From assembly GCF_000269805.1 (NCBI RefSeq), contig NZ_JH711483.1, positions 79,531 through 143,530 on the forward strand: DNA of 64,000 nucleotides, read 5' to 3'. The stretch comes from Actinomyces massiliensis 4401292. Its GTDB lineage: Bacteria; Actinomycetota; Actinomycetes; Actinomycetales; Actinomycetaceae. This document shows, one piece after another, positions 1 to 64,000 of this stretch; the stretch's first letter is position 1, and each line of letters begins with the position of its first letter. Below the pieces are notes generated by a model. That model had not been told where the DNA came from. It searched no databases and saw nothing but the letters and a program-made list of their open reading frames with translations. Both the position numbers and the translations under genes were made by a program.

Positions 1-374
1 GCGCAGGAGTCTTCGCGCCGAATGCAGGGCTCCTACCGCCCACCCGTGTCACGGAACCCCTGCTCTCGTCCGTCCCCCGCCTTGGGCATTGCACTCCACG
101 ACCTTGTCCTGTGTTTCTCGACCGTCCATGGGCCGGGAAACGCGAGCGAAGGTCGTGCATGCATTCCTCAGCGCGATCATCCCACCTGCACTCATCGCCT
201 GGTACCCCTTGGGTGGAGAGGCGTTGGTCCTTGATGATGCTCTCCCGGTCCTCGTCATCGGCCCCGAACCCGAGTCGGTGGCGCTCCTCCCCCCCCTACG
301 ACGAGGCCAGAGTGCCCCCGAATGTCCCAGTCCGGCCCGATGCAGAAATGATGTGGCCCGCTGACCGCTCCAGG
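1..374. other. Decayed DNA, no intact gene
   Basis: I see no intact gene here. One frame at about 205-290 (+) reads a short segment containing VIGPEP. A related segment on the minus strand at about 11776-11880 reads DDEAPAFVIGPEP. Both lie about 80-90 bp from a copy of the TGTCCAAAACGGAGG element and in the same relative orientation, so they look like remnants of one larger duplicated or mobile sequence. The parent family is not recognised. Confidence 0.35.
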
Positions 375-496
375 TGTCCAAAACGGAGGGTATTGGCCCG
401 AACCTCGCACAGCGTGAAATCGAAAGCACCAGGTCATCGCATGGTTTCTTGGAGATACTTGGGTCGCCGAGGCTTTAATCCCCTCCGTTTTGGACA
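375..496 (-). mobile_element. 122-bp palindromic element, copy 1 (MITE-like)
   Basis: The ends are inverted repeats: TGTCCAAAACGGAGGG on the left and its complement on the right. The interior is non-coding. Read on the minus strand, the first ~60 bp match copy 2 at 11540-11694, sharing GGATTAAAGCCTCG and then CAAGAAACC and TGCGATGA. It has the size and form of a non-autonomous miniature transposable element. No transposase with these ends is present, and no target duplication is obvious. Confidence 0.7.
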
Positions 497-659
497 CATT
501 CGGCCTGGCAACCCCATCAATCGGCCTCGCGTGCGCACTGGCCCGCCCCGACGAAGACGGCCGATGGCGTGCGGGGCCTAGGAACAAGCCTCCACGTGGC
601 GTCGTTTTGTGAGGCTGGGCGGAAGGTGACAGGCTCGACGGAGGTGTAGTGGAGCCTGC

Positions 660-894
660 CGTGGCGCGAACTGCGCAACGATTCCGATCCTCGACGGCGT
701 TGGCGTCGCTGCTCTTGATCGGGCTGTCTACCGCAGCGTAGGACTTCTTCCCATGCAGTATTGCGGACCCTTGATGCACTGCACCTCAAGGCGGTTATGC
801 GTCTTGATGCCGTTACGGCCCTCACCTATGACCGCTGGCTCGGCGAAGCGGCCAGATCGGTGGGACTCCAGGTGATAGCTCCCGGAGCGTGATC
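660..894 (+). pseudogene. VapC (PIN-domain toxin) C-terminal remnant
   Basis: From about 757 the plus strand reads LRTLDALHLKAV, then LTYDRWLGEAARSVGL, and ends at a TGA at 892-894. This is the typical end of a PIN ribonuclease toxin, where the TLDALH aspartate belongs to the acidic active site. The upstream part (ALDRAVYRSVGLLP) lies in another frame, so there is at least one frameshift, and the N-terminal half and any antitoxin are missing. It is the first of six VapBC-type loci or remnants within 26 kb. Confidence 0.6.
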
Positions 895-970
895 CAGGTA
901 ATTCGGGCAGGCCCTCACAGCGGAAGAACATTCCCAGCCATCGGGCCCCACCAACCCCTGAACTGGCAAC

Positions 971-1727
971 TCACCCCAGTCGCGGCCAGTCGCTCGTCAA
1001 ATATGCCTCCACTGCGCGGTGACGGAACGTGTACGGCTTCCCGCGTCTGATGATGCCGCGCGTGACATCGAGTCTCTGCGCGGCAGGCCCGGCGTCAGTC
1101 GCCCGGGCGAAGCCCGCCTCCTGCGCGATCCGCGTCAGAGTCCGGTCCTGCGGGTCGAGTCCCGCCATCGCCTCCAGCACCTCCCGTTCCCGCTGCGGCA
1201 ACCGCTCAAGAATCCGCTGCACATGCGCCTCCGCCTCGCCTGCTGCACCCTGCCAGCCCCGTGCCACCTCCCGGGCTGTGATGACATCGCCGTCGCCCGC
1301 GTACCAGGCCCGCTCGCCGGCCAGCTGGAACAGGAAGGGCTCCCCGCAGGCCCTCTCCACAATCGCTCGCTGCGCCGCCGGCTCCATGAACACGCGGCCA
1401 GGCCCATCGCCAGACGTCTCATTCCCGGCAACCTCCCACCCCTCGGAGACGAATGGCTGCAGCGCCGTGAGCATTGATGCGTCGTCGATCGCCCCGAGCG
1501 TGACCGTCTGGAATCGACGTGCAAAGGTCGCACCCGTCCGTGCTCCCGCCATATCCGTGAACTCCGGCAACCCTGTGAGGAACACGGCGATCGGCAGCGC
1601 CCGCTCGAAGCGCACCGCCCCCGGCGCCTCCACCTGTTGCTCATACGTCAATGCGTCCCCCAACGCGATGAGCACCTGGGAGAGCGCATGGCGGTCATCC
1701 AGGTGCTGCACCTCGTGGCGAATCGAG
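971..1727 (-). pseudogene. AAA-type ATPase, C-terminal remnant
   Basis: The minus strand carries a protein-like segment that begins around a Walker-B-like HEVQHLDD and continues through LPIAVFLTGLPEF to an ending with TFRHRAVEAYLTSDWP and a TGA at 971-973. This resembles the C-terminal half of orphan AAA ATPases with a winged-helix tail. The open frame continues further upstream, but there it is only the antisense of the histidine kinase gene, and no Walker A or start remains. I read it as a truncated relic. Assignment below the broad AAA class is not possible. Confidence 0.55.
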
Positions 1728-1930
1728 AGGCGTGCGCACCTGATAAGTTTATCAATGCCGTCTGATCGGCGGCCGGCTTGGGCGGGACGGCGTCGCCGAT
1801 GGCCGGTCAAGCGGCTCGGGCGCGCCACACTCCTCATCCGCACTCCCATCCACGCATTACGGAAAACACGACTCGCTTCTCCGGTCATCCCGGTGGCCGC
1901 CTGTGCCACCCCGCCACTAGCGTCCTTCTC

Positions 1931-3286
1931 ATGACCGTGGAGCACGTCCCCCTGGCCCCAGAGCCCGCCGCCCCAGCCCTGGGCACCTCTCCTGCGAACG
2001 CCTCGGCGTCGCCGCCCAGCACCGTCGCCCCGACCCGGCCGTCCGCGGCGCCGTCGGCCCGCTCCCTGATCCTGACCGCCGCGCACCTCGCCGTCCTGGG
2101 CCTGGCCGGAACCGCTCCGGTCGTCCTGCTCATCGTTCTGTCCTCGCTCGCGGCGGCGACCATCGCCCTGTTCGGGATCGGCCTGCTGTTCTTCATCCTG
2201 CTCGTCCACCTCATGATCGGCCTCGCACGCTTCGAGACCGCCCGGGTCCAGGACCTCTACGGCCTGCCCCGCACTCCCGTGTCTCTCGCCTCGCGGCCGA
2301 CCGGGTCCCACCCCGGCCCCTATCTGCGCTGGCTCTGGCGTCAGGGCACGTCCTTGGCCGTGTGCCGACCGCTCGCCTCCTTCGTGGTCGGCTGGCTGAT
2401 GGGGCTCGTGCTCCTGTGGTGCGCCCTGGCTGGAGCCGGGCTCCTGGGGTCCGCGCTGCGTCACCTCGTGGACGGCCAGATAGGCCTCGCCCCTATCCAG
2501 CTGGTCCTCGGCGTCCTTATGGCACTGGGCGCTCTCGGCGTCACCAGAGCCCACGCGGCCCTCGCCCCCGCGCTTGTCAGTCTCCCCAGCCGCCGCGAGC
2601 TCGCCCGGGCTGTCCACGCCACCCGCGAGCAGCGTGCCAGTGCCGTCCGCTCCGCCGACCTGGAGCGCACTCGCATCGAACGCGACCTGCATGACGGCGT
2701 TCAGCCGCGTCTCGTCTCCGTAGGCATGACCCTCGGCCTGGCCCGGCACAAGATCGACTCCGACCCCGACGGCGCCCGCGCTCTCATCGCAGAGGCCCAT
2801 TCCTCCACCAAGACCGCCCTCACCGAGCTGCGACAGGTATCCCGCGGCATTCACGCTTCCGTCCTGGCCGATCGCGGCCTCGACGCCGCCCTGTCCTCTC
2901 TGGCTGCTCGCAACCCTCTGCCCGTTGAGTTGGACATGCGGCTCGACGACGCCGTCGGGCCGGGCGGAGAAAATGCCGCGCCCGGCCCTCGATACCGCGA
3001 AGCGGAGACCGCCGCCTATTACCTCATCGCCGAGGCCCTGACCAACGCCGCCAAGCATGCTCGGGCCACCGGGTGCCGCGTCCAGGGACGCATCCGCGAG
3101 GCCGGCACCCCGCAGGCGGGCCTGTGGATCCGCGTCGAGGACGACGGCGTCGGCGGCGCCCGGATCGTGCCCGGCGGCGGGCTGGACGGCATCGCCCAGC
3201 GTGTCCACGGCGCCGGCGGCACCTACACCCTGGCCAGCCCCGACGGCGGCCCGACCAGTCTGGAGGTGAGTCTGCCGTGCGCCTGA
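1931..3286 (+). CDS. Two-component sensor histidine kinase, NarL/DesK type
   Basis: A 451-residue membrane sensor kinase that would autophosphorylate on histidine and pass phosphate to the regulator encoded next. A P/A-rich N-terminus is followed by hydrophobic segments at about residues 45-97 and 145-200. The HisKA_3 motif ERDLHDG has its histidine near residue 254. The HATPase domain has an N-box (EALTNAAKHA, about 370) and a glycine box (GGGLDGI, about 415). The ATG at 1931 is chosen because upstream in-frame codons look non-coding. The stop overlaps the next gene by 10 bp, so the two are co-translated. The N-terminal layout resembles the putative-sensor domain of actinobacterial kinases. 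The signal is unknown, but coupling to a LiaG-like third gene suggests cell-envelope stress. Confidence 0.9.
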   Translation: MTVEHVPLAPEPAAPALGTSPANASASPPSTVAPTRPSAAPSARSLILTAAHLAVLGLAGTAPVVLLIVLSSLAAATIALFGIGLLFFILLVHLMIGLARFETARVQDLYGLPRTPVSLASRPTGSHPGPYLRWLWRQGTSLAVCRPLASFVVGWLMGLVLLWCALAGAGLLGSALRHLVDGQIGLAPIQLVLGVLMALGALGVTRAHAALAPALVSLPSRRELARAVHATREQRASAVRSADLERTRIERDLHDGVQPRLVSVGMTLGLARHKIDSDPDGARALIAEAHSSTKTALTELRQVSRGIHASVLADRGLDAALSSLAARNPLPVELDMRLDDAVGPGGENAAPGPRYREAETAAYYLIAEALTNAAKHARATGCRVQGRIREAGTPQAGLWIRVEDDGVGGARIVPGGGLDGIAQRVHGAGGTYTLASPDGGPTSLEVSLPCA

Positions 3287-3936
3287 CGATCTGCGAGGAC
3301 TCCGTTCTCCTGCGCGAGGGGCTCATCCGGCTGCTCACTGAGGTCGGCCACGAGGTCGTGGTGGCCCTGCCCGACGCCGTCGGCCTCATGGACTCCCTGG
3401 CCTGTGACCCGCCCGACTTCTGCATCCTGGACGTCCGCCTGCCCCCGACCTTCACCGACGAGGGCGTGCGTGCGGCTCTGCAGGTGCGCGAGCGCTACCC
3501 GGAGCTGCCGGTCCTCGTCTTATCCCAGTACGTGGAGGAGCACTACGCCGGGGAACTCATCGCCTCCAGCACCAGGGCGCTGGGCTACCTGCTCAAGGAC
3601 CGGGTGGCCGACGTCGTCGACTTCCTCGACGCTCTGGACCGTATCGCCGACGGGGCTGTGGTCCTGGATCCCGAGGTCGTGGCCCAGCTGCTCAACCGCC
3701 GCTCTCACGACTCCCGCCTGTCGAGCCTGAGCGGCCGCGAGCGCCAGGTCCTGGCACTCATCGCCGAAGGGCGCTCCAACCAGGCGATCGCGCAGTCCCT
3801 GCACCTGTCGGCAGCCAGCATCGAGAAGCACGTCTCCGCCATCTTCCTCAAGCTCGGCCTCGCCGCCGATGAGCACTCGAACCGCCGCGTCCTGGCTGCC
3901 CTGGTCCACGTCGCCGAAGAAAGGACACTCCCATGA
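3277..3936 (+). CDS. NarL/FixJ-family response regulator
   Basis: A 219-residue DNA-binding regulator, partner of the kinase just upstream. The receiver domain starts with the acidic pair in LTICEDS. The phosphoacceptor aspartate is in ILDVRLP near residue 52 and the conserved lysine is in YLLKDRV near 106. A LuxR-type helix-turn-helix follows (LSGRERQVLALIAEGRSNQAIA, then SIEKHVSAIFLKLGL). The GTG at 3277 is chosen because GGAGG lies 10 bp upstream and the frame overlaps the kinase end. Its own end overlaps the next gene by ATGA. It probably controls its own operon, although I did not identify an operator. Confidence 0.92.
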   Translation: MRLTICEDSVLLREGLIRLLTEVGHEVVVALPDAVGLMDSLACDPPDFCILDVRLPPTFTDEGVRAALQVRERYPELPVLVLSQYVEEHYAGELIASSTRALGYLLKDRVADVVDFLDALDRIADGAVVLDPEVVAQLLNRRSHDSRLSSLSGRERQVLALIAEGRSNQAIAQSLHLSAASIEKHVSAIFLKLGLAADEHSNRRVLAALVHVAEERTLP

Positions 3937-4754
3937 CTGCTACCGCTCCCCAGACCGGGTCGGCTGCCCCGCGCCGTCGCTGGTCCTCATTCACCTGGCT
4001 TGGTATCGTCCTGTTGGTAACCGTCATGATCCTGGGTTTTCTCGGGGCCTTCATCACCACCATGCGCGTCCGCAGCTACGGCCCCGTGTCCGTCGCCGCC
4101 GACGGCATGGCGAATCTGGACATCGATGTGGGCAGCAGTGGCCTGACGATCGCCTGTGGAGCCTCGGAGAGCTTTGTGCTGACCCAGAAGAACGTGACGG
4201 ACCGGTGGTACATGAATGTTGAGGGCGGCACGGTCCGTGTCTGGCAGGAAACCGACAACAACTGGCTGCCCCTCTGGCTCTTCGGGAAGCCTGCCGAGAA
4301 GGCGGCCCTGGAGATCCCGCAGTCCCTGTGCGAGCAGAGCCTGACGGCTGATCTGAGTGTCGACGCCGGCAGCCTGGACGTCAAGGCCGACTTGAGCAGC
4401 GCGACTGCGGACGTCAGTGCCGGGAGCCTTAGCCTGTCGGGGGCGGCGAATGTCGTGACCGTGAACGTGGCTGCGGGCAGCGCCGACTTGAACATTGATG
4501 ACGCCGAGCAGGTCGATGTGGAGGTGAGATCCGGCTCGGTCGAGGGCGCGTTCACGCAGGTGCCCGAGCAGCTGACGGCGGACATAGGCGCGGGGTCGGC
4601 CTCGCTCGCCCTGCCCGCCGGCAACTACACGGTGAGCTCCAAAGCCGAAGACGGATCCGTCAGCAACAACCTGACCATTGACCCTTCCGCCCCCGCAGGT
4701 GTCATTGAGGTGAGCGTCGACGCCGGCTCGGTGTCCCTCGAGGATAAGAAGTAA
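3933..4754 (+). CDS. DUF4097-like membrane-anchored beta-strand-repeat protein
   Basis: A 273-residue protein with a short cytoplasmic N-terminus, one membrane segment (about 21-43) and an extracellular region of repeated beta strands (DVDAGS/DVSAGSL/VAAGSADL/VRSGSVEG) typical of DUF4097/LiaG-like putative adhesins. It overlaps the response regulator by 4 bp, giving a kinase-regulator-DUF4097 operon. In Firmicutes, LiaG-type proteins sit in envelope-stress operons, so a role in sensing or responding to envelope damage is inferred. It has no catalytic motif. Confidence 0.8.
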   Translation: MTATAPQTGSAAPRRRWSSFTWLGIVLLVTVMILGFLGAFITTMRVRSYGPVSVAADGMANLDIDVGSSGLTIACGASESFVLTQKNVTDRWYMNVEGGTVRVWQETDNNWLPLWLFGKPAEKAALEIPQSLCEQSLTADLSVDAGSLDVKADLSSATADVSAGSLSLSGAANVVTVNVAAGSADLNIDDAEQVDVEVRSGSVEGAFTQVPEQLTADIGAGSASLALPAGNYTVSSKAEDGSVSNNLTIDPSAPAGVIEVSVDAGSVSLEDKK

Positions 4755-4860
4755 GGAGAACGTCGGGCGGCCGGCGATGATCCGGTGATCTCGGGAGCTC
4801 TCCCTGTCGCTGTTAAGTTCAGCCAATGCCCGCACTGAGATCGATCCGAAGTCCAGAAAT

Positions 4861-4896
4861 GTGGGTCGGGAAAGTCGGTTCGCTTTCCCGGCCCAC
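4861..4896. terminator. Inverted-repeat terminator, copy 1
   Basis: An imperfect hairpin with arms GTGGGTCGGGAAAG and CTTTCCCGGCCCAC. It lies between the DUF4097 operon (+) and a minus-strand gene remnant. The same hairpin, in perfect form, lies at 7092-7127 beyond the intact homologous gene, so it was duplicated together with that gene's 3' end. Confidence 0.65.
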
Positions 4897-5070
4897 ACGG
4901 ATGAGAGGCGATTGTCTCTTCGCGGCCCGGTAGTCTGAGGCTTCCGCATCAGAGCCGTAGGCGAAGCACTCCTCGGCTCTGGTCTTGTTGTGGGACTGCT
5001 GGCCAGGCCGGTGGTAGATCATGCTCTCCTTGATCGGCATCCAGGTGGGGCAGGAGTAAACGCCAGGGGC
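4861..5070 (-). pseudogene. C-terminal remnant of a cell-wall-binding protein
   Basis: The minus strand reads CPTWMPIKESMIYHRP, then TRAEECFAYGSDAEASDYRAAKR. This is nearly the same as the C-terminus of the intact choline-binding-like protein at 7144-8346. The stop after RAAKR has been lost (CAA instead of a stop), so the frame runs through the terminator hairpin. All binding repeats and the signal peptide are missing. Upstream it is joined to a transposase fragment, which suggests an insertion-linked deletion. Confidence 0.65.
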
Positions 5071-5074
5071 AAGG

Positions 5075-5192
5075 TCCAGTTGGGATACGCCCAGGATGTC
5101 AGCGATGTCAGCCTGGGTGTGGCTGCGGAGCAGGTAGATCAGGGCCGCGCTTAGGGCTCCGGGCAGGCCAAGGACCGGGGGCCAGGGCCGCT
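5075..5192 (-). pseudogene. IS5-type transposase N-terminal fragment
   Basis: The minus strand reads VLGLPGALSAALIYLLRSH followed by TQADIADILGVSQ. This corresponds to the N-terminal helix-turn-helix of DDE transposases such as the one at 34465-35244 (LTLTYLRHNLPQELLAELYGVWQ). Only about 38 codons remain, fused to the cell-wall-protein remnant. It marks an old insertion and deletion at this junction. Confidence 0.5.
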
Positions 5193-5381
5193 ATGGTTTC
5201 GTGGCCGGACGGGTCTTCGATGGCCTGTGTTGTTGGGGTTAGGCAAGCGGCGGGTGCCTGGGTTTTCCACAGAAGGGTTTGTGAGGGTGGCGGGCCTCAC
5301 AAGGGGGTCACTACAGTGTTGCTGTGATGCCTGTTCGGTCCTGAGTGGTGCTGAGGCGCTGGGTGGGGCCGGAGGTCATGG

Positions 5382-6140
5382 ATGCCTGTTTTCCCTGAAT
5401 CGTCGTTGTTGATAGTGGTGATGATGATGGCTGTCCCGGTCTGGTTCCGTCTCTGTGTGCACGTCTGCCGTGCCGGAAGAAGCCGTGTTCGCCGTGCCGG
5501 AGACAGTTGTCTGCGGGCGGTGTTGGTTGTGGTGCTGAGTGCGTCGGGGGCCTTGGGGGCTATGGGAGCGCTGGCGGCATGCGGCAGGGGCGGTGATGAT
5601 GCCCGTGGTGGTGGCGGTCCGTCGGCTTCTGCTGTGTCTGCCTCTGCGACGGCATCTCCGACGGTGGACCTTCCTGCCGATCAGGCGGCTGCGCGTGAGG
5701 CGGCCCTGGCGATGCCGGCTCCGCAGAAGCCGGAGAATATGGATGAGAATTCCTCTGAGGGTGCTATTGCGACGGCGATTTACTTCGTTCAGTTGTATCC
5801 CTATGTGTATGCCACGGGGGACCTGGAGCAGTGGAAGTCGATGAGTCGGCAGGACTGCCTGTTCTGCAACTCGGTGATCACCAATGTGAAAGAACTCCAC
5901 GAATCCGGCGGGTGGCGTGACCCATGGGCTCAAACTGTTGTTCAGTCGGGTTACTCCGATCCCGGCCCCGGCAGCGAGTACTCCCGAGTGGACATCGCCT
6001 TCGATAGAGATACCACGTATACATATGACGGAACTGGAGGAGAGCCCGAGGTCGCGGAACCTCATTCGTACACGGTAATTATTTTTGCCATGAAATACAC
6101 GGACGGGCACTGGATCATTCGGGCAGGACAGGTCGAATGA
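5382..6140 (+). CDS. DUF6318-family putative lipoprotein
   Basis: A 252-residue protein with a long basic N-terminus, a hydrophobic segment and a lipobox (GALAAC at about residues 62-67), so it is predicted to be a lipoprotein on the outer face of the membrane. A low-complexity A/S/G/T linker follows. The globular part contains EGAIATAIYFVQLYPYVYATGDLEQW and a CLFC pair, features I associate with the DUF6318 family common in Actinomyces. The exact start is uncertain because several ATGs lie between 5378 and 5410. It overlaps the next gene by 4 bp. Function is unknown. Confidence 0.75.
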   Translation: MPVFPESSLLIVVMMMAVPVWFRLCVHVCRAGRSRVRRAGDSCLRAVLVVVLSASGALGAMGALAACGRGGDDARGGGGPSASAVSASATASPTVDLPADQAAAREAALAMPAPQKPENMDENSSEGAIATAIYFVQLYPYVYATGDLEQWKSMSRQDCLFCNSVITNVKELHESGGWRDPWAQTVVQSGYSDPGPGSEYSRVDIAFDRDTTYTYDGTGGEPEVAEPHSYTVIIFAMKYTDGHWIIRAGQVE

Positions 6141-7009
6141 AAAAACTTCACAAGTTGACTGTTGTGCTCACCGTCATTTTAGTGATTCATATGTCGATCT
6201 CGTCGACCGCTGTAGGAGATAGTGACGATGAAGTTTTTTCTTCTGAAGGAAAGGACAATTCTGTTGGGGTAACAAGAGTTCATACGCGTGTGATCGACCC
6301 TGATCCGGTTCCTGAGGCGGCGCCTGCTCCGGTGGTGCAGGGCGGGGAGGCTTCTGTGGGGGAGGGGGCCGGTGATCCGCTTGCGGAGGAATTCTCGAAG
6401 ACTGTGGATGACTGCCTGCCGGAAACAGGGCTAGCTCGCGTATTTTGCACGTCAAAAGCGGTCGATCTAATGTTAATGCTCCTCAATAGACCCCAGTCCG
6501 CGCCCGAAGAACCCGCCGCCGCCGTGGAAGCTGCAGGGGCAGCCGGCGTGCCCGTCGTGGTCACGTCCTCGGATGTTTCTAAAGTCATGGCCAACGGATC
6601 AGGCATTACACGCCAGCCCCCGGGCGCCAAGGCACTGGTATCCAAGATCGTGATCGTCTACACCTCCGGGGACTCCCAAACCATGGAGACCCAGGTCGGG
6701 GGCACTCCGGTGACCATCGTGGCCACCCCGGCGTCATACACCTGGGACTGGGGTGACGGCACCACAACCACAACCAAGGACCCGGGAGCCGCCTACCCCG
6801 ATCACACGGTCTTTCACAAGTACTCCCACACCGCCGACAACGTCGTCATCAGCCTGACCACCACCTGGAGCGCCACCTACTCAGTAGAAGGCGGGCCCGC
6901 CCAACCCATCTCCGGCACCCTGACCACCACCGACACCTCCGACCCCTTCGACCTCGTCAGACGCATCTCCTACCTCACCGACGACGCCGAAGAAGCCCAA
7001 GGCCACTAA
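6137..7009 (+). CDS. Secreted protein with PKD-like region
   Basis: A 290-residue protein that starts with a clear export signal (MKKLHKLTVVLTVILVIHMS, cleavage likely near STAVG). A proline/alanine/glutamate-rich stretch follows, then a C-terminal region with YTWDWGDGTTTTTKDPG and FHKYSHTADNVVISL, which looks like a PKD-type beta-sandwich (WDWGDG core). The ATG overlaps the stop of the DUF6318-like gene (ATGA), so both are probably made together. Extracellular binding is inferred. No catalytic motif is visible. The bases at 6137-6500 are AT-richer than those around them. Confidence 0.75.
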   Translation: MKKLHKLTVVLTVILVIHMSISSTAVGDSDDEVFSSEGKDNSVGVTRVHTRVIDPDPVPEAAPAPVVQGGEASVGEGAGDPLAEEFSKTVDDCLPETGLARVFCTSKAVDLMLMLLNRPQSAPEEPAAAVEAAGAAGVPVVVTSSDVSKVMANGSGITRQPPGAKALVSKIVIVYTSGDSQTMETQVGGTPVTIVATPASYTWDWGDGTTTTTKDPGAAYPDHTVFHKYSHTADNVVISLTTTWSATYSVEGGPAQPISGTLTTTDTSDPFDLVRRISYLTDDAEEAQGH

Positions 7010-7091
7010 CCCACCGGAACGCGTTACCTGGATATTACGATCCTCCGCCCATAAATTAGCGCATTCATAATGTGTTCAGAAGTCCAGGAGT

Positions 7092-7127
7092 GTGGGCCGG
7101 GAAAACCAATTGGTTTTCCCGGCCCAC
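7092..7127. terminator. Perfect 36-bp palindromic bidirectional terminator
   Basis: A perfect palindrome starting GTGGGCCGGGAAAACC. It lies between the convergent ends of the PKD-like gene (+) and the cell-wall-binding gene (-). It is the parent form of the hairpin at 4861-4896. Confidence 0.75.
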
Positions 7128-7143
7128 ATCTGATGAAAGGCGA

Positions 7144-8346
7144 TTACCTCTTCGCGGCCCGGTATCCCGCGGCTTCCGCATCTGACGGATAGGCGAAGCA
7201 CTCCTCTGCCTTGGTCCGACCGTAGGCCTGGTTCCATGGCTGATGGTAGATCATGCTCTCCTTGTTCCCCTTGATCGGCGCCCAACTGGGGCAGGTGTAC
7301 GTCCCTGAGTAGACGCTGGCCCATCGACCACTTCCGCTGAAGCGGTACCAAGTACCTCCAGCCTTCGCCCAACCGGTGGCCATGGAGCCGTCCCCTTGCA
7401 GATAGTAATCACCGACCCACTTGTTTGTGGTCATGATTCCGTTGGTGTCGAAGTAGTACCAGGAGCCTCCGAGCTGTGCCCAGCCGGTGGCCATCGAGCC
7501 GTCCGCATAGAGGTAATACCAGGAGCCTCCTTGTGAAAGCCATGTGCTTGTCGTCATGGCGCCCGAGTCGTCCAGATGGAACCACTGCCCGCCAGAGGAG
7601 ATCCACGTGCCGTGCTGCATAACGCCGTTAGCGCCGAAGTAGTACCAGGTGCCTCCGACTCGGGTCCAGCCGGTGGTCATGGCGCCGTCGCCGCCCAAGT
7701 AGTACCAGGCGCCTTCAACCTGGGCCCATCCAGTTGCCATCGAGCCGTCAGCGCCCAGGTAGTACCAGGAGCCTCCTTGGGGCAGCCACGCGCTGGTGAG
7801 CATGGCGCCCGAGTCGCCCAGGTAGAACCACCGCCCGCCGGAGTCGATCCAGGTATTGGACTGCATGACGCCGTCGGCATTAAGGAAGTACCAGGCGTTT
7901 CCGACTTCAGTCCATCCAGTGGACATCGTGCCATCAGCGCTGAGGTGGAACCACTGCCCGCCCGAGGAGACCCACTTGTCGGATTGCATGGCGCCGTCAG
8001 TGCCGAGGTAGTACCAGGAGCCGTCGATCTGAGCCCATCCGGTCTTCCTCTTGCCCTGCTCATAGTAGTACCGGCGACCGCCATCCTCGTTCCAGCCATT
8101 GAGCATGGGGGCGGCGGACGGCGCCGGGGGATCAATGGGCGCATCGGCCGTTGGTTCGATGCTGGGCTCGGGCGTGACTGATGGTTCGCTATTGGGGTCG
8201 GGGAATTCCGGAGCTGCAATCCCGACAATCCCGTCGCCGTCCGTCGGCTTCCCGCTGTGTTGATCGGCCGTGGCTGCGGGAACGAGTGTCCATATGAGCG
8301 ACATCGCTGCGAGCGTTCCGAGTGCGGATCGATGAAGATGTTTCAT
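7144..8346 (-). CDS. Secreted cell-wall-binding repeat protein (choline-binding type)
   Basis: A 400-residue exported protein. After a signal peptide (MKHLHRSALGTLAAMSLIWT, cleavage near ATA) and an acidic/proline linker there are about a dozen ~20-residue repeats of the form GSWYYLGADGSMATGWAQV, the hallmark of choline/glucan-binding repeats that anchor proteins to wall polymers. The C-terminus (CPSWAPIKGN, then IYHQP, EECF, RAAKR) matches a motif often found at the ends of actinobacterial extracellular nucleases and wall proteins. No enzymatic domain is present. ATG 8346 is chosen over upstream starts because AGGAAGG lies 7 bp before it. The 3' end was duplicated at 4861-5070. Confidence 0.85.
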   Translation of the reverse strand: MKHLHRSALGTLAAMSLIWTLVPAATADQHSGKPTDGDGIVGIAAPEFPDPNSEPSVTPEPSIEPTADAPIDPPAPSAAPMLNGWNEDGGRRYYYEQGKRKTGWAQIDGSWYYLGTDGAMQSDKWVSSGGQWFHLSADGTMSTGWTEVGNAWYFLNADGVMQSNTWIDSGGRWFYLGDSGAMLTSAWLPQGGSWYYLGADGSMATGWAQVEGAWYYLGGDGAMTTGWTRVGGTWYYFGANGVMQHGTWISSGGQWFHLDDSGAMTTSTWLSQGGSWYYLYADGSMATGWAQLGGSWYYFDTNGIMTTNKWVGDYYLQGDGSMATGWAKAGGTWYRFSGSGRWASVYSGTYTCPSWAPIKGNKESMIYHQPWNQAYGRTKAEECFAYPSDAEAAGYRAAKR

Positions 8347-8818
8347 GAGATTCCTTCCTGAGGATCTAGAATTCACCATGCTTCCACGTCTCCTCGTCAT
8401 CCTTGACGAAGGGGAATTGTTGAGCTCTTGTATGGAATGGCGAATTCGCACTTATTGTATGAGCCTGATGGATTCTGTTCCAGACCCGATTCGCTGTTCG
8501 CGGTTTCATTTAGGTAAAAACCGGGCAACTGTTTCGCATCCCTCGCTCACGCGGATAATTTCACGTGGTGAAGCCGGCTCCGATATGTCGATCCGACTGG
8601 TTCCGCCTACATGGCCTGAGTCTGCTTCTAGGCGTGTTCTAGGCGTGGATGCCTCGCCGTCAAGCGTGGCGCGAGCGAGCGCGTGAGCACCTGTGAGCCG
8701 GGTGAGTCGGCCCCTGCGAGGTGTTCCTCATCCCTCATCGCGCCTGGCCCGCCGGGCCTCGCGCCCGTCCGGCCCCGATGGGAGACTAAGCGGCAAAGCA
8801 ACAACGGCAGGAGAACTC
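8347..8818. other. Divergent intergenic region
   Basis: A 470-bp, relatively AT-rich gap between the divergent cell-wall-binding gene (-) and ddh (+). A TACAAT hexamer on the minus strand (8454-8459) is a possible -10 for the cell-wall gene, leaving a leader of about 100 nt, but its -35 is weak. Nothing coding is supported. Confidence 0.35.
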
Positions 8819-9790
8819 ATGATCAGGGTCGCAATCAACGGATACGGCAACCTCGGGCGGGGCGCGGAGCAGGCGATCTCCAAGAACGACGACATGGAGC
8901 TCGTCGTCGTCTTCACCCGGCGTGATCCGGGTTCGATCGCGACGCAGGGCGCGCCGGTGGCGCACGTGGACGACATGTCGAACTGGGCGGACAAAGTCGA
9001 TGTCTGCCTGAACTGCGGCGGCTCCGCGACGGACCTGGCCGAGCAGGGCCCGGCGACGGTCGCCTTCTTCAACACGGTCGACTCCTACGACACCCATGCC
9101 AAGATCCCTGACTACTTCGCCTCCGTCGATGCCGCTGCGAAGGAGGCCGGCCACCTCGCCCTCATCTCCACCGGCTGGGACCCCGGCCTGTTCTCCATGC
9201 TCCGGGTCCTCGGTGAGGCTGTCCTGCCCGACGGCGCCACCACGACCTTCTGGGGCCCCGGCGTCTCCCAGGGGCACTCGGACGCGATCCGCCGCATCCC
9301 CGGTGTCGCGGACGCGAGGCAGTACACACTGCCGGTGCGGGAGACCGTCGACGCCGTCAAGGCCGGCGACGACGTCGAGCTGACGACTCGCTCGATGCAT
9401 CGGCGCGACTGCTATGTCGTAGCGGAAGACGGCGCCGATCTCGCCTTCATTGAGAAGGAGATCGTGGAGATGCCGAATTACTTCGCGGACTACGACACCA
9501 CCGTCACCTTCATCTCCGCCGAGGAGATGGCTGCGAAGCACGCGGGCATTCCGCACGGAGGAACAGTGATTCGTCGGGGCGAGACCTCCCCGAGCGTCGC
9601 CGCGAACATCGCCTTCGAGCTCAGCCTCGGATCGAACCCCGAGTTCACCGGCTCCGTCGTGGCGGCGACGGGTCGGGCGGTGGCAAAGATGGCCGCGCGC
9701 GGTGAGACCGGGGCTCGCACGGTCTTCGACGTGACGCTGGCCGACCTGTCGGCGAAGGACCCGGCCGACCTGCGCGCCTCCTATCTCTGA
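8819..9790 (+). CDS. ddh: meso-diaminopimelate D-dehydrogenase
   Basis: A 323-residue oxidoreductase that reductively aminates tetrahydrodipicolinate to meso-DAP with NADPH. This is the one-step branch of lysine and peptidoglycan precursor synthesis (EC 1.4.1.16). The N-terminal Rossmann motif is GYGNLGRGAEQAI (about residues 7-19). The substrate-binding region includes DSYDTHAKIPDYF and STGWDPGLFSM, and GPGVSQGHSDAIRRI is the family signature. Length is as expected. The ATG at 8819 is preceded by GGCAGGAG. It appears monocistronic, with a strong hairpin after it at 9930-9981. Confidence in the function is high. Confidence 0.95.
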   Translation: MIRVAINGYGNLGRGAEQAISKNDDMELVVVFTRRDPGSIATQGAPVAHVDDMSNWADKVDVCLNCGGSATDLAEQGPATVAFFNTVDSYDTHAKIPDYFASVDAAAKEAGHLALISTGWDPGLFSMLRVLGEAVLPDGATTTFWGPGVSQGHSDAIRRIPGVADARQYTLPVRETVDAVKAGDDVELTTRSMHRRDCYVVAEDGADLAFIEKEIVEMPNYFADYDTTVTFISAEEMAAKHAGIPHGGTVIRRGETSPSVAANIAFELSLGSNPEFTGSVVAATGRAVAKMAARGETGARTVFDVTLADLSAKDPADLRASYL

Positions 9791-9929
9791 TCGGTAGCCG
9801 GGATCCGTAGGCGGGACCGATACGACCTGCGCTCTCGACTGCGGATCCTGGCTTCGGGAGGCCGGGCTATTCCGGCACGCGGTGAGGGCTGCCAGGCATG
9901 CGGGCATGCAATCGTCATCGGTGCCGGAT

Positions 9930-9981
9930 GGAACGTGTGCCGGGAGAGTCGCCTCTATGCGACTCTCCCGGCACACGTTCC
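9930..9981. terminator. Bidirectional hairpin terminator
   Basis: Long arms (GGAACGTGTGCCGGGAGAG, then TCGC, and the complement after a 6-nt loop) form a near-perfect hairpin of about 23 bp. It lies between the convergent ends of ddh (+) and the LpqH-like lipoprotein gene (-), so it probably terminates both. Confidence 0.75.
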
Positions 9982-10010
9982 TATCGGCCATGCCGTGGCT
10001 GCGGTAGTGC

Positions 10011-10541
10011 TCAGGGGCAGGTCACGGTCATTTCAAAGGGTTTGAGAGGAGCGGATTCATCCGCCGGGTTCGCGGCGGGAACCTCGCCTTTCACGGTATG
10101 GGTCGACCCGTTGGTCGTGACCTCGGCGTGGCCGATTCCTGTGGCATCCATGAAGTTGAGCATCATCTCGTCTCCCTGAGAAGCCATGATCAAGGTTACC
10201 TGGCCACTGTCGCCGAAGACCGTCGTGAAGTAGTCGGTTTCGCTGTTTGTTGCGGTCACGTTAACGGACGTCGCGCTGTCTTCTGTCGCGCAGGCGACGA
10301 TCGGCTGGTCGATGGTGAAGGGCTGACCGTCGATCGTGGCTGAGAAGGAGTCCTGGACAGCCGCCGCAGCCGTGCTGGTCATGCTGTTAGTTGGACTGTC
10401 GTTCGCGGCGCTCTCGGATGAATGCTCAGTGGCGCTCGGTGCGCTATTGCTATTTCCATTGCCGCTGCAAGCGCTCAATCCCGTGGACAGGGTCGCAGTC
10501 AGGGCTAGAGCCGTGATGGTCTGGATGCTTCGGATTCTCAT
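10011..10541 (-). CDS. LpqH-like lipoprotein
   Basis: A 176-residue lipoprotein with a signal peptide and lipobox (LSTGLSAC, lipidated Cys at about 25), a Ser/Asn/Ala-rich linker and a globular domain (FSATIDGQPFTID, C-A-T-E, then FEMTVTC) that resembles the mycobacterial 19-kDa antigen LpqH family. Two cysteines could form a disulfide. It would sit on the outer membrane face. A paralog lies 0.6 kb upstream at 11100-11539, where its signal peptide has been lost. Function is unknown, and surface antigenicity is inferred from the family. Confidence 0.8.
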   Translation of the reverse strand: MRIRSIQTITALALTATLSTGLSACSGNGNSNSAPSATEHSSESAANDSPTNSMTSTAAAAVQDSFSATIDGQPFTIDQPIVACATEDSATSVNVTATNSETDYFTTVFGDSGQVTLIMASQGDEMMLNFMDATGIGHAEVTTNGSTHTVKGEVPAANPADESAPLKPFEMTVTCP

Positions 10542-10973
10542 GGTTGATGCCGTCCTTAATATGTCGTGGTCAGGAGGTGCGGCTCAAACGACTTGAACCT
10601 GTTGCTGACGCCGGCGGCGCCCGCACTCAGCAGCATAAGGGATAGATGGATGGCGGCTGGAGAAATGAGGGGGTGTAGTGATGCCTATGCGCGCATCAGG
10701 GCCGTCTTCTCTGGGTGAACAGCGGTGGGCGGCTGCGGAATTCTGCTTCTTGCGCATTCATCTGCATTCGCAATCTGGGACTAACGGCTCTTCCGTTCCG
10801 TGGCCCGTTGCATAAGTTCGGGATCCTCGGTATGTGTCTCGATATGTCTCGCCAGATTTTCTCGGAGATCTTCTCCGAGATTCCTCGCATGTCCGCGCTC
10901 ATCATGATCACTTCTCGCGCGTGTCATTGCATCACTGCTCATTGCGACCCGTGCCCACGACGCGGGGATGACC
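10542..10973. other. Intergenic region
   Basis: 430 bp without a supported gene. It contains a perfect palindrome around 10859-10879 (TCTCGGAGATCTTCTCCGAGA), possibly the terminator or operator of a lost gene. No promoter can be assigned confidently to the lipoprotein gene. Confidence 0.35.
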
Positions 10974-11105
10974 ATGATCATGGTGGAAACCGGGGATGAT
11001 CCCGGGCATGCACCCGCAAGAGCCGCCTATGAGGCATACGGGTATCAGCGCTGACCCGTCGCTCGCTATTTCGAGAATCTGGATGACGGCGACGGGGACT
11101 CATAA
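10974..11105 (+). pseudogene. GNAT acetyltransferase C-terminal remnant
   Basis: The frame reads VETGDDPGHAPARAAYEAYGYQ, then a TGA, then PVARYFENLDD and a stop. This matches the C-terminal end of GNAT N-acetyltransferases (an ETG-D-GH-ARA-YE-GY pattern with a final ARYFK-like strand). An internal TGA probably replaces a Trp codon, and the N-terminal two thirds are missing, so it is a relic. Confidence 0.55.
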
Positions 11106-11539
11106 TGGAGATGGAGTGGCCATTCGGGAACAGGTGACGGTCATATCGAAGGCCTTGAGAGGGGCTGAATCAGCTGTTGTGTCCGAGGCGGGGGCCTCAC
11201 CCGTCACGGTATAGGTCGATCCCTCCACTGTGGCTTCGGCATGGGCGGTCCTAGAGGCTTCCGTGAAACGGAGCATGTACTCGAATCTGTAGACGTTTCC
11301 CTGGTCGTGTCCTCGAGAAGTCGTGATCGTGTCTACGTGATCCTTTCTGTCGAGGATCATCATGAAGTAAATGGGTTTTTCTTCAGCGTCCGCCGATTCG
11401 GCGCTAATGGACTTCGATCCGCCCTCGAGGGCGCAGCTCACGGTCGACTGGTCGATGGTGAAGGGGTGGCCGTCGATTGTGGCTGAGAAGGAATTCTCGG
11501 CTGCTGGACTCGTGTGGGCCGTGCTTGTTGGGGCGGATT
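11100..11539 (-). pseudogene. LpqH-like lipoprotein paralog, decapitated
   Basis: About 145 codons match the lipoprotein at 10011-10541: FSATIDGHPFTID, a cysteine in VSCALEG, and a terminal AFDMTVTC. The signal peptide and lipobox are gone. The coding similarity stops exactly where the 155-bp palindromic element begins (11540), and the open frame continues into the element with no export signal. Any product would not be exported or lipidated, so I call it a pseudogene. Confidence 0.7.
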
Positions 11540-11694
11540 TGTCCAAAACGGAGGGGATTAAAGCCTCGCTGGCGTGGGTGTCTTCAAGAAACCGTGCGAT
11601 GAACTGGTGTTTTTGGCGTGTTTTCGCTGTGTTTCCGGTGTGCTTTCGGCGTCGCGCTGCATGGTGACCGGGCTGATCTCCTCCGTTTTGGACA
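11540..11694 (+). mobile_element. 155-bp palindromic element, copy 2 (MITE-like)
   Basis: It starts TGTCCAAAACGGAGGGG and ends with the complementary CTCCGTTTTGGACA. It is homologous to copy 1 (375-496) over its first ~60 bp and shares the terminal 15 bp with copy 3 (27894-28015). It directly abuts the truncated lipoprotein gene, which it appears to have disrupted. Confidence 0.7.
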
Positions 11695-12164
11695 CCTGGC
11701 ACCCTCAATGCGCCGTACCGGTACCAGAGCAGGGCCGTCCGGCGGGCCGGGCCAGGGCGCTCGAGGTCGCGTGAGCATTGTCGTGGACGAGGGCTTGCAC
11801 CGGCAACGCGGGTTCGGGGCCGATCACGAAGGCCGGGGCCTCGTCATCGGGGATGAAGTCCCGTTGAGGGCGGCAGTCCCGGTTGACCCCGGTTGACGGA
11901 ACCCTCGCCGCTTCCGGCCTTCACTGCGAGGGGCCCCGGGCTCGACCAAGCGCGCATCCTGCCCTCAACCCTTGAAGACCGTCCAACACCTTCCTGCGCA
12001 ACACACACAACCTGCGGAAACATGAGAGAGCTCATGAATAAGCTTCCCGGTGCCCGGAAACCGCGGCGGAGAGATTCAGAGCGTCGCGGCAACCGGACGG
12101 GTGCTCGGTCATGTCTGTCGGGCCTTGGCTCGCCTCCCGAGTCGCGGCCTGAGAGGCTACGAGT
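11695..12164. other. Intergenic region with a decayed segment
   Basis: 470 bp. The minus strand at about 11776-11880 reads DDEAPAFVIGPEPALPVQAL, a remnant also found near copy 1 of the palindromic element. From 11900 on I see nothing but the upstream region of the rpiB-like gene, which has GAGAGG about 6 bp before its ATG. Confidence 0.4.
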
Positions 12165-12614
12165 ATGCGAATCGTCATCGGCGCCCCCGGCAACGGTCTA
12201 GCTCTCAAGGATGCTCTGAAAGAGCATCTGCACAGGGATGAGCGCGTCAGCGCCGTCACTGATCTGTCCGAGCCCGATATCACCTACCCGCAGGTCTCCT
12301 TCCGGGCCGCGCAGGCCATTGTCGACGGGCGGGCTGATCGCGGCATCCTCGTGTGCGGCACCGGCGTCGGCACCGCCATCGCCGCCAGCAAGGTCAGGGG
12401 TGTGAGGGCTGCGACGGCCCACGACCTCGTCACCGTGCGTGGCTCGGTGGAGAACTACGACGCCCAGATTCTGTGCATGGGGCAGAACGTCATCGCGGCG
12501 CCCGCCGCCTGGGCCTTGGTGGACCTCTGGCTCGATCTACGGCACGACCCCTCCAGCAGCTACGGCGAGAAGCTCGCCGAGATCGAGGCGTATGAGGCCG
12601 GCAATCATTGCTGA
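12165..12614 (+). CDS. RpiB/LacA/LacB-family sugar-phosphate isomerase
   Basis: A 149-residue aldose-ketose isomerase of the ribose-5-phosphate isomerase B fold. Family marks are CGTGVGTAIAASKVRGVRAA (catalytic Cys near residue 65), AHD, the Asn-containing GSVENYDAQILCMG, and the C-terminal WALVDLWLDLRHDPSSSYGEKL helix. It may act on ribose-5-phosphate or, as in the DerI/LacAB subfamilies, on another sugar phosphate. No neighbouring sugar genes decide this. Parts of this gene recur at 13410-13530 and 14229-14275, flanking a toxin-antitoxin module. Confidence 0.85.
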   Translation: MRIVIGAPGNGLALKDALKEHLHRDERVSAVTDLSEPDITYPQVSFRAAQAIVDGRADRGILVCGTGVGTAIAASKVRGVRAATAHDLVTVRGSVENYDAQILCMGQNVIAAPAAWALVDLWLDLRHDPSSSYGEKLAEIEAYEAGNHC

Positions 12615-12710
12615 TGCGTTTTACTGGTGGAGATCGGTCCGCTCGTCCAACACCCGAGCGTCACTGTCGGCTGCTCCGCGCTGGAGGATCCGGGCGTGCC
12701 CGCCCGATAG

Positions 12711-12733
12711 TTGGTCATACTAATGTTGACCAA
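12711..12733. promoter_or_regulatory. Palindromic operator of the Phd/VapC module
   Basis: TTGGTCA and TGACCAA form perfect 7-bp arms around a 9-bp centre, 29 bp before the antitoxin ATG. Antitoxin or toxin-antitoxin complexes usually repress their own operon through such palindromes, so autoregulation is inferred. Confidence 0.6.
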
Positions 12734-12761
12734 CAATGGCTGAGGGGGCATCATCGGCGCT

Positions 12762-12992
12762 ATGAGCACCCAGTTCAATGTAGCCGAGGCCAAGGCCCGT
12801 CTTTCCGACCTTCTTGTCCGGGCTGAGAAGGGCGAGGATGTCACGATTGCCCGGGCGGGGCAGCCTGTTGCCAGGATCGTTGCTATCAAGGCGCCAGAGC
12901 GGCGGGTGTTCCCCAGCTATGCCGAGTACGACATCCCGGATGAAATCCTCCTCGCCCCGATGTCGGAGGATGAACTCGCGCGGTGGGAGTAG
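12762..12992 (+). CDS. Phd/YefM-type antitoxin
   Basis: 76 residues. The N-terminal Phd/YefM DNA-binding fold is visible as FNVAEAKARLSDLLVRAEKGEDVTIARAGQPVARIV. The acidic C-terminal tail (YDIPDEILLAPMSEDELARWE) would wrap the toxin. It is followed after 6 bp by the PIN toxin gene. It should neutralise that toxin and repress the operon through the palindrome at 12711-12733. Confidence 0.9.
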   Translation: MSTQFNVAEAKARLSDLLVRAEKGEDVTIARAGQPVARIVAIKAPERRVFPSYAEYDIPDEILLAPMSEDELARWE

Positions 12993-12998
12993 TGGGCT

Positions 12999-13394
12999 AT
13001 GGACATCATCCTGGACACCAACGTTGTTGCGTGGCTCCTGGGTACCGGGGGTCGCAGGATCAACGCGCCGGCTCTGCATACCCTGTCCGATCCTCGCAAC
13101 CGGCTATGGGTCTCTAGCGCCAGCGCTTACGAACTCATCAACAAAGTTCGTTTGGGCAAGTGGCCCCAGGCTGAACTCATCGCTCTGGAATGGAGTGACA
13201 AGCTCGTAGAGCTGGATGCTCGGCCGCTGTCCTTAGAGGCCCAGGACATGATCGCTGCGGCGTCGCTCATATGGGAGCACCGGGATCCCTTCGACCGCAT
13301 GATCTCGGCTCAGGCCATGCGTCGGGGGTGGGCGTTGGCGAGTGCGGATCATGTTTTCAAGGATCTTCACGGAATCGCGCTTATCGAGTGCTGA
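12999..13394 (+). CDS. VapC-type PIN-domain ribonuclease toxin
   Basis: 131 residues with the four-acid PIN site: D in ILDTNVV (residue 6), E in SASAYELINK, D in WEHRDPFDRM, and a final D in ASADHVF. The HRDPFDR form is typical of PIN toxins paired with Phd antitoxins. It would cleave RNA when freed from the antitoxin. It is complete and immediately follows its antitoxin. Confidence 0.9.
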   Translation: MDIILDTNVVAWLLGTGGRRINAPALHTLSDPRNRLWVSSASAYELINKVRLGKWPQAELIALEWSDKLVELDARPLSLEAQDMIAAASLIWEHRDPFDRMISAQAMRRGWALASADHVFKDLHGIALIEC

Positions 13395-13409
13395 TGACTG
13401 TGTGACCGC

Positions 13410-13530
13410 TCGCATCGCGGCGCCTGCCGCCTGGGCCCTGGTGGACCTCTGGCTCGATCTACGTCACGACCCCTCCAGCAGCTACGGCGAGAAGCTCGCC
13501 GAGATCGAGGACTGCGAAGCGAGCCGCTGA
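13410..13530 (+). pseudogene. rpiB 3'-end duplicate
   Basis: This stretch repeats the 3' end of the rpiB-like gene (12489-12600) almost base for base and would encode IAAPAAWALVDLWLDLRHDP and SSSYGEKLAEIE. It lies between two toxin-antitoxin modules and has no start of its own. The missing, immediately preceding part of the gene is at 14229-14275, on the other side of the second module. Confidence 0.8.
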
Positions 13531-13562
13531 GCGGACATGCGCCACCCGATCACCATCTCTTG

Positions 13563-13594
13563 CATGCGCGCTGCATGCGCGGCATATTAAATGC
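13563..13594 (+). promoter_or_regulatory. Promoter/operator of the second VapBC module
   Basis: Repeated GCATGC motifs (CATGCGCGCTGCATGCGC) precede a TATTAA-like -10 at 13585-13590, only a few bases before the ATG at 13595. The transcript would start at or next to the start codon, so it is probably leaderless, with the repeats as an autoregulatory operator. Confidence 0.45.
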
Positions 13595-13819
13595 ATGTCG
13601 ACGGTTCAGATTCGCAACGTGCCTGAGGCGACCAGTCGCGCTCTTAAGGCGAAAGCTGCAATGGAGGGGCGCTCGCTCAGCGATTATCTGCTGGTGGAGC
13701 TGCAGCGGATCGCTGATCGCCCTAGCCGCGCCGAGTTGCTGGCCCGAATCGCCGAACGCGGGGTCTGCGACCTGCCTTCGGCAGAAGATGTGCTAGCCGA
13801 GCAGCGAGACGGGCGATGA
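13595..13819 (+). CDS. FitA-like ribbon-helix-helix antitoxin (VapB)
   Basis: 74 residues. The N-terminal ribbon-helix-helix is VQIRNVPEATSRALKAKAAM, with GRSLSDYLLVELQRI. The C-terminal arm (RAELLARIAERG, then SAEDVLAEQRDGR) would bind the toxin. The stop overlaps the VapC start by ATGA. It is one of two FitA-like modules here (the other at 25783-26390). Confidence 0.88.
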   Translation: MSTVQIRNVPEATSRALKAKAAMEGRSLSDYLLVELQRIADRPSRAELLARIAERGVCDLPSAEDVLAEQRDGR

Positions 13820-14199
13820 CGTTAGTGGTCGATGCCGCTGTCGTTGTTGAGGTGCTTTTAGGGACGCGGCGTGGCGGCAAGGCGGCGGCGCTGCTGGGCG
13901 GCCATGATCTACTCGCTCCTCAGCACCTGACCGCGGAAGTCGCCTCGGTTTTCCGGGGCCTGTCTTTGGGCGGACATATCACTGAGGAGCAAGCTCTACG
14001 AGGGTTCGAGGAGTTCAGGCAATTGGGAGTGGAGCAGCTTCCCATGGATGATCTTCTCTCAGAGGTGTGGGCGCAGCGCCACAATATGACCGCATACGAT
14101 GCCACGTACGTGGTTCTCGCTCGTGTGCTCGGGTGCCAGTTGCTCACTCTCGACGTCCGGCTGGCCAAAGCTGCTTCAGATTGCGCTATCACTCCATAG
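13816..14199 (+). CDS. VapC-type PIN-domain toxin
   Basis: 127 residues. PIN acids are visible: D in VVDAAVVVEVL, E in LTAEVASVFRGL, D in TAYDATYVVLA, and D in LLTLDVRLAKA. It is a FitB/VapC-type ribonuclease, translationally coupled to the antitoxin. It is similar in layout to the toxin at 26007-26390 but clearly diverged from it. Flanking rpiB fragments show that this module was moved or duplicated. Confidence 0.9.
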   Translation: MTLVVDAAVVVEVLLGTRRGGKAAALLGGHDLLAPQHLTAEVASVFRGLSLGGHITEEQALRGFEEFRQLGVEQLPMDDLLSEVWAQRHNMTAYDATYVVLARVLGCQLLTLDVRLAKAASDCAITP

Positions 14200-14228
14200 C
14201 GGGACGCTTGCGCATCGCGTCGGCAGCC

Positions 14229-14275
14229 CGGCTCGGTGGAGAACTACAACGCCCAGATTCTGTGCATGGCGGGGG
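14229..14275 (+). pseudogene. rpiB internal fragment
   Basis: This matches rpiB at about 12441-12484 (GGCTCGGTGGAGAACTAC, and so on) and would encode GSVENYNAQILCM. It ends where the other duplicated rpiB piece (13410) begins in gene order, so the two pieces together are one split copy surrounding the toxin-antitoxin module. Confidence 0.75.
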
Positions 14276-14415
14276 AGCAGAGGATGAGCCCCTTGGTGTG
14301 CCCGGGGTGGGCAAGGGCGAAGCGGATCACCGCCGTACCGCCTGCCGAGGCGCCCAGGACGAAATACACGCTCGACTTCCAGGTGGTCGAGCAGCTCGAT
14401 CAGCGCCTTCACCTG
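14272..14415 (-). pseudogene. Alpha/beta-hydrolase internal fragment
   Basis: The minus strand reads VKALIELLDHLEVERVF and, after a 1-nt frameshift, FVLGASAGGTAVIRFALAHP and GLILCSP. GASAGG is the nucleophile elbow (GxSxG) of an alpha/beta hydrolase. Both ends are missing. The fragment is joined to the 3' end of the large gene at 14409, whose last codons may therefore be a product of this junction. Confidence 0.6.
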
Positions 14416-17400
14416 GTCGGCCGGTCTTCTTCGGCCTCGGATATCGTTGCCACCAGCTCACGAAGCTTTCGGGCGCGCTCGCCGGTCTTTCCCCTCGCGG
14501 AGACGAGGGAGTCCAAGCCCTCCCAGCCCACTGGGGCGATCTTGCCTCGGCGGGCCGCCTCCTGCAGTACCGGTGCGATCTGCAATGCCAGGGTCAGCGC
14601 TCGTGGGGACCATCGGGGCGGGGTCTTCTGCGCGCCGGCGTAGGCGATGGCCTCCGTGACGATCGGCCACAGCACATGGCAGTACTTCTGATTCTTCTCA
14701 ACTCCCCGCAGCAGCGGTGTCGCCAATGCGGGCAGAAGAGAGGGCATTGCGGCGGCAAGGGTGGCCGGAGCCAGCGTGTTGGTTCGCAGGAGCTCTCCCA
14801 GCCAGTAGTAGCCGCTGCTGCTGCACGAGGCCACGGCCACGGCCGCCAGCCCATTGCTCAGAGGTTCCCTGCTCTCCATGCTGCGATGCTTGTCGCTGAC
14901 TCGCAGTTTCTTTCTCTTCGAGTCCCACCACAGCCAGACCCCGGCTCCCGTCTCCACATGGACGCACCAACGCTGTCGACGGAACGCAAGGTCGTGGGTC
15001 CAGCCGATGGGCGTTGTATAACGGGTTCCGTCTCCGGTCGTCAGCAACAGCGTAGTCCGCTCTTTGACCTCGACCACTTTGACCGAGATCCCATCGTTGA
15101 TCGGCTTCCAAACGGGGTCCCCATTCCAGACGTCCTCGTAGCGCCACGGGCGGATCGTCGTCCCGGCAGGCTTGGGACCATTCACCCGCGGTAGCCGGCC
15201 GACAATTTCTCGGGCCAGCTTCACCGCCTCGGAGCTGCCGCTGCGTCCGGCGACCCCGCGGAGCCCGGACTGGTCCAGCACCGAGGCGGGGGCGCTCCCG
15301 GCCTCGACGGCGGCCAGCACCGACTCGGTCAGGTGCGCGGTTGCCGTCACCAATTCCTTAGTACCTGCGGGCAGCCGGGACTCGATGGCGGCCCGAGCCA
15401 GCAGCTCATCGAGCACCCGCCAGGACAGTGCGAGCGCCCCCGCCTCGGCCAGGTCCCTCAATACGACCGCCCAGGCCGCCAACCGGTCGGGGAGGCTGCG
15501 GGGCCGGAATCGCTCGGGCAGCAGCAGGCCGCGCTTCCAAGCGTCGATGGCAGCCTCGAAGGCCCTGGCGCGGTCTTCGCCGTTGACCACGAGGGCGAGC
15601 AGGTTGACTGTGGTGCGGCGCGTGAGCGGATGGCCGTGCCTGGCGGTCTGCCGCGCGCTCCCCATGCCCTCATCGAAGTGGACACTCCGGATCAGGAGGT
15701 TCGACATGCGGGGAAGCAGGTAGTGAAATCCCCAGTATTCCCGCACATGTATCGGCCATCCGGCCAACCCGGGCTGCTCGGCCAGGCTGACGGCGGTCAG
15801 GTGCTCCTCGTCATCGTCCCAGGGCTCGATCAGGGGGTGCTCCAGCAGCTGGGCCAGCGCCTGGCCGGCAGTCAAGTCGCGTGTGGGGCCGACTGGGAGT
15901 CGATTTCCGCCTCTTAGAGCAGAGCCGTCGGCGAACCGCACGTTGGCGCGGATCATCCGGGCGCGTGAGATCAGGTCCTCTGTGATGGCAGTGGTATCGA
16001 GGCGCAGCAGCGCCCAATAGAGATCCCCGGCGGGCACTGCGACGCCGGCCTCGTCGAACTGCTGCAGCCGATCGAGAAGATCCTCCGGATCGATGGTGAG
16101 ATCGTCGCGACTCGGCAGCGACACGACCACAGGCACCTCCGCCAGTCTGGGGCCGAGATCCCGTTCGCGCGCTTCGTCCGCGTGATCGGCATTCTTCAAG
16201 AGGGGCTGCTGCCACTCGGCGTAGACGTCGAGCCCCAGACGGTGGCGCGCGTTGACGCCGTTGAGCCCGCCCAGAGCCAGCTCCGCCTCCTGCGGATCGC
16301 GGCGGACGATGGCGTGCAGCGTGGCGACGAACCGCTCCGCCAGCAGCGGGTCCGGGGAGCGCTCGAGTGCGGCGGCCAGCTCGGTGAGGTGTTCGGCGGT
16401 GGCGGGCCCGGGGTCGAAGGCCGGGACCTGCCAGGTGGGCGGGACCGGGAGCCAGGGCAGCAGTTCGGTTTCGGCCTCCGGGGCTTCCGAGTCGATGCCC
16501 CAGGCCTCGTGCAGCCTCCGCGCCGCCTTAGCGATGCCGCCGTCGCGTAACAGCAGGTCGGCCAGCAGCGGTTCTATGCCGGCGACCTGCTCGGGCCGAG
16601 GCCGGCCGGCCAGGGCCGACAGGAGCGCCTTGGCCGCCTTCTGGGTGCGGGCAGCCCCCGTGATGACCAGCAGGTCGGGCAAGTATTCGTCGCCCAGCGC
16701 CGTCGCGCAGCGAGTTCCCAGGCTCTCTAGGAGCGGCCCCTCTCCAACGGCCAGGGCGCCCAGGAGAAGATCGGCGTGCTCGCGGACCTCGTCGTCGGTG
16801 ATCTCCAGGTCCGCCAGGAGACGCCCCCAGTCGGCACGGTCACTGGGACGCGACGCGGACTCCAGCCCTGCCAGGCAGACGTCCAGGCGGCGCTCGCGGG
16901 GCAGTAGATCCCGGAGCAGCAGATCGCCGAGGGCTCCGTGCGGGGGCAGCCGCACCTCGACGGCGAGGCTGAGATGCTCCTCAGCCTCGGCCTTGAAGGG
17001 CTGCGGGTCGCTCTCTCCGTTGAGAGCTTTCAGGGCCAGCGTCGTCCAGGCGACCGCGTAGCCCAGCCGGCGGGGCGGTTCCAGGTCCAGATCGCGTACG
17101 AGCTGAAGCCATGCGGGGCCGTGCCTCGGGGTCTCCTGCACGTCGGCGATGTCATGGCCGCTGGATTCCCGGTTGATGTAGTCGGCGGCGAACCTTGGGC
17201 CGCGCTCGCTGAGGAGCGCGACGTGCACGTCGTTGCTGAAGAGCCTGGACCAGCGCAGTGAGACCGCCCGGCGAGCCGTGATGCCGCACCGGATGGCGAA
17301 GGCCAGGAGCGCGATGCAGTCGATATCGTCGGGGAATGTCGAGCGGAGCCGGAACGCTTCGGGGTCGCGCTCATCCCAGTCTCCCGACTTCAGGCCGTCG

Positions 17401-17519
17401 CGGGCTATGCGCCGCTGCTGGGATGTGCCGATCGGCAGTGTCGGCCATTGCTCTGAGGTTGTGCCGACCCAGCCGAGCTCTCGGAAGACGTCGATGGCGG
17501 CCGCCTGCTCGGTGTTCAT
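14409..17519 (-). CDS. Large SWIM-associated protein (DUF6493-like)
   Basis: A 1036-residue, mainly alpha-helical cytoplasmic protein with no signal peptide or membrane segment. I cannot place catalytic motifs. The start (MNTEQAAAIDVFRELGWVG) overlaps the stop of the SWIM zinc-finger gene by 4 bp, the arrangement I know from actinobacterial pairs of a SWIM protein with a ~1000-residue DUF6493-type helical-repeat protein. The family name is from memory and tentative. A beta-rich part around residues 790-870 (WRYEDVW, then ERTTLLLTTGDGTRYTTPIG) precedes a helical C-terminus. The end may be artificial, since the stop lies in a hydrolase fragment. The biological role is unknown. Confidence 0.6.
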   Translation of the reverse strand: MNTEQAAAIDVFRELGWVGTTSEQWPTLPIGTSQQRRIARDGLKSGDWDERDPEAFRLRSTFPDDIDCIALLAFAIRCGITARRAVSLRWSRLFSNDVHVALLSERGPRFAADYINRESSGHDIADVQETPRHGPAWLQLVRDLDLEPPRRLGYAVAWTTLALKALNGESDPQPFKAEAEEHLSLAVEVRLPPHGALGDLLLRDLLPRERRLDVCLAGLESASRPSDRADWGRLLADLEITDDEVREHADLLLGALAVGEGPLLESLGTRCATALGDEYLPDLLVITGAARTQKAAKALLSALAGRPRPEQVAGIEPLLADLLLRDGGIAKAARRLHEAWGIDSEAPEAETELLPWLPVPPTWQVPAFDPGPATAEHLTELAAALERSPDPLLAERFVATLHAIVRRDPQEAELALGGLNGVNARHRLGLDVYAEWQQPLLKNADHADEARERDLGPRLAEVPVVVSLPSRDDLTIDPEDLLDRLQQFDEAGVAVPAGDLYWALLRLDTTAITEDLISRARMIRANVRFADGSALRGGNRLPVGPTRDLTAGQALAQLLEHPLIEPWDDDEEHLTAVSLAEQPGLAGWPIHVREYWGFHYLLPRMSNLLIRSVHFDEGMGSARQTARHGHPLTRRTTVNLLALVVNGEDRARAFEAAIDAWKRGLLLPERFRPRSLPDRLAAWAVVLRDLAEAGALALSWRVLDELLARAAIESRLPAGTKELVTATAHLTESVLAAVEAGSAPASVLDQSGLRGVAGRSGSSEAVKLAREIVGRLPRVNGPKPAGTTIRPWRYEDVWNGDPVWKPINDGISVKVVEVKERTTLLLTTGDGTRYTTPIGWTHDLAFRRQRWCVHVETGAGVWLWWDSKRKKLRVSDKHRSMESREPLSNGLAAVAVASCSSSGYYWLGELLRTNTLAPATLAAAMPSLLPALATPLLRGVEKNQKYCHVLWPIVTEAIAYAGAQKTPPRWSPRALTLALQIAPVLQEAARRGKIAPVGWEGLDSLVSARGKTGERARKLRELVATISEAEEDRPTR

Positions 17520-18881
17520 GCGTGTGCCTTTTCTGTTGTCCCTGTCGCCTTTTCTGCCCTGGTGATCAGCCGGGTCGCCAGGACGTGCTTGCACGGGCCG
17601 CGAGATCCGGCGTATCGCACGTACCAGGTGCAGGTGCAGCTCTCGCCCTGGACACGGTATCCGGCCTCATCGCCGGCCACGAGCCAGTGGTCGCCGTTGT
17701 GAGTGACGGCCCCGGCATCGACGAGCCGCTGCGCCGTCACCAGGCGGGGGTTGTCGCGTTCGACGCGGTCCGGGTCGTGGGGCAGCTCGCGGTGGAACCA
17801 GGACTGTTCATGGCTGTCCCAGCCGACCCGCCCCGATGCGCCGAGCACTGCCAGGGCCGCCCGTACCCGGGGCTCGGGAAGGTTCGCCTCCCGGGCCAGA
17901 CGGGATTCATCGATGCGCGGATCGAAGGCCAGCAGCGCCGAGATCAGGTCGGCGTCCTCGGCGGTATTCGGCGCTGCCAGGGCTGTGAGTAGGGAGCCTT
18001 CACCGGAGAATCCGCGGGAGGGCTCGACGGTGAGCATGAGCGTGAGGCGGGCGCCGGGCAGGGCGAACTCCAGCGCGGTGGCGCCGTCGCCGTCTGCGGG
18101 GGCGTAGACGGTCAGGCCCTCCAGGTTGGCCAGCAGCCGGGCGACGGCGGCGAGGCGATGGGTGCCCAGCAGCCGGACTCCTCCGGGCGTGCGGTGGGTC
18201 CTTGTCATCAGCTGCCCCCGTACGGCGCTCAGCCACACCTGATCCGTGCGCGTCGCGCCGGAGCGGGGGAGTGCCTGCACGAAGCGGCGTGCAGCGGCGG
18301 CACCGACGCTGAAGCGCTCGACCAGGGGGCTGCGTCAGCTCGGCGGCGTTGCCCAGGGCCCGCACCCAGCTGTCGGGCATCTGCACGCGGCGCTCCTCGA
18401 CCGACTCGGCCGGGGTGGAGGCGCGCAGCCGGTCGGTGCCGACGTCGAGGTGCAGCAGCTCGCCGCGCGGCACCCGGGCGAGGGCCCGCCGCATGGCCGG
18501 ACCGATGTCGACATTGGTGGTGCCGTGGTCGATCTGACCGCCGTCGAGCCCGGAGGCCAGGAGGTCGAGGCGGGCCAGCACCCCGTTGCAGGCGGAGAAG
18601 CACTCGGCTCGCAGACGATCTCCGTTGGCAGTCAGGATGGGGTCGCGCATGCCCGCGGGAGTGGGGCGGAAGTAACGGGTGGCGGCGATATCGGCCAGGA
18701 CCAGCAGCGAGCGGGTGACCACGACCGGATGCGTGGCGAAACCGTGGAAGAACCCGGGATGATCGACCAGGCCGGCGGGGGTGAGCGCGGGGGCCAGGTC
18801 CAGGGCCAGGCCGCCATCGGTGAGAGTCGAACCATGCGAGAAGGTGCGCATGTCGGGGAGTGTATCGAGCGCCACTGACAT
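17516..18881 (-). pseudogene. SWIM zinc-finger protein, split by a 1-nt frameshift
   Basis: Two minus-strand frames join into one ~455-residue protein. The N-terminal frame runs from 18881 (or the better-looking ATG at 18851, MRTFSHGST) to about 18326. The C-terminal frame contains the SWIM zinc motif (CTCTWYVRYAGSRGPCKH: C-x-C and C-x-H). Removing one base from a run of five C (G on the plus strand, 18325-18329) restores TQPLVERFSV and the continuous frame. SWIM domains bind DNA or protein. It overlaps the next gene by 4 bp. It is either a real inactivation, phase variation by slippage, or a sequencing error. Confidence 0.7.
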
Positions 18882-19025
18882 GATTCGGCGCCTATCAACC
18901 GACTTTACCGAGGCTGCAGGCCCGTCCCGAGTCGGGGCGGTTGATTCGTAGAGCGGGCTAGGCGACTCCTCCCGCTGCGGAGGCTGCTCGCACTATCCGG
19001 GGCGCTCTTCGAGCATGATCCTGGT

Positions 19026-19253
19026 ATGACTCGGAAGATAGCGGTGAGTCTCCCGGACGCACAGGTTGACTCGATTCGTCATGCTGTTGAGCGGGGCAGG
19101 GCGGCATCGGTCTCGGGCTTCATCGGTACGGCGGTTGCTCGTGCTGAGCGCGAGGATAGTCTTGAGCGACTTCTGGACGACCTCGATCGAGAGCTCGGTC
19201 CTGTGAGCGCGGACGATCTTGCGTGGGCTGACAAGGCACTGGGTCTGGAATGA
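19026..19253 (+). CDS. VapB-like antitoxin
   Basis: 75 residues starting KIAVSLPDAQVDSIRHAVERG, a ribbon-helix-helix type N-terminus, with an acidic C-terminus (DDLAWADKALGLE). Its stop overlaps the start of a PIN-like frame by 4 bp, the usual antitoxin-toxin coupling. Because the toxin downstream is truncated, this antitoxin is probably an orphan. It could still act as a regulator or counter related toxins. Confidence 0.75.
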   Translation: MTRKIAVSLPDAQVDSIRHAVERGRAASVSGFIGTAVARAEREDSLERLLDDLDRELGPVSADDLAWADKALGLE

Positions 19254-19468
19254 CAAAGGGCGACGATGTCGCTGGTCTGACTCTGGACGCGGGGGCGTTG
19301 CTCGCACTCGAGCGGGGCGATGCCAGGGTTCGTGCCCTGCTTCGCCGGGCGTCGGAGGTCGGAACCGCTTTGGATGTTCCCGCTGGGGTGGTGGCCCGGG
19401 CCGTGAGCAGGCGGGTTGGGGCCCGGCCGCCGTCGCCCGGTTCAAGCCGGGTGACGAAGAGATGTTGA
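19250..19468 (+). pseudogene. PIN-domain toxin, truncated
   Basis: 72 codons begin like a VapC toxin: LTLDAGALLALERGDARVRALLRRA with the first PIN aspartate, then DVPAGVVARA. After about residue 48 the frame degenerates (SRRVGARPPSPGSS), and the remaining acidic residues and about 70 residues are missing. Another frame reads GWGPAAVARF at that place, consistent with a frameshift plus deletion. It is non-functional. Confidence 0.65.
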
Positions 19469-19577
19469 CCACTGCCCCGCCCGCATCCCGAGGAACCGCG
19501 CCGACAAGCCGGCATTGTCGCCGTCCAGCGTCAGCTCGGAGAGGGGTACGGCGGCTCCGGATCGGTAGACTCTGCTC

Positions 19578-20084
19578 GTGAGCGTTGACATGACTAAACA
19601 GCTGGTGCCGATGGAGGCCGCATGGATCGCGGTCGTGCGTGCTGCTCTTCCGGCCGACCTCAAAGGGCTCTGCCTGGCGCCCGACGACTGGTACGACGGC
19701 ATGGACGAGTCTTCTGCAGAAGGACGGTGCCTTGCCTGGTTCGACCTGGTCGCGGACGAGTGCGTGGTACTGACCGTCGGCGCCTACTTCGACGGGGTGC
19801 GCACCACCGTCGGCAGTCTTCACAACCAGCTCTTCAGTCTTGAATCCAACCGCCCGACATTCCCGCCGCAGACGTTCACCGGGTCGATCACGGACCAGGC
19901 CGTCAAGGCCTGCGACTTGCTGGCGGCGATTCGACGGCGACCGGTCGAACGGCACGACTGGTCGCGCACCGTCCACGAGTACCGGTTCGCCGACGACGGC
20001 ACCGGACTGGTGGCCTCGGGGAGCACCGCTCAGCGCCGGGGAGCACCTCGCCAGGTCACGAGGATCGCCACGACGCTGGGCTGA
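19578..20084 (+). CDS. Hypothetical protein
   Basis: 168 residues from a GTG (or 164 from the ATG at 19590, MTKQLVPMEAAW). Acidic, soluble, no signal peptide or membrane segment. It contains WIAVVRAALPADLKGLCLAPDDWYDG and QLFSLESNRPTF. I recognise no family. It follows the broken toxin-antitoxin module and precedes a long repeat region, so it may be an isolated accessory gene such as an immunity-like protein, but nothing in the sequence proves this. Confidence 0.5.
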   Translation: MSVDMTKQLVPMEAAWIAVVRAALPADLKGLCLAPDDWYDGMDESSAEGRCLAWFDLVADECVVLTVGAYFDGVRTTVGSLHNQLFSLESNRPTFPPQTFTGSITDQAVKACDLLAAIRRRPVERHDWSRTVHEYRFADDGTGLVASGSTAQRRGAPRQVTRIATTLG

Positions 20085-20205
20085 CGGGGCGCGTCTGCGC
20101 ACCCAACTCCCCGTGCGGCGACTGCTTGACGAGCCCGATCGCATCGGACTGGGGTGCCAGTTGCCCTCCAGCTGAACGATCGCTTTCAAGGGGTGGACCG
20201 AGTCC

Positions 20206-20280
20206 GCGGCTCCCTCGTCGAGATCGGTCGTACTCCGGCTCGAGATCGGTTCACTTCCGCACCGAGATCGGTCCGACGCA
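20206..20280 (+). repeat. GAGATCGGT 22-bp-phased array, left arm
   Basis: GAGATCGGT recurs at 20220, 20242 and 20264, exactly 22 bp apart, with related spacers. The whole stretch, starting at GCGGCTCC, is inverted at 20872-20946. Confidence 0.75.
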
Positions 20281-20543
20281 CCCACCGGGCACGGGCGCTC
20301 CCGGGACAGTGAGGCTTTTTCCCATGGTCCTGCCCCCGCCGGGTCGCGTCTTTCTCGGTCGTAGGCTAGGCGTACGCGGTCGTACGACTAAGGTGCGACC
20401 GCGCGAACCTGGAGAGACAGGACGCTCCCGGAATCGGGATCACTCGCCCAGATGAGTGATCCCGGGCCGGTGCTGGCCGGCGGCGCGAGCCGCACTCCGG
20501 GCGTCAATGACGGCTGACGACGTGGACGGAGCTTCGTCGCGTG

Positions 20544-20604
20544 AACGTACCTTTCTCCCGTCCTTCTGAGCTCTGCCCCCAGAAGGACGGGAGAAAGGTA
20601 CGTT
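20544..20604. repeat. 61-bp hairpin repeat, copy 1
   Basis: Perfect 24-bp arms (beginning AACGTACCTTTCTCCCG) around a 13-nt loop. A homologous hairpin of the same total length lies at 34379-34439, with compensating base changes in both arms. That argues for selection on, or copying of, the folded structure. Confidence 0.75.
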
Positions 20605-20699
20605 GATGTTAGGAAGGTACTTTCACGTTCCGAGCAGCTTCCCGGATGCTGTGCCTGCTTGCGCCTCTCTTCCCCACGACCTCCGCACGACCTCCTCGC

Positions 20700-20755
20700 C
20701 GGGGTCGGTCGTGCCCCGGCCCGAGGTTCCGCACCGAGATCGGTCCGCGAGACCT
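20700..20755 (+). repeat. GAGATCGGT array, degenerate inner copy
   Basis: GGGGTCGGTCGTGCCCCGG aligns with box 1 of the left array. GAGGTTCCGCACC aligns with box 2 with an internal deletion, and GAGATCGGTCCGCGAG (20736) is box 3. Confidence 0.5.
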
Positions 20756-20871
20756 GCGGGCGCCCGCCGGTCGTCCCTGCTGCCCCGGAGCTGGTCATCT
20801 CGACGGCTGCCCTGAGGCTGGCGCGCCGCCGGTGGCGGCGAAACGGCACCTGACGGGCGTCAGGCCGGCGC

Positions 20872-20946
20872 TTAGAACCGATTTCGAGCCGGAAGTGAAC
20901 CGATCTCGACGCGGAATACGACCGATCTCGACGAGGGGGGAGCCGC
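20872..20946 (-). repeat. GAGATCGGT 22-bp-phased array, right arm (inverted)
   Basis: ACCGATCTC or its one-base variant occurs at 20877, 20899 and 20921, again 22 bp apart and in inverted orientation, ending in AGCCGC. It is about 90% complementary to the left arm by eye. Confidence 0.75.
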
Positions 20947-21027
20947 TGGAGCCGCCGGAGCCGTGGAGGCGGGGGGCGGGAGTAGCGGAGGGCGCGGAGG
21001 CCGCCGAGCTCGGGCGAGGATCAGTCT

Positions 21028-21450
21028 TCAGGCCTGGGGCGGATCGCCGTGCGTGACAGGATCAACCGTTCTGAGGCCCAGCTGATGGGCGACCGCTGTC
21101 ATCGTCTTGTCGTGGGTGGCGATGGTGAGGGGCGTATCCAGAGTCCTTTCCAGAGTCACTGCGGTCGCCAGGTGTAGGGCGTCGAGCGTCTTGACGTGAG
21201 GCCTGATGTCTTCGGCGGCGCGGTGAACCTCTCGTGTGATGTCCAGCAGGCCTACTCGGTCGAGCAGAGGGGTGGCCTGGGATATTGGAATGCCTTCGCG
21301 GCGCAGGACTCGGACGACTTCGGTGCGCAGCAGACGTGATGACACGTGGAGCGCTCCCGACGTCGCCATCCAGCGGTGCAGGGCCGATCGCTGGGGAACG
21401 TTGAGAACCGCATACAGAGCGGCGGAGGAGTCCAGGTAGATGACCTCCAC
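21028..21450 (-). CDS. VapC-type PIN-domain toxin
   Basis: 140 residues with PIN acids: D in IYLDSSAALYAVL (residue 7), E in LLRTEVVRVLRRE, D in VKTLDALHLATAV, and D in IATHDKTMTAVA. It is a probable RNA-cleaving toxin. It starts 3 bp after the Phd-type antitoxin gene on the same strand. It is full length and related in its TLDALHLA segment to the remnant at 660-894. Confidence 0.9.
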   Translation of the reverse strand: MEVIYLDSSAALYAVLNVPQRSALHRWMATSGALHVSSRLLRTEVVRVLRREGIPISQATPLLDRVGLLDITREVHRAAEDIRPHVKTLDALHLATAVTLERTLDTPLTIATHDKTMTAVAHQLGLRTVDPVTHGDPPQA

Positions 21451-21453
21451 TGT

Positions 21454-21729
21454 TCAGCGGTCCCCTCGCGAGTCCTCGAGTAGGGCTGCTACTTGCTCGG
21501 CGGTGTAGGCCGGTTCGGCCGGTGCAGTCGGCCAGGGCGCCGGTTCCGTTGCCGGGGGTGTGTACAGGCCAGCTCGCTTCAGGCGGGATAGCGGACCGTC
21601 GTCGGTGACGATGCTGAGCCGCCACCGAGGCGCTCCCCGCTCGGTGACGATGACATCCTCGGCGGCTGTGACTTCCCGGAGGACGGCGGCCGTGTTCTGG
21701 TTGAGCTCCCGTTTGGTCACCATACGCAT
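21454..21729 (-). CDS. Phd/YefM-type antitoxin
   Basis: 91 residues. The N-terminus (MRMVTKRELNQNTAAVLREV with VIVTERGAPRWRLS) is the Phd/YefM DNA-binding fold. The C-terminal part is proline-rich and then acidic (YTAEQVAALLEDS). It pairs with the VapC toxin that follows after 3 bp. The start could be 21729 or 21723. Confidence 0.88.
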   Translation of the reverse strand: MRMVTKRELNQNTAAVLREVTAAEDVIVTERGAPRWRLSIVTDDGPLSRLKRAGLYTPPATEPAPWPTAPAEPAYTAEQVAALLEDSRGDR

Positions 21730-21835
21730 GGCCTGAGTGTACTACCTGTGTCTGACATCGTGGCCGGTGCGGCGGGGCGAGCAGCGCATTCCCGTCAGGA
21801 AAGATGCGCCACCCGCCCCGCCGTCCCGTCCACGC

Positions 21836-22087
21836 TCAGGTGCGCGCCGTCGGCGATGCGCGTGGTTGTTCCGGGGACGCCCAGTACTGGCGGATCGCCT
21901 CCAGGACGGCATCCGCTCCCACCAGGCCCAGGATGGTCTGCTGCTGGCCGGCGAAGGAGGCGTCGGCCGTCACGCAGAAGCCGCCCGGAACGGGCAGGCC
22001 GGCGGCGATCAGCTCCCCAAGGTTCGCCCCCTTGCCGCCCACGCGCGGAATATCGGTCGCCCGAACCGCTTCCAGGTCGATGATCAT
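21836..22087 (-). pseudogene. PEP-synthase/rifampin-phosphotransferase-like N-terminal remnant
   Basis: The frame starts MIIDLEAVRATDIPRVGGKG and continues NLGELIAAGLPVPGGFCVT, the start of the ATP-grasp domain shared by PEP synthases and rifampin phosphotransferases. It then jumps to FAGQQQTILGL and AVLEAIRQYWASP, a segment normally more than 100 residues later, and ends without the rest. There is therefore an internal deletion plus loss of the C-terminal ~700 residues. Its ATG overlaps the MFS stop by 4 bp, so it was the last gene of the TetR-MFS operon, perhaps a drug-modifying partner of the transporter. Confidence 0.7.
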
Positions 22088-23247
22088 GCTGACTCCTTGC
22101 TCCGATGGCGGAGGGCTGCTGCTAGGCCGATGACTGCGGCTAGGCTCATGGTGAGGAAGACGGTTGCCAGGGCCCGGCTCGTCGGCATCCCGGCGAGCAG
22201 CCACAGGCTGAGTGCGGGCACCCCGAGGCCCGCCCCTGCATTACGGCCGAGCTGGGCCATGGCTCCGGCCTGGGCGAGGCGATCGTGCGGAGCAGCGGTC
22301 TGGATGTCGAGCAGCAGGAGTGGGAACGTGATGCCGATGCCGACACCCGCCCCCATGAGGGCTATTGCGACGACTCCCAGGTGGGGGAGCAGGACCAGCG
22401 GCAGACAACAGGTCGCCAGTGCCCAGCTGACGGGCCGCGTCCAGCGGTGGTCGGTGAGGCGACCGGACGTGGCCGTCCCCAGCCCGATGCCGACCAGTGC
22501 CGGCGCCAGCAACCAGCCGGCCGTCGTCGCCTTGAGGCCGTGAAGCGATTGCAGGACCAGCGGCGCATAGGTGAGCAGACCCAACGAGACCATCCCGACC
22601 AGTGCTGCGACTCCTGCGAGGCGCCGCAGTGATCGGATGCGCCACAGGTCGAACTGCTCTCGCAGGCTAACCCGCCACCACTGCGGTGGTGCCTCGGCCG
22701 TGGGAAGACTGGTCGCCAGCAGAAGAGAGGTCAGCGACAGCGGAAGCACCGTGAGCAGGCCTGGGCGCCAGCCCGGGCCGTCGGTGAACCAGCCTCCGAT
22801 CGGCCCGCCGACGACGTTCGCCACTACTTGAGCAACGGCCAGCTGGGAGAAGGCCCGGGCCCTGGCCTGCTCGTCCAGGAGCAGACCGAGCGACGCGAGG
22901 GCCGCGGGGGCGATGGCTCCCGCCCCGACGCCCTGCATGATCCGGGCCGCGATGAAGGCGGGCATGCTCGGAGCCGGCACCATGGCGATGGTGCCGATGA
23001 CGAAGCAGAGATGACCGATGACGAAGATCCGCTGCGGACCGAGCCGGTCGGCGTACTGGGCGAAGAGGGGGAGGGTGACGGTGGAGGCGATCAGGTAGCT
23101 GCCGGCGACCAGGCCGTAGAGCTCGGGGACGGCCAGCTCGTCGACGATACGGGGCGTGGCGTTGGCCAGGAGGGTCTGCATGATGCCCGACGCCGCCATG
23201 CCGGAGGCTGTTGCCGTCAGAGTGCGATGGGTATTCCTGGTACTCAT
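22084..23247 (-). CDS. MFS multidrug-type transporter
   Basis: A 387-residue integral membrane protein with about 12 hydrophobic segments, in the drug:H+ antiporter style. MSTRNTHRTLTATASGMAAS starts it, motif-A-like FAQYADRLGPQRIFVIG follows helix 2, and IMQGVGAGAIAPAALA is in helix 4. It probably exports a small toxic compound. It overlaps the upstream TetR gene by 4 bp and the PEP-synthase-like remnant by 4 bp. It is expected to be repressed by the TetR through the palindrome at 23837-23865. The substrate is unknown. Confidence 0.88.
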   Translation of the reverse strand: MSTRNTHRTLTATASGMAASGIMQTLLANATPRIVDELAVPELYGLVAGSYLIASTVTLPLFAQYADRLGPQRIFVIGHLCFVIGTIAMVPAPSMPAFIAARIMQGVGAGAIAPAALASLGLLLDEQARARAFSQLAVAQVVANVVGGPIGGWFTDGPGWRPGLLTVLPLSLTSLLLATSLPTAEAPPQWWRVSLREQFDLWRIRSLRRLAGVAALVGMVSLGLLTYAPLVLQSLHGLKATTAGWLLAPALVGIGLGTATSGRLTDHRWTRPVSWALATCCLPLVLLPHLGVVAIALMGAGVGIGITFPLLLLDIQTAAPHDRLAQAGAMAQLGRNAGAGLGVPALSLWLLAGMPTSRALATVFLTMSLAAVIGLAAALRHRSKESA

Positions 23248-23813
23248 GTCAGGCCGTTGAGGGTGATGTCCAGGGAGGCGCGCAGGCGGTCGGTCAGGGG
23301 GCGTCCACCCGGGTCGGCGGCCCATAGCAGGACGCATGCGAAGTAGTTGCACTGCAGGGCCATGACCGCGTCGGCGATGGGTACCTCGCGCAGTTCGCCG
23401 CGTTTCTGCCCTTCGGTGAGGATCTCGGCCAGGGCTCGCTGGAGGCGCTGCTGGTTGGCGGATCCCAGGTCGGACAGGGTGAAGGCCCGGGCCTTGGCCA
23501 TCTGCCGGGCCGGTTCGGGGTGGGCCTCGAGCCATTGCCCAGCGGCTCGCATGACTCGGTGGAGCCGTTCCTCAGCGGTGCCCTCCTTCGCGGCGGCGTC
23601 AGCTATGACCTCGCTGACCTGCTCGCCCAGGTAGCGGAAGACGTCCCGCTTGGAGGGGAAGTGGGTGAAGAAGGTGCCCTTGCCGACGTCGGCGGCCTCG
23701 GTGATGTCGGCGACCGTGACCCGGTCGAAGCCGCGCTCGGCGAACAATCGCATCGCCTCGATGAAAATGCGTTCCCGGGTTTGCGCTCGCCGTCGGGCGA
23801 CACGATCGCTCAT
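23244..23813 (-). CDS. TetR-family transcriptional regulator
   Basis: 189 residues from the ATG at 23813 (MSDRVARRRAQTRERIFIEA); an upstream ATG at 23849 would lie in the operator. The N-terminal helix-turn-helix is FDRVTVADITEAADVGKGTFFTHFPSKRDVF. The C-terminal helical ligand-binding part is family-typical and variable. It is first in an operon with the MFS transporter (4-bp overlap), so it is probably a local repressor released by the transporter's substrate. Confidence 0.9.
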   Translation of the reverse strand: MSDRVARRRAQTRERIFIEAMRLFAERGFDRVTVADITEAADVGKGTFFTHFPSKRDVFRYLGEQVSEVIADAAAKEGTAEERLHRVMRAAGQWLEAHPEPARQMAKARAFTLSDLGSANQQRLQRALAEILTEGQKRGELREVPIADAVMALQCNYFACVLLWAADPGGRPLTDRLRASLDITLNGLT

Positions 23814-23836
23814 GGCAGCAGTGTGCTCGCAGAATC

Positions 23837-23865
23837 TGACCATGGTCAAGATCTGACTCTGGTCA
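23837..23865. promoter_or_regulatory. Tandem palindromic operator for the TetR/MFS operon
   Basis: TGACCATGGTCA (23837-23848) is a perfect 12-bp palindrome. A second, imperfect version TGACTCTGGTCA lies at 23854-23865, 17 bp centre to centre. The position just upstream of the TetR start fits autoregulation by two dimers. Confidence 0.65.
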
Positions 23866-23950
23866 AATTTTGAGATGGTTGTTTGCTGCTCTGGAGGTGC
23901 TGTGCTTCCGTCTTCTGGTCAAGCGCTCGCGCGTCCGTGTGCGCTTCGGT

Positions 23951-24577
23951 TCAGTCGGTGATGACCGCGTCCCGGCGGATCCACTCGGAGTCGTGGGCCG
24001 CCTTGTGCAGGAAGCTGCCGACGTCGGCCCGGCTGATGCTCGGCATCCCCTTCATGCGGATGGTCTCGGCGGCGCGATAGGCGCCCCGTGCCGGTTTGTT
24101 CGTCAGGGTGGTGGGGTAGACGATGGTCCACTCCAGGTCGCTGGCGCGCAGGGTTCGCTCGGACGCGGCCTTGTCGGTGTAGGTGCTGCGCAGGACGGTG
24201 CGGTACATCAGGCGCTGCAACGGCGAGGCGGTCCTGATCGTCTCGCCCACACCGTAGGAGGACAGCCAGACCAGTCGCTTCACCCCCGCTCGTGTCATCG
24301 CCTCGACGACGGCCCTGGCGGAGCCGGTGAAAAGCCCCTCCGGGCGCAGAGAGCTCCCGCGTCCAAGAGCGGCGATCACCGCATCCTGCCCCTCCGCGGC
24401 GCGGGCGACATCGTCAACCGAGGTGGCGTCCCCCTGGAAGATGGTGATCCGGTCCTTGAGGGCGGCCAGCGCCTCAGGGCGGCGTGCGAGGGCGGAGACG
24501 GTGTCTCCCGCCTCAAGTGCGTGCGCCAGAACGTGGCCTCCGGTCGGGCCGGTGGCGCCGAGAAGCAGTACCTTCAT
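23951..24577 (-). CDS. NAD(P)-binding SDR/NmrA-like protein
   Basis: 208 residues. The N-terminal dinucleotide-binding motif is VLLLGATGPTGGHVLAHALEAG (GxxGxxG). IFQGDATSVDD and LVWLSSYGVGE are atypical-SDR marks, and TIVYPTTLTNKPARG is the usual substrate-side segment. It resembles NAD(P)H-binding proteins of the NmrA/YwnB class that act as reductases or redox sensors. It is divergent from the methyltransferase gene and monocistronic. The substrate cannot be told. Confidence 0.82.
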   Translation of the reverse strand: MKVLLLGATGPTGGHVLAHALEAGDTVSALARRPEALAALKDRITIFQGDATSVDDVARAAEGQDAVIAALGRGSSLRPEGLFTGSARAVVEAMTRAGVKRLVWLSSYGVGETIRTASPLQRLMYRTVLRSTYTDKAASERTLRASDLEWTIVYPTTLTNKPARGAYRAAETIRMKGMPSISRADVGSFLHKAAHDSEWIRRDAVITD

Positions 24578-24815
24578 GCTCGTAACTCCATCGTCTCGTG
24601 CGAGCTGCGGTGGTCAGCCTAGCGGGCGATTGTCGTCCGCGCGCAGTGGCGGCGTGCGGACGGGAGGGTGGCGGATGTGCAACTGCAGAGTGGATGGGAA
24701 TGGGTGCCGGCGCCGGGTTGGTTCGTCGGGGTTCGCGGTTCTTCAATGTCCGGTGGCCGTTGTCGGGCTCGTCAAGCCTGTCGGGCCTGTCGGGCTGCGC
24801 GTCCATCGCACTCTC

Positions 24816-24821
24816 TATAAT
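24816..24821 (+). promoter_or_regulatory. TATAAT -10 box, leaderless start
   Basis: A consensus TATAAT ends 7 bp before the ATG at 24829, so the transcript would begin at or within 1 nt of the start codon. The -35 is weak. Confidence 0.5.
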
Positions 24822-24828
24822 GAGAACT

Positions 24829-25659
24829 ATGTGCAATAATGACGTTCAGGAGACGCTTTTCTTTCCCCTGCTGGGGCGCGCCCGGGCCGCGCGCACCTGG
24901 CCGACCTGCTTCAAGGATCCGTGGTCCGAGCGCGTAGTCGCACTGGCCGAAGCGGACCGCCCCGACATCCAGAACAAGGACATGGGGGAGATGCCCGCGG
25001 CGATCTACGCCCTGCGCCACCTGGCTGCCGTCACCGAGATCCGCCACTATCTGGGCGATCATCCGGGCGCCGCCGTCGTCGACCTCGGCTGCGGGCTCGA
25101 CCGCCTGATCGATGAGGTCGGCAGTGCTGATGGCGGCGCCATCGTCTACAACCTCGACTTCCCGGAGGTCCTGGGGGCCCGCGGCGCCTGGATGGAGCCC
25201 CACGAGCGCGAGCGCGATCTTCCCTTCTCCCTGACCGACTACCGCTGGATGGATGAGGTCGATGCGAGTCATGGTCTGATCGCCGTCGCCTCCGGCGTCT
25301 TCTACTTCCTGGAGAATGCTGAGGTCAGCGGGCTCGTTGATGCCATGGCCCGGCGCTTCCCGGGTGGCCGTCTCGTCTATGACGCCGAGTCCCCCGAGAT
25401 GGTCGCGGCCAGTGAGCGGGCGGTGCGGGAGTGCGGGATCGACGCCGCCCCCATGCCCTTCCGCGTCGCCGATCCATATGCGCCGAGCACCTGGAGTGAG
25501 GTCGTCAGCGATGTGCGGGTCGCCTTCGACCTGTCCTCCTATGCCCTTGATCCGACAATGCTCCCGCAAGCGGTGCGCGACGGCTTCGCCGCCATGAGAC
25601 AGGGCGAGGCCCTGTACGAGGTCGTTGTCGATTTCGCTCAGCCGGATCCGGCGGGCTGA
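24829..25659 (+). CDS. Class I SAM-dependent methyltransferase (TcmP/LCM-like)
   Basis: 276 residues. It begins MCNNDVQETLFFPLLGRARA and has the substrate lid typical of TcmP/leucine-carboxyl-methyltransferase-like enzymes. SAM motif I is VVDLGCGLDRLIDEV (about residue 83), the acidic ribose-binding residue follows in YNLDFPEV, and SGVFYFLE is motif IV-like. It probably methylates a small molecule or a carboxylate. The ATG at 24829 is preferred because a TATAAT promoter predicts a leaderless mRNA starting there. There are no biosynthetic neighbours. Confidence 0.82.
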   Translation: MCNNDVQETLFFPLLGRARAARTWPTCFKDPWSERVVALAEADRPDIQNKDMGEMPAAIYALRHLAAVTEIRHYLGDHPGAAVVDLGCGLDRLIDEVGSADGGAIVYNLDFPEVLGARGAWMEPHERERDLPFSLTDYRWMDEVDASHGLIAVASGVFYFLENAEVSGLVDAMARRFPGGRLVYDAESPEMVAASERAVRECGIDAAPMPFRVADPYAPSTWSEVVSDVRVAFDLSSYALDPTMLPQAVRDGFAAMRQGEALYEVVVDFAQPDPAG

Positions 25660-25760
25660 TGGCTGAGCCACCCCTTTCCTTCCTATGGTCCGCCTGACGG
25701 TAGATAGAGGTGCGCCTGTCGGAGCTTTGGGGATTGCGCGCGGAACAGGGGTGAGGTGCA

Positions 25761-25782
25761 AGCATTGTGCTAGCATCTGGGT
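25761..25782 (+). promoter_or_regulatory. Promoter/operator of VapBC module
   Basis: An imperfect dyad (TGCAAGCATTGTGCTAGCA) contains a TAGCAT -10 at 25771-25776, 7 bp before the GTG start, which again predicts a leaderless, self-repressed transcript. Confidence 0.45.
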
Positions 25783-26010
25783 GTGGCGACACTGTACATC
25801 CGCGATGTTCCAGATGATGTGGCCGACGAGCTCAAGGCGCGGGCGGCTGCTGAAGGGGTCTCGCTGTCGGCGTATGTCGCTGCGCAGCTCTCCCGCGTCG
25901 CCTCCCGGCCCACGAACGAGCAGATTGTGCGGGGTCTGCGCAACCAGGACCGCTCTGGCGGCCCCACTGCGGTGCAGGTCGTCCAAGCCGTCCGCGCGGG
26001 ACGCGGATGA
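25783..26010 (+). CDS. FitA-like ribbon-helix-helix antitoxin (VapB)
   Basis: 75 residues from GTG. LYIRDVPDDVADELKARAAA and GVSLSAYVAAQLSRVA form the ribbon-helix-helix. The C-terminal arm (SGGPTAVQVVQAVRAGRG) would fill the toxin active site. It overlaps VapC by ATGA. It has the same organisation as the module at 13595-14199. Confidence 0.88.
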   Translation: MATLYIRDVPDDVADELKARAAAEGVSLSAYVAAQLSRVASRPTNEQIVRGLRNQDRSGGPTAVQVVQAVRAGRG

Positions 26011-26390
26011 TCGTCATCGACGCTTCAGCGATAATCCAAGTACTGGTGGGCCGGGATCCCGGCCCGGCCCTCCTTGATGCGGTTGCGGGGGATCTCGCGG
26101 CTCCCCATATCCTTGATGTTGAGGTCCTCTCCGCCCTGCGCGGCATGGTTCTCGGAGGAGTCCTGCCCCTTGAGGCTGCCGAGAGTGCTCGCCGCAGCTA
26201 TGCCGATCTCGTTATCACCCGGTACGAGGCCGTGCTCCTCGCCGATCGCGTATGGGCGCTGCGCACTCAGTACACCAGCTACGACGCCATGTACCTGGCG
26301 CTGGCAGAAGGGCTGGGAGCCCCGCTCGTCACCTGTGATCGGAAACTGGATGCCGGCGGGCATCATGTCGAGGTCGTGGTCTATGCCTGA
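26007..26390 (+). CDS. VapC-type PIN-domain toxin
   Basis: 127 residues with PIN acids: D in IVIDASAIIQVLVG, E in ILDVEVLSALRGM, D in TSYDAMYLALAEGL and D in LVTCDRKLDA. It is a complete, translationally coupled toxin and should cleave a specific RNA. Its 3' end abuts a Fic-protein remnant on the other strand. Confidence 0.9.
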   Translation: MIVIDASAIIQVLVGRDPGPALLDAVAGDLAAPHILDVEVLSALRGMVLGGVLPLEAAESARRSYADLVITRYEAVLLADRVWALRTQYTSYDAMYLALAEGLGAPLVTCDRKLDAGGHHVEVVVYA

Positions 26391-26999
26391 GTGTGCGGGT
26401 GTCGAAGCGCGTGCCGGCCAAGCGGCGCTCCGCCCATGTGATCGTGTCCAGCACGCTGCGTGCCGTGTAGGCCCGTCTATTCGCTCCGATGGATTCGGTC
26501 GTCAGAATACCGGCGGACCTCAAGGTCTCCAGACCTCGGGACGCCGCGGTCCGCGATACCCCGTAGATTCTCGACGCCGTCTGGATCGTCAACACCGGTG
26601 TGCCCGGCAGGCCCGACAGAATACGCGAAGCCGCAGAGTCCGCCCGCAAGGGGTGGATCGTCTCGAACTGGGCGTGCACGAGCGCGGCCTGGATGAGCGG
26701 GGCGTGGGCGGCGCTGTTGAGGTATGCCATGAGGTCGTCCAGCAGTGCTGGCACCAGTTCGGGAGGTGGCGGGATGAAGTCTGCCTCTAAAGGGTGGTAA
26801 GAGGATCCTCCGAGCCAATTCTGCGCCTCCCGGATACCGTGATGCTCCGGCGAATCGGGGAGCAGGCTGCGGTGGAGCGCCAATAGTCCATTGATGGTCA
26901 CCGCCGGGGCGGCGGCCAGATGCTCTGTCGCGTCCTTGACGGCGGTGACGTTGTGGGCGACGGCCCGCGCGGCTCGCGATGCGTGCGACCTCGCGTTCT
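26391..26999 (-). pseudogene. Fic-family protein with deleted catalytic core
   Basis: The minus strand reads a Fic N-terminal part (ATEHLAAAPAVTINGLLALHR, WLGGSSYHPLEADFIPPPP) up to LVHAQFETIHP. Where HPFxDGNGR should follow, it continues LRADSAASRIL and then a C-terminal winged-helix part (TASRIYGVSRTAASRGLETL). The AMPylation motif and the helices after it are missing, so it cannot be an active Fic enzyme. There is no good start. The frame runs into the VapC gene's complement. Confidence 0.65.
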
Positions 27000-27019
27000 T
27001 TGATGTCGGCGCCCTGAAG

Positions 27020-27038
27020 TATGCTGAGACTTACCTTA
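27020..27038 (+). promoter_or_regulatory. Putative DtxR/IdeR iron box
   Basis: The complement reads TAAGGTAAGTCTCAGCATA, matching the DtxR/IdeR 19-bp consensus at about 13 positions by eye. It lies 20 bp before the start of a siderophore-interacting protein gene, where iron repression is expected. Confidence 0.5.
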
Positions 27039-27057
27039 ACGATCTGAAGGGGATGCT

Positions 27058-27840
27058 GTGGGCAAGGGGTTTCAGGGAGCTGTGCTGCGCGTGCTCGGCG
27101 CCAAGGAGCACGTCGTCACCGTCAGCGGCAGGGATCAGCTGGCCGAGCACTTCGTGCGCATCCATTTCCGCTCCGGCACTCTGCTGCGCGACGGCGCTCT
27201 CCATCCCGACTCCTGGATCCGCCTGTGGTTCCCCAACCCCGATAACCCCTCCACTCTCAATCAGCGCGGCTACACCCTGGTGGATCCCGACCCGCAGGCC
27301 GGCACCTTCGCCATCGACTTCGTCCTCCACCACCCCATGGGGCCGGCCTCCTACTGGGCCTCCAGGTGCGAGGTCGGCGAGGAGCTCGTCGCCCAGCGCT
27401 TCGGAGCCCAGCCCTTCACCCTCCTCGACCCGCCCCCGGCCGGCTACCTCCTCCTGGGCGACCTCACCTCCTACCCGGCCATCACCTCGATCGCCGCCGC
27501 CGTGCCCGACGACACCCCGCTCGTGGTCTACCTGGAGCGCCACTCACCGCTCGACGAAGGCCTCCCGCTGCCCAGCGGCTCCCGCGTCACGGCCGCCTGG
27601 GTCGATGAGCTCCCCGATGGCCAGGGCCTGGCCCAGGCCATCGACGGACGCGACTGGTCCGGCTGGTTCGCCTGGATCGGCGCCGAATCCCTCGCCACCC
27701 GGCGCGCTAAGGGCATTCTCAAGCGTGAGCATGGTCTGGGTAAGGCCGCCCTCCACGCCCAGGCCTACTGGATGCGGGGGCGGGCTCTGGGTAAGTCGCG
27801 CCTTCTGGATGAACTCAACGCCGCTCATGAGGCGGAATAG
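27058..27840 (+). CDS. Siderophore-interacting protein (FAD-dependent ferric-siderophore reductase)
   Basis: 260 residues from GTG, with GAAGGGG about 6 bp upstream. The N-terminal FAD-binding region includes IRLWFPNPDNP and RGYTLVDPDPQAGTFAIDFV, followed by HHPMGPASYWA. The C-terminal SIP domain has LLLGDLTSYPAI and a final FAWIGAES and RGRALGKS. Such proteins (ViuB/SIP type) reduce ferric siderophores in the cytoplasm to release iron. This links functionally to the uptake operon at 58.6-64 kb, and both have upstream DtxR-like boxes. Confidence 0.9.
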   Translation: MGKGFQGAVLRVLGAKEHVVTVSGRDQLAEHFVRIHFRSGTLLRDGALHPDSWIRLWFPNPDNPSTLNQRGYTLVDPDPQAGTFAIDFVLHHPMGPASYWASRCEVGEELVAQRFGAQPFTLLDPPPAGYLLLGDLTSYPAITSIAAAVPDDTPLVVYLERHSPLDEGLPLPSGSRVTAAWVDELPDGQGLAQAIDGRDWSGWFAWIGAESLATRRAKGILKREHGLGKAALHAQAYWMRGRALGKSRLLDELNAAHEAE

Positions 27841-27893
27841 CGCAGTCAGACCCAGCTGGTTGGCCCGCGCTGCTGGCGGTGTGAGTAGTGGGA

Positions 27894-28015
27894 TGTCCAA
27901 AGTGGAGGAGATCAGGTAGGGGGATCGGGGTGTGGGGGTGCTTTTGTGCGATTCGGCCTGGTGTGTCCGGCAGATGGAGAAGGTTGGATCGCCTTGATCT
28001 CCTCCGTTTTGGACA
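27894..28015. mobile_element. 122-bp palindromic element, copy 3 (MITE-like)
   Basis: It starts TGTCCAAAGTGGAGGAGATC and ends with GATCTCCTCCGTTTTGGACA, so the terminal inverted repeats (about 20 bp, one or two mismatches) match copies 1 and 2. Its length equals copy 1. It lies between the convergence-free ends of two plus-strand genes and does not disrupt either. Confidence 0.7.
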
Positions 28016-28073
28016 TGGTTCGGCTATCCGCCCGATTCGAGGTGCCCTGGTCCGTGACCGACTTCTCGGCCCC

Positions 28074-28103
28074 TGCACTTTGTGCAACACTGCACCGAGT
28101 GCA
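28074..28103. promoter_or_regulatory. Double palindromic TetR operator
   Basis: TGCACTTTGTGCA (28074-28086) and TGCACCGAGTGCA (28091-28103) share perfect TGCAC/GTGCA arms with 3-nt centres, 17 bp apart. They lie on the start of the TetR gene, fitting autorepression by two dimers. Confidence 0.65.
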
Positions 28104-28852
28104 TGATTGGGGTCGTGACTCGAACCGACCTGCGCGCCGCCCACACGCGGCGGACTCGTGCCGCCATTCGGGCGGCCGCCCTGGCGCTGACCCGTGAGCG
28201 CGGCTACGCCGCCATGACGATCGACGACGTCGCCACTCTCGCCGGAGTCTCGCGGCGCACCGTCTTCAACCACTTCTCCTCCAAGGCCGAGCTCCTCGTC
28301 ATCGGCCCCGAGACCCCTGAGCCCGAGGCGATCGAGGCCTTCGTCGCCGGCGGCGGCCCCCTCCTGGAGGACCTCGGCGCGCTGCTGATCTCCGGCGCGC
28401 AGGCCCTGGAGCCCGAGCGCGCCTGGCTCATGGCCTTCCCCCAGATCGTGCGCGACAACCCCGAGGTGGAGCGCGCCGTGCACGAGCGCTTCCAGGCTGT
28501 CGAGCGTGTTCTGGAGGACGCCGCCTCCAGGCGCTTGGGGCTGCCCTCCTCCGCCCCCCAGGTGCGGGCCGTGCTGGCGCTGTCCAGCGCGGTGCAGAAG
28601 GCCGCGATCCGCATGTGGGCCGCCTCCTGCGACGCCGACGATGGCGCCAACGGCCCGGCGGATGGCATAGCGGACGGCCGGCAGGCCGGCATCCCGGACG
28701 GGCCCGGCACTAGAAGCGGCCGGAGCGGGGGGTGCCATGAGCAGGCCGCCGCATCGGTTGGCGAGCAGTCCGACCCGATCCTCAGTCTGGCCGACGCCGT
28801 TCGCGCCGTGACTGCCGCCATCGGCGAGATCATCGCCCCGACCTCCCAGTAG
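28103..28852 (+). CDS. TetR-family transcriptional regulator
   Basis: About 249 residues from the ATG at 28103. A GTG at 28115 is equally possible, and the GTG at 28082 lies inside the operator. The N-terminal helix-turn-helix is YAAMTIDDVATLAGVSRRTVFNHFSSKAEL. The C-terminal part has a low-complexity G/D/A insertion (GANGPADGIADGRQAGIPDG). It lies 197 bp before the DHA2 efflux gene on the same strand, so it probably represses both itself and the pump. Confidence 0.88.
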   Translation: MIGVVTRTDLRAAHTRRTRAAIRAAALALTRERGYAAMTIDDVATLAGVSRRTVFNHFSSKAELLVIGPETPEPEAIEAFVAGGGPLLEDLGALLISGAQALEPERAWLMAFPQIVRDNPEVERAVHERFQAVERVLEDAASRRLGLPSSAPQVRAVLALSSAVQKAAIRMWAASCDADDGANGPADGIADGRQAGIPDGPGTRSGRSGGCHEQAAASVGEQSDPILSLADAVRAVTAAIGEIIAPTSQ

Positions 28853-28950
28853 CCGCTCATTGGGCAGCCGCCGGGCAGCCGGCGGCCAGTCACCAGCCAC
28901 TGACTCGCCGCTCCATTCGGCACCATCCGGTCCCGGCCGGTCCCGTCTAG

Positions 28951-30705
<1,755 letters not shown>

Positions 30706-30735
30706 GCGGCCGGGGGTCGTCGGGGTAGTCGGGGG

Positions 30736-32316
30736 TCAACCGGTTGCCGGGCGGGTTTCCTGCGGGAGATGCGCCCGGGGCCGCTGGCAGGCCATCATGA
30801 GTCCGCCAACAAGGGGAATGACCGCTACTGCGGGGAACATGGGCATCGCCACTACCGCGATGGTCGGTCCCGCGATGATTCCCAGGGCGATGCGCGGCGC
30901 TAGGGGCAGATTCATTCTGCGGATGATCACCCAGGCGATCGCGGCCGCGCTGCAGAGGACCGAGGCGGCGATCCCCGGTGTGATCTGGCCGGAGAAGGGA
31001 ACCTCCCGACATGCGGTTGCTGCTCCCGCGACGGATAGGACTATCAGGACGACCGGTCCCCAGGTGTGCACGGGCGAATATGGAGAATTCTCGGAGAAGT
31101 ACAATCCACTCGCCGCGAGCAGGGGCAGAATTCCCAGGAATCCGATCTGCATGCCTATCGCGAGAAGCTGCGATCCTTCTCCTCCCGTTGCGATTATGTC
31201 CTTGACGACGCAGCTGGTCGCTGCCAGTCCGAGAACGGCGGCGCAGACGCCCAGCACACGCATGCTTCGACTTCTTATCGCAGACCTGGGTGTGTGAGGC
31301 ATGGGAGGCGCGGGAGACACGGGAGACGTGGTGGCGCTCACCGGTGTGCGTGGCGCTGCGGGCGGAGGCGAGGGGAGGGCCGGAGCCGGCTCCATGGGCT
31401 GTCCCGAGAGCGGCCCCGAGAACGGCGCGGAGTGCATGATCGGCGGTGTGATTGATGACGGTGGGGACGCGGGCGCGCTGGCCGAGTGCCCCGGGGGCGG
31501 GAATGGGGGCCCGCCGGCGGCAGGCCCTGAACGGGGATGCGTGCTCGGTGGGAAGGGAGGCGTCGAGAAGAAGGCGCGCGTCGGGAATGGGCGCGACTTG
31601 TAGACAATGGCGATGACGACAAGCGCTGTAGAAACGGCGGTGACCGTGAACGGGGTGATGGTGATCGTGAGTCCGACCGGAGCCAGGATCAGGCCCGCCC
31701 CGGCCCCCAGCGCTGTGCGCGCCGCAGGATGCAGCCGCTTGCCGACGACGCCGTCGAAGGCGATCGCGATCGCCACCGCTCCCACGCCCCAGGACGTCAG
31801 GCAAAGTGGTAGGAAGAGGTTGCCGAAGGTCGGAGTGGGGTCTCCGGCGTCGGCCGCCTCGAAGCCGACCGTCCATGAGGCCTGTGCGGCGGCGCCGAGG
31901 AGGAACGAGGCGATCGCGGTCGCTGCCGTCGCAAGCGTGTGCACTCGCGGCAGCAGCTCATGCGCGCGCACGAATGCGAGAACGCCGATCACCAGAACGA
32001 CGGGGGCCAGGTTCGTCAGCGCGCCCGGCACCCAACTGAGGGGATTGTCCTCGGATATCACGTCTCCGATGATGACAACCAAGACGATGCTGATGCTCAG
32101 CGGGATTGCGAGGATTCCGCACCACAGGGCCAGATTCATCAGAGGCTGTTTCCTCGGGTGCTCCGGATGACGGGTGCCGGGGCTGGTACTGGGACTGCTG
32201 TGAGGCGGAGGCGCTGCCGGGGACGGCTCTCCTGCGCTTGTCGTAGTCTTGTCGGTGTCGTCGGCGCTGCTGGTATTGCGGTGTTCGGCGGAAGGCGTTG
32301 AAGGCATGGAAGGCAT
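30736..32316 (-). CDS. Lineage-specific multi-pass membrane protein, paralog A
   Basis: About 526 residues. A Ser/Thr/Pro-rich cytoplasmic N-terminus is followed by a block of about five hydrophobic segments (MNLALWCGILAIPLSISIVL onward), a long proline-rich linker, and a second block of six or seven segments containing SMRVLGVCAAVLGLAATSC and SPVHTWGPVVL. Related proteins are at 40902 and 42390, and a truncated near-copy is at 36711. No known domain is recognised. The start is uncertain among repeated Met-Pro-Ser codons. It is divergent from the beta-propeller-like gene at 32592. Confidence 0.7.
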   Translation of the reverse strand: MPSMPSTPSAEHRNTSSADDTDKTTTSAGEPSPAAPPPHSSPSTSPGTRHPEHPRKQPLMNLALWCGILAIPLSISIVLVVIIGDVISEDNPLSWVPGALTNLAPVVLVIGVLAFVRAHELLPRVHTLATAATAIASFLLGAAAQASWTVGFEAADAGDPTPTFGNLFLPLCLTSWGVGAVAIAIAFDGVVGKRLHPAARTALGAGAGLILAPVGLTITITPFTVTAVSTALVVIAIVYKSRPFPTRAFFSTPPFPPSTHPRSGPAAGGPPFPPPGHSASAPASPPSSITPPIMHSAPFSGPLSGQPMEPAPALPSPPPAAPRTPVSATTSPVSPAPPMPHTPRSAIRSRSMRVLGVCAAVLGLAATSCVVKDIIATGGEGSQLLAIGMQIGFLGILPLLAASGLYFSENSPYSPVHTWGPVVLIVLSVAGAATACREVPFSGQITPGIAASVLCSAAAIAWVIIRRMNLPLAPRIALGIIAGPTIAVVAMPMFPAVAVIPLVGGLMMACQRPRAHLPQETRPATG

Positions 32317-32591
32317 GGAACTTCCCTTGTTGGGAACTCATAGCTGCAGATCCTGGGGATTCGAGCATAGTGAAGATATGTGCCGGTGCCTAGGGGTTCC
32401 CCGGGATTGTCCGACATTACATTTGCTTCCGGGGCGCTCGCGGTGCCCCGGGCCTTAGGTCTTCTTGGCCCTCTTCATGCATGTCCATGGGGAGCGCTGT
32501 CCTTGACCCCTCGTTTTTTCGGTAGGTAGCATCGCCATGTTTTATGGGGCTACCTCTATCGCAATGGCGTGCGAGGGGTGAGGCGGTAAAA

Positions 32592-34100
32592 ATGACTGAG
32601 AGTCGCGATGGAGTGTGGCGTCCGGTAATTTTTTGGGTGGCTATTATATGTGTTGTCTGCTTTATTCCGGTGATCGGGGCTTACTTCTTCTTAACCTCCT
32701 TCACGCCCAGGCCGAGCCCTTTCGCCAATGAGCCGAGCCTCCTGTTCGACATCAATGCCTCGGATTATGGGGAGGGGATGCAGGTCATTTCCCTGTCTGA
32801 CCAAGACGGGAGGAGAATGCTTCGCGATTCTCGTTCATCGGTGATCTATGTCGGTTTGAGCGACGGGGCGTCGTCCGTGATCGTCGCTTTGGATGCTGGA
32901 ACGGCGCAGGTGCGATGGAAGGCCGAGCTGAGCGGCTCTCAGCCGTATTGCATGCCTTATGAATGGGGGATCCGGTGCGTGGCGGGAGGTGAGCTCGTTG
33001 ATGTTGCTGAGCGTGAGGGGACTGTGACTGAGCTGGCGACGCTTCCGTCTGATAGCTATCGGATTCGAAAGGGCGGGAATGACAAGAGCGGGGATGATCA
33101 TGTCGTTTACCTCCTGCCGGTGGATGGTCGGCCCCAGGATTATCAGGTGGTCCCGTTGCGCGGTGAGGATCATGCCGTCATTCTGCCGTGGTCGCCGCCG
33201 CCGACCCCGTGCGCAGAGGCCTCGGTGACCAGCTTCGAGGCTGCCGACACTAAGGCCAGTTCAAAGGGTGAAGGAGTGGTGGCCGCCGTCGTCATCGACG
33301 GGTGGATGGTCCTGACGAGAGTCGATACCGGAGAGATTATCGATCAGCGTTTCGGGGAGCTTTATCGAGATGTCAACTCTGTGCTGGTGGCGGGCAATGA
33401 GGCGTGCGGGGCGGCATGGGGGCAGGTGGACGTGTCATACGTCCACTATGGCAATGTTCCTGTCTTGAGCGTAGTTCCGCTTCCGGAGGAGGAGGTGCCG
33501 ACGCCTCCGCCGGCGGACAAGGTGAGGCCGGCATCCAAGAAGGGCGACGCTGGCGGGCAGTTGTATGACGGTTTAAGTTCCCGGAAATACGTGGATGCGG
33601 AAGGGCGCTTTGGGGAATTGTTCAACGGGGAGATAAGTGAGTACGACTTCGTCGATCTGCGCGGATCTGGATTGGATAATGCTTTCGCGGACGGAATTGA
33701 GATGGCCGAGGGGGCTGTGCGTGGAACAACGGGCGGGGGCCTATCGGAACAAGGTAGAGAATATCTAGTCCTGGCCTCCGGTGGACATATGATCTCAGTT
33801 CGAAGTGGGGCTGCGGGCTCTGGTCGCAACAAGATCATGTGGAAGGCTGATATTGGTGACAGTGAATGGGAGCTGAAGGATGATGATAGCGTCGTCATGA
33901 CACGTGACTCTCGTGGGAGAGTTACTGCCAAGAGCATCGATGAGGGGAAAGACCTGTGGAGTCTGGATATCCCGGAGGAGATGCGTTGGGAGAGCGGGGT
34001 CGAGGGAACATACGAGCTGGTGGAGGGAACCGCCGGTACTAGGAATAGAGGCATCTCCCTCGTCTTCTCCTCTGACTCCCGGGTTCTCATCTATGGGTAG
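32592..34100 (+). CDS. Membrane-anchored beta-propeller-like protein, paralog 1
   Basis: 502 residues from the ATG at 32592 (MTESRDGVWRPVIFWVAIIC). One N-terminal membrane anchor (about 10-35) is followed by a large extracytoplasmic domain with strand repeats such as VIYVGLSDGASSVIVALDAG and IRCVAGGELVDVAE, and KSIDEGKDLWSLDIPEEM near the end, which resembles PQQ/WD-type propeller blades. The first ~105 residues are almost identical to paralog 2 (38568-40025), after which the two diverge. Function is unknown. A surface or wall-associated sensor or binding protein is inferred. Confidence 0.7.
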   Translation: MTESRDGVWRPVIFWVAIICVVCFIPVIGAYFFLTSFTPRPSPFANEPSLLFDINASDYGEGMQVISLSDQDGRRMLRDSRSSVIYVGLSDGASSVIVALDAGTAQVRWKAELSGSQPYCMPYEWGIRCVAGGELVDVAEREGTVTELATLPSDSYRIRKGGNDKSGDDHVVYLLPVDGRPQDYQVVPLRGEDHAVILPWSPPPTPCAEASVTSFEAADTKASSKGEGVVAAVVIDGWMVLTRVDTGEIIDQRFGELYRDVNSVLVAGNEACGAAWGQVDVSYVHYGNVPVLSVVPLPEEEVPTPPPADKVRPASKKGDAGGQLYDGLSSRKYVDAEGRFGELFNGEISEYDFVDLRGSGLDNAFADGIEMAEGAVRGTTGGGLSEQGREYLVLASGGHMISVRSGAAGSGRNKIMWKADIGDSEWELKDDDSVVMTRDSRGRVTAKSIDEGKDLWSLDIPEEMRWESGVEGTYELVEGTAGTRNRGISLVFSSDSRVLIYG

Positions 34101-34455
34101 TAACAGGCGTTGCAGAATTGAACAGAACCGAGCGGTGCCGAGCATAGTGAACGGACTTGGCTTGTAGAGGCATTCGTCTGCGATGCTGCTGCTGGTAGCG
34201 GCCGGTCTGGCGCAGTCGGTTGTGTCGTCTACCGGCCCTTATCGGCGCATGGGCGGCCGAGTTTATCGCCACGGAAATGAGGCGTTGCGCGAGGAGATCG
34301 CCGACGGCTGCGTTCAGGTCGAGGACCTGGTGGCCCGGTACTTCCACGTGGGCTGATTGGGCCGGCTTTTCCGCTGTGAACGTGCTTTTCTCTCATCCTT
34401 CTGGAGGTAGAGCTCAGAAGGATGAGAGAAAAGTACGTTCGTGTGGCAAGACTCA
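34101..34455. other. Intergenic region with gene relic
   Basis: Between the propeller gene and the first IS copy. At 34249-34356 (+) a short frame reads MGGRVYRHGNEALREEIADG and VEDLVARYFHVG before a TGA, which looks like the C-terminus of a lost gene of unknown family. The rest holds the hairpin at 34379-34439. Confidence 0.35.
34379..34439. repeat. 61-bp hairpin repeat, copy 2
   Basis: Arms beginning AACGTGCTTTTCTCTCATCC and their near-complement around a 13-nt loop. It is homologous in length and sequence to the hairpin at 20544-20604. It ends 16 bp before the left end of the IS copy. Confidence 0.75.
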
Positions 34456-35368
34456 GAGGCTTATTCATAGGGTGTAGGTGAATATGAGTCCGAGGACTGC
34501 GGTGATGGTTTCCGGGAAGGTTTCCGGTGGTCTTCTGTAGCCGGTGTGCAGGACTCTCCAGGTCTTGATGTTGGCGATGACTCGTTCGATCTTGTAGCGG
34601 ATCTGGTTGACGGCCCGGTTGTAGGCCTTGTCGTCTGGGTGGAGGGGAAGTTTTGCGGGTTTTCTTTTCGGGGTGATCATGCCCAGTCCGATGTACCCCT
34701 TGTCGCCAATATGCCTGGGTGGTGACGCCCCGTCGGGCAGGTCGGTGGCGGGGACGTCGAGCAGGCCGCTGCGGCGCAGGGCCTGAGCGTCGTGCGTGCA
34801 TCCGTCCTGGGGGTCGGAGATCCAGGCCAGGGTCCCTGAGAGGGTGCAGGCCACCTGGACGTTCAGCCCCGTGGTCTTGTGCTTACCGGAGTACAGCTCG
34901 GGGTGGTCCTTCCAGGACCAGCACTGAAGCAGGGTGCCGTCGATGATCAGCTGGGCCGTGGGGTCCAGGTCCTCCACCGTTGGAACACTGCCGTTCAGGC
35001 ATGCGGTGATCAGGGGCGTGTAGGTGCTGATGACGCGGGAGACGGTGGCCTGCCAGACGCCGTAGAGCTCGGCGAGCAGCTCCTGGGGCAGGTTGTGCCG
35101 CAGGTAGGTCAGGGTCAGGCGCACGCACAGGAACAGCCCCAGCACCCTCGCCCCGAAGACCGGCAGATCGGGGTTCTCGGCGAAAATGGCCTCGCACAGG
35201 CCCATAACCTCACACCGAGGGATTCTCGTGCTATTATTCGTCATGGCGGTTTGCTTCTTGGTTGGATTGGCTTAAGCACCAAAGATTCTCTCAAGAGCAA
35301 GCCGCCACCCTGCTTAGCGACACGCTATTACCAACAAAACACCCTAAACACCCCTATGAATAAGCCTC
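34456..35368 (-). mobile_element. IS5-type insertion sequence, copy 1 (913 bp)
   Basis: The left end GAGGCTTATTCATAGGG is repeated inverted at the right end. It is flanked by a TCA direct repeat (34453-34455 and 35369-35371), a 3-bp target duplication as in some IS5 groups. It carries one transposase gene. The right end lies inside a small helix-turn-helix gene. Nearly identical to copy 2 at 37522-38431. Confidence 0.88.
34465..35244 (-). CDS. IS5-type DDE transposase
   Basis: 259 residues. The N-terminal helix-turn-helix is LRHNLPQELLAELYGVWQATVSRVI. The catalytic acids are D in LIIDGTLLQ, D in HIGDKGYIGL and E in YKIERVIANIKTWRVL, the Tnp4/IS5 pattern. It is complete and probably active. 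It differs from copy 2 mainly near the N-terminus (AIFAENPDLPVFG against TIHASGPLPVFG). Confidence 0.9.
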   Translation of the reverse strand: MTNNSTRIPRCEVMGLCEAIFAENPDLPVFGARVLGLFLCVRLTLTYLRHNLPQELLAELYGVWQATVSRVISTYTPLITACLNGSVPTVEDLDPTAQLIIDGTLLQCWSWKDHPELYSGKHKTTGLNVQVACTLSGTLAWISDPQDGCTHDAQALRRSGLLDVPATDLPDGASPPRHIGDKGYIGLGMITPKRKPAKLPLHPDDKAYNRAVNQIRYKIERVIANIKTWRVLHTGYRRPPETFPETITAVLGLIFTYTL

Positions 35369-35708
35369 TCAGTTCATGTCGGCAACCCCGGCAACCGCTG
35401 TCAACGAGACACGGCGAATCCGCGGATGAGGATGACGCAGCGGCAGCCCCGGAAACCGCTCTCAACAACCATTGGCGACCGGCGCACAGCGCGCCGTCAC
35501 CGGTATCATCTCGGAACCAGCTATTTGGGCCGGCCAATGTAGGTCGATTCAGGTCGCTGAGGCTGGTGTAACGCTGCCGAGCGGCTTCTCCCGTGGTGCC
35601 GACGAAGCCGCCGATGGCATTCCAGGGCATTCCGGACTGTCGGGCCGATCTGATGGCCTCGACGACACGGCGTTCGGCACTCGAGCGCTCCGCAATCGCA
35701 TGCCGCAT
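35369..35708 (-). pseudogene. Small HTH protein cut by the IS
   Basis: It starts MRHAIAERSSAERRVVEAIR, then SGMPWNAIGGFVGTTGEAARQRY, a helix-turn-helix like those of small actinobacterial antitoxin-type proteins. The frame then becomes low-complexity and runs into the IS right end (35368), where it would finish. The natural C-terminus is therefore lost. Its toxin or partner is not visible. Confidence 0.5.
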
Positions 35709-35767
35709 CAGCTGGTGTGATGCGCCGGGCACTGGGGTATTCCTGCCGGTCCTTATTCCTGCCGGTC

Positions 35768-36619
35768 CTATCGGGGTGTGCGAACGTCCCGCCACTCCTC
35801 GACGTCGCACTGGCCGTGCGTATTGCTCCCGACCGCGACCACGGTGCCGTCCTCTCGCAAGCCCAACGTATGGAGTGAACCCGCGGCAATTGCGATGATG
35901 TTGCGCCAGTCCTGTACCTCGCACTGACCGTGCGAGTCGGCCCCGACTGCGCGAACGGTTCCATCCGGCAGGAGAGCGACGGTGTGGCGGCTGCCCGCGG
36001 CTATGGCCGTCACCTTTGGCCACGGTGCCGTGTAGCACTCGCCGGCGCCGCTTCCCCCGGCGGTGAGCACGGCGCCATCGGCGCGCAGGCCCACTGTGTG
36101 CAGATACCCCGCCGAAACGGCGACAATCTCCCGCCAATCGCCGACATCGCACTGGCGGCGGCGATTGTTCCCCGTGGCCAGGACAGTGCCATCGACGCAG
36201 ACTGCCACCGAATGCCAGTCGCCGCAGGAAACGGCGGCGACTCTGCGCCAGCCGTGCACGTCGCACTGGCCCTCGGCGTTCCGGCCGGTTGCTATCACGG
36301 CGCCGTTGGCGAGAACTCCCAGCGTGCGCCGCCAGCCGGCGGCGATAGCGGTGATGCCGCTCCAAGCCTGCACCTCGCACTGGCCATCGCCGTTCCATCC
36401 GGTGGCGACGACCGTGCCGTCGGCCTTGAGCCCCACAGTGTGGGACTTTCCCGTATTGGCTGCCGTATGCACATTCCCGGCCGCGACCGCGCCGATCGTG
36501 CTCCAGGCGGAGACGTCCGGCTCGGCCTGACCCCGCGCGCCGGTGGCGAGGGCCTTCCCATCGCCCCTGCATGCTGCTGAGTGCCGTGGACCGGCGGCGA
36601 TGGCGGCCATGTTCCCCAT
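35768..36619 (-). CDS. RCC1-like repeat protein
   Basis: 283 residues made of about seven ~40-residue repeats of the form ITAIAAGWRRTLGVLANGAV then IATGRNAEGQCDVHGW, the blade pattern of RCC1-type seven-bladed propellers. No signal peptide is visible, so it is probably cytoplasmic unless exported otherwise. In bacteria such proteins are often secreted or bind partners; the role here is unknown. It lies between the cut helix-turn-helix gene and the truncated membrane-protein copy. Confidence 0.75.
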   Translation of the reverse strand: MGNMAAIAAGPRHSAACRGDGKALATGARGQAEPDVSAWSTIGAVAAGNVHTAANTGKSHTVGLKADGTVVATGWNGDGQCEVQAWSGITAIAAGWRRTLGVLANGAVIATGRNAEGQCDVHGWRRVAAVSCGDWHSVAVCVDGTVLATGNNRRRQCDVGDWREIVAVSAGYLHTVGLRADGAVLTAGGSGAGECYTAPWPKVTAIAAGSRHTVALLPDGTVRAVGADSHGQCEVQDWRNIIAIAAGSLHTLGLREDGTVVAVGSNTHGQCDVEEWRDVRTPR

Positions 36620-36710
36620 GTTCCTCTTACTTCTGTCTTGTCTTCTGTCTTCTGCGCGCTGGGTGCGAGCCTCATTCTCGTTCCGGGGCGTGCAGCCCGC
36701 ATGGTGAGTT

Positions 36711-37379
36711 TCACCGTCCCGTCTGAAGGTGAATGCGAGCAGGTAGGGAGAAGCCGCCGTTCATGTGGTGAACCGCGGTTGATGGAGTGGGACTGGGCTC
36801 CTCCGACGGAAGTGTGCATTCCCGGTCGGATCGACGTGCGATCAGAGGGGTGTCGTGGTTCTGCTCGCGGTCCAGCTGTGTGGGCGATGGCGTCGGTGGC
36901 TTCAGGGCCTGCAGTGCCGCCTCGAAGCCGACCGTCCATGAGGCCTGTGCGGCGGCGCCGAGGAGGAACGAGGCGATCGCGGTCGCTGCCGTCGCAAGCG
37001 TGTGCACTCGCGGCAGCAGCTCATGCGCGCGCACGAATGCGAGAACGCCGATCACCAGAACGACGGGGGCCAGGTTCGTCAGCGCGCCCGGCACCCAACT
37101 GAGGGGATTGTCCTCGGATATCACGTCTCCGATGATGACAACCAAGACGATGCTGATGCTCAGCGGGATTGCGAGGATTCCGCACCACAAGGCCAGATTC
37201 ATCAGAGACTGTTTCCTCGGGTGCTCCGGATGACGGGTGCCGGGGCTGGTACTGGGACTGCTGTGAGGCGGAGGCGCTGCCGGGGACGGCTCTCCTGCGC
37301 TTGTCGTAGTCTTGTCGGTGTCGTCGGCGCTGCTGGTATTGCGGTGTTCAGCGGAAGGCATTGAAGGCATGGAAGGCAT
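36711..37379 (-). pseudogene. Multi-pass membrane protein, truncated near-copy of paralog A
   Basis: From 37379 down to about 36916 it is almost identical to the 5' part of the gene at 30736-32316 (MNLALWCGILAIPLSISIVL, ending TVGFEAA). It then departs abruptly into unrelated sequence (LQALKPPTPSPTQLDREQ). The second membrane block is missing. The break corresponds to position 31853 in the full copy and marks the left edge of a segmental duplication. Confidence 0.8.
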
Positions 37380-37521
37380 GGAACTTCCCTTGTTGGGAAC
37401 TCATAACTGCAGATCCTGGGGATTCGAGCATAGTGAAGATATGTGCCGGTGCCCAGGGGCTTCCCGAGATTGTCCGACATTACATTTGCCTCCGAGGCGC
37501 TCGCGGCGCCCCGGGCCTTAG

Positions 37522-38431
37522 GAGGCTTATTCATAGGGTGTAGGTGAATATGAGTCCGAGGACTGCGGTGATGGTTTCCGGGAAGGTTTCCGGTGGTCTT
37601 CTGTAGCCGGTGTGCAGGACTCTCCAGGTCTTGATGTTGGCGATGACTCGTTCGATCTTGTAGCGGATCTGGTTGACGGCCCGGTTGTAGGCCTTGTCGT
37701 CTGGGTGGTGGGGAAGTTTTGCGGGTTTTCTTTTCGGGGTGATCATGCCCAGTCCGATGTACCCCTTGTCGCCAATGTGCCTGGGTGGTGACGCCCCTTC
37801 CGGGAGGTCGGTGGCGGGGACGTCGAGCAGGCCGCTGCGGCGCAGGGCCTGGGTGTCGTGCGTGCATCCGTCCTGGGGGTCGGAGATCCAGGCCAGGGTT
37901 CCTGACAGGGTGCAGGCCACCTGGACGTTCAGCCCCGTGGTCTTGTGCTTACCGGAGTACAGCTCGGGGTGGTCCTTCCAGGACCAGCGCTGAAGCAGGG
38001 TGCCGTCGATGATCAGCTGGGCCGTGGGGTCCAGGTCCTCCACCGTTGGAACACTGCCGTTCAGGCATGCGGCGATCAGGGGCGTGTAGGTGCTGATGAC
38101 GCGGGAGACGGTGGCCTGCCAGACGCCGTAGAGCTCGGCGAGCAGCTCCTGGGGCAGGTTGTGCCGCAGGTAGGTCAGGGTCAGGCGCACGCACAGGAAC
38201 AGCCCCAGCACCCTCGCCCCGAACACAGGCAGGGGACCGGAGGCGTGAATGGTCTCGCACAGGCCCATAACCTCACACCGAGGGATTCTCGTGATACTAT
38301 TCGTCATGGCGGTTTGCTTCTTGGTTGGATTGGCTTAAGCACCAAAGATTCTCTCAAGAGCAAGCCGCCACCCTGCTTAGCGACACGCTATTACCAACAA
38401 AACACCCTAAACACCCCTATGAATAAGCCTC
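37522..38431 (-). mobile_element. IS5-type insertion sequence, copy 2 (910 bp)
   Basis: Same ends as copy 1 (GAGGCTTATTC and complement). It is flanked by a TAG direct repeat (37519-37521 and 38432-38434). The empty site is preserved in the other duplicate at about 32455-32460 (CCTTAGGTCTTC), which proves the 3-bp target duplication and shows that the insertion came after the segmental duplication. Confidence 0.92.
37531..38307 (-). CDS. IS5-type DDE transposase
   Basis: 258 residues, with the same helix-turn-helix and DDE residues as the copy at 34465-35244 (IIDGTLLQ, HIGDKGYIG, YKIERVIANIK). It is complete. The few differences (R for C in LLQRW, H for L in KLPHHP) are outside the catalytic acids, so both copies may be active. 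Confidence 0.9.
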   Translation of the reverse strand: MTNSITRIPRCEVMGLCETIHASGPLPVFGARVLGLFLCVRLTLTYLRHNLPQELLAELYGVWQATVSRVISTYTPLIAACLNGSVPTVEDLDPTAQLIIDGTLLQRWSWKDHPELYSGKHKTTGLNVQVACTLSGTLAWISDPQDGCTHDTQALRRSGLLDVPATDLPEGASPPRHIGDKGYIGLGMITPKRKPAKLPHHPDDKAYNRAVNQIRYKIERVIANIKTWRVLHTGYRRPPETFPETITAVLGLIFTYTL

Positions 38432-38567
38432 TAGGTCTTCTTGGCCCTCTTCATGCATGTCCATGGGGAGCGCTGTCCTTGACCCCTCGTTTTTTCGGTA
38501 GGTAGCATCGCCATGTTTTATGGGGCTACCTCTATCGCAATGGCGTGCGAGGGGTGAGGCGGTAAAA

Positions 38568-40025
38568 ATGACTGAGAGTCGCGATGGAGTGTGGCGTCCG
38601 GTAATTTTTTGGGTGGCTATTATATGTGTTGTCTGCTTTATTCCGGTGATCGGGGCTTACTTTTTCTTCACCTCCTTCACGCCCAGGCCGAGCCCTTTCG
38701 CCAATGAGCCGAGCCTCCTGTTCGACATCAACGCCTCGGATTATGGGGAGGGGATGCAGGTCATTTCCCTATCTGACCAAGACGGGAGGAGAATGCTTCG
38801 TAATCCCCGGTCATCGGTGATCTACGTCGGTTTAAGCGACGGGGCGTCATCCGTGATCGTCGCCCTGGATGCTGCGACGGCCGAGGTGCGGTGGGACGCG
38901 CGGTTGACCGACTCCCGACCGCGTTGTGTGCCGTACGGTCCGGAGCTCCGGTGCTCGACGGGTGGAGAGCTCGTGGGCATCTCGGAGAGCGATGGGACTA
39001 CGACCGTGCTGACGGCGCTTCCGTCCGATGACTACCGGGTGAGCAAGAATCAGGAGGAGCGCATCACGTATCTCCTGCCACCGGTGGACGGCCGGTCCCA
39101 GGACTACCAGGTGATGTGGATCGATGAGAGGGATCGCGTCGTGATCCTGCCGTGGTCGCCGCCCCCGACTCCGTGCGCCGAGGCCTCCGGGACGAGCTTC
39201 AAGGATGTGGACCCCCACACCGGTGTGGGCGACCACGATCTGCTGGCCGCGGTGGTTGTTGACGGGTGGATGGTCCTGTCGGCGGTGGACACCGGGGAGA
39301 TCGTCGACCAGCGCTTCGGCGATCTTCGGGAGAGGACTGGCGAGAGCGGCCCGCTGCTGTCGGGCGACGAGGCGTGCGGGTCGGAGTGGAGTCAGGTGGA
39401 CGTGTCCTACCCTCCTCCTCATCGAACAGTCTTCAGCGTGGTCCCGCTTCCGGCGGAGAAGGTGCCGACGTCTCCGCCCGCGGACGAAGCGAGGCCGGTC
39501 CTCTGGAGAAATGGGGGGCGCACTCGATGGTGCGTCACTCCGGACGGCGAGTTCGGGGAATGGCGTGAGGGGTCGATGTGGACCTATGACGTCGTCGATC
39601 TGCGCGGTTCTCGTGTGGAGAACGCCTTCACGGACGGAATCGAAGTGGGCGAGGGCGCCGTGGCGGGGACGACGATGGGAGGGCTCTCGGAGAAGAGTGA
39701 TGAATACTGGGTCATGGTCTCCGGGGGCGGCATGGTCTCCGTTCGGAAGAATGGTGAGGGCGAGGATCGTCATAAGATCGTGTGGAGTGCGGATATTGGG
39801 GACGACGAGTGGGAGGCGAGAGGCGGTGCCGTCATGACCCGCGACTCCGATGGGCGGGTGACCGCTAGGAGCATTGATAGCGGAAGAAGGCTGTGGGACC
39901 TGGATACTCCGGGAGAGATGCACTGGGAGGAGAACTCGGGGGAGCCCCGAGGATCAGTCGATAGCAATCCCGTCCTCATCCTGACCGCGGATTCCCGCAT
40001 TCTCATGTACGGGCACCGGGGCTGA
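38568..40025 (+). CDS. Membrane-anchored beta-propeller-like protein, paralog 2
   Basis: 485 residues from the ATG at 38568 (MTESRDGVWRPVIFWVAIIC). The N-terminal anchor and first ~105 residues are nearly identical to paralog 1. From about DAATAEVRWDARLTDSRPRC onward the proteins share architecture but only moderate identity (LRCSTGGELVGISE, ITYLLPPVDGRSQDYQV, then RSIDSGRRLWDLDTPGEM). The 5' region was therefore recently copied or converted while the extracytoplasmic domain diverged. Function is unknown. Confidence 0.7.
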   Translation: MTESRDGVWRPVIFWVAIICVVCFIPVIGAYFFFTSFTPRPSPFANEPSLLFDINASDYGEGMQVISLSDQDGRRMLRNPRSSVIYVGLSDGASSVIVALDAATAEVRWDARLTDSRPRCVPYGPELRCSTGGELVGISESDGTTTVLTALPSDDYRVSKNQEERITYLLPPVDGRSQDYQVMWIDERDRVVILPWSPPPTPCAEASGTSFKDVDPHTGVGDHDLLAAVVVDGWMVLSAVDTGEIVDQRFGDLRERTGESGPLLSGDEACGSEWSQVDVSYPPPHRTVFSVVPLPAEKVPTSPPADEARPVLWRNGGRTRWCVTPDGEFGEWREGSMWTYDVVDLRGSRVENAFTDGIEVGEGAVAGTTMGGLSEKSDEYWVMVSGGGMVSVRKNGEGEDRHKIVWSADIGDDEWEARGGAVMTRDSDGRVTARSIDSGRRLWDLDTPGEMHWEENSGEPRGSVDSNPVLILTADSRILMYGHRG

Positions 40026-40095
40026 CGGGTCCGACGGGGACTGGCGCGGAGGGGATCGGGAGCGGATCGGCGGAGCCTCGCGGGGCGCCATCGGC

Positions 40096-40851
40096 TCAGG
40101 ACCGGGCCAACGGCCCCTCCGCCCAGGCGATCTCATCATCCGCCAGCCCGGGCAGGGCCTGACCGGAGACGATGAAGCGGGCGCGCTCCCACGGTCGATC
40201 GGCGGCGAAGAACGGGCGCTCGCTGCGCGCCCACCAGTGCCAGAACTCCACGGACTCCTGCTCGTCGCCGTTCGTGCCCTCGTCGATGTCCCGCGCGATG
40301 CCGCGCCGCTCGGCGACCTCGTCGTCGGTCTGCATCCAGATGTGGATATCGACGAGGTCGGCCACCGCGCGCATCCCCGAGCCCGTGCCCTCCACGATCA
40401 CGAGCGGTGCGCCCGCGGTGATGGTGATGGAACCCTCGCGTCCGTGGCGCTGCCATGCCGGGGGCCTGAGATCGAGGGATCCGTTCCGGCGCAGCTCGGT
40501 GAGTGCGGCGACGAGCAGGTGATCCCACTGGAACAGGGGCTCGTTCCAGTCGAGGTCGTCGATGTGCAGCACCTGCGCGTCGGGGACGACGGAGGTCAGT
40601 CGTGAGGTGACGGTGGTCTTGCCGGAGCCGCTGCGCCCGTCCACCGCGATGATTCCCGGACGACCGGCGGGTTGGATCACTCGGTTGAGGACGGCCAGGA
40701 CATGGTCGGCGAATGCGCGCTCATCGCTGGCGTACCAGTCGGGGACCGGCGGCTCCTCCGGCTGGAGGGCCGCCCGATCCTGAACCGGCAGAGCGCGCCG
40801 TGTGATGGCCGGGACGCCCGAGCGGGGCTGCGTCGCGTCGTTGGAGCACAT
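40096..40851 (-). CDS. Uridine-kinase-like P-loop NTPase
   Basis: 251 residues. The P-loop is IIAVDGRSGSGKTTVTSRL (about residues 66-84). HIDDLDWNEPLFQWD and LVIVEGTGSGMRAVADLVD carry the Walker-B-like and substrate residues, and MQTDDEVAERRGIARD is the lid arginine region of the nucleoside/nucleotide kinase fold. It is longer than a standalone uridine kinase at the N-terminus and lacks some Udk-specific motifs, so the substrate is open. Cytoplasmic and monocistronic. Confidence 0.75.
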   Translation of the reverse strand: MCSNDATQPRSGVPAITRRALPVQDRAALQPEEPPVPDWYASDERAFADHVLAVLNRVIQPAGRPGIIAVDGRSGSGKTTVTSRLTSVVPDAQVLHIDDLDWNEPLFQWDHLLVAALTELRRNGSLDLRPPAWQRHGREGSITITAGAPLVIVEGTGSGMRAVADLVDIHIWMQTDDEVAERRGIARDIDEGTNGDEQESVEFWHWWARSERPFFAADRPWERARFIVSGQALPGLADDEIAWAEGPLARS

Positions 40852-40901
40852 GGGTCGATGCTACTAACTCAACCGCGGATGCGGGTCGGTCCGGCGGGCG
40901 C

Positions 40902-42335
40902 TCACGCCGCCGGTCGGGGCCTCTCGGGGGAGAGGAGCCCGGGCGACATGGAGATGATGACGAGACCGAGGACCGGGGGGACGGAGATGGCGTCCCGGAA
41001 CATCGTCGCGGCCAGGACCATGCAGATCAGCCCCAGGCCGATGCCTCCGACGATCCGTGACGCCAGGTTGAGGGAGAACCAGGCGAGTACCACCCAGATG
41101 AGAGCCGCCCCGCAGCACGACGCCACCGCCGCATGGGCCGGGAACGTCGAGACGGCACCCGTGCCCGATGCCTCCAGACGGTACAGAACCGCGAGTCCGA
41201 TAGCGGAGGCGCTCCCCAGCGCGACCGGTCCCCAGACGTGCACCGCGGGGCGGGAGAAGCGCCCGGACACCCACAGGCCGAGCGCCATCAGCAGGGGGAT
41301 GAAGGCGATGAGGCCGACCGGAACTCCGAGCGTCAGGAGCACCTCCCGTGGGGCGACGGCGGAAATCCCAATGATCCTCATGATGACGCACGCGGCCGCC
41401 ACTGCTCCGAGCGCCGTGGCGCAGGCGCCGAGGAGCCGTATCGACCGGACTCTCCATCGGGGCAGGTCCATCTGCGGCAGGTCCCTCATGATCCTCCTGG
41501 TCGTCACGGCCCGCGGCGCTGCCGCGACCCGCGGTGCTGCGGCCCACGGCGCTGCCGCGGCCGGTGGCCGTGCCGGCTTCTTATCAGCGGTCGAGACGAC
41601 CAGGAGCACCACCGGAGCGGCCATGGCGTACATCCAGAGGAATGAGAAGGCGATCCAGACTGCCGGTGCCAGCAGCGCGCCCACTGCGATCCCGGCGACG
41701 GCGCGCAGTCCCGGGTCCAGCCGCCTGCTGACGGTCAGACCGCTGACGGCGATCGCCACGGCGGCGGCGAGCACGACCCAGGAGGCACGATTGAGTGTCA
41801 TGTCGAGGTGACCGAGCAGCGGCTCGGGGGCGCCGAGGTTCTTGGCGTCGTAGCTGAACGTCATGGCGATATTCGCGACGGCCCCGATGACGCCGGATAT
41901 GACGGAGGTGATTGCGGCGGCAAGAGCGTGCCGTGGGGCCAGCCAGCCGCGCTCGCGGGCGAGGCTGAGAAGCCCGATGGCCAGGAAGGCGGCGCTGAGG
42001 GAGGCGGATGCGCCTGTCACCCAGCGGAGGAGGTGATCATCGGCGTCGGCTTGCACGAGTGACGTGCCGGCCAGGAAGACGGCGAGGGACACGGGGGTCA
42101 GGGCGAGCAGGAGAAGCGAGGTGATGCTGCATCCCATTGCCGTCTTCCTGCCGAGCCTCATCCCCATGCGATAGGCGGGGGAGGCGCTCGTCGCGTCCCC
42201 GTTGCTGCTGCTATCGGTGGCGGGGCTGCCGGCGCTGTCGTCGCTGGGGCCGGGGCGAGGATACTGAGGAGACATGAAGTAGCTCATTCCGGGCTCACTG
42301 TGCTGGAAGTACGCGATGATGGTCCTGGAGTTCAA
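40902..42335 (-). CDS. Lineage-specific multi-pass membrane protein, paralog B
   Basis: 477 residues (several possible starts; MRLGRKTAMGCSITSLLLLA follows a hydrophilic leader). About 12 hydrophobic segments lie in two blocks separated by an Ala/Pro-rich linker. It shares SIRLLGACATALGAVAAAC and VHVWGPVALG with paralogs at 30736 and 42390. No recognised domain. It is followed by paralog C on the same strand (genes 54 bp apart), so the pair is probably an operon. Confidence 0.7.
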   Translation of the reverse strand: MNSRTIIAYFQHSEPGMSYFMSPQYPRPGPSDDSAGSPATDSSSNGDATSASPAYRMGMRLGRKTAMGCSITSLLLLALTPVSLAVFLAGTSLVQADADDHLLRWVTGASASLSAAFLAIGLLSLARERGWLAPRHALAAAITSVISGVIGAVANIAMTFSYDAKNLGAPEPLLGHLDMTLNRASWVVLAAAVAIAVSGLTVSRRLDPGLRAVAGIAVGALLAPAVWIAFSFLWMYAMAAPVVLLVVSTADKKPARPPAAAAPWAAAPRVAAAPRAVTTRRIMRDLPQMDLPRWRVRSIRLLGACATALGAVAAACVIMRIIGISAVAPREVLLTLGVPVGLIAFIPLLMALGLWVSGRFSRPAVHVWGPVALGSASAIGLAVLYRLEASGTGAVSTFPAHAAVASCCGAALIWVVLAWFSLNLASRIVGGIGLGLICMVLAATMFRDAISVPPVLGLVIISMSPGLLSPERPRPAA

Positions 42336-42389
42336 GCGTAACGAGGATTCCCGCCTGTGCCGAGGGCGGGACGCGGAGCCCGGTGCAGG

Positions 42390-43604
42390 TCATGCCCTCT
42401 GCGCGGATGTCGTGCGGGGGCGCTGGCACGCGAGGATGAGCCCGCCGACGAGGGGGATGGCGGGCGCGGCATGGGTTGTCAGGGAGGGAATTCCCAGTGC
42501 CAGCAGCTGCGTGTAGAGCAGTCCCGCGGCGACTGCCAGAATGGCGCGTCGCACTGCGGACATGCGCGCTCTGCGGATGATGGTCCAGCCGATCGCGGTG
42601 CCGCCGCAAGCGGCCGAGACGACCATGGCCAGGGCGATCCAGTCGAGATCGGGTGAGTCCAGGAGTTCCGCGATCGCCATCGCCACCACCGACAGACTCG
42701 CCAGCGCGATCGGACCCCAGGTGTGGATCGGGGCATACGGCGAATGGTCCGAGAACCGCAGACCGATCGCGGCGAGCAGGGGGAGGATGGCGAATAGTCC
42801 GACCTGGACGCCTGCGACCATGAGATCGGGCGCCATCGACGACGGAAGCACCGCGCGCACGGCCGCGCAGCCGATTCCCACCAGCCCCACCAGTCCGAGA
42901 AGGGCGGCGCAGGCGCCGAGCGGCCGCACCCATCGGGTTCTCGTGAGAGTCCTCGCGGGAGACGGGGCGGCGGTCGCCCGTGACTGAACCGGCGTCTGCG
43001 GCGGATCGGTCGATTCGGATGGTTCGGTCACGGGCTGGACTCCCCGCCCGCGGGAAAATGCGAGGACCATGAGCACGATGGAGGCTCCGGCGATCGTGAA
43101 CAAGGACATCGTCAGGGCCAGTCCGCCCACGGGCGCTAGGAACGCGCCCGTCCCGATTCCGATGATCATGCGCGGCCTCGGGCGCAGCCGTTCCGCGATG
43201 ACGCCGTCGAGAACGATCGCGATCGCCGCGGCTCCCAGTCCCCAGGCCGCAAGGCCCAGCGGTACGTAGAGACGCCCGGAGACCGGGATGGGATCGCCGA
43301 CGTCGGCGGCGGTGAACGCCGCCGTCCACGAGACCTGCGCAATGGCACCGAGAATCAGCGATAGCGTTGAGATGGCGGCGGCCCATGACGTATGGCTCGG
43401 TGGCAGCAGGTCGCGCTGGCATGCCAGTCCGAGGGCGCCGATCACCAGGGGCAGCGGTGCGAGGGCCATCGACGCGGTCGGTGCCCACATGGGGAGGCCG
43501 TTATCGAAGACCTCCAGGGGGATGACGATCAAGGCGATGCTCATCGCGCTCAGGAGAAGCGCGGTGATCCCGCACCACAGGACTTGCTTCGTGCTGAGCC
43601 GCAT
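42390..43604 (-). CDS. Lineage-specific multi-pass membrane protein, paralog C
   Basis: 404 residues with two hydrophobic blocks separated by a charged, proline-containing linker. The N-terminus (MRLSTKQVLWCGITALLLSA) resembles LALWCGILAIPLS of paralog A, and WVRPLGACAALLGLVGLVG and YAPIHTWGPIALA are shared with the other paralogs. It is first in an apparent operon with paralog B. Function is unknown. Clustering with the propeller-like genes suggests a common envelope system. Confidence 0.7.
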   Translation of the reverse strand: MRLSTKQVLWCGITALLLSAMSIALIVIPLEVFDNGLPMWAPTASMALAPLPLVIGALGLACQRDLLPPSHTSWAAAISTLSLILGAIAQVSWTAAFTAADVGDPIPVSGRLYVPLGLAAWGLGAAAIAIVLDGVIAERLRPRPRMIIGIGTGAFLAPVGGLALTMSLFTIAGASIVLMVLAFSRGRGVQPVTEPSESTDPPQTPVQSRATAAPSPARTLTRTRWVRPLGACAALLGLVGLVGIGCAAVRAVLPSSMAPDLMVAGVQVGLFAILPLLAAIGLRFSDHSPYAPIHTWGPIALASLSVVAMAIAELLDSPDLDWIALAMVVSAACGGTAIGWTIIRRARMSAVRRAILAVAAGLLYTQLLALGIPSLTTHAAPAIPLVGGLILACQRPRTTSAQRA

Positions 43605-43761
43605 CGTCTCATCCTCCGTCGACGGGGGCGCTGATACCGGAAACCGTAGCAGTGGGGCGGGCAGTCGTGCAGGGGCGCCGGTGCTTTCGCGTCGGCCCGC
43701 CGGCCGAGGACGGGCGGGCCGGTCGAGCCGCTAGGCTTCAACGGTGAGAGAGAGCGGGCCA

Positions 43762-45030
43762 ATGGGTACGACCGACTCGTCCTCGCCGATCGTCGGCAGC
43801 AGACCACTGTTCATCACCACTGGGAGCCGCGGTGACGTTCAGCCGTTCCTGGCGCTGGCCCGCGCCCTCGCCGAGTCCGGGGCCGGCCCCGTCGTCGCCG
43901 CGCCGAGGCGCTTCGGCGACCTGGCCACGCGCTTCGGCGTCGAGTTCGTCGGCCTGGACGACAGCATCCTCGATCTCCAGGACGACCTCGTGGGGGCGGG
44001 GCCGGTCCGGGCCGCGCTCTCGCTGGGTCGCATACGGCCGCTGATGCGGCGGTGGCTGGACGATCTCGCTGAGCTCGCGAACAAGGAGGCCGGTCGGGCC
44101 GACGTCGTCGTCTTCACCCAGAAGGCCCTGGGCGGAGCGAGCATCGCGGAGAGACTCGGAACCCCCGGGCTGCCCGCTCAACTCATCCCCACCGGGCCGC
44201 CGACGAGCGACTTCCAGGTTCCGTTCGCCCCGGCCGGGACGCCGCGGTCCCTGCGCCGCGCCTCCTGGTCGCTGGTCGGGGCGTCCGAGGCGCCATGGCG
44301 AAGGATGGTGGCTCAGTGGCGGTCGACGCGTCTCGGTCTCACGACGCGCCCGATCCCCTTCTCCAGGATCATCGCCTCGCGGGGGATTCTCAGCGCCTGG
44401 AGCCCCCGTCTGCTGGCGGCGCCGCCCGAGTGGCGCCCCTCCCAGGGCCCCCTCGGGTTCTGGCGGTCGCGTGCGACCGGGACTCTTCCGGCGGACGTCG
44501 AGCGCTTCCTGGCCGCCGGGCCGCCACCCGTGGTCGTCGGCTTCGGAAGCATGATGCACGGCGACCCGGCGCGGCTCGCCCGAGAGGTGGTGGACGGCCT
44601 GCGCCGTGCGGGGCGCAGGGGGATCCTCCTGGCCGGATGGGCGGGGTTGAACGCGTCGGGGGGTGATGACGTCCTCGCCATCGAGGAGGCTCCTTTGGAT
44701 GGGCTCCTGCCGAGGGCCGCGGCCGTCGTTCACCACGGCGGAGTGGGAACCGTGGGCGCCGCGCTCCATGCGGGGACTCCGCAGATCATCCGCCCCTTCT
44801 TCGGCGATCAGCCCTTCTGGGCCGGCCGTCTCCGCGAGCTGGGGGTGGCGCCGCGTCCGCTCAAGCGCGTGACCGGGGAGGCCCTTGCTGAGCGCCTGCG
44901 CGTCATCGACGACCTGGCCGACGCCGCTGGAGCGCTGGGAGAGGCGATGGCGGACGAGGATGGCTGCACCGCCGCCATCGATCGCATCAACCGGGTGCTG
45001 GGCCGAGGGGGAGCGGCGGGATTCGGGTGA
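43762..45030 (+). CDS. UDP-glycosyltransferase (GT1/MGT-like)
   Basis: About 422 residues from the ATG at 43762; a GTG at 43744 has a worse ribosome site. The N-terminal acceptor domain starts LFITTGSRGDVQPFLALARAL. The C-terminal donor domain has VVVGFGSMMHGDPARLAREV and the nucleotide-sugar motif AAAVVHHGGVGTVGAALHAG, PFFGDQPFWAGRL, characteristic of sterol/macrolide-type GT1 enzymes. It would transfer a sugar to a lipid or small molecule. It lies just upstream of the interrupted oxidoreductase. Confidence 0.88.
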   Translation: MGTTDSSSPIVGSRPLFITTGSRGDVQPFLALARALAESGAGPVVAAPRRFGDLATRFGVEFVGLDDSILDLQDDLVGAGPVRAALSLGRIRPLMRRWLDDLAELANKEAGRADVVVFTQKALGGASIAERLGTPGLPAQLIPTGPPTSDFQVPFAPAGTPRSLRRASWSLVGASEAPWRRMVAQWRSTRLGLTTRPIPFSRIIASRGILSAWSPRLLAAPPEWRPSQGPLGFWRSRATGTLPADVERFLAAGPPPVVVGFGSMMHGDPARLAREVVDGLRRAGRRGILLAGWAGLNASGGDDVLAIEEAPLDGLLPRAAAVVHHGGVGTVGAALHAGTPQIIRPFFGDQPFWAGRLRELGVAPRPLKRVTGEALAERLRVIDDLADAAGALGEAMADEDGCTAAIDRINRVLGRGGAAGFG

Positions 45031-45085
45031 CGCTCATCGTGTGGAGGTCCGGAACGAGCCCGTGAGTCGGATAGTTGACGACTGC

Positions 45086-45336
45086 ATGAAGGATTCGGAT
45101 TCCTCGGCTTCGGTCACTACGGACACGGTCGCGGCCCCGGCGATCCCGACGCCGGCCGGGCGCTCAAGGAGGCCGTCGAGATCGCGGTCGCGCGGTCGGG
45201 GCGGACGAGATCGGCATCAACGGCGCCTACTGACGCGTCCACCACGTCGCCCGCCAGGCGGCCTCGCCCGTGCCGCTGCTCGCGGTAGCGGGCGCCCGGA
45301 CGTCGCGCATCGAGGTCGGCACCGGCGTCATCGACA
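45086..45336 (+). pseudogene. LLM-class flavin oxidoreductase, 5' part
   Basis: In changing frames it reads FGFLGFGHYGHGRGPGDPDA, GADEIGINGAY, a TGA, then RVHHVARQAASPVPLLAVAG and ARTSRIEVGTGVID. This is the N-terminal third of a luciferase-like monooxygenase. At least two frameshifts and a stop are present. The gene is cut at GACA (45333-45336) by an 8.64-kb element and resumes at 53977 with MRYESPLHLAEEI, which restores GTGVIDMRYESPLHLAEE. Confidence 0.8.
45333..45336. other. attL core (GACA)
   Basis: The host sequence ...GGCGTCATCGACA meets element sequence AGCGGTAGCGC here. GACA is shared with attR (53977-53980). Joining the outer flanks gives GTCATCGACATGCGCTAC, which restores the host reading frame. 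It is therefore the likely serine-integrase crossover region. Confidence 0.75.
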
Positions 45337-45387
45337 AGCGGTAGCGCATGTAGCGGTTGCAACACCCGTTCACGTAAGCTTGGTTGC

Positions 45388-46824
45388 ATGGTCGAACTGG
45401 TATCGCTGAGGAAGACGAACGAGGTTGCGGCGTACGTCCGCGCCTCGATGGACCGCAAGGGCGACCGATGGACCGTCGAGACCCAGCTGAGAAAGATCAG
45501 GGCGCTGGCCGAGGCCAAGGACTGGAAGGTCGTCGAGGTCTACGACGACAACGCGGTGTCCGCGACGAAGAAGCGCCGTGCTGGCACTCGGTGGGCCGAG
45601 ATGCTGGAGGACGCCCGTGCGGGCAAGTTCTCGATGGTGGTCGCCGTGGACATGGACCGGCTCCTGCGTAGCACGAAGGACCTGAACACACTGATCGATC
45701 TCGGCCTGCGTGTCGTCACCGTTGACGGCGAGATCGACCTCTCGACGGCGGACGGGGAGTTCCGGGCGACGATGCTCGCCGCTCTCGCCCGGTTCGAGGC
45801 ACGACGCAAGGCCGAGCGACAAATCAGGTCGAACGAGCGCCGACGCGCCGAGGGCATCCCCACGTCCGCCTGGAAGGCGTTCGGCTGGACGAGGGACGGC
45901 GAGTTGATCGAGGAGGAGGCCGCCGCCGTACGGCGGGCCTTCGATGCGTTCCTCGGCGAGCCGTCCCTGTCGATCCGGCGAATCCGCGAGGACCTGAACA
46001 GCGCCGGTCACTTCACCGCGCGTGGGTCGGAGTTCTCCGTCGATGCTGTGCGCTACCTGCTCGCGAACCCGCTTTACTGTGGCTACATCAAGCACTACGC
46101 GTCGGGCGAGCTGTACCCGGTTCAGGGCGAGGCGTTCCCGCCCATCGTCGGCGAGCAGACGTGGCGGGCCGCGGTGGCGAAGCTGGAGGACAACGTGCGG
46201 AGGTCGGCGAGGCAGGGGAACCAGCCGAAGTATCTCCTGTCCACGATCGGGCTGTGCGGGAAGTGCGGCGCGACGCTCGTCTCGGGGACGAACAGCCGCA
46301 AGCAGCCGACGTACCGCTGCGGCGAGCAGTTCCATCTCACCCGCCAGCGCGAGCCCGTCGATGCGATGGTCACCGAGGCGGTGCTCACGCGTCTGTCCTC
46401 GGTGGACGTGCACGACCTCGTGATGCCACAGGAGGACGATGGGCCGGATCGCGAGGAGCTGCTGACGGAGCGGAACGCCCTGGTCGATCGGGTGAAGGAG
46501 CTGAGCCCGCTGCTGCGCGACATCCATCAGCCGGTCCTGGAGATAACGGCAGCGATCAACGACGTGAAGGCCCGCATCGACGAGATCGACGCGGAGCTGC
46601 TCGACCGTTCGGTGTCGGCGGCGGCGAAGCTGCTCGCGGACGTCGAGGAGCCGGTCGGCACCGCGGAGCGCCGCGAGGTGGTCGAGGCGAAGTGGAAGGT
46701 GTTGGACGTGGACCGCCGCCGGATGCTCGTGGACGAGCTGGTGACGGTGACCATCGAGCCCATCACGCCCGGTCACGTGAAATTCGACCCCGACCTGATT
46801 CGGATAGAGCCGCGTCGCGACTGA
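45388..46824 (+). CDS. Large serine recombinase (integrase)
   Basis: 478 residues. The resolvase-type catalytic domain has AAYVRASMDRKGDRWTVETQ with the nucleophilic Ser near residue 20, and MDRLLRSTKDLNTLID and FRATMLAALARFEARRKAER. The recombinase domain (FGWTRDGELIEEEAAAVRRA) is followed by a zinc ribbon (CGKCGATLVSG, later YRCG) and a coiled-coil C-terminus. It catalyses attP x attB integration. It sits 52 bp inside attL, the usual position next to attP. No recombination directionality factor was recognised with certainty. Confidence 0.95.
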   Translation: MVELVSLRKTNEVAAYVRASMDRKGDRWTVETQLRKIRALAEAKDWKVVEVYDDNAVSATKKRRAGTRWAEMLEDARAGKFSMVVAVDMDRLLRSTKDLNTLIDLGLRVVTVDGEIDLSTADGEFRATMLAALARFEARRKAERQIRSNERRRAEGIPTSAWKAFGWTRDGELIEEEAAAVRRAFDAFLGEPSLSIRRIREDLNSAGHFTARGSEFSVDAVRYLLANPLYCGYIKHYASGELYPVQGEAFPPIVGEQTWRAAVAKLEDNVRRSARQGNQPKYLLSTIGLCGKCGATLVSGTNSRKQPTYRCGEQFHLTRQREPVDAMVTEAVLTRLSSVDVHDLVMPQEDDGPDREELLTERNALVDRVKELSPLLRDIHQPVLEITAAINDVKARIDEIDAELLDRSVSAAAKLLADVEEPVGTAERREVVEAKWKVLDVDRRRMLVDELVTVTIEPITPGHVKFDPDLIRIEPRRD

Positions 46825-46829
46825 CTCAT

Positions 46830-46863
46830 GAGTCGACTCGTCATTGCAATGGTGAGTCGACTC
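46830..46863. repeat. Duplicated GAGTCGACTC palindrome
   Basis: The 10-bp palindrome GAGTCGACTC occurs at 46830-46839 and 46854-46863, both within a longer shared TGAGTCGACTCGT. It lies directly after the integrase stop. It could be an operator for the small genes that follow, or part of a transfer origin. Confidence 0.5.
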
Positions 46864-47005
46864 GTGGGAGAATGGTTGCAGACAAGAAGATCCCACCGGG
46901 GCCGCGACTTAGAAGCGCGGGGTTCTGCTCCCGGATGAGTAGCCGGTCAAACAGCCCAATTACCGTGGCGGGGAACCGGAAGATACTCATGTCTGAGGAC
47001 TTCCG

Positions 47006-47218
47006 ATGTCTGTCGTTATCGACGTTCCCCGCGCATCCGCGCTCGACCGCCCTGGCCTCGATCAGGGCTCCACTCCTTCTCTGCAGGCAGACGGCCTCGA
47101 TCCCGTCATCGCCGCCGCTCGTGCTGCTGGTCGTCTGGCCGGTGAACGCCTGGCTCGCACGCCCCTGACCCCGCGACAGCGCGCCGCGGTCGCCGCCGTG
47201 ATGGGCGGTGGTCACTGA
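47006..47218 (+). CDS. Small accessory protein of the element
   Basis: 70 residues (MSVVIDVPRASALDRPGLDQ and then PVIAAARAAGRLAGERLARTPLTPRQRAAV). Its C-terminal half is a basic helix. No family is recognised. It overlaps the following helix-turn-helix gene (TGATGA), and the pair precedes the Rep gene, so it may be a copy-control, excision or replication-accessory factor. This is inference from position only. Confidence 0.5.
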   Translation: MSVVIDVPRASALDRPGLDQGSTPSLQADGLDPVIAAARAAGRLAGERLARTPLTPRQRAAVAAVMGGGH

Positions 47219-47466
47219 TGAGCGCCAACTCCGCCGCCTTCGACCACGTGAACGGCTTCCGCTGGCGACAGGGCGACCCCTCCCTCGCCGAGTCCGAGGC
47301 ACGTCTCTACGACCTCGGCGTGCTCCGCTCCGTGCTGGAGGAGTCCGTCGAGATCGCCGTCGCCGACGCCCGCGCCGATGGGGTGACCTGGGCGAAGATC
47401 GGCGACGCCCTCGGCGTCACGCACCAGGCTGTCATCAAGCGCTACGGCCGGGGCGGTGGTCGCTGA
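47218..47466 (+). CDS. Small helix-turn-helix protein
   Basis: 82 residues. The C-terminal part VTWAKIGDALGVTHQAVIKRYG is a compact helix-turn-helix of the type that reads 'sigma-70 region 4-like' in small actinobacterial proteins. The N-terminal part (LAESEARLYDLGVLRSVLEESVEIAVADARA) is helical. It could be a repressor of rep/mob genes or an excision factor. It is cotranscribed with the preceding ORF. Confidence 0.6.
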   Translation: MSANSAAFDHVNGFRWRQGDPSLAESEARLYDLGVLRSVLEESVEIAVADARADGVTWAKIGDALGVTHQAVIKRYGRGGGR

Positions 47467-47817
47467 TGCGCGCCGACGCACGCAACCTCAGCACCGCTCC
47501 CGCCGACCTGACCCCGCCCGGAGGGCCTGGCCTGGCACCCGCCGAAGGCGGGCTGCCCGTCGTCGTGATGACGGTCCGCAGCCGTGCTTCGCACTCTAAG
47601 AGTTTCGGGAGCCTCATTCGTTCCTACGGGCGCGGCAAGGGCTTGTCGATTGCCGCGTCCTGCAACAACGTGCCTGGTCAGCGGTCGGTTCCGCCCGCGC
47701 TCCGTCGCGTGGCCTCGTGGGATCATTTTGGGTCTCATTTGGGGGTCAATAGGGGGTCATTTAGGCGCCGCACTCTCTCTGAGGCCCTCCGCGCTGTCCG
47801 CGGCGGGGGTGGTCGCC
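47467..47817. other. Likely origin region of the element
   Basis: 350 bp before the Rep start without convincing coding sequence, containing three 11-bp iterons at 47730-47762. The position directly upstream of rep is where a double-strand origin is expected. No nonanucleotide or stem-loop could be fixed by eye. Confidence 0.4.
47730..47762 (+). repeat. Three 11-bp iterons
   Basis: GGGTCTCATTT, GGGGGTCAATA and GGGGGTCATTT follow each other without a gap, 56 bp before the Rep start. Such short iterons are typical Rep-binding sites. Confidence 0.6.
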
Positions 47818-49230
47818 GTGGCTAAGCAGGAGAACAACCCGACGAGCATCGGGCTCACGCAGTACCTCGATCCGTCGTACTGGACCTGGGCTGCCGAGGA
47901 CCCGAACGGGGCCGCGCTGCTCCAGCAGGGAGCCGAAGCGATCCTCGCCTACGTGGTGCAGCGGCTCGAGGCCACCGGCTGCGAGGTCGTCGAGGCCTAC
48001 GGCATCGTGCATGACAAGGACGAGCGCGAGGTCTGGAGCGACACGGAGAAGGCTCTGGTGATCGAGCCGAAGCCCGATCACCTGCACGCGGTCATCAAGT
48101 TCGCCAGCCGTGCGAAGAGCGCACCGCTGGATCGGCTCGCGTTCGGCATCGGCGTCGAGCCCCAGTACGTCGAGAAGCCGGGCCGCGGGCGGTACGCCTA
48201 CGACAACATGCTGTCGTATCTGACGCACGTGAAGTACGCGGACAAGCACCAATACGCGCCTTCGGAGGTCGCTACGGTGCGTGGGCCTGACTACCTCGGG
48301 ATCGACGCCCAGCGTCGGGAGACCTGGCTCAAGGGGCGCGCGCACGTGAAGAAGAAGGTCGTCGCCGAGAACTTCGAGGACATGCGCGAGCGCGTGCTCC
48401 AGGGCGAGTTCACGCGGGATCAGATCATGCTCACGGACGAGCTGTTCGACATCTACTCGCGGCATCAGCGGGAGATCGACGACGCGCTGTCGGCCTACGG
48501 CCAGCGCCGCGCATACCGGGCGGCGGCGAAGCTCCGCGCCGGTGAGTTCTCGACGCACGTGGTGTTCGTCCATGGGGATGCCGGGATCGGCAAGACCCGG
48601 TTCGCCACGGACTTCATCACCGAGGCGATCAACGCGGCGAACGCGCACGGCGAGCGGTGGCAGGTCTACCGGGCCGCGACGGGGAACCCGCTTGATGACT
48701 GGCGAGGCGAGGAGGTGCTGCTGCTGGACGATCTGCGGGCCTCGGCGATGGATGCGAACGACTGGCTGCTGCTGCTTGATCCGTACAACGCCTCGCCTGC
48801 GAAGGCTCGGTACAAGAACAAGGGCGAGGTGGCCCCGCGCCTTATCGTCATCACGGCGACGATCGAGCCTGTCGAGTTCTTCTACTACGCCCGCCAGAAG
48901 GGCAACGTGGACGAGGCGTTGGACCAGTTCATCCGCCGCTTGGCCTCGGTCGTGAAGGTCTATCGTGCCGACGACATCAATCGTTACCTCGTGCAGCACA
49001 TTGGGAAGATCGAGCCCTACGAGTGGCACCAGTGCAGCATCCCGACCGCCGCACACACGCCCGGCATGTACGGCAACGCGTATCACCAGAACGTCGGGTC
49101 GCGGGAACTGACCTACGGTCCGGAGACCTCGGCGGAACATGACGCTGAGGGCGCGGTTGCTGAGCTGCTGGGCGGGCTCGCGGTGCGGAGCCCTGACGTG
49201 CCGCTGGCGCTGATCGGAGGTGCCGCATGA
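47818..49230 (+). CDS. CRESS-like replication initiator (HUH endonuclease plus SF3-type helicase)
   Basis: 470 residues from GTG. The N-terminal Rep_2-type HUH domain has IVHDKDE, the metal-binding DHLHAVIKF (about residue 87) and MLSYLTHVKYADKHQY with the likely catalytic Tyr. The C-terminal helicase has Walker A VHGDAGIGKTRFA (about 253), Walker B EVLLLDDLRA and motif C RLIVITATIEP. This two-domain layout is that of bacterial CRESS-like plasmid Reps that nick an origin and unwind DNA for rolling-circle replication. Its stop overlaps the MobC-like gene by 4 bp. Confidence 0.88.
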   Translation: MAKQENNPTSIGLTQYLDPSYWTWAAEDPNGAALLQQGAEAILAYVVQRLEATGCEVVEAYGIVHDKDEREVWSDTEKALVIEPKPDHLHAVIKFASRAKSAPLDRLAFGIGVEPQYVEKPGRGRYAYDNMLSYLTHVKYADKHQYAPSEVATVRGPDYLGIDAQRRETWLKGRAHVKKKVVAENFEDMRERVLQGEFTRDQIMLTDELFDIYSRHQREIDDALSAYGQRRAYRAAAKLRAGEFSTHVVFVHGDAGIGKTRFATDFITEAINAANAHGERWQVYRAATGNPLDDWRGEEVLLLDDLRASAMDANDWLLLLDPYNASPAKARYKNKGEVAPRLIVITATIEPVEFFYYARQKGNVDEALDQFIRRLASVVKVYRADDINRYLVQHIGKIEPYEWHQCSIPTAAHTPGMYGNAYHQNVGSRELTYGPETSAEHDAEGAVAELLGGLAVRSPDVPLALIGGAA

Positions 49231-49817
49231 GCACCGAACGCGATGCGCTCTTCCAGGGGGTCGAGGGGGCCGGAGGCCCCTCGCAAGCAGCCGGGGAGGA
49301 CATGAGCGCCAGCGAAATGTCCGACACGGCTACTGCTTGCCACTCTGGCGTACAGGTGGAGCAGCAGACCGACTCCCAGGTGAACACCGGTCGGGCTGAT
49401 GCGGAGGCTGTGCGTCAGAGTCACGGCGGCGCGAAGCGTCGTCGTGGGGGCCGCGCGAAGCTCGATACCGACTTCGGAGAGGAGACGCTCGCGGCGCTTC
49501 GCACTCGTGCGAAGCGGCTCGGGCTGGCTCCGAGCACGTGGGTGCGGACCGTCGTCCGGGATGCCCTCCACGCCTCTCGGAGCGAGGAGTTGGACGCCGC
49601 CGTGGCCGCGCACCTGCTCGGGGTCGAGGCGCGGGTGCAGGCGTCGGCGGATGCTCGCGAGCTGGCCGCGCAGATTCGCCCGCTGGCGATCAACGTCAAC
49701 GACCTCGACCGCCGGGCGCGGGCTGGTGAGTCAGTGGCGCTGTCGGCGGAGGTGCCCGAGCTGATCGAGTTGCTGCGCGAGGTCCGCGCCCTGCTCGGGG
49801 ATCGGGCGGCCTCATGA
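49227..49817 (+). CDS. MobC-like relaxosome accessory protein
   Basis: 196 residues. A poorly conserved N-terminus is followed by a basic stretch (GGAKRRRGGRAKLDTDFG) and a ribbon-helix-helix-like region (LAALRTRAKRLGLAPSTWVRTVVRDAL). The C-terminal part IRPLAINVNDLDRRARAGES resembles the GINLNQLARRLN motif of MobC proteins. It should bind oriT and help the relaxase. It overlaps rep and the relaxase gene by 4 bp each. Confidence 0.75.
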   Translation: MSTERDALFQGVEGAGGPSQAAGEDMSASEMSDTATACHSGVQVEQQTDSQVNTGRADAEAVRQSHGGAKRRRGGRAKLDTDFGEETLAALRTRAKRLGLAPSTWVRTVVRDALHASRSEELDAAVAAHLLGVEARVQASADARELAAQIRPLAINVNDLDRRARAGESVALSAEVPELIELLREVRALLGDRAAS

Positions 49818-51100
49818 GCACCACGCACTACAGCCCGAGCGCCAGCGCCGCCGACACGGAGCGCTATATCCGTGGCAAGGAGGACGAGCGGGGCATCGCG
49901 ATCACGTGCGATGTGCCGGGAGGCCCCGGCGCGTTCTCGGCGCGCGCTCGGTCGCTCACGCAGAACACGACGCGCGAGGTCGAGGCGGTGCATTACCGCC
50001 AGTCGTTCAGCGACGAGGAGTTCGACCCGAAGAGTCCGGAGGACGTGCAGCGGGTGAACGATCTCGGTTATCAGCTCGCGAAGAAGATGCACCCGGATTC
50101 CGACTGCCTCGTAGTCAGTCATGTGGATGGGCGGGGCAAGAAGCCGCACAACCACATCTTGGTCATCAACCACAACAACCGGACGGGGAAGGCGCTCTCG
50201 GACTATCGCACGTTCCACGACCGCAAGGCCGGGAATCAGCGGGGCGTCCAGTCGGCGAACGACCAGCTGATGCGAGAACACGGGCTCTCGGTCGTGAAGC
50301 GGCTGGAGCACGCACCGAAGGACTGGGAGCTGCGCCGCGAGGACTTCGCCGAGGGATCGCTCGACCGCGAGATGGGCGACCGGATGAGCGCGGCGCTGGC
50401 CGATCCCCGGGCGGTGGACAAGGCCGGTCTGGTCTCGGTGATCGAGGAGCAGAACCAGCGGCTCGGCGATGACGGGGAGCGGGTGCCGCGGATGCGGTTG
50501 CACAGCCCCGTCAGCAAGAAGGGCAAGCGCGCCGGGCAAGAGACCTGGACGCTCTACATCGAGGATCGCCGCGGCGAGTCCGGCCGCGCCGAGCGCCGCA
50601 AGCGCGCGAGCGCCCTCTCGGCGGACTTCACCCCGGAGGGCGCGCAGGCGTTCTTCGACTACCACCAGCAGCAGAAGGAGAAGGAACATGAGCGCAGCGC
50701 TCGACAGGCTGAAGCAGCAGAACGAGCCCGAGCAGTCGCAGCAGCAGCTCGGCAGTCCGGAGACGATGGAGCTGTTGACCTCGATCCTCGCCGCCGTCGA
50801 GGCGCAGAACACGAGGATCGCCACGCTGACCGAACAGCAGAAGAAGCTCGCGGGGTTCGTGAAGGTCATGGACGAGGAGACGACGAGGCGGCTGGAGCGG
50901 ATCACGGCCCCGGCGTCGACCTCCTCGCCCTCCAGCGACGTGTCCGCGAGGATCGCGAGTATCGAGAGCAGGCAGAACGAGATCGCGAGCACGCTCGGCG
51001 AGTTCGCGCAGAGTCTCAACGGCGAGAGCTTGAACGCCGCGTCGCGGAGCTTAGTCGCGGAGGCGCAGAAGAATCGCGCGGCTACGGCCTCGGCGATTGA
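49814..51100 (+). CDS. MobA/VirD2-family relaxase
   Basis: 428 residues. The N-terminal relaxase domain begins HYSPSASAADTERYIRGKED. The three-histidine metal motif is SHVDGRGKKPHNHILVINHN (about residues 103-122), with YRQSFSDEEFDP upstream. It would nick oriT and pilot the strand during conjugation. The C-terminal ~140 residues are highly charged (RRRVREDREYREQAERDREH) and overlap the following gene in another frame by about 413 bp, so the true functional end is uncertain. Confidence 0.85.
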   Translation: MSTTHYSPSASAADTERYIRGKEDERGIAITCDVPGGPGAFSARARSLTQNTTREVEAVHYRQSFSDEEFDPKSPEDVQRVNDLGYQLAKKMHPDSDCLVVSHVDGRGKKPHNHILVINHNNRTGKALSDYRTFHDRKAGNQRGVQSANDQLMREHGLSVVKRLEHAPKDWELRREDFAEGSLDREMGDRMSAALADPRAVDKAGLVSVIEEQNQRLGDDGERVPRMRLHSPVSKKGKRAGQETWTLYIEDRRGESGRAERRKRASALSADFTPEGAQAFFDYHQQQKEKEHERSARQAEAAERARAVAAAARQSGDDGAVDLDPRRRRGAEHEDRHADRTAEEARGVREGHGRGDDEAAGADHGPGVDLLALQRRVREDREYREQAERDREHARRVRAESQRRELERRVAELSRGGAEESRGYGLGD

Positions 51101-51593
51101 GGGTCTGAAGGCGCAGGTCACAGCGAACCAGAAGCTCGTGAGCCAGGTCGGCGGCGCGGTCCAGCGGATCGAGAAGCGCACCGAGGAACGGGTCGAGAAG
51201 GCTGTCGAGCAGGTCGCCGGGGAGGCTTCGGCCACGATGACCGCGAGCCTCGACGCCTCGAACGCGCGGGCGGAGCGGATCATCGCCGCGACGGCGAAGC
51301 TGGAGGCGCGACAGCTCTGGTCCGCCGCCGCCGCGATGTGCCTCGTTCTCCTGCCGGTGGCCGTGGTCGTCGCCGGTCTCTGGATGGGCATCGCCGGGCT
51401 CATCACGGGTGTTCAGTGGGCGCTGGACGTGGACGGGAGCGTGTGGCTCGGCATCGGCCGGTGGCTCGTGGTCGGCGCTGGCCTCGCCGGGGCCGGCTAC
51501 GGGCTCTTCGCGTCCGTCCGCTGGGTTGCGGGTCTCGTGGAGACCTGGAAGGGCCGCGGGATGCCGAAGTGGCCCCGCTGGCGCAAGAGGTGA
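50688..51593 (+). CDS. Coiled-coil membrane protein (MobB-like position)
   Basis: 301 residues from the ATG at 50688, which has an excellent AAGGAGAAGG ribosome site. Long coiled coil (MELLTSILAAVEAQNTRIAT, then IEGLKAQVTANQKLVSQVGG) is followed by two membrane segments near the C-terminus (LWSAAAAMCLVLLPVAVVVA and WLVVGAGLAGAGYGLFASV). Such proteins follow relaxase genes in MobA-B-C type cassettes and may link the relaxosome to the membrane coupling protein. The first 413 bp overlap the relaxase frame. Confidence 0.7.
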   Translation: MSAALDRLKQQNEPEQSQQQLGSPETMELLTSILAAVEAQNTRIATLTEQQKKLAGFVKVMDEETTRRLERITAPASTSSPSSDVSARIASIESRQNEIASTLGEFAQSLNGESLNAASRSLVAEAQKNRAATASAIEGLKAQVTANQKLVSQVGGAVQRIEKRTEERVEKAVEQVAGEASATMTASLDASNARAERIIAATAKLEARQLWSAAAAMCLVLLPVAVVVAGLWMGIAGLITGVQWALDVDGSVWLGIGRWLVVGAGLAGAGYGLFASVRWVAGLVETWKGRGMPKWPRWRKR

Positions 51594-51668
51594 TCACGCC
51601 TCACGAGGGCAAGCGCGCGCAGCGCGTGCGGCAGCCGCGACAACTGGACATTAGGTCAGCGGCTGCTG

Positions 51669-51674
51669 TATAGT
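51669..51674 (+). promoter_or_regulatory. TATAGT -10 box of the metal-resistance operon
   Basis: TATAGT ends 7 bp before the ATG at 51682, predicting a leaderless mRNA. The CmtR-type repressor probably binds around here. Confidence 0.5.
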
Positions 51675-51681
51675 TCAGTGC

Positions 51682-52050
51682 ATGCTGACCATTGCTTCGC
51701 GTCTTGACGTCATGAACCGGCTCGGCCGGGCCATGGCCGACCCGACGCGCTCCCGCATCCTGATGTCCCTGCTCGACAGCCCGAGCCACCCCGCGGTGCT
51801 CTCGCGCGAGCTGGGGCTGACCCGCTCGAACGTGTCCAACCACCTGACCTGCCTGCGCGACTGCGGGATCGTGGTCGCCGAGCCCGAGGGCCGCCAGACT
51901 CGCTACGAGATCGCCGACCCGCACCTGGCCGCGGCGCTGACGGCACTGGTCGATGTGACCCTCGCCGTGGACGAGAGCGCGCCGTGCATCGACCCGGCCT
52001 GCTCGGTGCCGGGCTGCTGCGCCGCGAGCAGTTCGGGGGACGCCTCGTGA
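51682..52050 (+). CDS. cmtR: CmtR-like ArsR/SmtB metal-sensing repressor
   Basis: 122 residues. The winged helix-turn-helix includes PAVLSRELGLTRSNVSNHLTCLRDCGIVVAEPEGRQTRYEI. The cysteine pair in TCLRDC and the C-terminal cysteines (APCIDPACSVPGCC) match the Cd/Pb-binding ligands of mycobacterial CmtR. It should leave DNA when Cd2+ or Pb2+ binds, turning on the ATPase gene. It overlaps the ATPase start (GTGA). Confidence 0.88.
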   Translation: MLTIASRLDVMNRLGRAMADPTRSRILMSLLDSPSHPAVLSRELGLTRSNVSNHLTCLRDCGIVVAEPEGRQTRYEIADPHLAAALTALVDVTLAVDESAPCIDPACSVPGCCAASSSGDAS

Positions 52051-53951
52051 GCGCCGCCTGCGGCTGCGACGAGCCGACGACCAGCCCCGCGGACGAGGCA
52101 GAGGAGGCAGAGCGCCCGTGGTGGCGTGATCCCGGCCTGGTCGTGCCGATCCTCTCCGGCGTCGCGTTCGGCACCGGCCTGGCGCTGGAGTGGTCGGGGC
52201 TGCACATCGCGGCGCTGGTCGCGTTCTGGGCGGGCCTGCTGCTGGGCGCGTACACGTTCGTGCCCGGTGCGATCCGGAATCTCGTTGTGAAGCGCAAGCT
52301 CGGGATCGCGCTGCTGATGACGATCAGCGCCGTGGGCGCGGTGATCCTCGGCTACGTCGAGGAGGCGGCCGCGCTGGCGTTCCTCTACTCGATCGCCGAG
52401 GCCCTGGAGGACAAGGCGATGGACCGCGCCCGCGGCGGGCTGCGCGCGCTGCTGAAGCTCGTGCCGGAGACCGCGACCGTGCTGCGCGACGGGACCTCCG
52501 CCTCGGTCCCGGCCAGGGAGATCGCCGTCGGCGACGTGCTGCTGGTCCGCCCTGGCGAGCGGGTCGCGACCGATGGGCTGGTCCGCTCGGGCCGGTCGAG
52601 CCTGGACACTTCGGCGATCACCGGTGAATCGATCCCGGTCGAGGTCGCGCCCGGAGAAGCGGTGTCGGCGGGCGCGATCAACAGCGCCGGCGTGCTGGAG
52701 GTCGAGGCGACCGCCGCGGGCACCGACAACTCGCTGACCACGATCGTGGAGCTGGTAGAGCAGGCCCAGGCCGAGAAGGGCGACCGAGCCCGGATCGCTG
52801 ACCGGATCGCCCGCCCGCTGGTGCCCGGCGTGATGGTCCTCGCCGTCCTCGTCGGCGTGCTCGGGTCCCTGCTCGGCGACCCGGAGACCTGGATCACCCG
52901 CGCCCTGGTCGTCCTCGTCGCGGCCAGCCCCTGCGCGCTGGCGATCGCGGTGCCCGTCACCGTGGTCTCCGCGATCGGCGCGGCGACCAAGTTCGGCGTC
53001 GTCATCAAGAGCGGGGCCGCCTTCGAGCGCCTCGGCGGCATCCGGCACCTGGCCGTGGACAAGACCGGCACTCTGACCCGCAACCGGCCCGAGGTAACCG
53101 CCATCGTCGCCGCCCATGGGTTCGACGATGCGCAGGTGCTTGCTTGGGCTGCCGCCGTGGAGCAGCACTCGACGCACCCACTCGCCGCCGCCATCGCCGC
53201 CGCGGGCCGGGGAACCCCCGCCGCGCAGGACGTGGCCGAGGAGGCCGGGCACGGCATCGGTGGCCTGGTCGACGGCCGCAGGGTGGCGGTGGGCAGTCCG
53301 CGCTGGATCGACGCCGGTCCGCTCAAGGCCCGGGTCGAGGACCTGGAGGCCGAGGGGCAGACCTGCGTGCTCGTCACCGTCGACGGCTTCCTGGCCGGGG
53401 CGATCGGCGTCCGCGACGAGCTGCGCCCCGAGGTCCCCGAGGTCGTGCGGAGCCTGCGCGACCAGGGCGTCGAGGTGAGCATGCTCACCGGCGACAACTC
53501 CCGCACCGCTGCTGCGCTGGCGAAGCTGGCCGGGATCGGCGACGTGCACGCCGAGCTGCGTCCCGAGGACAAGGCTCGCATCGTCGCCGGGTTCTCGGAG
53601 ACGTCGCCGACCGCGATGATCGGCGACGGCATCAACGACGCGCCCGCCCTGGCCGGGGCGACCGTGGGCATCGCGATGGGCGCGACCGGCTCCGACGCCG
53701 CGATCGAGTCCGCCGACGTCGCCTTCACCGGCCACGACCTCGGCCTCATCCCGCAGGCTCTGCGCCACGCCCGCCGCGGCGGCAGGATCATCAACCAGAA
53801 CATCGTGCTGTCCTTGGCGATCATCACTGTGCTGCTGCCGCTGGCGATCACCGGCGTGCTCGGCCTGGCAGCGGTCGTCCTCGTGCACGAGGTCGCCGAA
53901 GTCGTCGTCATCGCCAACGGACTGCGGGCTGCGCGTGCCCGCAAGCAATAG
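52047..53951 (+). CDS. P1B-type heavy-metal-translocating ATPase (SPC type)
   Basis: 634 residues from GTG. A cysteine-containing N-terminus (SAACGCDEP) is followed by membrane helices, the actuator loop ITGESIPVEV, the ion-binding motif SPC in VVLVAASPCALAIAVPV (about 293), the phosphorylation motif DKTGTLT (about 337), and the hinge MIGDGINDAPALA. HEVAEVVVIANG ends the last helix. SPC plus HE(V/G) is the P1B-4 pattern, linked to Co, Cd or Zn export. With CmtR next to it, Cd/Pb efflux is the best guess. It ends 25 bp before attR. Confidence 0.92.
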   Translation: MSAACGCDEPTTSPADEAEEAERPWWRDPGLVVPILSGVAFGTGLALEWSGLHIAALVAFWAGLLLGAYTFVPGAIRNLVVKRKLGIALLMTISAVGAVILGYVEEAAALAFLYSIAEALEDKAMDRARGGLRALLKLVPETATVLRDGTSASVPAREIAVGDVLLVRPGERVATDGLVRSGRSSLDTSAITGESIPVEVAPGEAVSAGAINSAGVLEVEATAAGTDNSLTTIVELVEQAQAEKGDRARIADRIARPLVPGVMVLAVLVGVLGSLLGDPETWITRALVVLVAASPCALAIAVPVTVVSAIGAATKFGVVIKSGAAFERLGGIRHLAVDKTGTLTRNRPEVTAIVAAHGFDDAQVLAWAAAVEQHSTHPLAAAIAAAGRGTPAAQDVAEEAGHGIGGLVDGRRVAVGSPRWIDAGPLKARVEDLEAEGQTCVLVTVDGFLAGAIGVRDELRPEVPEVVRSLRDQGVEVSMLTGDNSRTAAALAKLAGIGDVHAELRPEDKARIVAGFSETSPTAMIGDGINDAPALAGATVGIAMGATGSDAAIESADVAFTGHDLGLIPQALRHARRGGRIINQNIVLSLAIITVLLPLAITGVLGLAAVVLVHEVAEVVVIANGLRAARARKQ

Positions 53952-53976
53952 GTGTTCCGTCCAACGCCATAACTCA

Positions 53977-53980
53977 GACA
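53977..53980. other. attR core (GACA)
   Basis: Element sequence AACTCAGACA meets host sequence ATGCGCTACGAGAGC here. GACA is shared with attL at 45333-45336. Confidence 0.75.
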
Positions 53981-54293
53981 TGCGCTACGAGAGCCCACTC
54001 CACCTGGCCGAGGAGATCGTCGCCCTGGACCTGCTCACCGACCGCGCATCGTCATCGGTATCTCCCGCGGCTCCCCGGAGCAGGCGATGCCGCCCAGATC
54101 GGAGCCGCCCCCGGAGGGGCGTCTCTCGCGGCTTCAGGCGGAGCAGATCCGTCGTTGTCGCGGGACCGGTGAGGAAGCCGGTCACGACTGGACCCCGCGG
54201 ATGAGCGTGTCCCGCTCGATCTTCCCGATCGTCTCCGAGACCGACCGCAGTCTCTTCAGCCTGCGTGGCGAGGACTCCCACGACTACATCGAC
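53977..54293 (+). pseudogene. LLM-class oxidoreductase, middle part
   Basis: It reads MRYESPLHLAEEIVALDLLT and, after a frameshift, IVIGISRGSPEQAM, then TPRMSVSRSIFPIVSETDRS and SHDYID. It continues the gene cut at 45336 and has lost a large internal part (residues normally between the GSPEQA loop and the C-terminal third). It stops at ATCGAC, where a second element is inserted. Confidence 0.75.
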
Positions 54294-54659
54294 GTTACCG
54301 GGTTCTTCGTGTGTGAGGGTGTGGTCGGGGTGGGCGGGTGCCAGTGGTTCGGTGTCTTGGAGTCCTGCGCGGTCGTACGCGGGGGCGTGTGGTCGTACCT
54401 GGCGTCGCGCGGTCGTACCTTGGAGGGGTTTTAAGGTACGACCGCGTGGAGTTGCGTACGACCGCACGGCTTCACGTACGACCGGGTGAGACTGCGTACG
54501 ACCACGTGGAGCCGGTGGCCCACGATGACGCATCCCCGGGGCGGGCGCAGACGCCCGCCCCGGGACCGTCGACCAGCGACCCCGACGGCCCCGGCGAGAA
54601 AAGCCTCGAACAACCGCATACATCCCACCCATCACGCCCCCGAACACGAAGAACCCGTT
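54294..54659. mobile_element. 366-bp non-coding element with 20-bp-phased inverted arrays
   Basis: Flanked by the direct repeat ATCGAC (54288-54293 and 54660-54665), with imperfect terminal inverted repeats around GGGTTCTTCGTGT. Removing it and one ATCGAC rejoins the host frame as SHDYIDGLHLTFRRTYAAEP. The interior carries seven GGTCGTAC cores in two opposed arrays and a GGGGCGGGCG hairpin at about 54538-54562. No protein is encoded. It is a MITE-like insertion. Confidence 0.75.
54371..54503. repeat. GGTCGTAC array, 20-bp period, inverted halves
   Basis: GGTCGTAC at 54371, 54391 and 54411, then its complement GTACGACC at 54436, 54456, 54476 and 54496. All spacings within each half are exactly 20 bp. 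The two inner units form a perfect 14-bp-arm hairpin (CGCGGTCGTACCTT). Confidence 0.85.
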
Positions 54660-54860
54660 ATCGACGGTCTGCACTTGACGTTCAGACGCACCTACGCCGC
54701 CGAGCCCGACACCCTCATGCTCGCCATCCCCGGCCAGCTCGGTGCCGACGACAACCTGTATGCCCTGCAGGCCTTCGCCGAGCACGGCGTACCGGCGCTC
54801 GGCTGGCGGCCCAACACAGAGGGACCGGTGACGGGATACGCGTTGGACGACGGGGGCTGA
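54660..54860 (+). pseudogene. LLM-class oxidoreductase, C-terminal part
   Basis: It reads IDGLHLTFRRTYAAEPDTLM, LAIPGQLGADDNLYALQAF and PALGWRPNTEG before a TGA. This is the usual C-terminus of LLM-class oxidoreductases (LMLTIPNQLGVDYN... APALGWR). Together with 45086-45336 and 53977-54293 it makes up one broken gene carrying two insertions. Confidence 0.75.
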
Positions 54861-54886
54861 GTCCCGGCGATCGATCCGGGGACGGA

Positions 54887-55918
54887 TCATCCGGCGGACG
54901 GGCCCGAGGTGCCGGCGGCCTCGAGGATCGCATCGAAACGAGGTGCGGGCAGGGACAGAATCGTCCGCGTCCCGCCCACGGACCCCTGGCCCGGATCGGG
55001 CAGCGCCACCGCCTCGATCTCGCCGTCGGGGGCGCGGTAGAAGACGAATGCGGACAGCAGCGGATCGACGTGCTGGGCGATCTCGTCCTGAATGAACAGC
55101 ACCATCGAGCGCAATGCCCACTCCGGATCCCGCCGGTCCACCGGGTGCAGACCCAGCGCGTGCTTGTGCGGGACTGCGAAGAGCACGCCCGCGCTCGTGT
55201 CGACGTCGATCTCCCCCAGGATCCGGCCCAGGTTGGCGGCCTTGGAAGCTGTGAAGAAGCCCTCCCCGTGCAGGGCCCACGCTCCGGCGCCGATCGGGCC
55301 GGAGTGGACCAGAGGCGCCTCATCGGTGTTGCGCTGGCCCGCCTCGAAGAGCTCATCGATGGTCAGCGGGCAGTCCCCCAGGAGCGCGGGGACGACCGGA
55401 TGGACCCCGCCGTCGAACCGTCGGTACAGGCCCAGGACGAGGTTTCCGGCGAAGGGACGATGGACCGGTCCTCCCCCGGGGCGGGCCTCATCCGGGTCGA
55501 TCAGCCGCGTGCGCACCGCGGCGCGCCACTGCTCGGCAGTGCTCGGCGGCTTCCCGAGGCAGGCGGTCATGCTGACCGCCTGGGCGACCCGCACGTCCAG
55601 TATCGTGTTCCACTTCGATCTGCTGTGGCCCGCCAGCTCGAAGGCCGTCTTATCCAGGGGCAGGATCATGCCCTCGTAGGTGTTGGTGCCATGCAGCTCG
55701 GGGCCGCTGCTTCCGTCTGCCAGCTCGGTGGTGATCCCATGGGCGGCGAGCTTGGCCCGCATCGTCAGGGCGATCTCGATCAGGGTGGTCTCCTCGAAGG
55801 TGTTCTCCACGGCGCCGGGGGCATCGGCCAGGCCGAAGGCGACGCCGGCGTGGGGCATCTGGACCGGATTGGGTGTGCGTGGGTGGGAGTGCGGGCGACG
55901 GTGATCGGATACGGGCAT
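54887..55918 (-). CDS. Hypothetical protein
   Basis: 343 residues from the ATG at 55918, with GAGGAG about 6 bp upstream. Soluble, no signal peptide. It contains FEETTLIEIALTMRAKLAAHG, GTNTYEGMILPLDKTAFELAGHSRSKW and LFAVPHKHALGLHPVDRRD. I recognise no family. The even composition and good ribosome site support it as a real gene. It is monocistronic, ending just beyond the broken oxidoreductase on the opposite strand. Confidence 0.65.
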   Translation of the reverse strand: MPVSDHRRPHSHPRTPNPVQMPHAGVAFGLADAPGAVENTFEETTLIEIALTMRAKLAAHGITTELADGSSGPELHGTNTYEGMILPLDKTAFELAGHSRSKWNTILDVRVAQAVSMTACLGKPPSTAEQWRAAVRTRLIDPDEARPGGGPVHRPFAGNLVLGLYRRFDGGVHPVVPALLGDCPLTIDELFEAGQRNTDEAPLVHSGPIGAGAWALHGEGFFTASKAANLGRILGEIDVDTSAGVLFAVPHKHALGLHPVDRRDPEWALRSMVLFIQDEIAQHVDPLLSAFVFYRAPDGEIEAVALPDPGQGSVGGTRTILSLPAPRFDAILEAAGTSGPSAG

Positions 55919-56188
55919 GGTGGCTCCTCGACGGGGCTGCGCGGATCGAGGGGGCGCAGCGAGTAGGTGAGTGTGTCCTCGCACGCTAGGGCCAGGCTCT
56001 CTCGGCGTGCGAGGCGGAGGGTCGAACCCTGTGGACAATGGCTGCGGAGTTGCTGTTGTGGAGCCCCGCGGGATGCCTCCCGCCACATATCCGGCGTCCC
56101 GGTGCCGCCGGCGCTCGGACCGATCACTCGGGACGGTTCAGGGGACGTGCGCGCGGTGGCCCGTCCACCGGCTGGTCCCGGCCGACTG
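55919..56188. other. Intergenic region
   Basis: About 270 bp between two minus-strand genes. I see no gene, terminator hairpin or clear promoter in it. Confidence 0.3.
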
Positions 56189-58180
56189 CTAGGCGAGCCC
56201 CATGGCCAGGGCGGTACCGGCCCTGAGCCAGGCGCGCCGCGTGGACAGGGCCAGCGAGTCGAGGATCAGGGGTCGTCCGGCCATGGCGGGGTCGTAGGGG
56301 ATGCCGACGGCGGCGCGGGTGATCCCCTGGAATGTGGAGACCAGCTGGGTGGGGGCGGGCTCCGCCTTGGAACCCTGGGAGACGACCACGAGGGCGTTCT
56401 CGGCCAGGCGCGCGGCGTGTGAGTCGGCGCCGGCGAGCTCGGCCAGGAGGAGGCGCGCGGACTCGGCATGGTCGGGCCGCGTCGTCGTGGGCACGACGAT
56501 GGCGTCCGCCCGGGCGATCATGGCGCGCCACTGGGGGCTGGACTCGTCGTTGCCGGAGTCGATGACCACGAGGCGGTAGTACTTGGTCAGGACGGAGTGG
56601 ATGGCGTCGAAGCTGTCCGCGTCGCCGGGCTTCGCATCCGCGAGCACCTCGGGGCGGCTGCGCAGGACGTCGTAGCGGTCCTCGCGCTGATGGTGGACGA
56701 ACCCGGATATCTCGGCGGCCTGCGCCTGCGGGGACAGGAGGTGGTTCACGTGCGGCAGCAGGTCGATGACCGTGGCGTCGTGCGGTCCCTGCTGGGTGCG
56801 CCACCCCAGCGTGCCGCGCGTCGAGTTGTTGTCGTAGGCGATGACGCCCGCCCCGCCGTAGCGCGCGAAGACGGCGGACAGGAGGATCGCCGTGGGCGTC
56901 TTGGTGGCCCCGCCCTTGCCGTTGACGACCGCGATGGTGCGCGGGCCCGCCCAGTGCTGGGAGACGGCGGCGGCATCGGCCCGCTCGGCGCGCTCACGCT
57001 CGGTGGGCCCCAGGTGCAGGCCGAACTGGTTCAGGGCGCCGCGCAGGCCGGTGGCCGCGGGCGCCTCGTTGGTGATCTCCGTGAGCAGCGACGTGGAGCG
57101 CGCCTGCTCGCGCGGGTCCGACGGCACATTCCCCGGAGAGGGCGGGGTGGACGCCGTCGGGGGCTGCTTGGGTGAAGGCGAGTACGGCGTGGCCAGCGCC
57201 GCCGGTGAGAGGGCCGACGTCGCCTGCTGGGTGGCCGCTGGTGAGGCCAGCGCTGCTGTCGGGGGAGGCGCTCCGTCTGACGGGGAGTACGGCGTGTCCA
57301 GCATCGCGTGCGATGCCCCGGGTGCGTCGGGCGCTGCTGTCTGTGCTGCCTGCCCTGCCTGTGCCGCCGGCCTTGTTGGTGATGCCGGCGATGCTGGTGA
57401 CGCCGGTGATGGTGGTGATGTCGGTGCCGATGGTGCTTCGGCCGCTGCTGCCGACGACGCCGAGCGCGGCGCGATCAGTGAGGAACGCCGTACTTGCGGT
57501 GCGGCTGGTGCTGGTGCTGGAGCCGATGCCGATGGTGCTGAGCGCGGTGCGGCTGATGAGGCGTACGGCGGAGCCGGGGCTGCGGGCGATGCTGCTGAGG
57601 CGGGCGATGGTGCCGGCGCCGGCTCTGCGCGATGCCTCCGCGGTGCGGTGCGGCCCTCGGCGGCGTCGGTCCGGGGCAGAAGGCCCGGTGGCAGTCGGAT
57701 GCCGGCGGTCTGGGGGGTATCGGAGTCCGGGGCGGGCGCGGTTCGCTGCCGACGGCGGGTCTGAGGCAGGGGTGCGGAGCGCGTCGGCTGAGTCGGCTCA
57801 GCCGGCTGAGTTGGCTGAGTCGGTACAGATGGCCTGGTCCGCGTGCGGGGCGTTGCAGTGCCGCGAGTCGTGCCCGGCCTGCTCAGCCTGCTCGCTCTAC
57901 TCGGTGTGCTCGGTGTGCTCGGCGTCAGGGCGCCCTCGGTGATGATGGTGCCGTCCGGGTAAACGGCTATGCGCCAGCTTCCCGCGGGCTCGGTGATGGT
58001 GGTCGAGATCGGGTGCCCGAGTGCTCGGGCGCGGTGCGACAGGTGGGTGACGACCGCGGCGCGGGCCTCTTTCGGAGTCGATTTGCTCAAGTCCGCCTCG
58101 ACGCCTTCGAAAATGACGTGCGCGTGGCCCTCGGCGCTCAGCAGGACCTCAGCCTGAGGCCATTCTGTTGCGGTGCTCAT
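56189..58180 (-). CDS. ParA/MinD-like ATPase with disordered linker
   Basis: 663 residues from the ATG at 58180. An N-terminal ~85-residue domain (EVLLSAEGHAHVIFEGVEAD onward) is followed by ~300 residues of Pro/Ala/Ser/Thr-rich sequence, then a MinD/ParA-type ATPase: deviant Walker A VVNGKGGATKTPTAILL, VIAYDNNSTRGTLGW, LVVIDSGNDESSPQW (Walker B), and VVPTTTRPDHAESARLL. This resembles the large MinD-like ATPases of actinobacteria, some of them linked to type VII secretion or partitioning. No partner gene is here. A 9-bp repeat array lies upstream. Confidence 0.8.
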   Translation of the reverse strand: MSTATEWPQAEVLLSAEGHAHVIFEGVEADLSKSTPKEARAAVVTHLSHRARALGHPISTTITEPAGSWRIAVYPDGTIITEGALTPSTPSTPSRASRLSRPGTTRGTATPRTRTRPSVPTQPTQPAEPTQPTRSAPLPQTRRRQRTAPAPDSDTPQTAGIRLPPGLLPRTDAAEGRTAPRRHRAEPAPAPSPASAASPAAPAPPYASSAAPRSAPSASAPAPAPAAPQVRRSSLIAPRSASSAAAAEAPSAPTSPPSPASPASPASPTRPAAQAGQAAQTAAPDAPGASHAMLDTPYSPSDGAPPPTAALASPAATQQATSALSPAALATPYSPSPKQPPTASTPPSPGNVPSDPREQARSTSLLTEITNEAPAATGLRGALNQFGLHLGPTERERAERADAAAVSQHWAGPRTIAVVNGKGGATKTPTAILLSAVFARYGGAGVIAYDNNSTRGTLGWRTQQGPHDATVIDLLPHVNHLLSPQAQAAEISGFVHHQREDRYDVLRSRPEVLADAKPGDADSFDAIHSVLTKYYRLVVIDSGNDESSPQWRAMIARADAIVVPTTTRPDHAESARLLLAELAGADSHAARLAENALVVVSQGSKAEPAPTQLVSTFQGITRAAVGIPYDPAMAGRPLILDSLALSTRRAWLRAGTALAMGLA

Positions 58181-58241
58181 GTGCGTGTCCTTCGTGGCGA
58201 GCGCTACCGGTGAGCGCGTGATGTAGATGGGCGATGGGCTC

Positions 58242-58295
58242 AAATGGTCCCAATGGGCCAAATGGTCAAAATGGTCCAAATGGGCTCAGTGGCAC
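58242..58295. repeat. Six 9-bp tandem repeats upstream of the ParA-like gene
   Basis: AAATGGTCC, CAATGGGCC, AAATGGTCA, AAATGGTCC, AAATGGGCT and CAGTGGCAC follow in phase, 62 bp before the ParA-like start. One or two weaker units may precede them. It could be an operator or centromere-like site for the ATPase, or a simple repeat. Confidence 0.65.
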
Positions 58296-58601
58296 CAAAG
58301 ATCTGTGCTGCGACGGCGCGGCGGTGAAGATCGGGCAGACGGCGATCCGATCGGCGCCAGGGTGCTGCCGGGGGCCTTGTGCCCATCCTCAAGTCACGGT
58401 TGTCACGACTTGAGCGTACCGCGAGAACTCCAAAAGTAACGATTTTGTCTCCTCGGCGGTGCCCGCGAGTCTCTGGCGCGACGCGATCCCAGTAGTTAGC
58501 CTTGCCTAACACGCATCGACTGGCGACATCATGGTGAGAAGTGCACCAGCGCCGGTGCGGGCGTCGTGTCTGACCCACCCGATCACACGAAGGACACCAC
58601 C
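58296..58601. other. Divergent control region
   Basis: About 300 bp between the repeat array and fepB. A DtxR-like box lies at 58491-58509. Nothing else could be assigned. Confidence 0.4.
58491..58509 (+). promoter_or_regulatory. Putative DtxR/IdeR iron box
   Basis: The complement reads TTAGGCAAGGCTAACTACT, close to the DtxR consensus (TTAGG--AGGCTAAC), 92 bp before the siderophore operon. Repression by iron-loaded DtxR/IdeR is expected. Confidence 0.65.
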
Positions 58602-59630
58602 ATGAACAACCTGAGTCGTCGCTCGCTGCTTGGATTCGGAAGCGCCGGCCTCGGTGTCGCCGGCCTCGCCGCGCTCAGCGCCTGCGCCTCGCAGAAGAAC
58701 CCGTCGGACTCCGCGACGGGCGGCTCCGACTCGAGCGGAGCGGACTCCGGCGACTGGCCCCGCACCGTCACGGATGAGCAGGGCGAAGTCACTATCGACA
58801 AGAAGCCCACCAAGATCGTCTCCACCTCGCCGAGTGTCACCGGCACGCTCCTGGCCATCGACGCCCCCGTGGTGGCCTCCGCGGCGACCTCTCCTTCGCC
58901 GCTGACGGACGACAAGGGCTTCTTCACGCAGTGGGCCTCCGTCGCCGACGAGCGCGGGGTCGAGGTCCTCTACAGCAACCTCGAGTTCGATCTTGAAGCG
59001 GTCATCAGCTTCGATCCCGATCTCGTCGTCGTCGCCAGCTCGGGCAAGGACTCGGTGGCGGACCAGGTCGAGACCATCAAGCAGCAGTTCCCCGTGATCG
59101 TCGTCGACTACGGCAAGCAGAGCTGGCAGGACCTGGCCACGCAGCTCGGCAAGGCGCTCGGGCTGGAGGACAAGGCGACGGCCGCGGGCACCGAGTTCGA
59201 CAGCTACATCAAGGAGGCCAAGGGCAAGATCACCCCGCCCGAGGGCGGGGCCAGCATCGTCTCCTACAACGGCAAGGACAAGGACCAGGCCATCGCGAAG
59301 AAGGACTCGGCTCACGCCGACCTGCTCACCTCGCTCGGCCTCGAGGTCGTCGAGGCCGATGCCTCGCTCGACAGCGGGAACAGGCAGCGAAATGACTTCA
59401 TGTTCGTCAGCTACGAGAACCTCAGCAAAGCCATCACGGGCGAGAGCGTGTTCCTCATCAGCACGGGTCAGGACCAGGTCCAGAAATTCCTCGATGATGA
59501 GACGCTCGCGAACCTTCCCGCAGTGACCAATAACCAGGTCTACTACCTCGGGCCCACCTCCTTCCGCATCGACTTCTACTCCGGAAAGCTCGCGGCCGAC
59601 GCGGTCGTCGAGCAGCTGGGGGCGAGCTGA
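58602..59630 (+). CDS. Siderophore ABC transporter substrate-binding lipoprotein (FepB-like)
   Basis: 342 residues from the ATG at 58602. A twin-arginine-like signal (MNNLSRRSLLGFGSAGLGVA) ends in a lipobox (LAALSAC, Cys about 28). A Ser/Gly/Asp linker leads to the helical-backbone binding fold (IVSTSPSVTGTLLAIDAPVV, LEAVISFDPDLVVVASSGKD, YYLGPTSFRIDFYSGKLAAD). It would catch ferric catecholate siderophore outside the membrane. First gene of an iron-boxed operon; the permease genes follow. Confidence 0.9.
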   Translation: MNNLSRRSLLGFGSAGLGVAGLAALSACASQKNPSDSATGGSDSSGADSGDWPRTVTDEQGEVTIDKKPTKIVSTSPSVTGTLLAIDAPVVASAATSPSPLTDDKGFFTQWASVADERGVEVLYSNLEFDLEAVISFDPDLVVVASSGKDSVADQVETIKQQFPVIVVDYGKQSWQDLATQLGKALGLEDKATAAGTEFDSYIKEAKGKITPPEGGASIVSYNGKDKDQAIAKKDSAHADLLTSLGLEVVEADASLDSGNRQRNDFMFVSYENLSKAITGESVFLISTGQDQVQKFLDDETLANLPAVTNNQVYYLGPTSFRIDFYSGKLAADAVVEQLGAS

Positions 59631-59685
59631 CGCGCATGACCCCTGCAGTCCGCCGCAGTGGTCCGGATGTCCTGATGGTCCGCTG

Positions 59686-60693
59686 ATGGCCCGGACACGA
59701 CGTCTCGTCCTGGTGGTCGCGCTGCTGATGGCGGCGCTGGTCGTCCTCTTGGTCGCCGGCCTCGCCATCGGCTCGCGCCTCATTCCCACCGGCACGGTCA
59801 TGGATGCTCTGACGAATTTCGATCCGGGCAGCGATGACCAGCTCGTCATCCGCTTCTCCCGGCTGCCGCGCACCCTCATCGGCGTCCTGGCGGGCGCTGC
59901 GCTGGGACTGGCCGGTGTGCTCACCCAGTCGTTGACCAGGAATGCGCTCGCGGAGCCGGGCACCCTCGGCGTCAACGCGGGAGCGGCGGTGGGCGTGATC
60001 ATCGGGCTCATCGCCACGGGCGGAGCGAGCATCATGGTGTACGTGTGGTTCGCCTTCGCCGGGGCGGCGCTCACCTCCGTCCTCGTCCACCGGCTGGGGC
60101 GCACGGGCCGGTCCGGTGTCGATCCCGCTCGGCTCGTGCTGGCGGGCGCCGCTCTGTCCATCGTGCTCAGCGCGCTCACCAGGGCGCTGATCCTGTCCGC
60201 CGATGCGACGGTGTACGAGTCGTTCCGCAGCTGGGCGACCGGCTCCCTCCAGGGGCGCGGCTGGGAGTCCCTGCCCGTGGTCGGGACCTGCCTCGTCGTC
60301 GGCCTGCTCATCTCCCTGGCGCTCGCCGGCCCCCTCGACTCGGTGAGTCTGGGCACTGATATGGCGACGGCGCTGGGCGTCAACATCCGGCTGACCTGGA
60401 CCCTGGCCAACGCCGCGATCGTGGTGCTCGCGGGCGGCGCCACGGCCGCCTGCGGCCCCATCGCCTTCATCGGCCTGGCCTCGCCCCACATTGCCCGCGC
60501 CGTCAGCGGGCCGAACCACCGGCTGCTCCTGCCGGTCTCGGCGCTCCTGGCCGCGGTCCTCCTCCTGCTCGCCGACGTGATCGGACGCATCGTGGTCTTC
60601 CCCGGTGAGATCGGCGCCGGCGTGATGACGGCACTCATCGGCTCGCCCTTCTTCATCCACCTCGTGCGGCGGGGGAGAGTGGTGGGCATATGA
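59686..60693 (+). CDS. FecCD-family siderophore permease (FepD-like)
   Basis: 335 residues with about ten membrane helices. RLPRTLIGVLAGAALGLAGVLTQSLTRNALAEPGTLGVNAGA is the FecCD signature region, and GPIAFIGLASPHIAR is the cytoplasmic loop that contacts the ATPase. It forms one half of the transmembrane channel. It starts 55 bp after fepB and overlaps the second permease by ATGA. Confidence 0.92.
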   Translation: MARTRRLVLVVALLMAALVVLLVAGLAIGSRLIPTGTVMDALTNFDPGSDDQLVIRFSRLPRTLIGVLAGAALGLAGVLTQSLTRNALAEPGTLGVNAGAAVGVIIGLIATGGASIMVYVWFAFAGAALTSVLVHRLGRTGRSGVDPARLVLAGAALSIVLSALTRALILSADATVYESFRSWATGSLQGRGWESLPVVGTCLVVGLLISLALAGPLDSVSLGTDMATALGVNIRLTWTLANAAIVVLAGGATAACGPIAFIGLASPHIARAVSGPNHRLLLPVSALLAAVLLLLADVIGRIVVFPGEIGAGVMTALIGSPFFIHLVRRGRVVGI

Positions 60694-61793
60694 CGATGCA
60701 CGCTTCCGATGCCGTTGAGCGCGAGCGCGCCGATGCCGCCACCGGTCCGCAGGCCGGTCGGGTCACCGGCAGGACCATGCGGTTCGCGCTGGGCCCCATG
60801 CGGCTGTCTCTGAGCGCATCGACGGCCATCGTCGTGGCCGTCGCGGTGCTGCTGCTGCTCGTCACGGGATGCGCCGTCCTCATGATCGGCACCGTCAGAC
60901 TCTCCGTCGGCGATGTCGTCGGCGCCCTGGTGGGAGGAGGCCCGAGCAAGGCCGAGCGCGTCGTGTGGGGCATCCGCCTGCCGCGGCTCCTGACCGCCGT
61001 CTGCGTGGGGGCGGCACTGGGGGCGTCCGGCTGCGTATTCCAGTCGGTGTCCAGGAACGCGCTCGGATCCCCCGACGTCATCGGGTTCACCACCGGAGCG
61101 GCCACGGGGGCCACCGCGCAGATCGTCCTCATCGGCAAGGGCGGACTCGCGACCTCACTGGCCGCCGTGGGGGCCGGACTGGCCACGGCCATCGCCGTCT
61201 ACCTCTTGGCGCGGCAGCGGGGACGGACCGGCGGCTATCGCCTGGTGCTCATCGGCATCGGCGTCAGCGGGATGCTCTCGGCAATGACCAGCATTCTGCT
61301 GGCGCGCTCCGATCTGGACCTCGCCTCCCGGGCGCAGGTGTGGCTGGCCGGGTCGCTCAGCGCTCGCACGTGGGAGCATGCGGGCATCAGCGCCGCAGGC
61401 GTCCTCGTGCTCCTGCCGGTTCTGGTGGCCTTCGCCCGCCGTCTGTCCGTGATGGAGATGGGCGACGATCAGGCCGAGGGGCTCGGCGTCGGCACCGAGA
61501 GGACCCGGCTGATCGTCATGGTGGTCGGCGTCGTCCTGGCCGCATCCGCGGTCGCCGCCGCCGGGCCCATCGCCTTCGTGGCGCTGGCCGCGCCCCAGAT
61601 CGTGCGGCGCCTGACCGAGGTTGCGAGCGTCCAGGTCCTCACCTCCGCGCTGATCGGGGCCCTCCTCCTGGTCGCCGCGGACCTGCTGTCCATGGTCCTG
61701 CCCAGCCGCCTGACCATGCCCGTGGGGCTCGTGACCGGGGTCATCGGCGGCGTCTACCTGCTGTGGGTCCTGTCCGCCAAGGAGAATGTATGA
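60690..61793 (+). CDS. FecCD-family siderophore permease (FepG-like)
   Basis: 367 residues with a ~45-residue hydrophilic N-terminus and then about ten helices. The signature is RLPRLLTAVCVGAALGASGCVFQSVSRNALGSPDVIGF, and GPIAFVALAAPQIVRRL is the ATPase-contact loop. It is the second half of the channel. Coupled by 4-bp overlaps to both neighbours. Confidence 0.92.
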   Translation: MTMHASDAVERERADAATGPQAGRVTGRTMRFALGPMRLSLSASTAIVVAVAVLLLLVTGCAVLMIGTVRLSVGDVVGALVGGGPSKAERVVWGIRLPRLLTAVCVGAALGASGCVFQSVSRNALGSPDVIGFTTGAATGATAQIVLIGKGGLATSLAAVGAGLATAIAVYLLARQRGRTGGYRLVLIGIGVSGMLSAMTSILLARSDLDLASRAQVWLAGSLSARTWEHAGISAAGVLVLLPVLVAFARRLSVMEMGDDQAEGLGVGTERTRLIVMVVGVVLAASAVAAAGPIAFVALAAPQIVRRLTEVASVQVLTSALIGALLLVAADLLSMVLPSRLTMPVGLVTGVIGGVYLLWVLSAKENV

Positions 61794-62674
61794 AAGACAC
61801 GACTGAGGGGGCCGGGCCGTCCGGGCGCGCACCTGAGGAGAAGAGGGCGGACATGCCCGCCGTCGAGGCGCCGCAGCCGCCCATGGAGGCCGATGACGTC
61901 ACCCTCGCCTACGGTGAGCGCGTCGTCAGCGAGCATCTGGACGTCACGATCCCAGACGGCTCATTCACCGTCATCATCGGCCCGAACGCCTGCGGCAAAT
62001 CCACTCTGCTGCGCTCGCTGGCCAGACTTCTGCCCCCACGGCGCGGCAGAGTGCTTCTGGATGGCCGCGACATCGCGACCTACTCCTCGAAGGCGGTCGC
62101 ACGACGACTCGGCCTGCTTCCGCAGAGCTCGGTGAGCCCGGAGGGCATCACCGTGCGCGACCTCGTCAGCCGGGGGAGATTCCCCTATCAGGGCATGCTC
62201 CGGCAGTGGTCGGAGGAGGACGACGCCGCCATCGAGACGGCCATGAGCGCCACCGGGATCACGGGTCTCGCCCATCGCCGGATGAACGAGCTCTCCGGCG
62301 GTCAGCGCCAGCGCGCCTGGCTCGCCCTCGTCCTGGCTCAGCAGACCCCGCTGCTTCTCCTCGACGAGCCCACCACCTTCCTGGACATCACCTACCAGCT
62401 CGAGGTCCTCAACCTCTGCCGCGATCTGCACGCTCGGGGCGACTACACGCTCGTCGTCGTCCTGCACGACCTCAACCTCGCCTTCCGCTACGCGACCAAT
62501 CTGATCGTGATGAAGGACGGGAGGATCGTGGCCCAGGGCGCTCCCGGCGACGTCGTCACCGCCGAGCTCATCGAGGAGGTGTACGGCATCAGCTGCCTGT
62601 GCCTGCCGTGCCCGGCCACGGGAGCCCCGATGATCGTGCCCCTGGACAGCTCTTCGCAGGAGGAGGGCGCATGA
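61790..62674 (+). CDS. Siderophore ABC transporter ATPase (FepC-like)
   Basis: 294 residues. Walker A IIGPNACGKSTLLRSLARLL (about residues 64-83), Q-loop GLLPQSSVSPEGITVRDLV, signature LSGGQRQRAW, Walker B LLLLDEPTTFLD, and H-loop VLHDLNLAFRYAT. A ~30-residue N-terminal extension precedes the domain. It powers uptake through the two permeases. Its stop overlaps the esterase start by ATGA. Confidence 0.95.
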   Translation: MKDTTEGAGPSGRAPEEKRADMPAVEAPQPPMEADDVTLAYGERVVSEHLDVTIPDGSFTVIIGPNACGKSTLLRSLARLLPPRRGRVLLDGRDIATYSSKAVARRLGLLPQSSVSPEGITVRDLVSRGRFPYQGMLRQWSEEDDAAIETAMSATGITGLAHRRMNELSGGQRQRAWLALVLAQQTPLLLLDEPTTFLDITYQLEVLNLCRDLHARGDYTLVVVLHDLNLAFRYATNLIVMKDGRIVAQGAPGDVVTAELIEEVYGISCLCLPCPATGAPMIVPLDSSSQEEGA

Positions 62675-64000
62675 CGGCCGGTGGCCCGGCGCCCGAGCTC
62701 GGGCGGGCCGGCGGTGACGGCGGAGACGGGGGAGAGGCGCGGGTATGGACCGACCGGCGGGGCCGTGAGCACCGGGAGCGAGCGCGCGGCTTCACCGCCG
62801 CGGAGGGCGACGTGCCCGCATCACGGCTCCGCGGCCCGGTCGAGAGGGACTGGGAGGCGGCCGGCACCGCGGATGAGCGGCGCCTCGTGCTCGACGACGC
62901 CCTGGCGGGGCCCAGCCCGAAGATCGCTCCCGACCCCGACGACCCCGCACGGGTGCTGATGACGTGGACCGTGCGGGCGCCGAGGGCCACGTCGGTCCTC
63001 CTGGAGGCCAACGGGCTCGTCGCGTTCGGCGGCGCCGATGCCCTCGAGATGACCAGGCTTCCCGGCACCGAGGTGTGGACCTGCACCTGGTCCGTGCCGG
63101 AGGACTGGAGCGCCAGTTATGGCTTCGCCATCTGGAAGGACGAGAGCGTTCCGCCATGGCGCGCCATGAGCGGCCGCTCGGCGCGTCTGGCGGCGATGCT
63201 CGCCGCCGAGCCGGATCCGCGCGCCTCGCGGACGATCGGCAGTTCCTTCGGGGTGCCCCGGTCCGTGGCCTCGGCGCCGTCCGCCCCCGCGCCGCCCTGG
63301 GAGGGCCTGGCGCGGCCGCGCAGGTGCGGCAGGGTGCACGAGTTCGCAGTCCCGCTGCCTGCGCCGTCGGACCCGTCCGTCCTGACCGCCCTGCCGGCAC
63401 CGACAGCCCTGGCGGCGTCCTCGACGGAGGCCGACAGCCGCTCCGGGGATCCGGCTCGATCGAGGCGGGCGGCGGATGCAACGGGTGCGCCGTCAGCACC
63501 GCCCGCAACGGGCGCGGCGGGCGCAGCGGATGCGCCGGGCGCAGCCGGCTCGGGCGGGGGCTGTGAGAACTCGGAAGGCTCTGAAAGCTCTGAGAACTCT
63601 GAGCGCGTCTGGGTCTACGAGCCCGCGCATGCGCCTGCCGCCGGCCCTGTGCTGATCCTGTTCGACGGTCAGATATGGCTGGAGCAGATGGGCATCGTGT
63701 CAGTCCTCGACGCGCTCATCGACTCCGGGCTCCTCCCGCCCGTGCATGTGGCCATGATCGACTCGCGCGATCAGGGGGAGTACCGCGCCGAGCATGTGGG
63801 CGTGCCCGGGGGACACGTCGACCTCGTCATCGACAGGATCCTTCCGCTCCTGCGGAGTCGATTCGCGGTGAGCCCGCACGGCGCCGACACGATCGTGTCG
63901 GGGCAGAGCTATGGCGGGATCGCCTCCCTGTGGGCGCTCGCCCTCGCCGATGGCGAGATCGGCCACGCCATCGCGCAGTCCCCCTCGCTATGGCGCTTCG
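62671..64000 (+). CDS. Enterochelin-type esterase (Fes/IroD-like), partial
   Basis: 443 residues are visible and the gene runs off the window end. The N-terminal beta-rich domain (VLMTWTVRAPRATSVLLEAN, YGFAIWKDESVPPWRAM) is that of Fes enzymes. An unusual ~80-residue Ala/Gly/Ser/Pro-rich linker (about 235-310) precedes the esterase domain: VWVYEPAHAP, LILFDGQIW, and the nucleophile elbow VSGQSYGGIASLWA. It should cleave the tri-ester backbone of an imported ferric catecholate siderophore in the cytoplasm, releasing iron together with the SIP reductase at 27058. Confidence 0.9.
   Translation, partial: MTAGGPAPELGRAGGDGGDGGEARVWTDRRGREHRERARGFTAAEGDVPASRLRGPVERDWEAAGTADERRLVLDDALAGPSPKIAPDPDDPARVLMTWTVRAPRATSVLLEANGLVAFGGADALEMTRLPGTEVWTCTWSVPEDWSASYGFAIWKDESVPPWRAMSGRSARLAAMLAAEPDPRASRTIGSSFGVPRSVASAPSAPAPPWEGLARPRRCGRVHEFAVPLPAPSDPSVLTALPAPTALAASSTEADSRSGDPARSRRAADATGAPSAPPATGAAGAADAPGAAGSGGGCENSEGSESSENSERVWVYEPAHAPAAGPVLILFDGQIWLEQMGIVSVLDALIDSGLLPPVHVAMIDSRDQGEYRAEHVGVPGGHVDLVIDRILPLLRSRFAVSPHGADTIVSGQSYGGIASLWALALADGEIGHAIAQSPSLWRF

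Follow-up and report, generated by a model that had tools for sequence, protein, structure and literature searches.

A strictly phased, two-armed array of a 20-bp unit was found in Actinomyces massiliensis 4401292 inside a 355-bp element that is, to near certainty, a non-autonomous transposon (MITE) of the ISL3 family; arrays of the same kind recur in other wrappers and in apparently bare settings elsewhere in the genus, and in one related species, G009, which has about fifty of them, they lie outside predicted genes and are unevenly distributed toward dnaA. The array is tentatively read here, with a confidence close to but still short of even, as a mobile phased DNA-binding platform, spread in the ISL3-family MITE, whose opposed half-arrays would be read as double-stranded DNA. 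The window, that is, the whole stretch of 64,000 nucleotides analysed, is described first, and the features of the locus are collected in Table 1.

Table 1. Features of the interrupted gene, the inserted element and its array (window coordinates).
Feature	Position	Strand	Basis
Left part of luciferase-like (LLM-class) oxidoreductase pseudogene	54201..54292	+	Homologs; frame picks up again past the insertion
Target-site duplication, left copy CGTTACCG	54293..54300	+	G009 ortholog L094 reads CGTTATCG here
Non-autonomous ISL3-family element (MITE), 355 bp, no gene recognised inside	54301..54655	+	Terminal repeats and 8-bp duplication resemble those of Actinomyces ISL3 elements
Left terminal inverted repeat GGTTCTTCGTGT, similarity continuing as GTGAGGGTGTGGTC	54301..54312	+	ISL3 ends read GGCTCTTCGTGTTTGAGGGTGTGGTAGGTG
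Forward half-array, GGTCGTAC x3	54371..54418	+	Pattern search and shuffles
17-nt centre CTTGGAGGGGTTTTAAG, diverged form of the dyad CTTAGAG-NNN-CTCTAAG	54419..54435	.	Comparison with other array centres
Inverted half-array, GTACGACC x4	54436..54503	-	Pattern search and shuffles
Right terminal inverted repeat ACACGAAGAACC	54644..54655	-	End comparison
Target-site duplication, right copy CGTTATCG	54656..54663	+	Empty-site reconstruction
C-terminal part of LLM-class oxidoreductase pseudogene	54664..54860	+	48 related loci

The forward cores start at 54371, 54391 and 54411 and the inverted ones at 54436, 54456, 54476 and 54496, the step being exactly 20 bp in both arms, with 17 nt between them; the array of three forward and four inverted 20-bp units that had been proposed from the letters alone is thus present at all seven positions. 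The paired pattern GGTCGTAC-N12-GGTCGTAC has five matches on the two strands of the window, all of them within the array, and none in 100 dinucleotide shuffles. The proposal that the element is non-coding holds as far as tested: none of the six ORFs of at least 60 aa overlapping it has a product with a Pfam match above the cut-off (the sole weak match scores 16 bits against 26.7), while the remnant gene's own ORF extends into the element. At 54535-54564 the element also contains a perfect 13-bp inverted repeat (CCCGGGGCGGGCG/CGCCCGCCCCGGG), absent from the aligned ortholog in a second Actinomyces genome, G009.

The interrupted gene, whose A. johnsonii homolog matches PF00296 (luciferase-like monooxygenase), is a pseudogene; by inspection against a 355-aa homolog (L158), its 5' part is gone and its middle is deleted or frameshifted. 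Insertion into a gene, as originally predicted, is supported, and the frame resumes after the element; the boundaries, on the other hand, had been placed at 54294-54659 (366 bp) with a 6-bp duplication of ATCGAC, and have to be redrawn to 355 bp (54301-54655) with the 8-bp duplication CGTTACCG/CGTTATCG. ATCGAC does flank the element, at 54288-54293 and 54660-54665, but as an accident of the target, ATCGACGTTATCGAC, in which it was already present twice. The 6-bp duplication was rejected since the corresponding empty site is three residues short of intact luciferase-like oxidoreductases, whereas the 8-bp version gives RGEDSHDYIDVIDGLHLTFRRTYAAEPD, gap-free and equal in length to the A. johnsonii RGEDSHDQIGIIDGLQSTFGRTYAAEPD, and since the G009 ortholog has CGTTATCG at the left end. 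In this orthologous place (L094; flank identity 95% over 1320 bp) the same insertion is found, with CGTTATCG directly before the left end and a right end that is unrecognisable by now; the single mismatch in the window's duplication therefore probably arose afterwards, in the left copy, and the best explanation is that the insertion into the oxidoreductase gene predates the split of the window species from G009. As for the neighbourhood (genes named by eye), genes for an ArsR-type regulator and, after it, a metal-transporting P-type ATPase are located upstream of the pseudogene (51682-53951), and the minus-strand gene at 56189-58279 encodes a ParA/MinD-like ATPase whose long N-terminal part is rich in proline and alanine.

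The outer element starts with GGTTCTTCGTGTGTGAGGGTGTGGTC, which resembles the GGCTCTTCGTGTTTGAGGGTGTGGTAGGTG of transposase-bearing ISL3 loci (L212, L222 and others); with these ends, a duplication matching at 7/8 positions and the absence of a transposase of its own, its identity as an ISL3-family MITE is close to certain. PF01610 (ISL3 transposase) has matches in 32 of 49 Actinomyces genomes, five of them in the window's own genome (G000). Both ends of the GGCTCTTCGTGTTTGAGGGTGTGGTAGGTG kind were recognised in 11 of the 30 PF01610 loci fetched, and an 8-bp duplication, with the printed flanks read by eye, in six of these eleven (e.g., CGTTTACC, ATGATACG, CAGAAAGC; one of the six matches at 7/8); locus L217, in the window's own genome, has both ISL3-type ends but no matching duplication, and its PF01610 match is split in two pieces. 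Transposase-bearing relatives with ends of this kind, which had been proposed as a check, do exist. An ISL3 transposon with an 8-bp duplication is described in PMC9782665. The window element is like ISL3-family MITEs in its ends, its 8-bp duplication, its lack of a gene and its several copies; it differs from them in carrying the phased array, which is also present outside ISL3 ends.

A search for further copies in the genus, as the original prediction had advised, was successful: the element has DNA matches in 24 of the 49 Actinomyces genomes, many of them to the ends only. The paired-core pattern is present in 14 of the 49 (243 matches in G009, 16 in G000; none for the reversed, uncomplemented control) and, among 396 genomes of the phylum, in two, the window's own and one other with a single match, the reversed control giving three matches in one genome. 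A pattern of forward core, centre and reverse core (gap 0-30) is found in 13 of the 49 genomes; G009 has 45 such places, 41 of which are listed, all with a 17-nt gap. The reversed control of this second pattern also matches in four of the 49 genomes (G000, three against two true matches; G048, two; G027 and G034, one each), and outside G009 the matches are not always array-like (G027). A second form of the array, with a centre mostly of about 27-29 nt, occurs in G019, G020, G021, G035 and G045, some copies in the last two lying near TGTTGCGAAA-like repeats (by eye); a third is built on a GAGGTCGTATTCGG-like core and has ISL3-like ends on either side in L064 of G041 and, in a less clear form, in L040 of G010. 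By eye, the 20-bp phased units of these two loci are mostly in a single orientation around another hairpin, which in L064 reads GAAACCCTCC...GGGAGGGTTT. Plasmids gave no match, and ten stretches from IMG/VR (five for each of two patterns), read by eye, are isolated matches without an array. The original prediction knew of no named element with this plan: for the outer element, an ISL3-type MITE, a name exists, while the arrays themselves are undescribed among the matches listed in the literature searched (Actinomyces repeats, MITE/ISL3, intergenic and palindromic repeats, nucleoid, and the letters GGTCGTAC).

The array places examined were 46 in G009 (one a two-unit piece) and four in G000. 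None of the 46 in G009 lies within a gene predicted by an in-house codon model, for which these loci also served as training set, and the genes flanking the arrays (11 convergent, 8 divergent and 22 co-directional pairs, n = 41) show no orientation preference, so that a promoter or terminator role is not indicated. The consensus of the unit is CGCGC-GGTCGTAC-CY-nnnnn (20 bp), each arm holding one to eight forward or one to nine reverse units, mostly three to five, about a dyad near CTTAGAG NNN CTCTAAG. The step between units is exactly 20 bp in 277 of 302 cases and 21 bp in 18; in 275 units of G009, positions 0-7 carry 1.68-1.94 bits and the five free spacer positions 0.06-0.27. When the two central cores are set aside, the core is perfect in 261 of the remaining 302 units, with a single change in 35 and two changes in six, and 97 of 102 central cores are perfect; since the arrays were detected by exact cores and units accepted with at most two changes, this conservation is in part ascertained.

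Arrays were encountered within ISL3 MITEs, within elements bounded by other repeats, and with no apparent wrapper; when 49 of the 51 arrays were scored, ISL3-MITE flanks were clear in 15, weak in 10 and not recognisable in 24, with 9/784, 18/496 and 20/1088 outer core bases changed in the three classes, respectively. The arrays of L005, L106 and L115 are enclosed in elements whose borders are opposed 22-bp repeats, CGAG[AT]TCGGT-N12; in the last two, a long hairpin (CATTTCGGCGCGAGTCCGAC...GTCGGACTCGCGCCGAAATG or close to it) stands beside the array (by eye). The suggestion that the array is not just a matter of transposon ends is hence borne out by its recurrence in other wrappers and in apparently bare places. 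The bare arrays may be old MITEs with decayed ends: in the orthologous pair L131 and L006 a faint MITE end is still visible. When inverted ends were sought around 48 of the 50 array places, most scores were no higher than the best of ten shuffles, and when the empty sites of bare arrays were sought in G000 for sixteen loci, the flanks were near each other for five, the intergenic DNA being unalignable.

A structured RNA, the other option named in the original prediction, is considered improbable; as worked out here, a transcript hairpin would end, stabilise or regulate neighbouring transcripts, or bind a protein. The window copy, if transcribed, would fold strongly (-99.3 kcal/mol, z = -9.0 against shuffles), and in its centre G-U pairs preserve pairing on the plus strand. 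Complementary cores favour a strong fold by themselves; by contrast, spacers on opposite arms agree less often than after permutation (0.334 against 0.432, sd 0.020; 49 arrays, 98 spacer pairs), also when G-U pairs are allowed on the better strand (0.546 against 0.606, sd 0.017; 49 arrays), a result read only as lack of complementarity, as the permutation mixes element types. Across 40 centres no covariation was detected, pairing being 0.711 against 0.714 with shuffled halves; base pairs kept by compensatory change were not found. Wobble changes in the centre point neither way, as they are one-sided in seven of the 13 centres with at least two G-U/A-C changes. These pairing tests cover the arrays other than two at contig ends (L097 at 20, and L102) and identical ones. 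No terminator- or promoter-like site of simple consensus was seen, the window has no Rfam match at the gathering score, and the indifference to the orientation of neighbouring genes likewise counts against an RNA. Each core is thus conserved whereas complementarity between the arms is not, as would be expected of sites that are read one by one in double-stranded DNA.

The protein-binding platform suggested by the original prediction remains the best functional reading, by virtue of core conservation and phasing. A binder was sought in one family, ParB_N, which is single-copy in G000 and G009, so that the ParB paralogue expected for a Noc-type system was not found. In the working that we propose, the payload of the MITE would be a modular array of 20-bp units, in two opposed half-arrays around the dyad centre; a putative sequence-specific protein would bind the 8-bp core of each unit on double-stranded DNA, the fixed step of about two helical turns would place the bound molecules on one face, and two opposed rows of protein would meet at the centre. 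In the array-rich species the arrays might then mark or organise the origin-proximal chromosome, in the manner of SlmA or Noc sites. We infer the binding protein, its cooperative binding, the selection by the host and the chromosome-level role alike, and an Actinomyces chromosome-marking system proper, in which a putative protein would act on MITE-spread arrays kept origin-proximally, possibly for nucleoid occlusion or domain organisation, is a bolder reading and appears unlikely.

The array may alternatively be viewed as the selfish modular interior of a MITE, comparable to the modules of pneumococcal BOX elements, with units gained and lost by recombination and copies spread by the ISL3 transposase, the cores seeming conserved because the copies are recent or were selected by exact match; this account is a serious possibility, although we hold it to be less than probable. 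The clear MITE wrapper and the transposase-bearing relatives speak for it, as do changes in the number of whole units between orthologous copies: at a locus shared by seven genomes (L012-L018), where the element copy is flanked by TGTTTTGA/CGTTTTGA, L018 is short by one 20-bp unit and L017 by 41 bp, a whole-unit variation like that of BOX, and the array at G000:C1:496212 has lost the reverse arm that its G009 ortholog keeps (pair L006, L131). Only four arrays were found in the window's own genome, of which at least two are decayed, so that whatever role they have is dispensable there, and this genome seems to be losing them. The patchy distribution within the genus can be cited in favour of selfish DNA, but fits a host function equally well. 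Against a selfish interior, the free spacers of different arrays are near random while the cores are nearly invariant; 1068 of 1088 outer core bases are intact in the 24 of 49 arrays without a recognisable MITE flank; similar arrays occur in other wrappers; and the few ISL3 transposase matches of G009 (on contigs C8, C3, C2 and C7) are not clustered like the arrays. It is very improbable that the MITE, in order to move, needs the arrays as extra sites for the ISL3 transposase or some other protein of transposition: they do occur inside ISL3-ended elements, and the related array in L064 (less cleanly, that in L040) lies between ISL3-like ends, but none of the 30 loci with ISL3 transposase matches holds the paired-core or centre pattern, the arrays sit mid-element, away from the ends, and they are also found in elements with unrelated or unrecognisable ends.

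The position of the arrays on the chromosome was followed mainly in G009, with dnaA at G009:C3:165143 and, at G009:C7:51248, what we take to be a dif-like site. Thirty-four pieces of its contigs were compared with G000 and with G020, a complete genome, to place them. Contigs C3, C5, C9, C10, C13 and C16 fall no more than about 0.51 Mb from dnaA on the G000 map (C10 and C13 by G000 alone; G020 gives secondary weak matches for C9, C10, C13 and C16), while pieces of C2, C4, C7 and C12 and C6:50k map farther off or to other G000 contigs, and C1:50k, C6:220k, C8 (two pieces), C14 and C15 are unplaced. These six dnaA-side contigs, 31% of 3.34 Mb, hold 33 of the 41 listed centres (binomial 1e-10, the contigs having been chosen after the counts were seen); adding C17, also near dnaA, gives p = 3e-10 with the same post hoc choice. 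The contig-end arrays C3:20, C3:321570 and C9:153405 have identical flanks and possibly represent one place counted twice.

A mismatch-tolerant scan of 200 kb of origin-side G009 DNA, mostly from contigs known to be array-rich, found 10 arrays, with seven of ten stretches positive; no array was seen in one C9 stretch or in the pair closest to dnaA (C3:140-160 kb and 180-200 kb). Nor did the scan find any in 160 kb of C7, the contig with the dif-like site, plus 40 kb of C2, shuffled and reversed controls giving 0. The origin-side sample has 69 intergenic gaps of more than 150 bp and the terminus-side sample 50. The 22-bp repeats, followed as a control family, gave no cluster on the terminus side against six on the origin side in the same scan, so that part of the origin effect may be general; on contigs C1-C4, where the list of the control family seems complete, hand counts place 8 of 12 arrays (p = 0.001) but 14 of 51 control places (p = 0.19) on the dnaA contig. 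Of the seven known array positions in G045 (the list omits one counted centre), five are at most 0.43 Mb from dnaA, and in G020 four of five are at most 0.52 Mb from it; the 12 positions pooled lean toward dnaA (KS p = 0.012, including G045:C1:137987 at 0.95 Mb from dnaA; p = 0.004 without it). Origin-side enrichment of the SlmA/Noc type is suggested at most: it is strong in G009, but for contigs picked post hoc, and weaker in G020 and G045.

Some features of the arrays are reminiscent of known systems. The BIMEs, or REP arrays, of enterobacteria are protein-binding, intergenic arrays of short opposed units, and the Actinomyces arrays resemble them in location and in the opposed orientations, but differ in the sequence of the unit and in the strict 20-bp step with a free spacer. 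BOX elements follow the plan boxA/boxB/boxC with a variable boxB. In PMC3049150, those of Streptococcus pneumoniae are argued to be parasitic from their distribution. Dispersal as small repeats nearly confined to a few related species and a variable number of internal modules are the shared traits. Unlike BOX, the Actinomyces modules keep a 20-bp phase and face each other across a centre; their cores hardly vary, and the arrays lean toward the origin side. SlmA and Noc sites are single palindromic sites and not phased arrays. They served as comparison system (PMC4117426, PMC4331003); the Actinomyces arrays have no link to a homolog of SlmA or of Noc. The array word may be the docking site of a DNA-binding protein; if so, the 20-bp unit would be a probe for an Actinomyces protein possibly organising the origin side, and the arrays would illustrate clearly how mobile elements can seed a system of sites across the chromosome. 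If they are only selfish cargo, they would still form an unusually regular MITE interior, common to elements with different ends.

The 22-bp units CGAG[AT]TCGGT-N12 constitute a second phased family, which in the window forms opposed groups between convergent genes (20219-20273, 20735 and 20899-20931); GGTCGTAC occurs within the same region at 20226 and 20378. Their paired pattern has 563 matches in the window's genome, 248 in G009 and none in G020 and G045. An apparent restriction of this family to the plus strand in G000 was discarded as, we think, an artefact of the list, in which minus-strand copies such as L005 are missing. Purine-rich tracts follow several of the ends of this family, as judged by eye.
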